Shown here: positions 1-64,000 of the stretch, one piece after another
Numbering within the stretch: position 1 is the first letter of the stretch
Layout: each line of letters begins with the position of its first letter
From: Branchiostoma floridae
Lineage: Eukaryota; Chordata; Leptocardii; Amphioxiformes; Branchiostomatidae
Assembly: GCF_000003815.2 (NCBI RefSeq)
Contig: NC_049989.1
Location: 10,309,382 to 10,373,381 of the forward strand
DNA length: 64,000 nucleotides
Direction of reading: 5' to 3'
Notes under the pieces: generated by a model
Databases searched by the model: none
What the model was told of the DNA's origin: nothing
The model's input: the letters and a program-made list of their open reading frames with translations, nothing else
Program-made: the position numbers and the translations under genes

Positions 1-1656
1 TAGTTAAATTTACTTACATGTACAGATGTACTTTTTTTTACTCTAGTCCCTACCTCAAATCTAGTTAAGAACGTTAGAGTCTTAGACACGAGGTACAGAG
101 TTAAGAAGAGAGGGTCACTGATGGAATGTTCCGAAGTAACGGGACCCGGAAGTGTCCGGGAAACATTTGGCCATAAAAGTAGATCAGAGGTCAAAGAACG
201 CATGAGAACGGACCGTACCATTATTCATTTCAACCCCCTTCCCACTTAACAAATGAGAACATTTGACAATGGTGTACTTTTTATTTATTTACAAAAAGAA
301 ACGTCTACTTGTTGTAAATGTCAAATGGCATCGCACGACAAATATAGTTTTACGTGCAGTGTAGAAAGGTCCTAGCGAATTTATATTGAACTGCAGCTAC
401 GTACACACAACCACCTTCGTTTTGGTTTATTCCGCCCAGGTAACAGTCAACTAAGCTCCCTATCAATAGTAAAATGGTAAGTTAAGCAGTCATCAATTAA
501 ACTGAGGTAATAGATAACGCTTTTTTTGTGTTGTTAGCATTAAAACGCAACTTCACTAGGGATCAATAAAGTTGTCCACCCCGAAAAACGAGGTTTGGAG
601 AACTCCTCATTTAAACATTCCTTTTATTTTAGCTCCAGAAAATACTTTTCTACGTATTTTCATAATGTAAGCTTTTTATCGTGACAAATCTAATTTCCAT
701 GTGTCTTCTAATCGGATTTTGTTCCTAATAAACAAAATGACATTGCCATCTGCCGTTTCTTTTGATGCGCCATCCATTGACTATAATGCGTCCTTGGTTT
801 AATCTAAATTTACTAGTACATCATTTAAATTCCCTTCATTGTTTCTCTCCGACCCATGACAGAAAGGCTAATACAAATGTATTTAATTATTCATCTACCA
901 CCAATATATCCCCGACCCCGTAACGCAAAGGACTGCACGCGTCGATTATCATTGACTCACGTCCAAAATGAACAAAACCTCTCACCATTAAAACATAACA
1001 AGATTTGCTCCCCACGCAGTCAAATATTGGCGGAGAAAGTAATTGCACACAAGTAAGTGGTTTACCCCCGCCTGTTGTAATTCCCTTGAGGTTTTTTCCC
1101 GTCTCGTCCGTCCGTGCCAATATCGATCTTCGGTTGGGATGTCGGGCTTTCTCACTGATTAGTGCTGGGACGCAATAGGAGGCGAGCTCTCGCGCATGCA
1201 AAATAGAAGGCAGTCTATGCGGCTAGGAGAGAGAGAGAAAGAATATTCGCTTGTCTAGGTGCGTGGGTTCACCAATTTCAGTGAAAACAAGACAGGACTT
1301 GGATGTGTTACGGTGTAAAAGAGATAGCTGCTTTGGAAAACCACAGAGACGTTCAGCTCTACAGCGGTAAGTATTAATTTGCCATCTGAATTTATTTACA
1401 ATGACAGTGAATTTACCTTCATGCACCTTCAGTGTTGTGCATTTTTTATTATTATGATTATAGCAAACGCGGAGAGAAATTGATTGTTGTGATTTTGCGC
1501 AATTTAATATGAGTGTTTTGATTCTATTTTCGGCCATCTCCCCATGTCATTGTCGCTCGCAGTGCCCTAAAATCGGTGGAACAAAATGATGGGTATTTAC
1601 ACTGAGGGAATTGCAGACAGCTAGGGAATTAAAGATGGCCGGTCTGTGTTTTTTTT

Positions 1657-1677
1657 GGGAGGGGGGAGGGGGGCGGG
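1657..1677 (+). other. Potential G-quadruplex run
   Basis: Four or more G-tracts of at least three G, separated by single A or C bases, follow a T run. This meets the usual pattern for an intramolecular G-quadruplex on the plus strand. It lies about 110 bases upstream of the promoter-like cluster at 1783. Confidence 0.5.
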
Positions 1678-1782
1678 CGTTATGTCTGTACTAGCGGCGT
1701 CTCTCCATTGCTATCTGTAGATTGAACGGCAGACGCGAACAAGCGTTTTCGAATGATGTGCTAGGTGATGAAACGGCATATC

Positions 1783-1883
1783 CAAGATGGCGTCGCTATG
1801 ACGTCACGATGTTCATTCACGTTGGGTGCTCTTGAGCCCTTTACGACAATAACGCTAGCTGATGAAAAAAAAAAACATGGCGG
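1783..1883. promoter_or_regulatory. Promoter-like cluster: two YY1-like sites and a CRE
   Basis: CAAGATGGCG (1783-1792) and AACATGGCGG (1874-1883) match the YY1 core ATGGCG. A perfect palindromic CRE, TGACGTCA (1799-1806), lies between them. Such sites cluster in animal housekeeping promoters. No exon was recognised next to them, so the assignment rests on motifs alone. Confidence 0.3.
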
Positions 1884-3960
1884 AACGAATCCGTTATAAT
1901 TCAATTTTTCAAAAGCTATTTTGTCAAAGTAGGTGCAGTCTGAATTATCTAATTAACTTACCTGCCAATAAAATTCGTCCCACAGAAAATGAATTGGAAC
2001 AGTACATGCATTACGTACAACCTACAATCTTTTATGGCGAAACATGTTTTCAGATCGAAAATGTCTTTTGGCATTAATTATTCAATGATGATATCAATGA
2101 TAATATTCGTTACCTATACAGGAAAATATCACTTTGGCACTAAACTGTCATATTTCATGATAACCCACAGAACGATGTTGTCGTTGCGGCCATGTTGACA
2201 TCGTGATGAATGGTATTTGCATTTAAGTACATAATGTAATACAATCCTGGAGGTATTTTCAGTGTTGTGGGGCACGAATATTGCATTGATTAAGAAGAGA
2301 TCGTCTTCTTCTATAACGGAGTGTGTATTTTTATTAACATTTTCTATTTATCAGTAATATCATTTGAAACATGCGTCTTTAGAACTATTGTAGAGCTACA
2401 TCATGAAATATAGGTATTGCACTTGAACCATAAGAAACCCCACTATATGTAATTTCAATCATCGGCTGTTAAAATAAGGGTAATAGGAAAGAGCATATAT
2501 CCTGCACGTCTGATCGTACATAAACATAATATTACACAACGTCACCTCACTTGCAAGAATGTAGAACTATTATAATCATATTAGGCAATACAATTCTGAC
2601 ACCATAAACGCGCAGACTGAATAAACAATAAACACAACAAACAGGTTCAACTGCGGACTTGCGAGGTCAAAGGTTTTTATAATACTTTTAGGCCCTTATT
2701 TTATAATTGTTTATACTTTTAAAGAGTTCTTGCATAGACCATGCTTAACACATGTCCAGACATGTTTTGTTTATGGCTCGGGGGCCTTAACCTTTGACAT
2801 ATCACCCATAATGCATCACATCGTGCATGCGTAGTTGGAACTAAGAATCAGCCTATCCTTTTTACCCGTTGTGCGAGCAAGGGATTCAATCCTACAGTAC
2901 GTATATTATCAATTATCTATTCACTTTCTTAACTACTGTCCAATTCATTGATAGTGACATCTCTTTCTTCAAATTTCTTGCTTTCAGACGGATTTCGTTT
3001 CGGATCTCAAAGGGATGGCAACCATTAAATCAAAAGTGTGTGCCCTTTTGGATTTATTCGGCTGTAAAGTTGATTAATCAGATCCCTTGATTTGATCTCG
3101 GTTGTTAGTCCTATTCGTTTTACTCTGCATAGTCTAATAGAATGTCAGTAGACAAATCAGTATGCATATTAATGTATAACGCAACTTGAAAACGTTTGGC
3201 GTTTTTCACATTAAGAAATATTGTCAATAACATTATTTCTATTGAATATTTCGGGAGAGTTGCGTTGACGATATCTAGATAATAATTAAGATGTCAGGAT
3301 CTAAGAAGACCAAGGGAAAATCTCGAATTTAATTCAATCTTTATTCAAAGAAATAAATCGAGGGGTTAGAAATGTAGTTTGTTTAGAAATACTATTTATG
3401 CTGAAATCGTAGCTGTCTTAATATTACGTTCATTACTTCATTGGCCACTGCCTTCAGAAAATAGGAGCAAAGAATGCAGATATTTCATAATAGATATTTC
3501 TTTTTATTCTATTTTATTAGGCTATTTTTATTCCCATTATTGCAATTATATTATGCATAAATTTGCAAATAAATGAATATTTTTTATTCATTGCACGAAA
3601 ATCTGACTCTGCGAAGTGACCTTACAGGGTGATTTCATTATAGCTGAAGCCATGGTGAATTTATCTGGAGTCGTTTATATCTGATCATCCTGCAAATGTT
3701 TGATGCTATAAAATCGATGAAAGAGGATTTTAGCCAATGTCGTTCTGCGGTCAGTGGCATAAAATATAAATTGTGGGGAAGATTGAATTTGTATTCGTGG
3801 CAGCCGTCGTATGTCAATGTTTCGTTTTGATGAACAGTTCAGTGAATAACAGACCAAGTTTTATTTTTATTTTAAATCTTTCTCCAAAGCCGATGACAAC
3901 GCTAAATAACATGAAACTGAAATTCAGCAATACAGGGGTAGTAAATGTCAACTCTAACGA

Positions 3961-3974
3961 ACACACACACACAC

Positions 3975-4051
<77 letters not shown>

Positions 4052-4054
4052 CTT

Positions 4055-4086
<32 letters not shown>

Positions 4087-4420
4087 TCGCACAATCACAC
4101 ACACACACACACGCGGCACACACACACACACACACACAACAGATATACATACAGACACACACACATGTACAGACACACACGGCCACAACACACACAGTCA
4201 AACACACACACACACACACACAACAGATATACATACAGACACACACACATGTACAGACACACACGGCCACAACACACACAGTCAAACACACACACACACA
4301 CACACACACAGATATACATACAGACACACACATATGTACACAACAGATATATACACACACACGCACAGACACACAGACACACACAAACACACAGATAAAC
4401 ACACATATCGCGCACGCACC
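3961..4420. repeat. CA/TG microsatellite with an internal ~84-bp tandem duplication
   Basis: Long (AC)n tract with interruptions. Inside it, a unit of about 84 bp beginning AGATATACATACAG is repeated at 4141-4224 and 4225-4309, with a partial third copy from 4310. All open frames here, rich in His-Thr or Cys-Val, are artefacts of the dinucleotide repeat. Confidence 0.95.
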
Positions 4421-5127
4421 CCAAAACATAATCTCCTTAGCGAAAATGATAAATAAGATCTAGAGGTAGAATTAACAATCAAAACAGCTAACCATCACAG
4501 AAATATAACCTAAATTGAGAGAATATAAATACATTGAAAATAAAGAATGTAAGGAAGAATATCTACAATGAAATATATTCAAAAGAGGTACATGATAGAA
4601 GCTCGTCTCTTTAGCTGTTCTACTATATGATACGATGTTGCCATTCTAGATAAATATCATAAATGTTGATGATAGCCATTGAAAACAGAATATTCCCTAT
4701 GGGCGACAAGAAACATGTCTTTGTCTTTTCAGCGCCACAACTTGCGGTAACCATCACATATCTAGACATCTTAATAAAGTCAACTGATAAATAGACAGGG
4801 AGTACACTCTCTTCCTCCCCATAATCATCCAACAGGAGCGCTTGAATAATTCATAAGTAAACCCCAGCCGGCCGTCTGTTATCAAATTAAACCGATTTGA
4901 GAGTGGAAACCATACATGATTAAAGTGGGGACCGCAAGGGTGGAAAAATTGAATGAGTATCAGCGGAAATATTAGTTTCCATGTCAAGTATGGACGCCAT
5001 GCCAGCTGTGGATTTCCCAGGGCACAGTTGTAGTTGCCGTTTGGTCTGCAATTCGGCGTTATAAAGCGGGGAAATACTGGCTAACCCGACGAGTTTGTGT
5101 GCTCAAGGGGGCCTTTCTGGCAGCAAT

Positions 5128-5265
5128 ACCGCTTGATCACTGTTACTGACCACTGGTTTTAATACTGATCTACGAACAGTGCTCAAGTGGTATTGCTACG
5201 GCTGTCGAGCCCCGCTCAATGTGTCATCTTAGCTAGATTTTCAGACAAAAGAACGGAGCCGCACT
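5128..5265. repeat. Left member of a direct repeat pair flanking the mariner-like element
   Basis: Blocks ending CTGTTACTGACC, CAAGTGGTATTGC and GAGCCCCG recur in the same order at 5991-6075, on the other side of the 5385-5991 element. The left copy has extra inserted bases. Either a local duplication preceded the insertion, or the pair belongs to a larger composite repeat. Confidence 0.6.
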
Positions 5266-5384
5266 TATGAGACAAGATTTGTGACATTTCTATATGTATA
5301 TGTATATACATGTTTTGACTTGTTGTGACCTGTAGCTCGGTTGGGCAAAACTGTACAATAAAGGTCGTCATTCATTATCTGGTG

Positions 5385-5991
5385 TACGAGGGGAGATCAA
5401 TAAGTCCTCGGCCTCACACAGAAATAAGAAGCACAACTCCGATTTCGAAGCATAGATGGCAAGTCTAAAGTCTTATATGAATGTGTACCAAAATTCAGAT
5501 TAGTGTGATCATTACTTTGCAGGCGACACCCAGTAACGTTAGGTAAGGGAGAAGGACAAATTGAGCTGCGACCTGAGGTGCGGCGCGTCAACTTGCGCTG
5601 CAGCGAGTCAGGCACACATTTTGTTCTGCTTGAAATAGGAAGAGAATCATTATCAAACATTTTGACAATGTTTTTTGTTAATGACAAAGAATTTACGGCA
5701 TGGGGAACTCGACCCACATGTCTGATCACAATTCACCCTTGTTTTTCTCGCCACTTACCTTCTAACTAGCAACAAACGAATGCCTGGAAAGTAATGACTC
5801 CAATGACCCTTGAAATCTTGAAAAACGGCTCAGGCCGAATGATGTATCAAGGTTAAATAAAGGTTGAAAAAAATGATTTGAAATTTAGAGGATATTGATA
5901 AAAGGCTTCATGCTATGATGTTGTGCTTCGGAATCTGAGTTGTGCTTATTATTTCTGGATGAGGCCGAGGACTTATTGATCACCCTTCGTA
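5385..5991. mobile_element. Mariner-like non-autonomous element
   Basis: Terminal inverted repeats of about 30 bp begin TACGAGGGGAGATCAATAAG on the left; on the right, read in reverse, they begin TACGAAGGGTGATCAATAAG. TA lies at both ends. The TACGAGGG...CAATAAGT terminus and TA target are typical of mariner transposons. The internal 550 bp has no intact transposase. A short open frame near 5578-5769 may be a decayed fragment of one. Confidence 0.75.
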
Positions 5992-6075
5992 TACCGTTTG
6001 ATAACTGTTACTGACCTACGAACAAGTGGTATTGCGGCCGAGCCCCGGTAGATTTTAAGACAAAAAAATTGTGCT
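5991..6075. repeat. Right member of the direct repeat pair
   Basis: Shares CTGTTACTGACC, CTACGAACA, CAAGTGGTATTGC, GAGCCCCG and AGATTTT.AGACAAAA, in order, with 5128-5265. Confidence 0.55.
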
Positions 6076-6334
6076 CAATTATGTGGTGTATGTGTTGAAG
6101 AGCTTTATTGTACGTTTTCCACACTAGGAGGTCACAACAAGACATGTTCCAAAACAATCGACCTGTGGGACAAATATCCGAATACATGTAGATACAATCT
6201 CTCATCCCAAATGTGCTCTGTATAGGCTTCACTCGAGCAGGGTGCAGTACCATCATTCACCGCTGGGTGTCGTGACGCAGTGAGCGCATATCGCCGTGGA
6301 TTCACCAGTCAGCAAGTCCCCTTCGACGACCAGC

Positions 6335-6414
6335 ATGAACCCGCTGACGGAAGGAGGCTACGCCGCCGACCTGGAGGCGAACCAGGCCAAAAGGAGAGAT
6401 GGGTTTCGACTTCC
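6335..6414 (+). CDS. Candidate first coding exon of an unidentified gene
   Basis: ATG at 6335 (context AGCATGA) opens 26 codons, beginning MNPLTEGGYAADLEA. They end at a consensus donor CC|GTAAGT (6415), leaving phase 2. The segment is GC-rich in AT-rich surroundings, as real exons here are. I do not recognise the protein. Phase 2 does not match the SVOP N-terminal exons (phase 1), so it is probably not an SVOP exon. No convincing next exon was found downstream. Confidence 0.3.
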
Positions 6415-6539
6415 GTAAGTTTCCTTTTCTATTCCCCTACCTACTGGCTCGAGCTAAAAGCTATGTGTTATTTCGAATATTGGAGAATTCGTTTTCAACA
6501 AGGAGGTGGTCTGAATCAGAAAGTTAAAACCAGTTGAAC

Positions 6540-6778
6540 AGAGAAGAGGGGGGATAAAAACTTAGCCACGTCTGGGGTTGTGTTCTCGCCACAAAAGCGC
6601 CAGCTACATCGGCTTCATAAAGCAGCAAGAAGCAACACTCCAGTCAGAAGCTGCACTTATCGAGGAAGATGTCTGACACTCAACGAAACGTAAACAGGTA
6701 AGAATCATTGGTGGTGACAAAGAATCCTCCTATATCCAATGTTCTACCAATTTGCAATCGGATGAAATGATTTTCGAA
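6540..6778. mobile_element. Repeat with degenerate hammerhead-like core, copy 1
   Basis: Shares AGCGCCA.CTACATCGGCT, GCAAGAAGCA, ACTCCAGTCAGAAGCT and CGAAACGT with copies at 35019-35270 and 48129-48337. It ends with the inverted form of their left edge, up to GATTTTCG. Here the central hairpin and the CTGANGA box are mutated. Confidence 0.65.
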
Positions 6779-7184
6779 TGTATGTTAGGTCGTTGATGAA
6801 GGTTAGACATCCAGATAAACAATGTTTGAAGACTATTCATTCCTACAAGTGGACAAGAATACCTTCCTTATCATGTTAAACCGGTTTTCCAAATCCGGGT
6901 AAGGAGCGCTGCCGGTGCTATCCATATAGGTCACCAAGACACCATAGGCCGAGCACGAGGGGCGACTGTACTATTGTACGTGTGTGCGGCTAATTCTTTT
7001 TCTAACTGTGAGAAACACATTTTCTGTCAAACGTTTTGATATTTTCTATCCACAGAGCATCCATTCTATGATTCTTTGTCAATAGTTATTAACAAATGTG
7101 ATAGAAAAAGTTTTTTAAAAAATTGACAGGAAATTTGTTTCTCGAAGTTTGTATATAGGAGAAAGCCTATAGTTAATTTCAGCC

Positions 7185-7330
7185 TCTCGTGACCGTAGTC
7201 TCTCTGACACACAAGCCATACTTTGTACCTTGTACAATTGTTGTGCAATAAAGCTATTATTATAAGCGAGGCTCGGGCGATTGCAGCAGAATTGTCGTCC
7301 GATCGATTTTCGCCAAATGTGACAGGGGTA
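7185..7330 (-). mobile_element. Truncated MITE of the TACCCCTGTCACATT family
   Basis: Matches the reverse complement of 22998-23130, including GGACGACAATTCTGC, GCGAGGCTCGGGC and TTGTGCAATAAAG. It ends in GTGACAGGGGTA. The other terminus was not found, so this copy appears truncated. Confidence 0.6.
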
Positions 7331-8005
7331 TTAAAAGACAGTGGATTGCTGGATTAAATGGCTGTAATTCGACCACTTTGCATGGTTAAATTATTTTCGG
7401 GAAATATGAATCGTGAAGTGTAGATAATGTTGTAAACCATGTGAACGAAACAGCTCCGGATTTTTTTGTATCTACATGTATTTATACCCGACTTGTTCAC
7501 TGCCCCCAAGCTATTTTTTTTCTTGTCTGCGACCGGGCCCCCTTTTCCTGACAATCAGACATAATTCGGTTTGAATTTCTAGTTATTCGTGCGATTAAAA
7601 AAGCAAAAGATAATCTTCAATGTCATTATGAAGCTCAAAAACACATCTAAAACACTATGGTCATGCCCTTGATTTCTCCACGAACCATTAGGACAGGTGT
7701 ATCGTGCAGAAACGACATCTTGCGAAAAGAGGGCAAACTGCAGCCTTCAGAACGGGACCACAACGTAACGAGACTGATTGATTTCCTTGTTTGCACCTGA
7801 CCGACCATGCATGAACCATTGCTATTGTTACACCTGCCAGTATGTTTATATGTTTAGGATGTGAGTAGGTTTGGCTGAGTTGGTTTGAGAGAGAAGTTGC
7901 AACTCTGTGAGTTTACTCTTAAAGCAGTCCTAAATTCCATAAGAGAGTGTTATTTTTCAATAGATACTATTTTAGGGAAAAAAAAACATGCATGCTACTT
8001 CACAT

Positions 8006-8180
8006 TACAGTAGAAGCCAGAATTGCACAACGGATAAGCGCACACTTCTGTTGATTGCACGAAATCCCCAAACCCCATGGTGGTGCGGTCCAGCTTAATA
8101 ACTTCGTTTTTTCCACCATTCGAATAATTGCACGAAATGCACTGGTGAATGGGGTGTGCAATAAAACGGCTTCTACTGTA
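8006..8180 (-). mobile_element. TA-flanked MITE starting CAGTAGAAGCC (pogo/Tigger-like ends), copy 1
   Basis: Ends are TA-CAGTAGAAGCC and GGCTTCTACTG-TA. The reverse complement aligns along its whole length with 30147-30323: GCACACCCCAT, GCTGGACC, GGGATTTCGTGCAAT and TTATCCGTTGTGCAATT are shared in order. CAGT ends and a TA target suggest a non-autonomous Tc1/mariner-superfamily element. Confidence 0.75.
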
Positions 8181-8668
8181 TAAGATGAAGTTAAGTGCCC
8201 ACAGGTGTTTCAATTTGACTGCTTCTACTAATAACGTATGCTTTACTGTAGGGTTTTATGATCATTTGCCGTGGCGGACAGAAAACGACTCCAATCAAGC
8301 GCCATATAGGTCAATCAACGTGGACAAAATTAGAACGCTAGCTACGGTTCCAACGGGTGACCTTCATTGAATCAGATGTAGGGTGGTAAAATCAGTATGT
8401 TTTTCTAGGCGCCCGTTTTTATCACAAACAGGTGTTCCTAGCTCACACGCATCCGTAAGATATTGTTTCTCGAAAAATGCGATAGAAAACGTGCAGCTCT
8501 GTAAACACTCCCACGAAAACAGAAAAAAGAAAATAAGCAATAAAAACAATACAGAAGGACGACGCCTGCTAGCATGCTCTGATAGGCGTGGTGTGTTATG
8601 CCAAGTACCGTTACAGGACAGGGATGTTACAAAATACAATATATCCGGCGTCTTGCGTTACATGCTTA

Positions 8669-8802
8669 TAAGGTGGGGTCACACCTGCGTATAGATTCAA
8701 GTCCGTATGAGGCGCGCATGGAAGTATTTGCCTCCATCAGGCCCCACGGGTCGTTGGTCCTCAAACGGACTTGAATATATACGCATGTGTGACCCCACCT
8801 TA
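8669..8802. mobile_element. Palindromic MITE, AGGTGGGGTCACAC ends
   Basis: Near-perfect inverted repeats of about 35 bp, AGGTGGGGTCACACCTGCG on the left and CGCATGTGTGACCCCACCT on the right, are bounded by TA. Short internal spacer and no coding capacity. Confidence 0.75.
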
Positions 8803-9759
8803 CCTGCAGCTGCATGGCTGTCCAAATACAGGAGTAGACAGACGACATATGTCTAACAATGCATATTTTCAACGCTATTGAGCTGTACTGAAGCAAGCAT
8901 AAAAAGAATGCAGCACTAAAGAAATAAAGCCCTCGCCTTTCCTCGCCGAGCCAATCCTTGGGAGGCCTTCTATCCGGCTTTAGGGATATTAGAGCCGGTA
9001 ATGCTAAGAAAATAATGAAATTTGAGCCAGACAGATTAAAGTACAGTTGGCGAGCGATTGGAAAATGCCTTTCTGAGGACCAGAAGTGATCAAATTTTGT
9101 CCCACGCATTTGGAGCCTGCATAAACTCCGCAAGAGCTTCAGAATTTGAATACCTGCCGCTGGCATTCAGTTCCGGTTATTCTACATTTGTTGGTAAATA
9201 CCGTAGAATAACCCGCATATCCGCTTGTTTCTGATAGGGATATTCACGACAAAGCGTTTTATTTTTGCTTATGATGTTTGAAAGTCTTTCGGACAAAGCG
9301 TTGCACTGTACTACCCTGTTTATCAATGCTGTTAGTAAAGTCAACCACCTCCCCTAAAAACATCATACATTTTACACGCTAACCCAGTGCCAAGTTTCAC
9401 AATGCATGACCTTAAAATGAAGCTAAATTTTGACCGTTAATCGACCTTGAAATGAAAAGAAATAGCACAGCAATTTTAACGTTCAAGAACATTTATTCCC
9501 TTCTCTTACGAAACTAAAAGTAAAGATTTCTAAACGAGAACCCCTGATTAATAACGGTTCTCCCCTAACGCTTTGAGGACAACGTCTCCATGCCCCTTTG
9601 CCATACATAACGTACCGTCCCACTTTCCTTTTTATCCTCTGGTCACGGAAGTCAGACCCTCTACAAACAACGGTACACAATTACACGTCATGGAAAAATT
9701 AGCGTGGAAAAAACACGCCAAACTGTAGTACACACGTGTCAACATAGACTAAAGATGCC
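8803..9759. other. 5' flank of SVOP
   Basis: No exon or repeat was recognised. It should contain the upstream SVOP promoter and 5' untranslated region. No clear TATA box is seen close to the start codon. Confidence 0.4.
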
Positions 9760-9784
9760 ATGGATTCTCTCAAAAGGATTGTGA
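9755..9784 (+). promoter_or_regulatory. Overlapping upstream ATG / mini-uORF at the SVOP start
   Basis: ATGCCATGG contains two ATGs. The one at 9755 is out of frame and ends at TGA after nine codons (9782-9784). The one at 9760 has a perfect GCCATGG context and opens the SVOP frame. If transcription starts upstream, leaky scanning past the first ATG could tune translation. Confidence 0.4.
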
Positions 9785-9934
9785 AATTCCGGAGGAGGAA
9801 GGAAGACGATGAGAATATGCCGGGGAAGGGAGAATACGAGAACTTAGACGAGGTGTCTTCTCACGGAGAAGTCACCATAGACACGAGGAACGGCGACTTA
9901 CGTCTTCAGCAACTGGAGAAAGACACTTCGGAAG
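9760..9934 (+). CDS. SVOP: SVOP exon 1, cytoplasmic N-terminus
   Basis: 58 codons from [17 protein letters not shown]; donor GAAG|GTAAGT, phase 1. The VKFRR block followed by an acidic stretch matches the vertebrate SVOP N-terminus, which supports this start. The exon is hydrophilic and highly charged. Confidence 0.85.
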
Positions 9935-12900
9935 GTAAGTCTTGACAATGAATTATTTCTTTAAGGAAGCATGATAGTTAAGGATAACGTAGTTGAGTTA
10001 AAAGGTGTGGTCTTTTGGGGTATATGTGGATATATGTGTCCAGCTGGCCGGCATAGCCCCTCCCCTTGCATTTAGCTACACATCGTATAAACAACAACAA
10101 AACAACATATTTTTCTTTTCACAAATATTCTAGAATTTATGATGTTACGAAAATTACGTTCCATACGGGTGAATGTTAGAGAGCAATGCTATCAGAATTC
10201 AACAGGTGAAGCGACTAATTACATGGTTGATGACGTCATAATCGGTGCCTTGGGGTCAAGCTGTAATTTGTTGATTGACATATATGGTAATTAAGTGCAT
10301 TTCTGGTATAAAGTGTACAGTATGTAAAGGGAGGGGGGAGACTGGCACTATTTTTTTTAGTTTCAGAGATTTAAGAAATGATGCTTGGGAAAAATGAATC
10401 ACCTGTAACATGCATTGGCATAATACCGGTAGTAAGACTTATACCGGTAGATTAAAAATACTGGAACTTAAAGAGATCTACACATGCAACAATAGTTATT
10501 TCTGAGCTGTGCACACTTCAGACATCTAGGTGTCCAATACACCATTTACAAAGCATCGATAACAATGCATTCGAAGACAACAAGGCCAAAAGTTTTCAGT
10601 ATACTTTTTTTTAAAATTTCGGGGTAGGCAGCTCGTCGTGGGACGAACACACTGTCACATTCATTGCCAAATTTATATAGATCATAATTACACATGCTCA
10701 CGGCACAAGACGAACATGATTCAACAACAATCTTGAATTTCTGTTGGTGACCTACAACTCATGTAAAAGTGTGAAGAACCGTTGCATAATAGCCCGGATC
10801 TACGACTGAATGGGCAAAATTGAACGTACGCAGCCATTTTCCCGCCATTTTTATATCTACGCTAGCAGTGAAGTGTTACGTCATAGCGGTTGTGACGGAC
10901 AGAAGTTAAATGAAAATTCTTGACAGTATACGTCCGTTTTCTCATGACATTTTGTATGCTCATGCAGGTTTATGTTTTATGCATTTACTGACAGAAAAGG
11001 AAGGAACATCAGAGGATGTATAAATGTACATAGCGGCAGTTAATTGTGCCGTGTTTCTTCCTACCGGTATTTTGTACCCCCTCCCAACCACGCGCCCGTT
11101 CGCCGTGTAATTCCGCGGCGTGTTACAAGTACAATATTACGCTTTTAGCAGGACAAGAGTGGCAGAAAAGTTACACAGAAGAAGTGGCAAGGGTAACCTA
11201 TAACAGCAACATGTAACTGGAGAAAATGATGCGTTGACAATTTGTCAAATCAGTATGGCTAGAGAAATCGTCGTAAACGTACCGGTATTATGATAATAGA
11301 TGTTATATAGGGATTATGTTATACAGGTGGACTTCTACACAGGTGTGTGTGTGTGGAGGGGGGAATTACTTGATACAAGGTTGATGTGTGCTTCGTTCTC
11401 TTAATTCTGACTTGTTGCCTCAACGTTACTGGCAACCCCATTGCTTTGTTAAGAGTGGGGAGTTAATTGCTGGCCACCGGTGGCCGGCTAATTGTCCCAC
11501 TGGGCTAAAGTCTAACCGCATGAAAATCCTACCGGGTGTGAATGATTGAGCTACACTGGCTCTGTAGAGAGCCTGCACTAACTACGGTAGGCTGAGCCAC
11601 AAGTAGACTGGATTCCAGGTTAAGTTCGGACATCATAGTGGGAGAATTGGTCTTTCCAAGGAGCTTTAGTTTAAGCCTAGTTGTTGAAGCATAGACAATG
11701 TTGAACTAATGTTTGTGGAAACAGCTGTCACTTTGAAATACTGAAAATACTATGGCCTTGCCATTTTGTAATGTAACAGGTATTGAATTTTCTGGTGAAT
11801 GAAGAGAATGAGGACAAAATGGACCAGCTCACAGACTGCAGGCTTTTAGCCAGGCATGCATCATGTCATCATCTGGACTAGCTTGTCTTAAAATAACAAG
11901 AAATTGGATGTACTAGGTGCCCTTACACTGGGGAGCAGATCCTCTGAGAAGCATGACATTCTGATTGACCAGGAATGCCCCTAGGTCATTTTGGTCACAG
12001 TCTTTTAGTTTTACAGGGATCTCTCTGACAACTTACTTTTGCCCCTCAGGATACCTTAGAATGCACCATTTTAACTTAAAATTCTTGAGAACTCTGCACC
12101 ATGGAAGGTGGATGTCCCCAGACCCCCCTACAATAGTCATGCCTATATCGCTTACCATGACTCACCCAGAATTTTGGAACCACTATGATAAAAGTTTATC
12201 TAAAAGCTTGAAAGAAGCATTGTCTTAAGCATCCATGCTTACTAGTAAGCATCCATGCTTTTAAGATTTACCCAATTCTTGATTAATCAAGATAAGACTA
12301 CCCTCGTCAACATACCCAATTATCACAGCCCTTGAGATTCAATTCTCTTTTAAGCACCCTTAATCAATGTCTTAATAATTGGGCTATTTTTTCATCTAAC
12401 TGTCCATTGTGTCTTAATGGTACCAATGAAATGGTTAGATGGATGTTGATGTACAATTAGGTTTACAAATGCCTGGAATAACAGGTCTCTGGTGCATGCT
12501 AGTGTTGCAACAGGTGCATATATTATGTCTTTTCCTAAATTGAATGTCCAGCTTGACAGACTCGTAACAGTTCAGTTCAGTTCAGTTCATCCATCAGGTG
12601 ACACTATAAAGTTCCTCCAGATGACTCTGTCACTCATGACAAACAGGAGGTCTCCGTCTTGGAGGCCAACATCTTCCTCAATCACCCTCTTAAGGGTCAG
12701 GGATGGTCGGCTATGATATAACTGATATCATGATAATGATATCAGCGTCAAATGGCTAATGTGTGGCATAACGGTCATGAGATTAAATGAACACTACTTA
12801 CATGTACACTAGTCTAGTACTGGTTTGACTTTCTTCACTCCACACAGGTGTAAATAGGTAACATTAACCTAACTTTGGTTAACTGGCATAAACTGAAAGG

Positions 12901-15900
12901 CGGTGGAAGGAGAGGGTTGGGCTCAACCTTCCAATAGCATGCCCTAGACAGTGGATAACATCTACCCAAAACAACCAATGCAAACACTTCATTTTCTCCC
13001 TACTGTAAACTAAAATAGCAGCAATTAAAGATTGATAGATTTACAGTATTGATATTCACAACAGCCTTTCATGATCTGGGTATTCGCCTTATTAGACTCT
13101 TACAGCATTTACGAGTCTACTAAGGCCTCATTAAGCATGGCTCACTTAATGTGTATGTGGCCTGCAAGGCTGATAGTGTCACGGCCAATTTAACCACATA
13201 ATAGACTGTAGCAGACTGACACAGAGCATGACTTGTAGTAGTATAGAAGGAGGCTAAAGCTGGCTTAGTAGCTGTATAACTTATAACCATAACTATATAT
13301 AAAGCCAGTATATTCAGTCCATCTATTTCTAACCACCTATAAGTTTATGATCATAACAGCTGTGACTTTGTTATAACAATTTTATCACTTTTGAATCAGC
13401 TTTCTACAACAAGAGAACGTGATATTAATAAGGCCTCCCCAGACACAAAATTAAGATGCCCTTATCAGAATACATGTAAAGTCAAGCATGTACTAGACCT
13501 GTGCCCTCAAAGTTAGTTACATACTAGGGACAACCTGTAGCCAATGTGACCACTTTGTGGTGGTTTCTTCCATTATTTTTCACACTGGCACATTGAAGCC
13601 TTGCCTCTATATGATACAGGGGCTTAAGTTAAAATAACCACTGAGTCTACTGTGAGTCTAAGTTATCTGATTCTTCCAGTGCCTTCTTTGGTTAACTTAA
13701 TATCAACAAATACAAAATGTAGAGAAGTTTCCCTTTAACAATTGGTGACCTTTATGAACAGGGCTCAAAATTCCACCTGTGTAGCAATGGTGTAAGCAAT
13801 GGTTCCTGAACAATTTTAGTATGATCCATAATTCTTAAATTCAGAGTGGTGCAGGTAAAATTTGTTTGGTGCAGGTTATTTTCAACATTACCAGCTCCAG
13901 TGCAGGTATCTCAGAAAAAGGATTTCAAGCCCTGCCTATCCATGCAGACTGGCATTATAAGTAACTATTGCCAATCATAGCCGTAGGGCGACCTTACATA
14001 GCTCACATGACTCTATAGTATACACCCTGGATTTTGAATTTGACAGACACTGAATGAGATCGCTTTGCACTTACGTTTAGCCCTTGAAACGTGTCAAGCT
14101 GACACTTAGCATTGAAGGAGTTATGCAGCAGTTTCAACTAGTTCTATTTTTAAGTCTAGCTTGTTGGAACAATGCCACATGAGCAGAAAGACAGGAAAAA
14201 TGAAGGACAGGGTGGAAAAGAGTCTATCCAGGCTACTGAGAAAACACCGCTCACTGGAGACAAGACACAACCGTTATTAGCAGGTAGTGTGTTTGTTTGT
14301 TTGTTTGTCTGTTTATTTCAATCTCCAGCAGACTTGCCAAATTGCAAGTAGAATCTATTCTTTTTGGAGTCCATACAACATTACAGAAAATCAAATGACA
14401 TTGGTCAAACTTAAGTGTGAATTAAGTACATGCTGTCAATGTTTATTGTGTAATGTACATTTCTTTACAAGACTGCATAAAAAGGCAAATAGGTTCAGGG
14501 CTCGAAATTCATTTTTGGGATTAGGTGCGCTGGTGCACTCAGCTTAAAAAATTGGGTGCACCAAAAAAATTTTGGGTGCACCACTAAAATTTAAGTAATA
14601 ACCTAATAACAAAACTTAGTTACAAGCTATCAAATTCTTAAACAAGGACCATGACAGACATTTTTATTACCTTTCTAACACTTAGATGTCAAGAATATGA
14701 TGTACCGGGTATACTAGTACACTTTGATATCTTTTCATACACAAACCTAAGAAAATATTTAGGTGCACCCTGTGCACCCACAGAAAATAATTGGGTGCAC
14801 ATCTCCAATTTTGGGTGCACCTGGGTGCACATGCACCCAGTATTTCGAGCCCTGAGGTTTAAAATGATATCACTGTATAGAAGGCTGTAACGGTTAAAAA
14901 TCAACAAATAAGTATAAGTACATGTACAGCTTAAGTGTTGTAGGTCTTCTGTCTACGTAGCTCCCAGGGAAAACCCTATATGTTGGTCAACCTGTTTTTT
15001 TACTAGATAATTACACCACTTAGTATAATAGGTGAAACCAAATTTTGGGTTGTCAGGTGAAACCATTCTTAATAAATACACATTTGTCTGTATCGGTGTA
15101 TACTCGAACGTAAACAGTTATTAAAGAGTACTGAAAATTGTTTACCATAGAGTTAAGAAAAAGCAATTTGTCAACTTGTATTGTATTTAAGAGTCCATGT
15201 CAATTGAGACATCACATGATCCCTTCAATGATAGAAAATGTAACGTTCCCCTAATACCAGGTCCCCTAAGGTATGTATTAGTACCCACGAGTGCATTCAT
15301 ACCTGTCCTCGCTGGGGTGGCCATCTTGGATTTTTACTTAGAGTATCCTTACGGTTTGATACTTAATCCATTGATAGCAAACTAAAGAGAACAAGAAGTT
15401 TACATCGTGTACTGTACCGGTTTTCTCTTGAAGGGAAAGATCACAGCAGCTATGGCTCTGAGTCCATTAGAACAAGTGGACATTGAGGATGACAGCGAGG
15501 ATATACATGTATTTGAACCGCTGTGCCTGCCAGGGGGGAGGGATTCGGAGAGAATACCCCTCACCGGACCCGGTAATAAACCGTACCTCGCTGCAGGTAG
15601 AGAGAGTTGTGGATTCTATGCTGATAATAGCTGTTACCACAACTCACTTGCTATGCTGACTTATGATCATAATGATCATAATGATTGTGTTTCAGATGTC
15701 TGATAGCTAGTGCAGAGCTTTAGTAACAAATGTATAATTGTACAAATGTTGAGTAGAAGGTTACAGGACACTGTGCTTTGACATCCCCTATATACTAACC
15801 CTATCCCAACTCTATTCCAAACATAGGGGTGTTGGAACTTGGGGTAGTGAAAACTTGCCTTTGCATCTTGTTAGCTTTATTTTATTGTATCATAGTCAAG

Positions 15901-18900
15901 CTGTGGAAGTCATTAACAGGTGTAATTATATAGGTACAGTTGGAACAATATGTAGTACAGTGGTTATGGAAACATAATAGTTTTTTTAATTTTATGTTCA
16001 TATAGGAGTTTGGTATGATGTTGAGAGAAAGGGGACTTGTGTTTTAATGTTATGGTTTGAAAGAACTCAGGCACGAAACTTTGTTTGAAGTCAATTATTT
16101 GATGTGCAACTCTGGAACTTTGTTAGCTCCAGTGTCTTTTCTAAATGTTGTGTCGCACACAATAATTGTTTTCGGATTATTATGACTTTGCCTTGGTGAT
16201 TTTAGTGCTACTAGTAGTACAATGTTTGCTTACCACTCGACTGACATTTGAATCAAGGCAAAGGAGGATATAACATGTTGTGCTGCCCCTATGACTGATT
16301 AATTAGCCAAGGGCAGATTAAAAGGCTATGGAACTCTCATATCATGAATTGTATGTATGACATGTGTCCCTTAGAGTTATTGTGCTCTATGGGTTTTCAT
16401 ACCCAGAATAAAAAAAAATAAAAAAAATTGTTTTTCCGTTTTTGTGCAGACACCTTTACAGTGGAGGATGCAGTGGAAGCGATTGGTTTTGGAAGGTTCC
16501 AGATCAAACTGTCTGTCCTCACGGGATTGTCATGGGTAAGTAAATTTTTCTTATAGTTTCTCATGACTTCACATCAACATCATAACAATAACTGACCAAG
16601 ACGGTATGTAACGTTAATGGCATAAGTGTTCTCTTGGCATAGAACCAGCACCCTTGAAACAATTGATTTACAATTTTAGAGTACTTCATCATGAATATAT
16701 TTTCATTTCTGACTGCTAATGATAACAATTTAAAAAAATGTGAATTTTTAAAATCTTAATCGCTAGATTCCATTACCTTATGTTGTCGTTTTCTATAGAT
16801 GGAGATTTTTGTCTGTAAAATTAAAATTGTTGCAAGAGTATGTGTAAGAGGGTAAAGTCTGCCATCTCTGATTGTGTTGTTTGTTTGTGTTTATTCTTGT
16901 ACAGATGGCAGATGCGATGGAGATGATGATCCTCAGCATCCTGTCTCCACAGCTCCTGTGTGAGTGGCAGCTCAGTAGCTGGCAGGAGGCCTTCATCACC
17001 ACGGTAACGCCCCGCCCCTTGTCTCAGCATCTTCCCTTATCATCATCATCCCAAAGAGCCCTCCTTTCCACTAGATGAAAAGTTTTCATCACCTTTGATA
17101 GAGCCATCAAAGTTGTATTTGTGTGACCCTTGGTTTTATTATTGGGATATGATGTACAACATAAAATTATGATTCATAAGACGAATAAGACAGAAATACA
17201 ACTTATGTAAACAAATCTATGAAAGTCATTGAAGGATCTGTCAACTTTTTTATTAATTAATGGAGTACAAATGTACGAATCCATCTTGATTTTTTGTGTG
17301 TAGAACAAACAAATAGATGCTAACAAATTATCATATGATTTATGATATAGTTTGTATTTTCATAGAGTGTGATATTTATATCCTTTTTCTTCCTCTCAAA
17401 TATAAGTATCAACCATAGATTTTTTTAGGCTGACATTTTAGGACAGTCAAGAAAAGTTATAAACATTTTTTTTAATGTATCTTTTCTCTTTTTTCCCCTT
17501 TGCCAGATTGTGTTTATAGGTATGATGGTGAGTTCGTCTATGTGGGGGAACATCTGTGACAGATATGGCCGCAGACTAGTAAGTACTTGTTTATACCATT
17601 CTAGACATCCTGTGCTCCTGATTTCTTGGTTGCACTTAGGTTTTGATGACAGGGAGAAGTAGTTTAGACGTTTGGACCCCCTAACAGCTTGCTCTTGAAC
17701 TGCAGGGGTAGTTTTTACAAAAAAACTTTTCAATAAGAATACCTGCTCAGAATAATGACAGGTTTTGATGATTTGCCATGCGGGCACCTAGACAAAGGTT
17801 CTTTTATGCATATTTATCATCATCATCCGGGCGTGCTGGTTGCACGGATGGCCATGACTCTCTTCCTCCATCCTTCCCTATCCTCCATAGCCTTGGGCAG
17901 TTCTTCAGCCTAGCAGCCAGAATCATCATGCAAATTAGGACAGTAATATATATGCACAAGCCAAATTTAGGGCAGGTGGATCAGTAACAGAGACCGACTT
18001 TGCAAATATGGGCCTACTTTGCATTATTGCAAAAATACTTGTTAAGGGGGGCCGCCCTAAGATGCCCCCTGCCCTAAGATGCCCGGAAAAAGCGGGCATC
18101 TTAGGGCAGCCCCCGTTACATCTGTAAGTCGGAGAAAGGTGTGCATAGCTGTGCTTGGAAATGTTGCTAATAATATAATTGCATTTTTTTGTGGAAGAAG
18201 GAGGTGTCTAAACTCTTGTTCATAGTGCAGCAGAACCGATTATAATTTGACAGTTGTATATAATTTCCATGTATCATTCAAATATCATCTTGGTGTAATT
18301 ATTTCCTGTAGGGTTTATTCTTGTGTGCCGTGTGGATATTCTTCTACGGTATCCTGAGTGCTTTCTCACCTACTTACATCTGGATAGTGCTGCTACGGGG
18401 GATCGTTGGCTTTGGCATCGGAGGAGTGCCGCAGTCGTGAGTTGTTTTTGTTCCTTCATTTCTGCCTATTCTTAAAGGCGCAATATTTAGATTGTTGAAA
18501 GAGGAAATTCTGGATAAGGCAATTCTGTACAAAACATCTAATGCACTGTTTTAGCACATTTACATCTTTTTATTTCATAAAATGAGCCGTTAAAAATGGC
18601 GCAGAAACAAGTCGCACGAGGATTCCTGATCAAGGCCTAATTTTGGGGGGCTCCAATAATAAGAAATATCCTCGTGCAACTTGTCTCTGGTCCGTTTTTA
18701 ACCGCTCAAATGTTAAAATGATGATGTAAATGTGAGAATACAGTGCATTAGATGTCAATATTATACACTGTCAGATTACCTTATCCAGAATATTTCCACA
18801 TTTAACACTGTAATATTGCTTACTATATTTAGGTTGCCTTTAACATGAACTCTCATAATTCCACATGCTACACCAAGATTGTCGCAGTACATGGCAATTT

Positions 18901-21900
18901 TTTTCCTTTTCTTAACTCGTGGACAAATTTTCTTCCCAGGGCACTTCTCGCAATAAGAAACACTTCTTAGTTTCCTTAATGAAAAAAAAAATTACACAAA
19001 GATTTTCACTCTAGGAATTCAAGTCTACATTTTTCTCTTCAAACAAGAAAATCAAGACGGTTGTATTAAACACGCATAATCCCTCTTCTCGAATAATTCT
19101 GAAAAAAACAACAATAAAAACTACTAGAGCCAGTAGAGGATAAAATTCTTCCTTCAAAGTAAGAAAACTTTTTCTTTGTATGAGAATAAACAGGAAAAAA
19201 ATTAGAGATTTTATGTACCTATTCCAGAAATTGTATTTGGAGACCATCCATTTGCCATTTCACCCACAGTTACTATTAATGATTCCCCCCTTTAAAGCTC
19301 GCTGATGCCACAATGCTTTGTTGGTTACTATGGAGATGTCATTATGGGTCACCATGAGCCAGCTGGCATTACACATAATAACATAATCATCAGTGTCAAT
19401 CCAACTGTATAAGTCTGTGGTGCTGTTGCATGCATTATTTATTATGTTGGATACATGTACAACGTTGAGGATTTTGCTATAAAATTGGGCAAAGACACCT
19501 GTTGAAAGATATTGTTGTGTCTGAATACCATTGAGATATTGGTATAGAAGAAAAATTCATTTGACGTTTGAAAAAAAATTATTAGGCGGAAACCCGAGAC
19601 AACAGACTTCATCCCCTAAAACACGTTCACATTTTCAGTGGGGTAACCTATATCCGTTGTTCTTAAAGACAGGTGTTTAGGGATATCAAGACAGTCAGAT
19701 GATAAAAAAAAAATACTTGGTCCCTTGGGTGTTGGACCTTTAATGATTATGGTGATGGCATAATTTGAATTATGATTATTACAGTTACCGAATGGTCTTT
19801 TTTTGCAGAGTTACGTTGTATGCTGAATTCTTACCACGGAAACAGAGGGCACAATGTGTGGTCTTCCTGGAGGTACAAATTAAATTTTATATAAATCATA
19901 TTTGATTCAACACATTTATTAATGAAACGAGTCTCTTGAGCTGTTCAAAATGTTTTATTTTCATTAACTGATAAAGCTACTAGCTATTAAAGATTACTTG
20001 ACAACAGTTTACTACTGTCACTTAGGCCACAAGTAGATATAACATTGAGTATATGCATGACAGACAGCACAATCATATGGATTTTAGTGTTATTTAATTG
20101 GGGAAAAATTATAAGAAGGTGATATATGTTTTTATACTTTTAGATTATATTTGTACAGTATTGGTGTTGAATTTGAATTGTCAGGTCAAATTTGTGATCT
20201 AGCAGAATTCTATCAGATTGTATCTAACTCAGCAGTACAGGAGTGCCACCTAGTAATCCATGATGGAACTGCAGCCTTATAACAATAGACATGAAACATG
20301 ATGGGTCAAGATTAATGGTGACAATCCCCAAATATGGGTATCCCTATGGATGGCAACTAGTTAGAACTGTTATTGCTGTATGATGGCAAACCTGGAATAT
20401 CATAAAGTATTGTGTAATATCATGATATACATTAATTGTGTATAAATCACGTGCAATAATTGTATTATTTTTCATTCCTGTTGCCAGATCTTCTGGGCCA
20501 TCGGGACATGTATAGAGGTTGTTCTGGCTCTGATAGTCATGCCCACACTGGGCTGGAGATGGCTCCTCCTCTTCTCTGCAATACCCTGTCTAATATTTGC
20601 TGTTAGCTGCAAGGTCAGTATACGTAGCCCAGTGGTTGTGCAAAACACCGCCATCTATCTGTTGCATGTGGTATTGCAAGACAGTAGTGAACCTCTAGAA
20701 ACGTCAATTTTTGCTTACCCATGATCAATAAAGATAAGGTTATCCATTGGCATACAGTATGTCTACAATGTTATCACAAGCTACACAGAATATTGTATTA
20801 TATTGTAATGATTATGAATAAGATGTTTGCTGACTCCCTACACAAATTCAAACGCATAATTTTGTAATTTCGTACTTTGATTTCATTGTTTGCAATTATA
20901 GCAGAGACACAACAAGCAAACAAGTGTCCAGCTTTCACATCGTTATACATTTGTACTGTACATAAACAAAACATAAATGTGCTTTTCTGATACCATGAAT
21001 GTGTAAGGATACATGTTATAGATTTCTTAGGTAAGAACTTATAATCAGATACATGAGCATCTAGATTGTTATATTTTGTCTTATTCCCAACACACACACA
21101 TTAATTTGCATATTCCACCCTTGTAGCATCAAGGAAAAGTTGCATGCAGGCAGATTTGAGGTTTTAACCTCATGAACAAACAACAAACAAAAGACCATGT
21201 TTCTTTCCTACTACAGTGGTTACCAGAAAGACTGCCCTGCAGGCAGATTTTCAGTTCTCATAAACAAACAAACAAACAAACACAAGACCATGTTTCTGTC
21301 CTACTGCAGTGGTTACTTGAAAGTGCCCTGCAGGCAGATTTTCAGTTCTCATAAACAAACAAACAAACACAAGACCATGTTTCTGTCCTACTGCAGTGGT
21401 TACCAGAAAGTGCGCGGTACCATGTGGCGTGTGGGGAGTCTGAGAAGGCACACAACACGCTGAAGAAGATCGCACTGGAGAACAACTCCCCTATGCCCCT
21501 GGGGAAACATGGTGCTACCAGAGGCTACGGTATGGCTTTTATATCTGCATCACTCCCGGTGGCGGGTNNNNNNNNNNNNNNNNNNNNNNNNNNNNNNNNN
21601 NNNNNNNNNNNNNNNNNNNNNNNNNNNNNNNNNNNNNNNNNNNNNNNNNNNNNNNNNNNNNNNNNNNTGGCCTGGCGGCCGCCTGGCCTTCGACTTTAGG
21701 TGACACTATAGAAGGATCTTCATAGGGAATTCTCCTTCATCCTGATCCATTTTTGATTTGTAATATCCCAATACCCTATATGTGATCTTAAACTTTCCTT
21801 GTATTAAAAAGTACAGTCCTACAGTAATAGATATTCAAACCACATTTATGTAAATTACTTTCGTCTTAGTCCAAAGCAAGTATAAAATGATGTGCATTTT

Positions 21901-24900
21901 AAGAAACAGTCTCTTTGCTGTTGGCTACTTTGTCTTAAATAAATTTGATTTCTGTGTACAGAGTCTTGCTTCATGGTCATAAGATTCTTATATGATAGTT
22001 TACGAATTATGCAATTCAAATATGTTTGACCCATGTTTTTTGCGTTTACAGGACAAAAGGGGACAGTTTAAGGATTTGTTTACTCCTGAACTCAGACTCA
22101 CAACTGTACTACTGTGGTTTATATGGTAAATCCTTCTCTTGTACCTTTTTAGGAATTTATATCCACGATAACGTCCTCTGTGTTTGCCAGTTGTAACGCG
22201 GAGGGTGAAGGGTCCATGAACAGTATGGATGCCTTCCTTATTCAAGTATGGTCTCTAGATGAATGTGTTAAGAAAAAAATTGATCAAAACTTGACCACTC
22301 TTTGGCAACTAGTGATGGAGCGCCATGAGTTCAAGCGCGTAAAAAAGTGGGCATCTTAGGGCGGCCCCCGTTATTAGTTTAAGACTGTATGTTGAGAAAC
22401 GTTTTTCAGTCTTATTGCCTAATGTCCTACATGTATGTCAACAGGTTCTCTAATGCCTTCTCCTACTATGGGATAGTCTTGATGACAACTGAGTTGTTCC
22501 AGGCTGAAGACTCAGAAAGTGCAAGTTTCTGCAGTAAGCAATGTCTTCTTGTGTTATTGTTGTTTTCCTCACATTGTGTATCTGAAATTTGCGTAGTCAT
22601 GCCATATTTTAGAATCAAACATGAATGAACTTATTACTCACTGCTAAATATTACTGAGCTTCTTTTCATCATCTCTTCAAGGTGCGAACCAAAAAGACCA
22701 TGCATTGTTTAAGTGTTATGCGGGCTGCAAGTATCTAAATAGGAAAGACTACACAGACTTGCTGTGGACTACAGTAGCAGAGTTTCCAGGTATTGATGTG
22801 TGACACAATTTGTAAAACAACTTAGAGTTTATATCAATTTTCTTCGAACAATGACTGTTTATTAAAGGTAGAGAACGTACCTCCAAATTTTCGATGTCTG
22901 TCATTACATCTTGGACGCGGAGAATGGTCTAGTCTCAATCTCGTGAGAGAATACGAGACTAGACCAGGCTTGATTAGAGTTTGCATACTCTTCTTTATAC
23001 CCCTGTCACATTTGGCGAAAATCGATCGGACGACAATTCTGCGGCAATCGCCCGAGCCTCGCTTATAATAATAACTTTATTGCACAACAATATTAATTGT
23101 ACAGCATATAAAGTATGGCTTATATGTGACTCGGACGGTTTTCAGGTGAAAATACACGCAAACTTCTTTCGATCTTGAATATGGCCAATCTTCCATCAAT
23201 ACGCCCGAAGATCGTGGATAATGTGTCAGGGGTATTAGAAAGTTGTGTCAATGTGATGTATAACTATTAATATACATACAACATTATGTATAATGATGAC
23301 AAAAAACAAACTAAGGAGGATTTATTTTGGTGTAAAATCCCCTTGCATAAGCTTACTAGAAAAGTTTATGTTGCCTCTTAAAAGTTTAAACTTTAAAGTA
23401 CAGTTTCACTGTTATCATCAAACCCAGTAATGTCCAGATAAAGAATGATGCAGTTGTTTGATTTATTTACAAGTAAGTTGAATTTGTTTACAAAAGTAAG
23501 GCAAATGTTATGTACAAAAGTAAGTCAAATTGCATATTCATTTCAACATCTGGAGATTTTATCATATAAGACTGGTAAGAACTTCTAAAAGAATATCGAT
23601 ATCTCAACAAAGCCTCTTATCTTTTAAAAAAAAAAGACCTTAACATTTTTTAAAAGCCTTTTGAGATTATTTGAAACATCTCAAGATTAAGTCAACTAGT
23701 ATGAATATTAACTAAAATATTTCGAAATTTATGACAAAATCCTAAGATGCTTTAAAAAGATCTCAAAATTTAGGACAAAATCTTAAGATGCTTGGAATAA
23801 ATCTGAAGATTTTTATTTTTAATGAACCATGAAGACTTTGAGTCACTATGATTTGTTGTATAACGTCATCTATTTTTACAAAATATGAGATATGTAAATC
23901 TTACACGTAAACGGTTAGAGAATTTAAGCCATAGGTGATCTGCTAGGGCAAAAATAATCCGCTTTTCATTTCCGTCTTTCCCAGGACTATTAGTAACCAT
24001 GCTGATTATAGAGTGGTTAGGAAGGAAGCGTACCATGGCCCTGGAGTTTGTCGTCTTTGCCTTCTTCACATTCCTACTCCTGACTTGTGGTGGAAGGTAT
24101 TTATAAAGCCATACCAAATTTGCTTTTTAGTTATTTTCAGAATGATGAAAATATAGAGGACATCATGAGCATCATAAAACTTTAATATGACAGTCTGTAT
24201 TTAAAAAAAATGATTTCACCAAGGTAACGTTATACATTTGTAACTGCAATATCCACTGGAGTTAAATGTATTTCTTGATTTGTTTTGTTTTTCCAGAACA
24301 TGGTTGACCATCTTTATCTTCATTGGGAGAGCCTTTATTTCTGGAGCATTCCAGGCTGCTTACGTCTACACACCAGAGGTACGTGGAAGAGTTGTCTGTT
24401 TTTCTTTTTTTTTACCATAAGGAAACGCCATGGTAACTATTTGTTATTTACAGTTCATTCAGGGCTCAAAATCCTTTTTTCTGCATACCGGCTGCACTAG
24501 TGCAGGTAACACTGAAAATTACCTGCACCAGACAGATTTTACCTGCACCACTCTGAATTTTTAAAGTATGAATCCTACGAAAATTGTTCAGGAACCATTG
24601 CTTTTTTTTTCTTCTATACTTATTTATGTGTATAAAACCCAGTACATGGGCCAGTGCAGATTAGGTGCAGGTAGACACCAGAAATATCTACACAGCTCCA
24701 ATTTTACCTGCCCTACACTAACCTGCATATGAAGGTGGTATTTCGAGCCCTGCCATTGAATCAGGGAAATTCCCCAAGCTCTTTTCAACAAGCACAACAG
24801 TGGACCACAGCATAATGTTCTTTCTTATATAAGGACTTTTTCAAATTGGCTCTTTCTAGTAGCCTGCAGTTTGGGTCAACAATTATTGAGCCAAAATTTG

Positions 24901-25998
24901 ACCTCACAACCTCTTTGTCCAGGGACAGGCCTAGGGTCATTATAACCACTGGAATGTACAATGATTGCAATTTAAGAACCTTAGAGAAGATTTTGCTCAT
25001 TGTCCATTGTACCAAGTTGAAGATAATAAAGTCAGCTAAGGACAACTTTTCTCATACCCGGTACGTTGAACTAAAATTTCTACTGTTACGGTTGTGTATA
25101 GTATCGGATAGTACAAAGCTCTTTGTTGTTCTTGCCACACATGGTGGAATAAGATTCTTTTTTCTGTACACTAACTGAGGTGCATCTCATTTAATACGAT
25201 AATTGCATATTATTTTCAGATCTACCCCACAACAACAAGAGCCCTGGGGCTGGGGACGTGCAGTGGAGTGGCCCGCCTGGGAGCACTGATCACCCCTTTT
25301 GTTGCACAGGTTTGTTTCTGTCCCGTGACATACATTGTCAAACTGATATCGGCTTTTTTCTAACTGTTTATCCCTTGTTGTAAGGTCTATTAGCAGCTTG
25401 CATATGGTGCTAGTAACATTGACTGAAAATAAGTTGAATGTGATGGTATTGCTTACCTTTTTAGGCTGCCCTCTTTTTGTAGATTTCTCAAATTTGAGAA
25501 TTTTTAAAGTAAGCTGCAGTCCAATGAGATTTTTATACACACATTTGTCAAGCAGATGCTATGCAGCTTGTGATGGTGTGCATTTTCATCTATTTACAGT
25601 TATTACGTCAGTAGTTAATACAGTAACTGCTGCTGTCATTTCTTAGGAGTTTATTATAATAAGACTTTAAAGTTAGTACAACATTGGGAGGCAAAACTAT
25701 AATAGTTGTCGTAGGCACAGAATTGGATGTGACTCCAGTATTGGAAACAAATTCAAAAACAATGTGATGCCTGCATGATGTTAATTTTGCTTGCAAAAAA
25801 AAGCAGTATTAACATTCATCATAATTCCTTTCCCACAAACCACAGGTGATGTTGAAATCTTCCATCTACCTGACTGTGTCTGTGTACGGCACCATTTGTG
25901 TTCTGGCTGCCATTGCCTGTTTGCTGCTTCCCATAGAGACCAAGGGGCGGAGCATGCAAGAGACTGGGCAGCCTAGTACACAGTCACAAACTCGGTGA
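9760..25998 (+). CDS. SVOP: SVOP: synaptic vesicle 2-related protein, MFS transporter (spliced gene)
   Basis: Sixteen coding exons: 9760-9934, 15450-15572, 16450-16535, 16905-17003, 17507-17578, 18312-18436, 19809-19872, 20488-20613, 21397-21529, 22052-22125, 22445-22533, 22682-22789, 23985-24096, 24297-24378, 25220-25309, 25846-25998. They give about 569 residues, near vertebrate SVOP (about 550). Visible signatures are [11 protein letters not shown] before TM1, [11 protein letters not shown] in TM1, the MFS loop [20 protein letters not shown] in TM4, LPESAR after TM6, [11 protein letters not shown] between TM8 and TM9, and [11 protein letters not shown] at the C-terminus. The family consists of 12-helix vesicle membrane proteins related to SV2 with no firmly known substrate. 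All junctions are GT..AG and phase-consistent except exon 9, which carries a one-base frameshift (about 21509), probably a sequence error. Introns total about 14.5 kb. Confidence 0.93.
13759..13934. mobile_element. CAGGGCTCGAAAT-type repeat with TGCAGGTAA units, copy 1
   Basis: Begins CAGGGCTCAAAATTCCACC and ends TTCAAGCCCTG. Internal units such as GTGGTGCAGGTAAAATTT and TGGTTCCTGAACAATTTT recur in 24460-24752 and 38391-38740. This copy is shortened. Confidence 0.7.
14172..14283 (+). CDS. SVOP: SVOP probable alternative first exon
   Basis: ATG at 14172 opens [20 protein letters not shown] and runs 37 codons to donor GCAG|GTAGTG in phase 1. That is the phase needed to join exon 2 at 15450. 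Upstream, TCTAG abuts the exon in a phase that cannot accept exon 1 in frame. I therefore read it as an alternative start with its own 5' leader, giving a shorter N-terminus that lacks the VKFRR block. No transcript evidence is available here. Confidence 0.45.
14496..14854. mobile_element. CAGGGCTCGAAAT-type repeat, GGTGCAC subfamily
   Basis: Ends CAGGGCTCGAAATTC and GTATTTCGAGCCCTG are flanked by the direct repeat AGGTT (14491-14495, 14855-14859). The inside is filled with TTGGGTGCACC units instead of the TGCAGGTAA units of its relatives. The 5-bp duplication is exact. Superfamily is uncertain; the termini are hAT-like, but hAT elements normally duplicate 8 bp. Confidence 0.75.
15450..15572 (+). 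CDS. SVOP: SVOP exon 2, acidic N-terminal segment
   Basis: Acceptor CACAGCAG|CT, phase 1; donor CCCG|GTAATA, phase 1. Encodes [20 protein letters not shown] and a following leucine/proline-rich part. An in-frame ATG two bases into the exon could also start translation. N-terminal residues about 59-99; poorly conserved region of the family. Confidence 0.8.
16450..16535 (+). CDS. SVOP: SVOP exon 3, [11 protein letters not shown] signature
   Basis: Acceptor TTTGTGCAG|AC, phase 1; donor TGG|GTAAGT, phase 0. Encodes [20 protein letters not shown] and the start of TM1 (LSVLTGLSW). This is the most diagnostic SVOP/SV2 block. Confidence 0.93.
16905..17003 (+). CDS. SVOP: SVOP exon 4, TM1
   Basis: 33 codons, phase 0 at both ends. 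[20 protein letters not shown] carries the Asp and Glu of TM1 conserved across SV2-like transporters, then the first luminal loop ([11 protein letters not shown]). Confidence 0.93.
17507..17578 (+). CDS. SVOP: SVOP exon 5, TM2 and MFS motif A
   Basis: 24 codons: TM2 ([14 protein letters not shown]), then the conserved cytoplasmic loop [10 protein letters not shown]. Acceptor TTGCCAG, donor CTA|GTAAGT. Confidence 0.93.
17823..17905 (-). mobile_element. LINE 3' end fragment in SVOP intron 5
   Basis: On the minus strand a frame reads [20 protein letters not shown], then IRATSTPG and a stop, followed at once by (ATG)n. A short basic C-terminus with an [10 protein letters not shown]-type motif before a microsatellite tail is typical of CR1/L2-like reverse-transcriptase proteins. 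The element is 5'-truncated; nothing upstream is recognisable. Confidence 0.5.
18045..18115. repeat. GC-rich hairpin repeat
   Basis: Arms GGCCGCCCTAAGATGCC and GGGCATCTTAGGGCAGCC pair almost perfectly, with a short spacer holding another CCCTAAGATGCC. One arm and its CCCCCGTTA edge recur at 22347-22375. Confidence 0.65.
18312..18436 (+). CDS. SVOP: SVOP exon 6, TM3-TM4
   Basis: Acceptor CCTGTAG, phase 0; donor CAGTC|GTGAGT, phase 2. Encodes TM3 ([18 protein letters not shown]) and TM4 with [16 protein letters not shown]. Confidence 0.93.
18472..18843. mobile_element. TTAA-flanked foldback MITE, copy 1
   Basis: Whole element is a long imperfect palindrome: AACAAGTCGCACGAGGAT pairs with ATCCTCGTGCAACTTGT, and both halves carry GTAAATGTG..ATACAGTGCA. 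Ends are TTAA-AGGC and GGTTGCCT-TTAA. Same family as 41011-41390 and 44466-44825. TTAA targets are used by piggyBac and a few other DNA transposons. Confidence 0.8.
19637..19700. mobile_element. Partial MITE of the GGTAACCTATATCCGTTGT family
   Basis: Carries GGGGTAACCTATATCCGTTG and TTTAGGGATATCAAG, matching the left half of the copies at 27478-27691 and 54114-54310. The right half is absent. Confidence 0.6.
19809..19872 (+). CDS. SVOP: SVOP exon 7
   Basis: Enters in phase 2 and leaves in phase 0. Encodes [20 protein letters not shown], the conserved cytoplasmic loop after TM4 (YAEFLP, then a basic cluster). Confidence 0.92.
20488..20613 (+). CDS. SVOP: SVOP exon 8, TM5-TM6
   Basis: 42 codons, phase 0 at both ends. 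TM5 ([17 protein letters not shown]), the LGWRW motif, then TM6 ([16 protein letters not shown]). Confidence 0.92.
21140..21396 (+). repeat. Tandemly repeated splice acceptor and exon-9 start
   Basis: A unit of about 90 bp, ACCATGTTTCT.TCCTACTGCAG-TGGTTAC..GAAAG, then GCCCTGCAGGCAG, TTTTCAGTTCTC and (AAAC)n, occurs at 21197, 21290 and 21377 (first ATG of each). A decayed copy starts near 21142. The first two copies hold decoy 3' splice sites and the first codons of exon 9; only the third continues into the real exon. Units differ by AAAC number and a few substitutions. Confidence 0.85.
21397..21529 (+). CDS. SVOP: SVOP exon 9, with an apparent 1-base insertion
   Basis: Starts [20 protein letters not shown] after CTACTGCAG. 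Through GGGAAA (about 21507) the frame is correct. Past it, the written frame (HGATRGYG) does not match the family and ends in phase 1, while exon 10 needs phase 0. If one base at about 21508-21509 is discounted, the frame reads GKLVLPEAT and leaves in phase 0 at ACG|GTATGG. This aligns with the vertebrate segment GKLIISRQE. The error lies 60 bases from a gap, so a base-calling error is likelier than a real lesion. Confidence 0.85.
21568..21667. other. Assembly gap (100 N)
   Basis: One hundred N, a conventional placeholder for a gap of unknown size. It lies in SVOP intron 9 and its right edge is vector sequence. Confidence 0.98.
21668..21732. other. Cloning-vector contamination (BAC-type, SP6 promoter)
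   Basis: Contains a NotI site GCGGCCGC (21675-21682), a 17/18 match to the phage SP6 promoter TTTAGGTGACACTATAG (21695-21711), GAAGGATC just after it and an EcoRI site GAATTC (21727-21732). This order matches the insert edge of EcoRI-cloned BAC vectors of the pBACe3.6/pTARBAC type. The animal insert resumes after GAATTC. It is not lancelet DNA. Confidence 0.9.
22052..22125 (+). CDS. SVOP: SVOP exon 10, TM7 start
   Basis: Acceptor GTTTACAG, phase 0; donor ATATG|GTAAAT, phase 2. Encodes [20 protein letters not shown] and the first part of TM7. Confidence 0.92.
22347..22375. repeat. Half-copy of the GC-rich hairpin repeat
   Basis: GGGCATCTTAGGGCGGCCCC plus CGTTA matches the right arm and edge of 18045-18115. 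The opposite arm is missing. Confidence 0.6.
22445..22533 (+). CDS. SVOP: SVOP exon 11, TM7 end and luminal loop
   Basis: Enters in phase 2 (completing Trp) and leaves in phase 1. [20 protein letters not shown] is strongly SVOP-like, then an acidic Ser-rich start of the large luminal loop. Confidence 0.92.
22682..22789 (+). CDS. SVOP: SVOP exon 12, luminal loop
   Basis: Phase 1 at both ends. Encodes [20 protein letters not shown] and then [15 protein letters not shown]. The Cys pair matches the loop seen in vertebrate SVOP; WTT.(A/S)EFPG leads into TM8. Confidence 0.92.
22998..23234. mobile_element. TA-flanked MITE, TACCCCTGTCACATT ends
   Basis: Ends are TACCCCTGTCACATTTGGCG and ATAATGTGTCAGGGGTA. 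The inner part (ATCGATCGGACGACAATTC) is shared with 7185-7330, and the terminal block (GATCGGACGAC) with 59116-59756. Confidence 0.7.
23985..24096 (+). CDS. SVOP: SVOP exon 13, TM8-TM9
   Basis: Enters in phase 1 and leaves in phase 2. TM8 ([12 protein letters not shown]), the conserved cytoplasmic loop [10 protein letters not shown], then TM9 ([16 protein letters not shown]). Confidence 0.92.
24297..24378 (+). CDS. SVOP: SVOP exon 14, TM10
   Basis: Acceptor TTTTTCCAG, phase 2; donor GAG|GTACGT, phase 0. [20 protein letters not shown] then TPE, the [10 protein letters not shown](A/T)AYVYTPE signature of SV2-like transporters. Confidence 0.92.
24460..24752. mobile_element. CAGGGCTCGAAAT-type repeat with TGCAGGTAA units, copy 2
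   Basis: Ends CAGGGCTCAAAATCC and GTATTTCGAGCCCTG, flanked by TCATT and CCATT (one mismatch). The inside repeats TTACCTGCACCA and related units in both orientations; shares its layout, inverted, with 38391-38740. Confidence 0.75.
25220..25309 (+). CDS. SVOP: SVOP exon 15, TM11
   Basis: 30 codons, phase 0 at both ends. [20 protein letters not shown] then [10 protein letters not shown]. The (V/I)YPT..RALGLG motif is diagnostic. Confidence 0.93.
25846..25998 (+). CDS. SVOP: SVOP exon 16, TM12 and C-terminus
   Basis: 50 codons then TGA (25996-25998). TM12 ([20 protein letters not shown]), then [14 protein letters not shown], the conserved (L/I)P(I/F)ETKG end of SVOP/SV2 proteins, and a short polar tail. 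Confidence 0.93.
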
Positions 25999-26761
25999 AA
26001 CTGGCCAGTGGATAGACCTACAGATGAAACATACACATTCTGGAGCTGTTTTCCTTTTTTTTGTATTATTAGTTATTTATTGCAAATGAGCTGTGTATTT
26101 CCTGTGTATTTTAACTTATTTTTCATTATCATTGTAAACTAAATGTTAAGGACAATGTCAGTTGCAAACTCAACATAGATGCTATAATACAACTTTTCTG
26201 ATAGAATTATTGAGAATCATGACCTTTTCTTTGTAAATTGAGGTAGCCAAATTTACACTTCCTATATAATGGTTAAAAAGTTCTCCAAACCAGCAACTTG
26301 GGACAAAAATGACCGAATACAATCACTGAATGTTATATGTTTCTTCAAATTATATACATTTCAAAATAATATTATGAATTTCAGTGCAAAAATACCAGTA
26401 GGTTGATGCTAAACATTTACAGTATTCGTTAGAAAACTTATGGTGTAAAACTCTACAGTTGACTTTTTTGAAAATTCATCTTACACATGTACCTTGTGCT
26501 AATTGACAGACAACGATGAAAAATGTGATATTTGTGTTTCAAAGAATGGAAAAATCATTATATACACATTATACAACTACTGGACGTTTCAAAATGTTTA
26601 TTCATAGAGACTTCTTAACACCATTTTGCTTTTATAAAGCAAGTTCTGTTATAGAAATATCTTCAGCTGTAGCAGACTTATATCCGATAGAATAGACATT
26701 AGTTATGACCCTTTTAATGGGCTTCATCTTATAATTATTTTTGTCGCTTATTGTGTAATGC

Positions 26762-26957
26762 TAGTTTACCTTTATTTGGCGGTAACCTTTATCCGTTGCA
26801 GTGTATTTTGCGGTATCAAGTCTATAAATGGTGTTTTCAAATTGCAGTATTTTGATAATATTGTAATTTGAAACCACAGTCATTCAACTTGATATTCCTA
26901 AATACACTGTCTTAATGAAACAACGGATATAGGTTGCCTATGAATAAAGGTAAACAT
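26762..26957. mobile_element. MITE of the GTTCACCTTTATCCG family, copy 1
   Basis: Left TA-GTTTACCTTTAT, right ATAAAGGTAAAC. Inner arms carry GTAACCTTTATCCGTTG / CAACGGATATAGGTTGC and a central inverted pair built on TTTGAAACCAC. Diverged copy of 27478-27691. Confidence 0.7.
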
Positions 26958-27477
26958 GCCTTACTACTAGAAAATAAATAACTTGGTTGCAACAAAAAAA
27001 AAATCTGCACTGAGCTTTCTTGGCATGGCCAAGTCATCAAATCATGAAAACGTATGTGGTATTTTACAATGTTGTACAATCATAGCTATATGTGATTTAA
27101 ATATTGTGGGGCTGCAAGTACTATCATGTAGAAAAGAAGGCAGTTAACCAGAATTGCTCAGCTCCTCTTGGTTAAACTTTGTAAATGTATATTTTGGATC
27201 ATTCCAACTTCTTGATTTGTGTTTGAGTCATTAAAAAAAACTATGTCAGAAATAATGATGTATCTATTCTGAAAGAAAACATTATAACTTACGAAACCTC
27301 AAATGTGATTTTTATGTCAAAATGTGTAATATAATAGGAACCAAGTACAGTTGTGACTATGTGATAAATGTATATAAAAGTCATGTGCTTGTTTAAATTG
27401 TATATGTTGAGAAGTATATGTTGTTACAGAGAGAACTGAACATGACAAATAATTATGACCTCCAAACTAGCTAACGA

Positions 27478-27691
27478 TAGTTCACCTTTATCCGCGTTGT
27501 AACCTATATTCGTTGTTCTTGAAAACGGGTTATTTATGGATGTCAAGTCGTCATTCAGTGGTTTCAAATTGCACTTTTGTTCAGAATATTACTAGTTTGA
27601 AACTACCGTTTGTCGACTTGATAGTCCTAAATACTCTGTTTTAAGTACATGTACAACAGATATAGGTTACCCCGCGGATAAAGGTGAACTA
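27478..27691. mobile_element. MITE of the GTTCACCTTTATCCG family, copy 2
   Basis: Ends TA-GTTCACCTTTATCCGCG and CGCGGATAAAGGTGAAC-TA, bounded by TA. Arms continue as GTAACCTATATTCGTTGT / ACAGATATAGGTTAC. Best-preserved copy. Related pieces lie at 19637, 26762, 40885, 54114 and 59235. Confidence 0.8.
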
Positions 27692-29137
27692 AGAATACAC
27701 GGTATCTGTATAGTCATGGGAAAAACAAAAAAAGATATTTTAGATATGTTAATGAAGTGGTGGGAATGATAGTTTAGATTTGAGTCCGATCAAAGTCTAC
27801 AGTTAATGTGGAAAAAATGTGTTTTAACTGTGAAGTATGTATGTTCGAAAAAGGAACAGAACAGAGTCACTATAGATGCAGAATTAAAATGTGCAGAATC
27901 AATTAGAAAGACTGACTTTCAAGAACCAAGACAGTAACGTTACATGTCAGAAATGCCATATCTCAACATTTCAATGTATTACAATTACGGAAAATACATT
28001 TAAGTTATTTGAAATCGTGGAAGACGTGTGGAAACTTAAGCTTGCTGTGAAATCTTCCACAAATGAACACATTGATAGAAAATATTAAATAAGTATTAGA
28101 TAGGTCACACACCACTTTAATGTCCAGTTTAAGTTCCAGGATTTGATATATTTGTTGCTGAAGAGAAATTTCAACATAAAAGAACATGCAAACGTGTATA
28201 CCTTGGTACACATCGTTTTAGGGACAGAATATTAAAGTCCTATGCAGATTTTCTTTCCTGTTCAATTTTGGCTTAAATGAACGTGAACAAAATAATTGAA
28301 TTAGTGTGGCCTTCCAATGCTGTATTGTAGAAACGTCTATAAGGTTAATCTACATGTACAATATCGCTACATGTTGGGAACTGAATTGCTGAGTCAATGT
28401 GAAGCTACCAGGCAGCTTGGAAACGTTTATTTTATAATTTACGTTAGTTTCTAGTCTGAAATCTCATTTCAGTCTCAAAAAGAAATAAACAGTCTGTATT
28501 GCAAACCCTTTGAACGTTTTCAGTGACTCGTCGTACATGCATATGGGATAATATCAGTGATTATATTTAACTAATATTGTGTACTATGAATATGATGCCT
28601 TATACATTATTTGTGATAGGGGATTATTCCGGTTAAGAGAACTCCACGGAGTAACTGTTTTGGAATATTGTAAGTGTGGATTCCAAATGTGATACTAACT
28701 GAAGAATGATTCAGAAGAACTAGTTTTTGCCCAACTTGCAAAGAATACTAAACGATAAACAGGTAATAGTATACCAAATCACACGACAAATAAGCGTTTT
28801 CTTCTCTTAAGCTGTGACTTCTCTTCCCGTGCCTTATACAAAGGAATGTACGTAGTAGATTTGCCAAAGTTATGTATTGGCATGGGCTTGAATATACAAT
28901 GTACTTCCCACGTCGTCACGTCAGAGAGATGAGATTTCTTGTTCAGACAGATGACGACAAATTCAGGTTTTGCATGTACATGTGCTGCAGTAGCCAGCTG
29001 TTTTAAACGGTAGATGCAACACTTCCACTGGCAAACTCTGCAGATCTGAAAGCATCGGTTAAAGTCATAGGATGATTTTACATCTACGGTTGTTCCTTCC
29101 ATTGCTGTTCAACCAAAACGAAGTATCAACTGTAAAA

Positions 29138-30133
29138 ATGAAAGTAAGTGGACTGTTACTGATCGCTACGTTGGTATCTATGGGGTCGGGTTGCTATTGT
29201 CTGCCAGCTAACTGTGAGATACAGCACAGTTCTTACTTTCAAACATCAGCCGTTGATTGTAATTTTCTGAAACTTACTGCAATTCCTGAGGGCATACCAT
29301 CCAACGCTGAACGACTTCTGGTCAAGTTCAATAACATCGCAAGCGTAACCAAGCTGCCGCAACTACCGAAACTGCAAGTGCTAAACCTAGGCAGGAACTC
29401 CATTGAATCGTTTTCCTGGGTGTCGTTTCGGACTCTGCCATGTTTGAAGTATTTATACTTAAACTATAACCAACTACGGTACGTGCGTTTGGGGAGCGTC
29501 ATTGAGTATTTGCCGAAGCTGACTCACGTTGATGTCAGTTTTAACAAGCTCACGTCGCTGTCTGAATACGAAGTGGGGTTGCCACAGGTGACCGCGGTCT
29601 GGATCGAGGGAAACCCTTTTCACTGTGACTGCAACCTGTCCTGGCTGATAGGCAAGATGGTGTGCTTACAGGCCTGCAAGGGGAAAGATCGGCAGGCCTG
29701 TTGCCGGTCGTGTTCAGCCTGTTTTGTTGCCGACTACCCAAAATATGCAAACAGGGCTGCCTGCAACAGTCCAAGTCGACTGAATCGGTTGCCTTTGTCG
29801 AACGTATCCACCCAGTTGACTTGTGAACTCCACCAGTCGACCACAAGAGCCGCCATGGCCCCAGCAAATGGGAGTCCAAAAGCTGGGCAGTCTCAGGAAA
29901 TAGCAACCAGCTTCGTGCAAGTGAGCCCTCATCATGACACCAGCTCCAAACTAACTGAGCATAACAAGGACGCAGGTACAAATACTTCTGGCCCCATCGA
30001 CGGTTCAGGTGCGGGTAAATCCAAAATGGCAAACGGAATGATAATCACTCATCGACACATTTTACTCAGCACCATGGCAGGGACGATGGGTTTCCTGACT
30101 ACGATGATAATGTGCTATCGCCTGAAGAAGTAA
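29138..30133 (+). CDS. LRR transmembrane protein, paralog 1 (short tail)
   Basis: 331 residues in one exon. I chose ATG 29138 because it gives a clean signal peptide (MKVSGLLLIATLVSMGSGCY) and matches the paralog start; the frame is open 22 codons further upstream. Domains: signal peptide about 1-20; short Cys-containing LRR N-cap; about four leucine-rich repeats (LQVLNLGRNSIESF, LKYLYLNYNQLRYV, LTHVDVSFNKLTSL) to about 155; C-cap NPFHCDCNLSWL with extra clustered Cys (CLQACKG..QACCRSCSAC); Ser/Thr-rich stalk; C-terminal TM (LLSTMAGTMGFLTTMIMCY), then RLKK and stop. Probably a cell-surface ligand-binding protein. GAA|GTAATG at the stop codon could act as a donor, so a longer form is possible. 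Confidence 0.85.
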   Translation: MKVSGLLLIATLVSMGSGCYCLPANCEIQHSSYFQTSAVDCNFLKLTAIPEGIPSNAERLLVKFNNIASVTKLPQLPKLQVLNLGRNSIESFSWVSFRTLPCLKYLYLNYNQLRYVRLGSVIEYLPKLTHVDVSFNKLTSLSEYEVGLPQVTAVWIEGNPFHCDCNLSWLIGKMVCLQACKGKDRQACCRSCSACFVADYPKYANRAACNSPSRLNRLPLSNVSTQLTCELHQSTTRAAMAPANGSPKAGQSQEIATSFVQVSPHHDTSSKLTEHNKDAGTNTSGPIDGSGAGKSKMANGMIITHRHILLSTMAGTMGFLTTMIMCYRLKK

Positions 30134-30146
30134 TGCTAAAGCTATA

Positions 30147-30323
30147 TACAGTAGAAGCCGCTTAATTGCACACCCCATATGCCAGTGAATTTTGTGCAAT
30201 TATCCGATTGGTGTAACAAAGCGAATTTATTTAGCTGGACCAGACCACCACAGAATTTGGGATTTCGTGCAATTGTCAAAAATGTGTATTTATCCGTTGT
30301 GCAATTAACTGGCTTCTACTTTA
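30147..30323 (+). mobile_element. CAGTAGAAGCC MITE (pogo/Tigger-like ends), copy 2
   Basis: TA-CAGTAGAAGCCGCTTAATTG at the left and GGCTTCTACT at the right. Aligns end to end with the reverse complement of 8006-8180. It lies 14 bases after the stop codon of LRR paralog 1, so it may form part of that transcript's 3' end. Confidence 0.75.
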
Positions 30324-30486
30324 GCCATAAGTTGAATAAGGCTGTTTAAGAAGTAACAGAAGAAGGGACTGAGTCAACTACAGCTTACAACTGAATCTCT
30401 AACATAACATATGCATAGCCAAAACATTATAAATCTCTCTGTACGTATACTACCACTGTGGATTCTACCAGTGTGACCATCTTTGT

Positions 30487-30987
30487 GGGGCCGCGTAGCA
30501 CAGTGGTATTGTATTCGGCCCGTGATCGAGAGGTCGCCGGTTCGAATCCGCCTACCGTGATGCCGGTCTTGTGCCCTTGGGAAAGGCACTTTACACGACT
30601 TTCCTCACTTTACTCAAGTGAAAAATGAGTCGTCCTTCGGATAGGACGTTAAATGGAGGTCCCGTGTATGGGGAGAGCCATACCCCATGCACGTTAAAGA
30701 ACCCCCACACGTGCGATGGTGCGGTGTGCGTTGGTGCAAATCCTTCTGTCGGGAGTTGGTGATTCACTTCAAATCACCCGGATGGAGGCCTGGCGAACCT
30801 CTGTCTCGTATCAGCCACATGGTGAATTACATCATTCACCCGGACGGGAGACCTGGCGCATCCCCGTCTTGTAATTAGCCTACGAAAGGGTATGTCACCC
30901 CGTAAGGGGCGGTATAACCCCGTCGTGTGTAGACATGTGCGAACATGTCTACATTTGATCACGTCGACCGATGATGATGATGATGAT
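30487..30987 (+). mobile_element. tRNA-derived SINE, full length (~500 bp)
   Basis: The head is tRNA-like: GTAGCACAGTGG (box A, about 30495) and GGTTCGAATCC (box B, 30539-30549). The body contains CACGTTAAAGAACCC and GGACGTTAAAT, blocks common in metazoan SINEs. It ends in (GAT)n. The last 90 bp recur at 49492-49577. The tRNA-like head is not a functional tRNA gene: no acceptor stem closes. Confidence 0.8.
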
Positions 30988-31239
30988 CTTGCAACTAATG
31001 ATGTAAACCAACAGCATACAATGACTTTATGCTATAACAAAGGCTTGTGTTAAATTAATGTTATATGGGGTTATGTTCAGACAAGCCGTCGCTAAATTAC
31101 ACAAGCAGTAACAAGAAAGTTGCTATCCTTATGATACAAGCACCTGGTGTATAACGTTATGTCATGATTGTCTGAGCTGTGACTGTATGTTTAAAGTAAG
31201 ATATACTTCGCTCTGTTTCATTGTTTCTTAAAATATCTG

Positions 31240-32105
31240 ATCCCTTTTTTTCTAGGGATTTAGCATTTATTAGAATCACAAAAATCAATGGACTGTTTTG
31301 TCTAAATTTGTAAAAGTGCATTTATACCTATTTGCAGATGTTTGTAGAAATGAATTCAGTAATAAGTACATTTGGTTTGATTAATGAATGAACCAAATAT
31401 CGTACTTAATGTATAATATCTTAATTATTGCATGGAAGAATGTGTTATTGTTTTCATATTTGACCTTTGCACTTCCATTTGTCAAATAACACCAATAGAA
31501 AGTTTGGTATAATTAATGAATGAAAAGTAAGACTAATTTTTGAATGTAATTTCATCTGTGACGGTAGTAAATATTATGTTACAATTCTAAGACTTTATAT
31601 CCGTACACAAAATAAAGCGCTTACCAACAAGTTTTCAATCAGTCCTCAGTCCTAGGTTTTGGGTCATTTCAACTTAAGAAGGATCAGAGGACTGGCCGAA
31701 AGCTTGTTGGTAAGCGCTTTATGTTGTGTACGGATATAAAGTCTTAAAATTGTAACATAAAACTAATTTTGCTTTGTTGCAACTGAGATCACATCTACCG
31801 TCAACGTTGTTTTCATGGAAATTAATGTGCTGTTGAGGAGATCATGCTTAATTTTACCTGAGATGTTTTATATGATAATCTGTAGACTTGGTAAAATAAC
31901 AGACGTCACTAGACTCCGTCACGTACCGTAATCAGAGAACTCATCTGTGAAAAGTCATGTTTTCAGACTTAATCTCAGATTGGTCTTGAAGCGGGGGCGC
32001 CAAAGTTGATGTCTCGGAGACGGCAGATGGATCAAATCGTCTGTTCCTCTGCCCACGTGTATTGATGTTTTTAAGAAACTTCAAATTCAGATGTGTTGCC
32101 TTGTT
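31240..32105 (+). repeat. Segmental tandem repeat between LRR genes, unit 1
   Basis: Shares with unit 2 the ordered blocks TGGACTGTTTT, CAGATGTTT.TAGAAAT / TAGATGTTTAAAGAAAT, ACCGTACTTA / TCGTACTTA, AGACTTGGTAAAA, CAGACGTC.CTAGACTCCGTC, ATTGGTCTTGAAGCGGGGGCG and GGCAGATGGATCA. It is longer than unit 2 mainly because of the foldback element at 31574-31761. Confidence 0.7.
31574..31761. mobile_element. Foldback MITE with ATAAAGCGCTTACCA arms, copy 1
   Basis: Arms of about 65 bp: CCGTACACAAAATAAAGCGC..TTACCAACAAG pairs with CTTGTTGGTAAGCGCTTTAT..TGTGTACGG. Related to the larger copy at 51899-52329. Inserted in unit 1 of the LRR-flanking repeat and absent from unit 2. Confidence 0.75.
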
Positions 32106-32640
32106 TCTTTTAATATCTCAACACTTTTTATAGTAATCTAGCATTGCAGTCAAAGTCGTGTTTTTTTCTTATCATGACGAAGACGTAAACTTACAATCAT
32201 AAAACTCATGCAGTGGACTGTTTTCCAAAATTGGTAAAATTGCATTTCATTTCATTACCATACCTGCCTGTAGATGTTTAAAGAAATTAATTCAGTACAA
32301 AACGCATCGGGTTCCCAAATTAAAATATAACAAATACCGTACTTAGAATGTATTATATTCTAATCACTGACATGGGAAAATGTGTCATTTGTTTTCATGT
32401 TTCTTTTTTTTTATGTGAAAATTTGTAGACTTGGTAAAAAAAACAGACGTCGCTAGACTCCGTCACGTACTGTCATCAGAAAACTCATCCGTGCCAAGTC
32501 ATGTTTTCAGACTTCATCTCAGATTGGTCTTGAAGCGGGGGCGTGAAAGTGCATTTCTCAAAGAAGGCAGATGGATCAGATTGTCTGTTCTTCTGTTATT
32601 TTTTTCCCAAAAAAACTTGTAGCTGTTGTTGTTGAATATA
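32106..32640 (+). repeat. Segmental tandem repeat between LRR genes, unit 2
   Basis: Colinear with 31240-32105, without the foldback insertion. A third, shorter relative (AAAACAGACGTCACTAGAT, CACGTACCATAATCAGAGAA) lies at 33297-33400, just upstream of LRR paralog 2. Confidence 0.7.
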
Positions 32641-32757
32641 TTTTGTGATGAATCCACAAAGTTTAACGTACAATACATAACAAAAGATGCAGACTAGTCC
32701 AACCCAGAGAGGACGTGTAGTTCATAATTTTGGGATGAGCGATGAGTTCTATGATGA

Positions 32758-32940
32758 TACTGTAAATGTTCGCGGGGATTTGATTTCGCAGTAGCGGGAA
32801 AGGGACTTTTCGCGGTGGATTTAAGTTCGCGGTAACACCATGGACTGCAGTCTAATACCATAATAGAAAAATGTTCGCGGTGGTTTACGTTCGCGGTGAA
32901 GTGGTCACCGCGAAAACCACGAACATTTCTGCATTTATTG
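32758..32940. mobile_element. MITE rich in TTCGCGG, copy 1
   Basis: Left end TA-CTGTAAATGTTCGCGGGG; right part GTGGTCACCGCGAAAACC..CGAACATTTCTGCATTTA. Multiple TTCGCGG motifs. About 85% similar by eye to 61495-61706. Confidence 0.75.
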
Positions 32941-33296
32941 TGCCGTGTTTTAAACAAGAGGAAATGCCATAGAAGGTTAAATATGGCTATACCAAAGTAT
33001 GAGTTCAGTTAGATTTTTTTATTTATGCTTTTTTAATGTTTACGTAAAGGTCTGTTAAAAAAGAAACGTTCAGAAAATGTATCAAGGAAAAGGGTATACT
33101 AAGGAGTACATAATATATTCCTTTATCGATCATTAACTTGATATCATTATCATGATTACTATTATTATTATTATGAATTCTTTGTGGAAAGCTTACCCTC
33201 AGGAAGTTATATCATACCTCGTTTTCATATGTCACATGGCTTAGCTGCAGTACTGGCACGGAACGATATGATGATGATGATGATATGTCACGCTGC

Positions 33297-33400
33297 AGAC
33301 TGGTGACAAAACAGACGTCACTAGATACCATCACGTACCATAATCAGAGAACTCATGTAAGATTTCCTTGTCTTCAGATTGGTCAGGAAGGAGGGGAGGG
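33297..33400 (+). repeat. Segmental repeat unit 3, partial
   Basis: Third copy of the CAGACGTCACTAGA..CACGTACC..TCAGATTGGTC block, shortened. Its place just 5' of LRR paralog 2 suggests it was copied with the gene region. Confidence 0.6.
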
Positions 33401-33638
33401 GAAATGACATTCAATATATGCCACGTCGTGCAGAAATGTTGTATTAAAGATATGACACTGTACTTAAACCTCTGGTTGAGACAGAATGTATTCAATTTCA
33501 CTCTTGCATGTACTACCGTAGCTTGATCTGTGTCTGTGGCGAACACAACAACGGGTAAACATTGAAAAATCCATTTTAGTAATCTGAAGCGAAGTCATTG
33601 GAAGTGACAAAAAAGGAAGATCACCCGGCCCGTTTAGA

Positions 33639-34737
33639 ATGAAAGTAAGTGAATTGTTGCTGCTCTTTGCGTTGGGATCTCTGTGGTCGGTTAGCTCTTG
33701 TCTGTCAGCAAAATGTGACATGCGAAAGCCAGTGGTTGATTGTGATCATCAAGACCGTGTCACGATTCTGGATGATGTACCGTCCAATGCGTCCATCAAA
33801 CGTCTTTCTGCAAGGTCCAATAACATCAGAAAAGTAACCAACTTGCCTCAACTACCAAAATTACATACATTGGACCTTGGCTGGAACTCTATTGAATCCT
33901 TTTCATGGACGTCGTTGCGCGCTCTGCCACGTTTGCGTAGACTTCATTTAAATGAAAACCGACTACGGTACGTGCAACTGGAAAGCGTCATTGAGTATTT
34001 GCCGGAGCTGACAATCGTTGATGTAAGTTTTAACGAACTCACGTCGCTGTCTCAGAACGAACTGGGGTTGCCACAGGTGACTGCGTGGTATATCAAGGAA
34101 AACCCATTTCACTGTGACTGCGACCTCTTTTGGCTGATTGACAAGATGGCGTGTTTACAGGCCTGTAATGGGAAAGGCAAAGTGCTCTGTTGCCTATCAT
34201 GTTCGGCCTGTTATCTTGGCAATTGCAACCTGAAAGGTACAGTCTGTCGCACCCCGGCTGAACTGAACCGGCTGTCGCTATCAAACGTGTCAACCCAGCT
34301 GCCATGTGGACCGCACCAGCCGACCATGAAAGCTACCATGGCCCTTTCGGTTCAGGCTAAGAGTGAAGTCACTGCTGGCAAGTCTCAATCTATGGGAACC
34401 AGCGTCCCTCAAGGAAGTCCCCGCTATGACAACAGACCAAAACCAACTGAGCATAACAATATTACAGATACCCTTACGGGTTGTGAACAACCCAAGCCGA
34501 CCACAAAAACTATCATGGCCACTACTGATGAGGCTAAAAGTGAGCGACAACACAATGACACTTCTACCCAGTCCATGAGTAACAGGAAACAGGAAGATGA
34601 CGCGTTTCCTGTTCTCTACATCCCCGTCATCGTAATCGGAAGCTTCTTGGCTTGTAGCTTCCTGGGTTTGATCTTCATCTTCTGCTTAGTCGGGACTATG
34701 AAACACTGCCACCACCACCGCCCAGAAGCCAACATGG
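33639..34737 (+). CDS. LRR paralog 2 exon 1 (ectodomain and TM)
   Basis: 366 codons plus one base. Unspliced, the frame would end at TAA 34770-34772 after MGLFVLLLGIRW, which could be a short-tailed retained-intron form resembling paralog 1. The donor G|GTTTGT is weaker than consensus, so regulated splicing is conceivable. Confidence 0.8.
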
Positions 34738-36937
34738 GTTTGTTTGTTTTATTACTAGGAATCCGGTGGTAATTCTAGTGATTATTTATTAGGAAACGTG
34801 TCGAAATCTTCCTTCCAATACCATTTATATCAAAATGCTGTATAGATCATTTACAATTATACATTACCATTCAATCATATATCATAAAAAAGTTATATTA
34901 CATCAAAATACTACCGTACTACAATCTGTCAGTCTAAAATGCATGTGATTTTATACATTGTCTTTGAGATACCGTGTCTGAAATTACATTAATTCAAGCA
35001 TATGATTTTACTTTCTACCGAAAATAATTTCATCAGGTTGATAGAACATAGGACATAAGAATTTTCTCTTACACAACCAGTTTTTCAAGGGGGGTACAAG
35101 CTCAGCCACGTTTGGGATAGTCTTCTTGCCGCTAAAGCGCCACCTACATCGGCTACATATAGCGGCAAGAAGCAGAACTCCAGTTAGAAGCTCTGAGGAA
35201 GATGTCTGACAGACATCGAAACGTCAGCAGGTGAGAAAAACTGGTTGTGTAAGAGAAAATTCTTATGTCCGATTTTACTTTCTAGTTATAACGATATCAT
35301 TGGGTCACAGAGACGGTCTTATATTACAAGTTTACAACATTAGGAGATTACCACCATGCATAAATATGGATTCTTTCAGGTGTGTATGTCTGTATGTGTG
35401 TGCATAGCTTTAGAACCTATGCACGTATCGTGCTGATATTTGGTATGTGGGAAGACGATGGAAAAGAAGTAGGTGTTGGTCACTTCTGGGCTACCTGGTG
35501 TTTGGTTTTGGTACTGCAGTAAAACCTATATGTTAGGAATTAATTTGGAATTGCAGAGCCGTTTTTTTTTAATCATCCGAAGAGGATTACAAAGAAATGA
35601 CATAGACATCAATGATATCAATGATAATAAGCATGCAAGTAGATTAGTCCACTGACTTTTCTTGCTTAATTGATGATATTAGGAAACTGTACATTGTTTT
35701 CAATACTAGAACTTGAAATTCTACCAAAGTTTGAGCTTCCCGCATACAAAATAAAGTTGTATAACTTGATAATAGAATACCGTCATTGAATTAATTATGT
35801 TGATGACATTTGCATAATCAATATAAAAATGCCATTCTTCAATTGTGGCAAATAGTTTGTTGAAGGTGAAAGTCAAAATGCACAGATTATGTAAATGTGC
35901 CAGTGATTGGAATAAACAGTTCATACTGTATATATTTCATCATACACTGTATCTTTGCAGGAGTTGTTATCCACGGAAACCCAGCTGTCAATCATATTGC
36001 AGGAGCTGTCAATCAGGGACCCTTAGCAGTCAGTCAAATCACACCACCAATAGTGAACTCCCTCTACCACCGCGGCGCTGAGGAAGAAGTTCTACATTAC
36101 TACCATTACTACCAAACTACGGAAGATGTGAACCAAACTCCGGAAGATGCAACCCAAACTCCGGAAGATGCAACCCAAACTCCGGAAGATGCAACCCAAA
36201 CTCCGGAAGATGCAACCCAAACTCCGGAAGATGCAACCCAAAGTCCGGAAGATGCAGCCCAAACTCCGGAAGATGCAACCCAAACTCCGGAAGATGCAAC
36301 CCAAACTCCGGAAGATGCAACCCAAACTCCGGAAGATGCAACCCAAACTCCGGAAGATGCAACCCAAAGTCCGGAAGATGCAGCCCAAACTCCGGAAGAT
36401 GCAACCCAAACTCCGGAAGATGCAACCCAAACTCCGGAAGATGCAACCCAAACTCCGGAAGATGCAAACCAAACTCCAGAAGATGCAACCCAAACTCCGG
36501 AAGATGCAACTGGAGAAGGTACTGTCTCAAATCACGGATACCCAACGATTCCGCTCATCGAGAATCACCGTGTGGAATCTAATATTATGCACGGCAATTC
36601 CCAAGCACCAATTTCTTCATCCCGTTTGTACGTGTCATCGAATTATGTTAACTCAGCGAACACTTGTACTGACGAAGGTTTAACTTATGGTCTCCAAGTG
36701 GCTTCTGAATCTGATGACGCGGCGAGTGAACCCATATATGGCAGGTACTCAAAACCAGTCATTACGTCATCCAGGCTGTACACGTCACCGGAAAACAACT
36801 TGACAAACCTCAGTACCTCAGGACGCACTGTAACTCTACCTGGTGGGTTGTCCAGTGAACCAATATATGGCACGCGTTCGCAAGCAACAACAGTTACATC
36901 CAGGCTGTACAACATGTGTGAGAGAGACTCATGCTAA
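33639..36937 (+). CDS. LRR transmembrane receptor, paralog 2 (long repeat-bearing tail; spliced)
   Basis: Two exons, 33639-34737 and 35961-36937, give about 691 residues. Exon 1: signal peptide (MKVSELLLLFALGSLWSVSS), N-cap, about four LRRs (LHTLDLGWNSIESF, LRRLHLNENRLRYV, LTIVDVSFNELTSL), C-cap NPFHCDCDLFWL with a Cys cluster (CLSCSACYLGNC), Ser/Thr-rich stalk, TM at about 324-351 (VLYIPVIVIGSFLACSFLGL), then HCHHHRPEAN. The frame would stop 11 codons later. Instead, donor ATGG|GTTTGT joins acceptor TCTTTGCAG|GA in matching phase 1, which fits a full cytoplasmic tail. The tail holds 19 heptads (about residues 419-551) and repeated tyrosine motifs. Clearly a paralog of 29138-30133. Ligand unknown; a signalling receptor is inferred. 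Confidence 0.8.
35019..35270. mobile_element. Repeat with hammerhead-like core, copy 2 (in LRR2 intron)
   Basis: Bounded by inverted repeats GGACATAAGAATTTTCTCTT and AAGAGAAAATTCTTATGTCC, both continuing into an ACACAACCAGTTTTT pair. The centre has GCGGCAAGAAGCAGAACTCC, then CTGAGGA (35193-35199), hairpin GATGTC/GACATC, GAAA (35218-35221) and CGTC. Confidence 0.7.
35961..36937 (+). CDS. LRR paralog 2 exon 2 (cytoplasmic tail)
   Basis: 324 codons then TAA (36935-36937). Begins GVVIHGNPAVNHIAGAVNQG, then His/Tyr-rich YHYYQ, 19 units of TPEDATQ type, and a C-terminal part with two EPIYG and three SRLY motifs (EPIYGRYSKPVITSSRLYTS; EPIYGTRSQATTVTSRLYNM). Tyrosines in such repeated contexts are candidate phosphorylation sites. 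No kinase, TIR or death domain is present. Confidence 0.78.
36116..36514 (+). repeat. Coding minisatellite, 19 x 21 bp
   Basis: Unit ACTCCGGAAGATGCAACCCAA encodes TPEDATQ. Unit 1 is TTEDVNQ, units 7 and 13 are SPEDAAQ, unit 17 ends ANQ and unit 19 ends ATG. Units 2-7 and 8-13 form an identical six-unit (126-bp) higher-order pair. The length is a multiple of three throughout, so copy changes keep the receptor frame. Open frames on the other strand and frames are by-products. Confidence 0.95.
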
Positions 36938-37599
36938 CTGTATTGATGAGACCATCAGAACGACGTACAAAACCGTACAATGTAGAAGAACAGCATATTA
37001 TGTCCAAAGTAGACATCATGGTCACTTGTAGGACCACATGATTTACAATGTAGACATCCCTTGTACAGTGCCACCGTATAGGACTCTTAGCCACGTGATT
37101 TTCAATGTGCACATCACTTCTGCAGTGCCACTGTATAGGGCACATAGCAGCATGATTCTGAATGAAGGCGTCACTGGTACCGTGCCACTAAAATTGTGTG
37201 TGTGTGTGTGGCTTGGTCTGGTACTGAAAATCCACTGCAGCGGAATACAACTGTGCATGCTAAGAGGACCCTTGTGGCTCGGCCAAGTACTAGCCCCTCG
37301 TGTGTTTAGATTTTTTTCAAATTGCCATGTGCTTAGCCAACGTTTCAGTGGCTGTCTTTCTCCTCCCCCAATGCAATACTTTCTGGTTCTACTTCTGACT
37401 GCCGCTAGGTGTCGCTATTGCAGCGTGAAGACTCAGTCGGAGACCGCAATATGATGAAACTGAATTTATTTACTAAAGTAGGGTGAAAGGAAGTCAACGC
37501 CACAAACTGATACAAAAAAAAATGTTTGAATGTTTACAAATGTATTTGTATGTAAATGTATCTTGGTTTACAGGTATTGTAGAAGTTTTCGATATACGT

Positions 37600-37790
37600 T
37601 TATAACTTTACGTGCAGGCAAAACTTTGTGCGCCATCGGGCTGCGGATTCGCCCCCCGTACGAGCCAGTACGGGCGACGCGCGTGCACTGTACGTCCTGA
37701 ACGTTTTCAGAAATACGTGGCGGACGTGAACTCCCCCAAAAAATTACGGACAAATTGCACGTACGGCGGGTTGTGCCCTTAGCTTCACTG
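37600..37790. repeat. Repeat with CpG-rich GCACGTACGG end
   Basis: Unusually GC- and CpG-rich. Its end GCACGTACGGCGGGTTGTGC, then CCTTAGCTT, recurs at 40328-40363 as GCACGTACGGTGGTTTTGTG, CCCTTAGCTT. Left boundary uncertain. Confidence 0.45.
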
Positions 37791-38390
37791 TGAAGGCAAC
37801 AGAATGGTGCGGGCAGCGCTCTATCTCTACACTTCACGCGATCCGCTGATGTGAGCAAAAGTGCTCCCCCATCTACGAGGCTTACCTGCCACTTATACTC
37901 CCGTTCGAAGCGGGAACGTGCACCTCAATCATCGCTCGAGTAACCATTTTTGTGACAGCCATGACCGGTCCATTAGCGCTTGATAGCCTACGGTAAGTGC
38001 TATCCTCTGCGTAGTGATAGCGTCGCTCCTCGCATATCACTCCTGAAGCGCTTGGTACTTGCTTCCCTGATAGCCAATCGGAAAATTACTCTTCAAACGG
38101 CTGGCAGCAACAAGTTCTGGGCGGAGTTAGAAAGCACCATTTGCAAGCTTAAGTAGCCAGTAAATAGCGGTGTCTTCTGGCATGGCCTATCTATCTAGTA
38201 CATCATATTCTTTGAAGGACTACTTTTGCTGACGTACGACTGTTAAAGATTGATGATGTTCGCTTGATGAAAAGTTGTTATCCGTCTGAAAAGATGAAGT
38301 GCGCTCTTCATTCGAAAGACAGATGAGGATATTTGACGGTTTGCAACGACATAGTATAAAGTTACGCTATTCGCCAAAGCGTATCACCAA

Positions 38391-38740
38391 CAGGGCTCGA
38401 AATACCACCTGCATATGTAGGTTAGTGCAGGTAAAATTGGAGCTGTGCAGGTATTTCTGGTGTCTACCTGCACCTTACCTGCACTCGCCCATGTAAAGGG
38501 TCTTATACATAAATAATTTCTGTTATGTAGGTGTATATGGATTGTTATTAGCTGCATTGACGTTTACCACCTATCAAGTATAAAAGAAAAATAGCAGTGG
38601 TTCCTCAGCAATTCTATTATGATCCATACTTCCTAAATGCAGAGTGGTGCAGGTAAAATTTATCTGGTGCAGGTAAAGTTTCTCTGGAGCAATGTTACCT
38701 GCACCAGTGCAGGTACGCAAAAAAAGTATTTCGAGCCCTG
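38391..38740. mobile_element. CAGGGCTCGAAAT-type repeat with TGCAGGTAA units, copy 3
   Basis: Ends CAGGGCTCGAAATACCACC and GTATTTCGAGCCCTG. Internal GTGCAGGTAAAATTGG, GGTGCAGGTAAAATTT and GGTGCAGGTAAAG units. Lies in the opposite orientation to 24460-24752, with the same layout. Confidence 0.8.
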
Positions 38741-39854
38741 AGTCCAACATCGTTGAAAGGACGACGAACTCTACTTGAAGATGAAAACTTTCTCTGTCGT
38801 GCATCCATTACTCAAAGATTTTTCAAGACAGTGGGCAGAGAAGAGGGGATGTCTAAATTGGCCGCGGAGGGACTCTATCGTATATAATTGGTACACTCAA
38901 AAGGAACGATTGCGCACGCTTGTCTTTAGGCTCATCAAATTTTAATCCGTTTGCGTGGATGTCAACTGTTGAAGGCTAGATTGTAAAGGTCCAAAAGGGC
39001 TCACGTCAGAGGAAAGTCCCCCTAGACCCGGCCTCTTTCACCCTGCCCGCATGCAGGGCGCCTTCAACGGTAGCTTAGATTAGTCCATTAAGAACAAAAT
39101 TACCTTGATTCCCGTCCATTGATCGGAAAGCCTTTCTCCAATGATAGTTATAAGGTTTTGATGTGAAATTGGAAAACCTTAATATGCGGAACCATACTCC
39201 GTAGCAGAAGTTGGATAGTTTTGATTATCTAGTTAATTAGAAGGTCCCAGTTAGGGAATAGGGAAGGCTAATACTGTACATGTATCAGTTATAAGTTCAT
39301 GCTATAATACAAACAGTACTTACAAGCATATCAAATCACGGTACAGTAAGGGTATTTCTCTTTGTAGTAAACATTTAAGAAGGGTACTTGCATTTATATC
39401 TTCGAAGTAATCAAAGTATATGTATATTCTCACTTTCAGTTTTAAATCCACATTGATTTTATTGTCTTTTTTGACTTGCATTGTGATTTTCAGAATTATG
39501 CCGTTTTGTGCCTATGGCTACTTTGATATTCAATATCTTAGGAAAAGTCATGATGGATTTACAATACAGCAACGATAGCTACTCATCGATTAAGGGAGGA
39601 TTCAAAATGAGCGCACAGCAAACACCTATAAACTTAGAGGGGTATTCCACTCTAGAAGGGAGTGTTATTTTCCAATAGAAAACATATCAATGAATACATA
39701 ACCAGCCGACCTTTTGTGGGATTCCAGTTGTGGTGAATTATGCGATGTATATTTTATAAAACAATATGACACTGACTAATAAACCCATGCAGACCCTACC
39801 CATGCATTCTCTAGACGTATAGACACTTCCTTTGTCGTGCATATACACATTTAT

Positions 39855-40335
39855 TTGCACTTAGGCCACGTTGATTTGATTATATGGATGACATCCGCGC
39901 TCGCACCAATTTTCGGCCATTTCCAAAAAAAAAAAAAGTTTCCGACCACACAATAAATTGTGCAAAGCAGCTGTAAAATGAGCACAAATATTCCGTAGAT
40001 TGAAAAAAAAGTATCAGAAAACAGATAACTAATGCCATATATAGAATGCCAAAATGAATCTAAAGTCAAAGAATAAGATGTGAAAGGACGGAAAGAAAAA
40101 AATCTATTGTTGGTTGGTGGAGGTACCAGTACAGAAAATTCAGGTCCAGTGGATCATGGTATACCATACTATGTGTGTTTAGTCCTATGTTCAACCTTCC
40201 TGACCACTTTGATTTCATACTGAAGGCAACTTTTTTTTTTGGCCAAACTTTTTTTTTATTCGCTCGCTCGCATCAGTTTGGAGTTCCCGGAGGATGTCAT
40301 CCATATAATCAAATCAACATGGCCTTATTTGCACG
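39855..40335. mobile_element. Inverted-repeat element, TTGATTTGATTATATGGATG arms, copy 1
   Basis: Left arm GTTGATTTGATTATATGGAT, right arm ATCCATATAATCAAATCAAC; both outer edges carry GCAC/GTGC and AGGCC. About 480 bp with no transposase. Related to 50535-50950, sharing CAACCTTCC.GACCACTT.GATTTCATA. Confidence 0.7.
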
Positions 40336-40364
40336 TACGGTGGTTTTGTGCCCTTAGCTTTAGA

Positions 40365-40403
40365 GAGTTCGCCTTGCATTAGGTCAGTCGTGAGATTAAT
40401 TCC
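40365..40403. mobile_element. SINE fragment of the 57694 family
   Basis: AGAGAGTTCGCCTTGCATTAG..GTCGTGAG matches the inner tRNA-like part of the SINE at 57694 (AGAGTGTTCGCCTTGCATTC..GTCGTGAG). Only about 40 bp is preserved. Confidence 0.45.
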
Positions 40404-40884
40404 AGACTGTCATACTAGAGATTTTGAAATAAGAATGATGTATACTCTTATCACTGCTTATAGCACTCAACAAATTCAGCGGCTGGATTTTCGTTGGGAA
40501 GCATATAACTACGTACGTGATGTTGTAACGACACGTATTCTGCCCTGCGTTTTCACAAGTCTTTTCGTGACATTCCTTAATTTCGTTCTCCCCCAATATA
40601 ACGATGAATGTGACAGGGCATGCAAAGATGCATTTCGATTAAGGTGCATACGTGGTGCTACAATGGCACTTATTTTACCTTATGACGATTGTACCCTGTA
40701 TTCTCACACTTCTCACCATATCATTGTGTGATTTTTCTCTTTGATGAGACATTGAATGTGACAGAGAATACAGCGACTGCATTTACGTTTAGAAGTATAC
40801 ATAGTGTTATATACACTGTACTGATATTTATTTTGCCCTGAAGTTATCCTGCATTTACAGATGCCTTAATCTCTGCACCAAGTT

Positions 40885-40930
40885 TTCAAAAACAACGGGT
40901 ATAGGTTACTCCACGAATAAAGGTGAACTA
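40885..40930. mobile_element. Right-end fragment, GTTCACCTTTATCCG MITE family
   Basis: AAAACAACGGGTATAGGTTA..CGAATAAAGGTGAACTA matches the right end of 27478-27691. The left half is missing. Confidence 0.6.
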
Positions 40931-41010
40931 GCGCTACAAACTAGCGCTACAAACAGTTATAGTATGTACCGGTATAAGTCCTATTGGATAGAATACGTGA
41001 TGCTGTAAAT

Positions 41011-41390
41011 TTAAAGGCAACCTAAGCAATATTAGATCGTTGAAAGTGGAAATAATCTAGAAAAGGCATTCCGGATAATATTATCTAATGACATCCAATG
41101 CAATGTTTTAGCATATTTACATCATTTTGTCATAAATTGAGCCGTTAAAAACGGAGCAGAAACAAGTCGCATGAGATTTCCTGATCACGGCCTAATTTGG
41201 GGGGGGGGGGGGTTCCAATAATAAGGAATATCCTCGTGCATCTTATATCTGTGTCGTTTTTAACCACTCAAATAATGAAATAATGATGTAAATGTGGGAA
41301 TACAGTGCAGTAGATGTAAATATTATACAGATTGCCTTATTCAGAATGTTTCTCCTTTTTAAGCTGCAATATTGCTTAGGTTGCCTTTAA
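41011..41390. mobile_element. TTAA-flanked foldback MITE, copy 2
   Basis: TTAA-AGGCAACCTAAGCAATATT at the left and AATATTGCTTAGGTTGCCT-TTAA at the right: exact 19-bp inverted ends and exact TTAA duplication. The centre contains a run of about 14 G. Best-preserved ends of the family. Confidence 0.85.
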
Positions 41391-42917
41391 GGCACGTATC
41401 TTACCGTGTATTTTCACGGCTTCGATTTTGGGTTATTTCGCAGGAGCGTGTCAATATCGCATCCCGAGCACGAACCCTGGAGCGCGATGATAAATCTAAT
41501 CATTATGTTCGTGACATGGTTACCTTGCGGGCCTTGGACCGTGATGACGTCGCTACCCTTTGATATTTACCGCGCGAACGTGTCTCACAGTTGTCATGTA
41601 GTAAATTTGCACGTATCGGTATCAAGGGGTGTTGTCTTTAGTAGTAACGTTATCTCTTTATGACAAATGGAGTTTTAGTGTGTCTGTGCGTCTGTCTGTC
41701 TGTCTGTGTATGTAGTTTGTGTTTCCGAATATTTGCAGTTAACATAACTTTAAAACCTCGGGATAGATTGTAATGATATTTGGTATGTAGATAGAGATTA
41801 GGAAGACAAAGGTCAGGGTCAATATTGGGCTAACTGCGTGTGACCTTGGTACTGCAGCAGAATTTTCAGTTTTTCTATCTTTTGTCCTGGACATGCTATG
41901 GTTTCGTTTCGACACCTATATACTTACTCAGTGGCTTGAAAGCAAGATATGAACTGAGAATGCACATTGGGTTGTACAATAACGTGTTACATTTGCTCAA
42001 AGAATTAACTGTGAAAAGTTGTTCTGGTCTCATAGTTGATTATAAAAAAGCCTTTGACTTCCCGTCATTACTGTCTCTTCAGTACAGACAAACAATTAGA
42101 TGCGTCTAAAATATTCACAATATTTAAATATCAGTATCTCTCGGTCTTCAAAACATAATGTCTGTGCATCTACCTTCTTCAAGACTTCTCGAAGGAGATG
42201 TGTTATGTGTTTAAGAAATCCGAAATGTCTGTCATAATGTCTTGTTTCTCAAAGAAAAATCCACGGGGATCCGTACGCCTTGAATATGCCTGAGTGCATC
42301 TTAAGATTGTCATGTTCTTGAAGAGGTTTAATAAATCACCGAGTTAGCACATGACAAACCGCATCGGTAAATACCCATAACGCTGCGTATTCGAATTACA
42401 GCTTTTGTATAAAGACATCAATTCGATTTTCCACTGCACGCACAAGTGTCATTTTCAAAGCACAGCGACAACAAAAAGACGACGCGAGGGACCTTCTAGC
42501 TCGTCCGTCTTAGGTTTTCGGATGATTGCGGCTGAGACAGACTGTCTCCTTGGAGATTTCTCTCCAGTCAAACCGGAACATTCATCTACTTGGAGAAGTA
42601 TAAAGACCGACAACGGATCACATCCGTTAGAGTAAGACGAAACTCATTATAGGATAAAGGGAGGGAAACCCCAGATGTCTTCGGCAAAATGGTTCCATGC
42701 ACGGAATTGTGTATATTACTGCATCGTCATATAGGGGATGTCCCTGTAGCTCAACTGGTTCAAATTAATTTTTGTAGATGCCAGACCCCATATCCACTAG
42801 GACGGTGCTCTCGACGAGCTCACTCTGTGACCTAAAATTTGACAGATCGCTTGATGAATTGTATAAAACAACAAATGTTTTCACGCTATGTGTGTTCTGT
42901 ATGCTGTGTTTTGGGTC

Positions 42918-43156
42918 GCAGTGAGAGCGCAACGCAATCGTCGTCTAGTGGAAAGGGTTCTGGCTAACTGGGGGCCCCTGGTTCAATCCTTCTCAATTGG
43001 AGCTGCACTAGTCCTTCAAGTGTTCGAAAAGGACGTTTAAGGGAAAGGGCTAGCAACACCTCCCTGTAAAAAATACCTTGCCACTGAAACATCAAGAAAC
43101 CTGCGGACTTATGTGCCACTATAGGCACTGCAAGGTCCAAACGAACGAACGAACGA
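42918..43156 (+). mobile_element. tRNA-derived SINE with (AACG)n tail
   Basis: Box A TCTAGTGGAAAGG and box B GGTTCAATCC (42980-42989), then a body with CAAGAAACCTGCGGAC and GGCACTGCAAGGTCC, and a tail (AACG)4. About 240 bp. Different from the SINEs at 30487 and 57694. Confidence 0.7.
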
Positions 43157-43712
43157 ATACCGTATCATTCACGGCATTCACACTTGTTACAATGTAGTAA
43201 TTCCTGTGTACGTTGTCGAGACAAGATAACCTTGTCACAGATGAAAACTGACGTATCATATGACACGCCGTGTCTGGTGCTCGTTCGGTACATTAAGTGC
43301 AGACGTCATAGTTGAGTTGTGCAATAGAAGGCACAAAATGGGAATACGATTACAGAGCTACCTGAACTCCTTCAAAATCCTCTTTTTCCTTGTAAATTTT
43401 GGCCCATTCTGGAAACTTTAAGGGTTCAAAGGAATATGGAGGGTCTTAGTTTTCCCATTTTGGTCAAAATTTGCTCAGTTAAGTTCAGCAGCTTAGTTCG
43501 CCTGCGAAAGGATTTTAGTTGTCGGGTCATACCGGTGGTATCAGGAGAAAACTGGGGTCTCTTTTTGAGCCGATCAACACCCTGTTTTCAATGGTTACAA
43601 AGATGACTCTTCTGACTTTCTGGTGGAGAAGAATTTAAGATCGAAATTGGGGTTAGTACTTTTCTAGAGCCTTATTTAAGTGTATTTTAACATGGTTTTC
43701 AATGGAGAGGTC

Positions 43713-43963
43713 TAAAGGTGGTATCTCACTGCACTTGGGACACCAGTGCGGCACTGCGGGGTTCGAAAGATTACTCAGCGAATTTCAGAGATAAAGAACG
43801 AATTTTCTCACGTTTTGTCTTTTGTCGTCTTCTAAGTCATACGTTTACGTATGACACAATATCTGAATTATAAAAGATCGGAGAACATAACACAACAGTG
43901 CTGCAGTGAACGAACCCCGCAGTGCTGCAACGGTGCCCCAAGTGCAGTGAGATACCACCCTTA
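43713..43963. mobile_element. MITE, AAGGTGGTATCTCACTGCAC ends
   Basis: Left AAGGTGGTATCTCACTGCAC, right GTGCAGTGAGATACCACC. The inside has GCGGGGTTCG and AATTTCAGAGATAAAGAACG. It directly abuts the next element at a shared TA (43962-43963). Confidence 0.75.
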
Positions 43964-44195
43964 AGGTGCACTCTACCCGCAATTGTGTCAAGCTGGCGTC
44001 GCTGCGGGGTTCATTCACTGCGTTACTGTTTTTTTTTTCCAATTAGATATTGCTTAACACGTAAAAGTATGACTTAGAAGGCGACAAAACACAAAAGGTA
44101 AGAAAATTTGTTCTTCATCTCTGAAATTCGTTGAGTATCTTTCGAACCCCACAGTGACGCAAACGTGACGCAAGTGCAGTGAGATACCACCTTTA
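43962..44195. mobile_element. Second MITE abutting the first; mixed ends
   Basis: Left end TTAAGGTGCACTCTACCCGC, with GTGTCAAGC..GTC as in 62679-62924; right end GCAGTGAGATACCACCTTTA as in 43713. The middle carries TTAGATATTGC..GTAAAAGTATG.CTTAGA, shared with 62679-62924. So its two ends belong to two subfamilies. Confidence 0.65.
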
Positions 44196-44465
44196 CTGTG
44201 TTATATATCTGCGCCGTTAACATTTTGCACTGCGTCATTCCGGATGGCTCTGTGGTAAAACTTGCCCTTCAAAGACCCTTGATCTGCCAGTCTTGCAGAA
44301 AATGTAGCATGTCTCGTTCACAGTTATACATCAATGGCAAAGCTGTACAGGGCTGGTGGAAGGGTCACGGTCAAGAGATATGAAGGGTATCCAGTGGTGC
44401 GTATGTGTCTGACGGACAGTCAGATAATTCACGGCACGGTACACATTTGCCAAGATGGTCGGACG

Positions 44466-44825
44466 TTAACCGAAGAAATATTAGATAGTTGAAAGTGGAA
44501 ATAATCTGGATAAGGCAATCTGTATGATATTGACATCTAATGCGCTATTATAGCACAATTACATCATTATTTCATAAAGTGAGCCGTTAAAAACGGCGCA
44601 AAAACAAGTCGCCCGAGGATTCCTGATTAAGACCTAATTTTGGGGGGTTTCAATGACAAGGAGTATCTTGGTGCGACTTGTCTCTGGGCCGTTTTTAACC
44701 GCTCAAATGATGAAATAATGATGTAAATCTGGGAATACAGTGCAGTAGATGTGAACATTATACAGATTGCCTTATCCAGCATGTTTTCATTTTTTACGCT
44801 GTAATATTGCTTAGATTGCCTTGAA
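44466..44825. mobile_element. TTAA-flanked foldback MITE, copy 3
   Basis: Same palindromic body as 18472-18843 (GAGCCGTTAAAAACGGCGC, AACAAGTCGC.CGAGGAT). Left TTAA is intact; right is mutated to TGAA. Confidence 0.75.
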
Positions 44826-45664
44826 TATGTATTTTATATTGTAAGAGGACTCTACTCTGTATTAACGCCCAATTCACTTAAATCCAATCATACACACAGA
44901 CGTCAAACCCATGAAATAGCTGAAGTAAAAAAAAATGATAATTGTAATTTCACATGTAGTTTATTTAGATATTTCATTTTTCCTGTATATCAATGCTTTG
45001 CTTTGCATTCAGTCATAAAGCATGTTTTTTAATCATCTTATTTGATTGGAAAGTTGTTTGTTTACAAAATAAATGTTTTATCCTGTTAAATCCAAAGGTA
45101 TTGCAGCATCATTTTGGTGTTGACAAATCTACATGGAAGGAACTACATCATGTCAAACAGTGTACGCATTACCGAATGTTTCTAAAAATAGGGAACATGT
45201 AGCCATATGATATTGGTCCTGTTCTTGATTTTACATGTGTATCATTGCATTATATAAACCACTAAAGCGTTTCCTTTGTATCAGAAGGCCCACAAAACAT
45301 TTCCAGCCAATACTTTTATGACTAATACTTCATGTTTTCCAAGCCATATAAGCATCGACTTTCGTCCATACGTGTCTGAAAGACGAGAATACCATTTTAT
45401 AGTTAGGGCAGCAATTTTCAGCCAGTAATCCCCATTTTACCATGGGCCTTGAGGCTATTGGACTTCGGCTCAGGGTTTCATTATGAAAGGATTTGGGGGC
45501 TTTGGTGGGAGGCAAGTACGTAAAGCCGTGGCATTTTCTTTACCGCCCTTCGGCGTGACACGTCTGACATTTCAGCAACCAGAGGTAATATCACAAAGAG
45601 CAGACGAAACCCTCTGAAAATTAATGACGTCTGCTTTTATAAGCAGTGGACAAAACGTAGAGTT

Positions 45665-45790
45665 AAGGTGGTATCTCACTGCACTTGGGGCACCGGTGCG
45701 GCACTGCGGGGTTCGTTGATGACTCAACGAATTTCAGAGATAAAGAACGAATTTTCTTACGTTTTGTGCATTTTGTTGTTTCAGGCGTAA
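45665..45790. mobile_element. Half copy of the GTGGTATCTCACTGCAC MITE
   Basis: TTAAGGTGGTATCTCACTGC and the following 100 bp match 43713-43820. No right end found. Confidence 0.6.
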
Positions 45791-46432
45791 CATTTTCTTC
45801 CTACCTTATTCTATACGTATACAGATATTTACTTTCGCCAAGAAGGTCAGTTTTCTTGTCTGTTTGTGATCTGTAAACTTAAGAAAATGTGGAAGCCACG
45901 ATATTTGATAGTTGAGTATATAGATGTTGGGAAAACAAAGAAACGTACGATCATTGGAATTAATACATGTGAATCAAAGACATGCAAATCATCGATCATG
46001 AATTTAATTTATTTTCAGTTTCATAACTTGTGAAGTAAGGACAATAGTATGAGGAAAATTAAAAACCTTCTGTCCAGGTCCAATGTGTATAGATGAAAAC
46101 TTAACACATTCATTTGAATCTTTATGGGTTCCTATGCTATTACTTTGAGCTTAGTATCGGTTTCCTGGAGTTTTATAGCTGCAAGGTCCGGCGATTATAC
46201 ACGGCTATTTCAACGATTGACTCGTTTTACGATATTGAGTCTCTTTATATCCACACAACACGACGATATAACATCGAAAATATTGATTGTCAAATATACA
46301 CAGATAACTTTCAGATATCGGAAACTGGTTTTTAAAGTGGTCATCTCACCACGCTGCGCCAAACTGCGCTAGGAAAGTACAGATTTGCCTTTTACCAGAC
46401 ATTTCTCTAGCGTTCTTTCCGGCATTTGCTAA

Positions 46433-46530
46433 GGGTGGTATCTCACTGCACTTGGGGCATCAGTGCGGCACTGCTGGGTTCGAAAGATTACTCAACGAAT
46501 TTCAGAGATAAAGAACAAATTTTCTAACGG
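46433..46530. mobile_element. Half copy of the GTGGTATCTCACTGCAC MITE
   Basis: AAGGGTGGTATCTCACTGCA..GGGTTCGAAAGATTACTCAA matches 43713-43810; truncated on the right. Confidence 0.6.
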
Positions 46531-46732
46531 TTTTCTAACGGAATTCAAATACATAAATTTCGACGTTTTGAGAATTGCACGTTTAAAACATCAAAATAAT
46601 TTCAGGCGACGAATCGCGCCGCTTTGCGAACGTCGCTTTGCGCAATCCGGCACAGCCCAGTGTAATACCCACTTATCAAATAAACATCTCAACATATAAG
46701 CTATGATATGATATAACGACAAGTTCTCAATT

Positions 46733-55465
<8,733 letters not shown>

Positions 55466-56029
55466 CTGGAAAAGAACGATTGATAAGTAAGCAAAACGTA
55501 TCGCTGAGCATAATTGTCTTCTAGCCATGGCCTAAGGAGCTATAGATAGCAGAGTTTGGCAATAATAGGGTTAGTAATTGGCAAGGAAAGCCAACCCCGA
55601 TAAAGTTAAGAGAAACTGAACTTAAATGTTAACGTTTTCCCTGTGTGAACCAATGAAACCCTTTATGGTGGCTAAACGTCCCTAATTAATAGACTAACTT
55701 TCCGTATTTTTCAGCCAACGTAGTTAGTGTGGTAGAAACCGATTGACTATGTAGCGTATTCAATTTGTGGCCGATCCCAATAAAATTATGGCATCTTCAG
55801 ACATTTTTTAAGAAGAACACAGATAACTATGTAAATCACGTCTGTGTTAAAATAAACACACAAAAATAAATAACGAGTCGAAAAATATTTATATGTCAAG
55901 TTAACTTTTAATGTCACGCGGCCGCGCGGTTTTAAAAAGTACTTAAAATTAGTGATCACTTCTTCAGCTTTTCCGTTTCATTGCTACAGAGTCAACGGTA
56001 ATAGAAGTTACCAGCGTATTAATCTTCCA

Positions 56030-56420
56030 TAAAATTGTATCTAAGGCTACGCTTAAGCAGGGGGTGCTGATTAAGCTGTTACACCGTGGCGTATTCATTG
56101 GCATATCTCCACATGTCACAACTTTACCACACAATACCATGCGCAGATTCCACGCCTACGCCTTTATATGTACAAGCCACATCGCGATTCTACGGCTAAT
56201 CAAGACGTAATGCGTGTCTCCTAAAAGGCGTCTCCGGGCCGCTAGATACGACAGTAATTACCGCTACACGGCGACAATTACAGGACTGACGGACGCGATC
56301 CCCACGCCGTCCCGCAGACGAGATTGAGTTATCCGGGGCCCCGTGGCTTCTCCACTGAATCTAACATGACATCTACCCGCGTAATCTATGCCATCTGGGG
56401 CGGATTCTGACAACGCAAAG
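56030..56420. promoter_or_regulatory. Candidate conserved noncoding / regulatory block
   Basis: Non-repetitive, GC- and CpG-rich stretch about 0.6-1 kb upstream of the first visible WSCD exon. It has several homeodomain-type cores (GTAATTACC, ACAATTACA, GGCTAATCAAG, TGATTAAGC) and open frames in no strand. It resembles an enhancer or promoter block by composition only. Confidence 0.25.
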
Positions 56421-57032
56421 CCGAAAATTGACTCCCTACTGCCGCGCAGTCACATCAAGCGGAAATTTTTATTTACGACCGTGAGCAAAATATCTTTCAA
56501 GTAGACTGCCCAGAGTTCGCTATCTTTGGCCTCCTCTACCTGTATTCCTGGAGTAACAAAAGTTTCAAGAGCCCAAGCCTCCGTAAGATATCTAGAGCTT
56601 TTTTTGTAGAGCGCCATATTTGATTATAGTTATGTTCATGAATTATGACAGTACGACTTTGACCTGTCATATGACAAGCATGTAACTGCCAAAACACACA
56701 AAAACAGACAAGGAGCAATATCTTTCCATAATAATTATCTTTTATCGTCCCCAGGACTTGGAATATTTGTCATACCTGATTAATGACGATGTATGTATAG
56801 TTGTGCCAACTCTAAACGCTATTTCCTGTCCCTTCCCCAAGTCTAACAGTTGCATTGACGCCATTTTCCCACTCACTTCCTGTCACTCAACTGTATTTAC
56901 ATATCTACGGGCACACACCGCAACAGAAATCCAGACACACCGAAGACAAAACTTCGCACAGCCAACAATATGTTGTAGAAATGTAGGCATTTGCGAGTAT
57001 AACAGTGTCTTTACGCGAAGAGGGAGGAAAAA

Positions 57033-57070
57033 TCTCGGTAGTAGTAGTAGTACTAGTAGTAGTAGTAGTA
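57033..57070. repeat. (TAG)n trinucleotide repeat
   Basis: About 12 TAG/AGT units with one interruption (ACTAGT). Confidence 0.85.
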
Positions 57071-57618
57071 GACTGGTTTATTCAACAATAGACATAACGT
57101 TCCTCCTGGTAGGCTGAATTGCGAGGATATTACAATACATACAAATAACAAACTGTGACGAGATATTAAAAACAATGGATCAATTATAAAATCATGACAC
57201 CAAATTTCTAGTTGAAAGGCTTAGACTTTAATACTTTGGCAAACCAGACTTGTGAAAATGAGTACGTAACATGAAATAAAACCATAAAGATTCGTGGCAC
57301 GATGGTGTCTGTCTAAGTAATGACTACGAAAGAATAAGCACGTTTCAAGGTTACAAAGTCAAGGCGAACTAAGTCAATGATGAAAGGACAGTGATACCTT
57401 AGATGGTAATCACATCTTTCACCCTAAGACAAGATAAGTCGGGACTGTCAAAAACAATTTTAGTCCCAACCCGATAGGGTTGGAGGGAACTTCTGTACTT
57501 TATCATTAACACATATGATAGGACATGATAAGGATGCGTTGGGTGGTATCCCAAAAAGCTTATACGGATTCTAATATTGTATTTTTTGTTGCTGGGGTCA
57601 ATAGAATAACAGAATAAT

Positions 57619-58080
57619 GTGGACTTCAGCACCAAGGACAGGTACAATCCTCTTTGTAACAGTGTTTATTTTCCCCTTTGTTTACCTTGTTGCCGGTGCA
57701 ATGGCCTGTAGCCGGTGCAATGGCCTAGTGGTTAGAGTGTTCGCCTTGCATTCGGAAGGTCGTGAGTTCGATCGCGGCCGAGTCATAATAAAGACTATAA
57801 AAATGGTACATGCTGCTTTCTCTGCTTAGCACTCAGCATTCGGGAAAGAGTATGGAAGTTGAACACACACCACTACCAGTGGACTAGCCCCCTGCTGTAG
57901 CGATTGCGTTGTGTGTGGCCCAGGGTTAATGAAACAGAGATGGACACCGCCCTATGTGCCAGAAATAGGCACCGCCCTTGGCGCGGGGAGGGTTTAACTA
58001 ACTTAACTAACCTTGTTGCATTATTACAACAGGTAGACACCTGCGTAATGTGACTGTTGAAACGTGCTTGATGCATGTAA
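57619..58080 (+). repeat. ~110-bp direct repeat, copy 1, split by a SINE
   Basis: ACTTCAGCACCAAGGACAGG, CAGTGTTTATT and then TTGTTGCATTATTACA.CAGG match 58366-58480. In this copy the SINE 57694-58009 interrupts the sequence at TTGTTGC. Confidence 0.8.
57694..58009 (+). mobile_element. tRNA-derived SINE with 10-bp target duplication
   Basis: Head GCAATGGCCTAGTGGTTAGA (box A) and GTGAGTTCGATCGC (box B-like); the first 20 bp of the head are partly duplicated. Body includes GGACACCGCCCTATGTGCC, tail (TTAACTAA)n. Exact target duplication ACCTTGTTGC at 57684-57693 and 58010-58019. The paralogous site at 58366-58480 lacks the insertion. Confidence 0.88.
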
Positions 58081-58365
58081 CAAGAGCGAGTGACTGACTA
58101 GCATACTGGTTAATTTAATCACGGACAAACCAATTCTCACTGTATAAAAATCAGTGTATTGTGGGGACTATTCCTTTTACAGATTGCTGTAACGCAGCAG
58201 CGAAACTAGTCTAACGATTAAAAATAGAAAAAAAAACATACTGAGATTTGAGCTATAACTTAGAAGACGCATATCATAAAGCACAGCACAGAAGCATTAT
58301 ATAATTCATTGCTAAAAGGCTAAAAGAATGAAAATGCAGGTCAAGAACGGAAACAGAATATTTCG

Positions 58366-58480
58366 GACTTCAGCACCAAGGACAGGGACAACCCTCCTTG
58401 TATCAGTGTTTATTGTTCACCGTGTTCATCTTGTTGCATTATTACAGCAGGTAGACATTTGAGCAATGAGAATGTTGTAA
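58366..58480 (+). repeat. ~110-bp direct repeat, copy 2 (empty SINE site)
   Basis: Uninterrupted counterpart of 57619-57693 plus 58010-58060: CTTGTTGCATTATTACAGCA has no SINE. Confidence 0.8.
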
Positions 58481-58595
58481 CGTCCTCGGGGCTAATTTTT
58501 GAACACGGGACCCCATTTCACGTTCATTCGGAAAGACGAAAGCACCTCCAAACAGGGTGTCCTCCCCTTGATTCGAACCTGAGTGTCTCCATTAG

Positions 58596-58800
58596 GCTTA
58601 GGTCACATTTCAACAAAGGGGCCCGGCCGGGCAGCTTTCAAAAACGAAAAATATGATATAAAAGACATCAAAATACACAAAATGTCAGCATAAGATTCAT
58701 GGGCATAATCTGAGTATATGTGTAGGTATACATTTGAATTTTTCGTTTCTTTAAACATCCCGGACGGGCCCCGGTTTGAAAATGTGACTCAGGCCTTACC
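58596..58800. mobile_element. MITE, TTAGGTCACAT..GGCCCGGCCGGG family, copy 2
   Basis: CTTAGGTCACATTT..GGGGCCCGGCCGGG at the left; CCCGGACGGGCCCCGG..GTGACTCAGGCCTTACC at the right. Full-length copy of the family at 50958-51170. Confidence 0.75.
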
Positions 58801-59234
58801 AGCTTATCACAACCAGGAACATTACTGTAAAGCCGCTGCCAAATGAGCTATACGTACATCCGTAATTATCTTAGACTGAAGCATACAACATTAGATGTGG
58901 AACACCGATCGCCGTGCAGTATACAATAAGGCCTAGGGAAAAATGTGTTTCCTCTTGACCGATCCAGGACTTTTTTTTTAGGGTTGGACGCTGGCAAGGG
59001 ATAAAGTACTTTGTGATACAAAATAGTACAGGTACAAGTTATTTCTTTATGACTTAGATATGATGTCTTACATTGTTTAAAATATTTGTCGGATGAATTT
59101 AGACGAAAGCTGTAATACCCCCTTCACATTAGGCGCGATTCGATCGGACGACGAGTCTGCGAGCTCTAAATTACGAGGAGGCATGACCCTGATGCCGACG
59201 AAGAAACCATCTTCTGTCGAGTTGATATCACTGA

Positions 59235-59292
59235 ATAACCCATTTCAAAAACAACGGATATAGGTTACCCCGCGGACAAAGGTAAACTAGCT
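59235..59292. mobile_element. Right-end fragment, GTTCACCTTTATCCG MITE family
   Basis: AAACAACGGATATAGGTTAC..CGCGGACAAAGGTAAACTA matches the right end of 27478-27691. Confidence 0.6.
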
Positions 59293-59358
59293 TACCCCAA
59301 GCATTGGGGTGCTTTTATACCGTATAATGATATTTTTCATTACAATTTCTCATCCCAT

Positions 59359-59530
59359 AGATATTGGAAAATGCGGGGATTTTTTCACTTCCTTGTATAA
59401 AAATAAATTCAGTTTTGCAACAACGACAACAATAATGCAGGTACAATTTGACTAGTTGACTTCATTTTTTTGTACCTGGCCTCTAGAAAAATATCAAGGT
59501 ATATTGCTGTTTAGATATAAGTGTAATTAT
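59359..59530 (+). repeat. Near-exact inverted duplicate of the window's right edge
   Basis: These 172 bases up to the gap equal the reverse complement of 63828-64000, apart from one extra base in a T/A run (7 versus 8). No other repeat pair in this window is this similar. Confidence 0.95.
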
Positions 59531-59630
59531 NNNNNNNNNNNNNNNNNNNNNNNNNNNNNNNNNNNNNNNNNNNNNNNNNNNNNNNNNNNNNNNNNNNNNN
59601 NNNNNNNNNNNNNNNNNNNNNNNNNNNNNN
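59531..59630. other. Assembly gap (100 N)
   Basis: One hundred N. The sequence immediately left of it is present, inverted, at the right end of the window. Confidence 0.98.
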
Positions 59631-61212
59631 AGAAATGACGCAGGAGTATACGCAAAGATGGCAGGGTTCTGAATACAGGTCAGGGTCATGCCTCCTTGTA
59701 ATTTAGAGCTTGCAGCCTCATAGTCCGATAGAATCGCGCCTAATGTGAAGGGGGTATAACGACAACAAAATGAGAATGCCTATCTACAGAGTGTATTTTT
59801 CAGAAACACAATAGAAACACAACGTTTACTTTCCTGGGCCTAACTGCATCGCATTGGTTGTGCTCACTTAGAGACAATAATATGGAATCCAGTACCAATG
59901 ACAGAGCCATTCTAACTCTGTGTCTTATGTCGAACCAGAAGTAATTAATGCTTCAGGCGAAGCGTAATAATGTTCCAATAACTTATAGTGCAATGCCGCT
60001 TTGCTATATGTATAGCTACCTCTTATAGCTAAGCTTATCGGATAATTTCTACTCTTTCCGACAAGTGTGCTTGGTTCTTTTACATGTATAAGGGTACAAC
60101 TGTGCTAAGTTTCCACCTCAGCCCACAGAAGCTTTATGTTAGGCGTGTCTGGAATATTGTATTGTATGTTCATAGTTTTTTAAATACAGTATAGTGACAG
60201 GGTGTGAGTGGGAATACAAGACGAGATGTAAACAGAGACTGGAAGGATGCAAAGGTCAACATAAAGGCTGAAAAAGTATTCCCCGTAGGCTGACAGGAAG
60301 TCATATGCTATTCACGTTCACTGTAGAGTGGCAGGAATTGATGTATGTACACATGTATCATTGGGCAATATCTAATAAAACCTCATTTGCATAATTGTTC
60401 CAGACAAACGAAATACTCTGAATATCTAACGAACTTCGTAAAATATTCAGAGTATCTCTTTAAGGCATGAGTCTTCGACCTCTTGTTACCTTGTATCGTA
60501 CACAGCGCTGCGTACAGAATGTCAATCGCAGCGTAGTGCAAAAACTCTACCTCTCCTCTGATACTCATTTAGAAAGAATGAACGATAGGGTATTATTGCC
60601 AGGGACTAGCGCTTCGTGTCGGCTTATCTAAATACCCTAACTAAGCCGGGAAATCTCTTGATTGCTTTCGAGAGAGAGAACAACGCTTGCAGCATAAAAA
60701 CGCTTGGATAAGGACGTATGGTATGCATATTTAGGAAAAGGTAGGAATAGAAATTCGGGTATGGAGGAAACCACTGATTTACATTGATATTAATCCCACG
60801 TGTGTGCTGTATAGTTGTGACAGGTAGTTCTGACAGTGGTATTAGAATGCTAAGCTGTTTCGGTACGATGCATATGAAAAGTTTTTTCACAGTGTACTGT
60901 AACAGTGATGATGCTAGAGTGTTGCAACAGGATTTTATGAGAATCAAGAATCTGAATAGCTTTCAGCGAAAATAAGGAAGAATTAGTTGTACATGTGTTT
61001 TGCGTCGTTTTTATGTTTTGATATAGATAAACTAGAACATGCCGCTAGGGGGCCCAAAACTAAGTTACCTCCTACCCTTACGTTAAGTTGCCCACCACTA
61101 AAAAAATCACGGCCATAGCGTGTCCGTCTGTCCTGAACACCAGAAATCAAAATCGTAAGTTTGGCTGCAGTACAGTAGAAAGCCACTAGGAGACCTGTTA
61201 GTGCCGAAGATT

Positions 61213-61237
61213 CAGACATACACAGACAGACAGACAC

Positions 61238-61268
<31 letters not shown>

Positions 61269-61432
61269 CACACAGACAGACAGGCAGACAGACAGACAGA
61301 CACAGACACATACACACACACACACGCACATGCATACATAGATACACACACACACAACACACACACACACTAACACACACACACTAACACACACACACAC
61401 ACACACGCACACACACATAGACAGGCATGTAC
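61213..61432. repeat. CAGA / CA microsatellite
   Basis: (CAGA)n tracts grade into (CA)n. Cys-Val-rich open frames on the minus strand are artefacts of this repeat. Confidence 0.95.
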
Positions 61433-61494
61433 ACACAAAGACAAACGATACCGAAAGCATAACCTTCTTCGCCAAGGCGTGTATGTGTGTGAGG

Positions 61495-61706
61495 TACTGT
61501 AAATGTATTTAAGTTCGCGGGGATTTAATTTCGCGGCAGCGTGAAAAGGACTTTTCGCGGTGGATTTAAGTTCGCGATAACACCATAGACTGCAATCTAA
61601 TATCATAATAGAAAAAATGTTCGCGGTGGTTTTAAATTCGCGGTGAAGTGGTCACCGCGAAAACCGCGAACATTAATCCACCGCGAACATTTCTGCATTT
61701 ACAGTA
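61495..61706. mobile_element. MITE rich in TTCGCGG, copy 2
   Basis: TA-CTGTAAATGTATTTAAG at the left, CATTTCTGCATTTACAG-TA at the right, with exact TA at both ends. Same body as 32758-32940, plus an extra CCGCGAACATTAATCCA near the right end. Confidence 0.8.
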
Positions 61707-62164
61707 TTGTCTTCACATTCCAAGTAGAGATATATTTCACAAAAACCCTCTGTGCTTTGTAAAAATGGGATTCCTTAACAGAACGAAACTATGTCTAGAA
61801 AATCAGATACCCGTGTTCCGACAGTACCGTCACTTCACTTCCTCACCGGTGTTACGCACATTTAAGTAGTAATTTTTGCCAGAGTGTATTTACTTTATCC
61901 AAACACCATCCCATTCTATCAACCACGCTGACCCTTATAACAGATATGCACCGTAGGCAATCTCAGTCGGACAGGCAATCCACCAGATGTGCCCACGTGT
62001 TTCTCCACCTCATCAGCACTCTACCGCCCCTCGGGCAAAACACGAGACAAAGATTGGACCAGAACCAAATGTTTGGTGCGTCAACGTGCCAAAGTTTTTC
62101 TCCTATTTGCGTTGATGGGCTGAACAAGTATTCCCAGAAGTATCATCTATCAACGCCCCCTTTT

Positions 62165-62226
62165 CCATCAGGGGCTGCGACTACAGTGCGACTACACTGC
62201 GACTACAGTGCGACTAGACTGCGACC
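62165..62226. repeat. 11-bp tandem repeat
   Basis: Units CTGCGACTACA and GTGCGACTACA alternate for about 5.5 copies, ending CTGCGACCAG. The alternation implies a 22-bp higher-order unit. Confidence 0.8.
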
Positions 62227-62678
62227 AGTACCCTTTTTTACACCTGAGTGAAGTGAAGAAGGTCGTGTGAGGGCATCGTACCTGTGAGCTCTAGGTCCCG
62301 AGCCCAACGCCACCAGTTACGTCCCACACGACGCCACATTTTCTGTGTTTTCCTCTCTTTAAAATCATGCATCATACCAAATTAATGGTAACAGAAATCG
62401 GGCTTTGGTCGTTATGCAAGTCTCTCAGCGATCGCCGCTTTGTGGAAAGGACCATTAGCAAAATGGCATTGTCAAACGCACGAGGGGCTTGCCTTGATCA
62501 GAAGAACGCCTGCTGTTAGACGATATGCCGCTGGAACCTCGTGTGAGTTCTTAAAACAAAGTCAGCACCACTCTGGGATAAACCACCTAATGTGCCTGGG
62601 ATACCCAATCTCACAGCAGTATAAATAAAACAGACAATTACGCACGGTATCACAGCTATACTGGCTCACGTTCACCCT

Positions 62679-62924
62679 TAAGGTGCGCTCCCATCGCACT
62701 TGTGTCAAGCTCGTGTCACTGCGGGGTTTGTTCACTGCGTCACTGTTTTGTTGTTTTCTCCAAATTTGTATAATTTAGATATTGCGTAATAGGTAAAAGT
62801 ATGGCTTAGACGACGACAAAATAGACAAAATGAAAGAAGATTCGATCTTTGTCTCTGAAATTCGTTGAGTTCGAACCCCGCAGTGACGCAAGCTTGACAC
62901 AAGTGCGGTGGGAGCGCACCTTTA
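62679..62924. mobile_element. MITE, TAAGGTGCGCTCCCATCGCAC ends
   Basis: Left AAGGTGCGCTCCCATCGCAC, right GTGCGGTGGGAGCGCACCTT, bounded by TA. The inside is shared with 43962-44195 (TTAGATATTGCGTAA.AGGTAAAAG..CTGAAATTCGTTGAG). Confidence 0.75.
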
Positions 62925-63827
62925 CTGTTTATATCTACCCTACAGAAGGGGACTTTTAGAAAATGAAATATAATACATTTTACTAGAGTTAGGGTACTCG
63001 CTGTGGAGTAGTAAGAAACAGATTTTTTCCTACAGTTGCCACAATTTCACCGAGCTTTTACCATTTAGGAGATCGCCAAAAGACTGTATTTCTACTAGAA
63101 GCACAAAATCCAATAATTTTACAGAACGTAGGACAGTTCATATAAACCACTGCCTTAATAAGAAAAAAGTCAAACCCGACAATAGTAAACACTGTACCAT
63201 ATAGTTGATTAGTCACTAATGTCATGTATCACATTATCTTTTAACTGCTAGTCTTGCAGATTGTACATGCAATTAGCCTTTGGGTATGACTTTGCAAATA
63301 AAGCACTTGGTTTAATACCCAAAACAACATCAGACAAAGGTATTTACTTGTATCTGTACCTTGATAATTCGACAACGCAATGTACTTGTGGTTTTCAATG
63401 ACGACAAAAACTTGAATTAACAGTTAAAAGATATTTCATTCGACATTAGACGTTATATGCAGGACACACTGCACTTGAGTACTTTTTAAACGAGCTCAAA
63501 TCGGAATTGATTCCAGCCACCATACATTAAAATATTTTTCCAGTTCTAAATTGTCATCGTTATACATGGTAAGAATAACACATTTATAGTAATAAAATAT
63601 GTACAAAAAATAGGTCAATTACGGTACTGGTCGATTGATACTCTAGTATTCTAGACTTGTACCTAAATAATTTTTGCGGTATGCAGCACTAATCAAAATG
63701 ACAGTGGAAACTACATTTGAAATGATCACGCCAGATCGCCAATTCACGTGGGAACATACTGCCTCACGCATTGGAAGAATACTGATGATAACCAGTTTTA
63801 TTACGAATGCATGTCCGAAAGCATTGG

Positions 63828-64000
63828 ATAATTACACTTATATCTAAACAGCAATATACCTTGATATTTTTCTAGAGGCCAGGTACAAAAAAAATGAAGT
63901 CAACTAGTCAAATTGTACCTGCATTATTGTTGTCGTTGTTGCAAAACTGAATTTATTTTTATACAAGGAAGTGAAAAAATCCCCGCATTTTCCAATATCT
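63828..64000 (-). repeat. Inverted duplicate of 59359-59530, running off the window
   Basis: Reverse complement equals 59359-59530 except for one homopolymer base. It continues on its inner side past the point where the other copy enters the gap, so it may supply the missing gap sequence. Confidence 0.95.

Follow-up and report, generated by a model that had tools for sequence, protein, structure and literature searches.

Gene model

The window, that is, the whole 64,000-nucleotide stretch of Branchiostoma floridae DNA analysed here (C11:10309382-10373381), was searched against its assembly (513 Mb, 431 contigs). It contains what looks like a lancelet cell-surface receptor gene of two exons, with a 19-copy 21-base repeat in its inner tail (Table 1). 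The first frame begins with an ATG at 33639 and remains open until a stop at 34770-34772. Its N-terminus is a hydrophobic stretch (Kyte-Doolittle mean 1.81 at residue 6, 19-residue window), a single membrane span was predicted at residues ~330-348 (hydropathy mean 2.68), and the Pfam matches to LRR_4 (E 5.3e-9) and LRR_8 (E 1.4e-8) both exceeded the cut-off. The LRR ectodomain with signal peptide and transmembrane segment that a first-pass annotation had proposed was thus borne out. Joined together, the two exons encode a predicted product of 691 amino acids, with the frame open throughout. Judged from its sequence, the predicted gene model is well supported, and the encoded protein is best explained as a type I membrane receptor from a family of LRR proteins that has expanded in the genome of this lancelet. 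The germline ectodomain frame is complete, and so differs from the incomplete germline gene with somatic LRR-cassette assembly by which variable lymphocyte receptors (VLRs) are defined.

Table 1. Features of the receptor locus, in window coordinates
Feature	Position	Strand	Basis
Neighbouring relative with membrane span and tail of ~5 residues	29138..30130	+	Pfam LRR_4, E 9.5e-17
Predicted exon 1: signal peptide, LRR region, cysteine-rich C-terminal part, Ser/Thr-rich stalk, membrane span, His-rich juxtamembrane residues	33639..34737	+	Open frame, Pfam, hydropathy, genome matches
Predicted intron, phase 1, donor G/GTTTGTT, acceptor tttgcag/GAG	34738..35960	+	Conserved donor and acceptors in relatives
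MITE-like element lying within the intron but separate from the receptor; arms are 42-nt inverted repeats (95% complementary) spaced 148 nt apart	35045..35276	.	Inverted-repeat arms
Predicted exon 2: cytoplasmic tail, 325 residues including the shared codon, ending in TAA	35961..36937	+	Homology to relatives' tails
Membrane-proximal tyrosine-rich part, PPIVNSLY to LHYYHYY	36044..36112	+	Alignment; limits counted by hand
19.0 x 21-bp array, (T/S)PEDA(T/A/N)Q heptads, units 2-7/8-13 duplicated	36112..36510	+	Tandem Repeats Finder, unit listing
Distal tail, SEPIYG twice, SRLY three times, C-terminal SRLYNMC	36511..36934	+	Translation

Two further elements were seen in the window. A degenerate 57-bp tandem repeat of 2.3 copies lies at 37036-37164, ~100 bases past the receptor stop codon, and a Sulfotransferase-domain fragment (Pfam Sulfotransfer_1, E 8.9e-9) lies on the minus strand at 46736-47122.

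Splice junction and tail exon

The annotation had placed an in-phase splice between 34737 and 35961. The donor ATGG/GTTTGT after 34737 and the acceptor TTTGCAG/GAG before 35961 are both in phase 1. As many alternative GT/AG pairs likewise preserve the frame across the two exons, this pair was chosen for its conservation in relatives. The donor G/GTTTGTT was found at the end of the ectodomain exon in eight loci (the window gene, L035, L036, L038, L039, L040, L041, and L049), a count that is biased because these loci were selected by looking at exon ends and that should not be read as an unbiased eight of eight. The tail exon was read in five of them: the window gene, L038, L039, L040, and L049. 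In each of these four relatives, the ectodomain exon has a homologous tail exon behind it, which is preceded by a matching acceptor and contains PPIxNS(L/K) or a near form of it; four further tail exons with matching acceptors were found in L072. No tail exon was found for L035, L036, or L041 in the sequence stretches examined, and in L036 the donor is reached in a different phase. The relatives with a matching donor and acceptor have ectodomains just ~53-61% identical to that of the window gene. The shared splice sites and homologous tail exons uphold the proposed junction, and exon 2 is very likely part of the LRR gene.

The 21-bp array

Tandem Repeats Finder confirmed the annotated 19 x 21-bp array (period 21, 19.0 copies, score 728, 95% matches). 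Unit 1 (QTTEDVN) is degenerate, and the remaining 18 read (T/S)PEDA(T/A/N); the heptad (T/S)PEDA(T/A)Q given previously therefore stands for 18 of the 19 units, with the first excepted and N added as a variant. Fourteen of the 19 units are identical. Units 2-7 form a six-unit block repeated as units 8-13, and both blocks end with the variant CCAAAGTCCGGAAGATGCAGC, so the higher-order duplication noticed earlier is real. Also as annotated, the array is acidic and Ser/Thr-Pro-rich: its 133 residues comprise T 33, A 20, Q 19, E 19, D 19, and P 18, with no K, R, or H (38 acidic, 0 basic), and (T/S)P occurs in 18/19 units. The unit being 21 bp, any whole-unit change in copy number keeps the frame, again in agreement with the annotation. 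The expected polymorphism is presumed, since the copy-number differences within one assembly are between paralogues only, and the copy number itself may be misassembled.

None of the units has a stop in any frame, and the openness of the array alone therefore proves little; it is the open, homologous flanks that provide the evidence, and on these a non-coding minisatellite was rejected. A search for the array dimer (three mismatches or fewer) gave 17 matches in the assembly, every one within this array, and the backward control gave 0. The unit is unique to this gene within the assembly, by which a family-wide device was rejected.

Tail layout and related tails

PPIVNSLY and LHYYHYY in the window tail aligned with PPIxNSLY and LHYYHSS in relatives, and SRLYNMC was found near the tail end in the window gene, L040, and L049. 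Excluding the array, the window tail shares 44% identity with that of L040 and 33% with that of L049; its match to L020, which is the same gene as L040, had an E value of 5.5e-24. The distal tail had two other matches only in the genome search, and matches to the tails of single-frame relatives were weak (E 0.06 to 1.6 for the three found in the tail search, L026, L028, and L016). On these comparisons, close relatives of the window tail appear to be few, and statements about tails across the family may not all hold for it. Outside the array, dN/dS was 0.56 against L040 and 0.70 against L049, at a dS of ~1.1, which is near saturation.

The array starts in LHYYHYYQTTEDVNQ, which by eye is the counterpart of LHYYHSSDTEENQTS in L040. 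This suggests that the linker behind LHYYHSSDTEENQTS was amplified in the window gene with a 7-residue unit. No TIR match was obtained for the tail in Pfam up to E 1, and the gene is thus not a Toll-like receptor by that definition. A TIR or other known domain was rejected, the matches to Alanine_zipper and Mitofilin being below cut-off and on the repeat.

Tail arrays across the receptor family

A genome search with the ectodomain gave at least 112 matches, the best paralogue showing 59% identity (E 8.5e-88). We defined the family by a homologous LRR ectodomain, a MKVSGLLLL-type signal, and a cysteine-rich C-terminal part, all of which the window gene has; it also has the phase-1 donor G/GTTTGTT and the homologous tail exon that define the two-exon branch. 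Tails were surveyed in 42 of the best 43 of the 112 matches, including the window gene and its neighbour; C18:4269561 was read only as part of the cluster described below. A single open frame covers ectodomain, membrane span, and at least 100 residues of tail in 20 of the 42 loci.

Excluding units of 3 bp or shorter, scores below 50, and overlapping rows, we counted 19 arrays in 19.9 kb of tail sequence, in 16 of the 42 genes, against 1 in 40.1 kb of ectodomain sequence and 33 in 133 kb of the rest of the loci. The period was divisible by 3 in 18 of the 19 tail arrays; for the 33 arrays in the remaining sequence of these loci the figure was 11, which is the chance level (Fisher p 1.1e-5 for the difference). 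The window gene had been chosen for its array, and without it there remain 18 tail arrays in 15 of 41 loci; some of the arrays are common by descent, so that the 19 are not 19 independent events. Arrays may also gather in tails merely because disordered tails tolerate them.

The units differ among relatives. The single-frame relative L046 (C7:17534500-17538500) has a 21-bp array of 20.5 copies encoding VNHGHQP, whose letters are unrelated to the window unit, and the same unit has 5.5 copies in L051. A 30-residue module, LHYYHSSDTDENQTSAPT, is present in 9.5 copies in L038, 9.0 in L049, ~3 in one L072 tail exon, and 1 in L040, and L047 has 4.1 copies of a 25-residue HIYENP module. In L038 (C18:4556500-4562200), a single ectodomain exon is accompanied by three candidate tail exons, and the 90-bp x 9.5 array is in the third of these. 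Close paralogues thus differ widely in copy number. Outside the array, L040 and L049 show 79% tail identity (dS 0.21, dN/dS 0.55) while their copies number 1 and ~9, which indicates that copy number evolves faster than the flanks.

Short- and long-tailed neighbours

The gene at 29138-30130 is 52% identical to exon 1 in pairwise alignment, and over the first 240 residues the two window genes are 60% identical. A short-tailed gene lies upstream of a long-tailed one on the same strand in three pairs: 29138/33639 in the window, C18:4194075/4199577, and C18:4821869/4830573. A broken ectodomain fragment separates the two genes of the third pair. The upstream members of the three pairs have a common type of membrane span and tail. 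In trees with six short-tailed and seven long-tailed genes, a topology that kept the short-tailed genes in one group was worse by 154.6 log-likelihood units (AU p 3.8e-6). This group had been defined once a first tree was available, and L049 was omitted from the trees because its first 73 residues do not align. Ectodomains therefore do not appear to follow tail type in these trees, a mismatch that gene conversion or tail exchange would explain. Short-tailed L033 is 76% identical to its long-tailed neighbour L040 and equally 76% to short-tailed L032, suggesting that neighbours are not always nearest relatives.

A cluster on C18

At C18:4259531-4283946 (L036, L041, L035, L019, L039, and L072), five tandem ectodomain-plus-membrane exons (4259531 to 4273504) are followed by seven tail-exon homologues (4276905 to 4283946), and no significant tail-exon match was found between the five ectodomain exons. 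The six readable tail-exon homologues all end in stops and would for that reason be alternative terminal exons. The ectodomain exons are ~90% alike and the starts of their introns equally so, which means that donor retention in the cluster says little; in the exon at 4259531 the donor is reached in a shifted phase. Poly(A)-like signals were found within 1.5 kb of each of the five ectodomain exons. From this layout, a protocadherin-like locus is possible. In the available part of its description (PMC4978886), the clustered protocadherin arrangement likewise has several ectodomain-plus-membrane exons followed by tail exons, but the C18 cluster differs in encoding LRRs rather than cadherins and in that each tail exon read ends in a stop. 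The window gene, with one ectodomain exon and one tail exon, differs from that arrangement.

Tail tyrosines

Tyrosine contexts were counted in 24 long tails; L038, left out of this set, was included in the array count, where L035, L036, and L041 were scored as short. I, V, or L directly before Y occurred in 97 distinct contexts, compared with 33.1 (sd 5.0) in shuffles, and Y..P (30 vs 12.0) and Y..E/D (44 vs 31.2) also exceeded them, all these counts being inflated by the common descent of tails. In the same 24 tails, Y..M (1 vs 3.2) and Y.N (18 vs 17.1) were not enriched, and canonical ITIMs (4 vs 12.0), ITAM halves (9 vs 22.3), and ITSMs (0 vs 2.6) were below shuffled counts, by which a canonical ITIM, ITAM, or ITSM tail was rejected. 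Canonical ITIMs are present in five of the 24 tails, the distinct ones being fewer than in shuffles. The window tail has 14 tyrosines, including one YVN and one YTSP context; by eye, none of the 14 contexts matched the canonical ITIM, (I/V/L/S/T)xYxx(L/V/I).

Discussion

BbLcLRR of Branchiostoma belcheri (GenBank MW390887) is a previously reported LRR membrane receptor of a lancelet; its tail is phosphorylated on tyrosines, Y539, Y655, and Y690 being Lck sites (PMC8211107). Compared by the available part of its description, BbLcLRR resembles the window protein in its lancelet LRR ectodomain, single membrane span, and long tyrosine tail, and in length (699 vs 691 amino acids). It differs in domain content, SMART having given a WSC domain besides one LRR and three LRR_TYP, whereas a WSC domain was not matched in the window protein up to E 1. 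The ITIM-like motifs of BbLcLRR (DDYATV, HDYSEV, and HDYDDP) are absent from the window tail, and that part of the description mentions no array (PMC8211107). A second B. floridae protein, VLR-like Bf66946, binds Gram-positive bacteria (PMC4731796, in part). By its description there it is similar to the window ectodomain in being a short lancelet LRR solenoid with cysteine caps, but it was selected as an LRR-only protein, unlike the window receptor. No chain named Bf66946 was found among the 60 of 251 PDB matches listed for the window ectodomain. The exon-3 VNTR of dopamine receptor D4, as partly described in PMC3164202, is like the window array an in-frame minisatellite in the cytoplasmic part of a membrane receptor; it has a 48-bp unit and lies in the third intracellular loop of a GPCR, making this a comparison of working principle only.

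The annotation had called the gene the best candidate for a new receptor type in the window. The few close relatives of its tail agree with this in part; the 112 ectodomain matches, the relative at 29138-30130, the known BbLcLRR (PMC8211107, in part), and the recurrence of tail repeats do not. Among the open-licence papers listed by literature searches, no title or beginning of an abstract described tail minisatellites in lancelet LRR receptors.

We favour the view, with reasonable though limited confidence, that the gene encodes an immunoreceptor-like protein that would signal via the tyrosines of its tail, where the acidic Thr-Pro array would serve as a disordered spacer able to expand. The ectodomain would bind a microbial or self surface ligand. 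Clustering of the receptor would then allow a Src-family kinase to phosphorylate the tail tyrosines and SH2 proteins to be recruited; by analogy with the BbLcLRR tail tyrosines that serve as Lck sites (PMC8211107, in part), such SH2 docking is the likeliest mode of signalling. The TPEDATQ array, which in the predicted protein separates the tyrosines next to the membrane from the distal tyrosine motifs, would most likely be a disordered, acidic spacer that tolerates changes in length and offers many Thr-Pro sites. A short linker, which other relatives would have amplified at a different unit length, probably gave rise to it through slippage or unequal exchange.

The serious rival is a selectively neutral array: a disordered tail would tolerate any in-frame repeat, and TPEDATQ would contribute nothing to function. 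We regard this as quite conceivable. The identity of 14 of the 19 units is expected for recent turnover, other family members have different units or none, and the unit is absent elsewhere in the genome. Against it stand the dN/dS of 0.55-0.70 outside the arrays and several C18 tail exons in which a counterpart of the linker segment was amplified, but both are compatible with neutrality of the array all the same. Less probably, the array could be a functional module, either a PEST-type degradation signal or a multi-site Ser/Thr kinase platform, with a strength that scales with copy number. Its composition of mainly T, A, Q, E, D, and P, free of K, R, and H, and the near-universal (T/S)P fit such a module, whereas the occurrence of the unit at no other place in the genome argues against a general family device. 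It is hardly credible that exon 2 comes from another gene, or that the LRR gene terminates at the stop of its first frame (34770-34772) with the array left non-coding: the frame past the donor would give a short tail to 34772, and a short isoform is possible, but the splice sites match and homologous tail exons sit downstream in relatives.

A broader proposal, which we put forward only tentatively and consider rather unlikely at present, is that the signalling tail, and not the ligand-binding part alone, is the fast-diversifying half of these receptors. Tyrosine and spacer modules would grow as in-frame minisatellites, and in at least one cluster ectodomain exons would share a bank of alternative tail exons, as in protocadherins. 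If true, the latter arrangement would mix recognition and signalling parts within one locus. Adjacent short- and long-tailed genes could be compared with the paired receptors of vertebrates.

Studies of immune receptors mostly seek diversity in the ligand-binding part. The recurring in-frame tail repeats are a part of this family worth following. If a family keeps its germline ectodomains complete while its tails acquire in-frame repeats, the strength or reach of signalling would be a countable trait, testable via repeat number.
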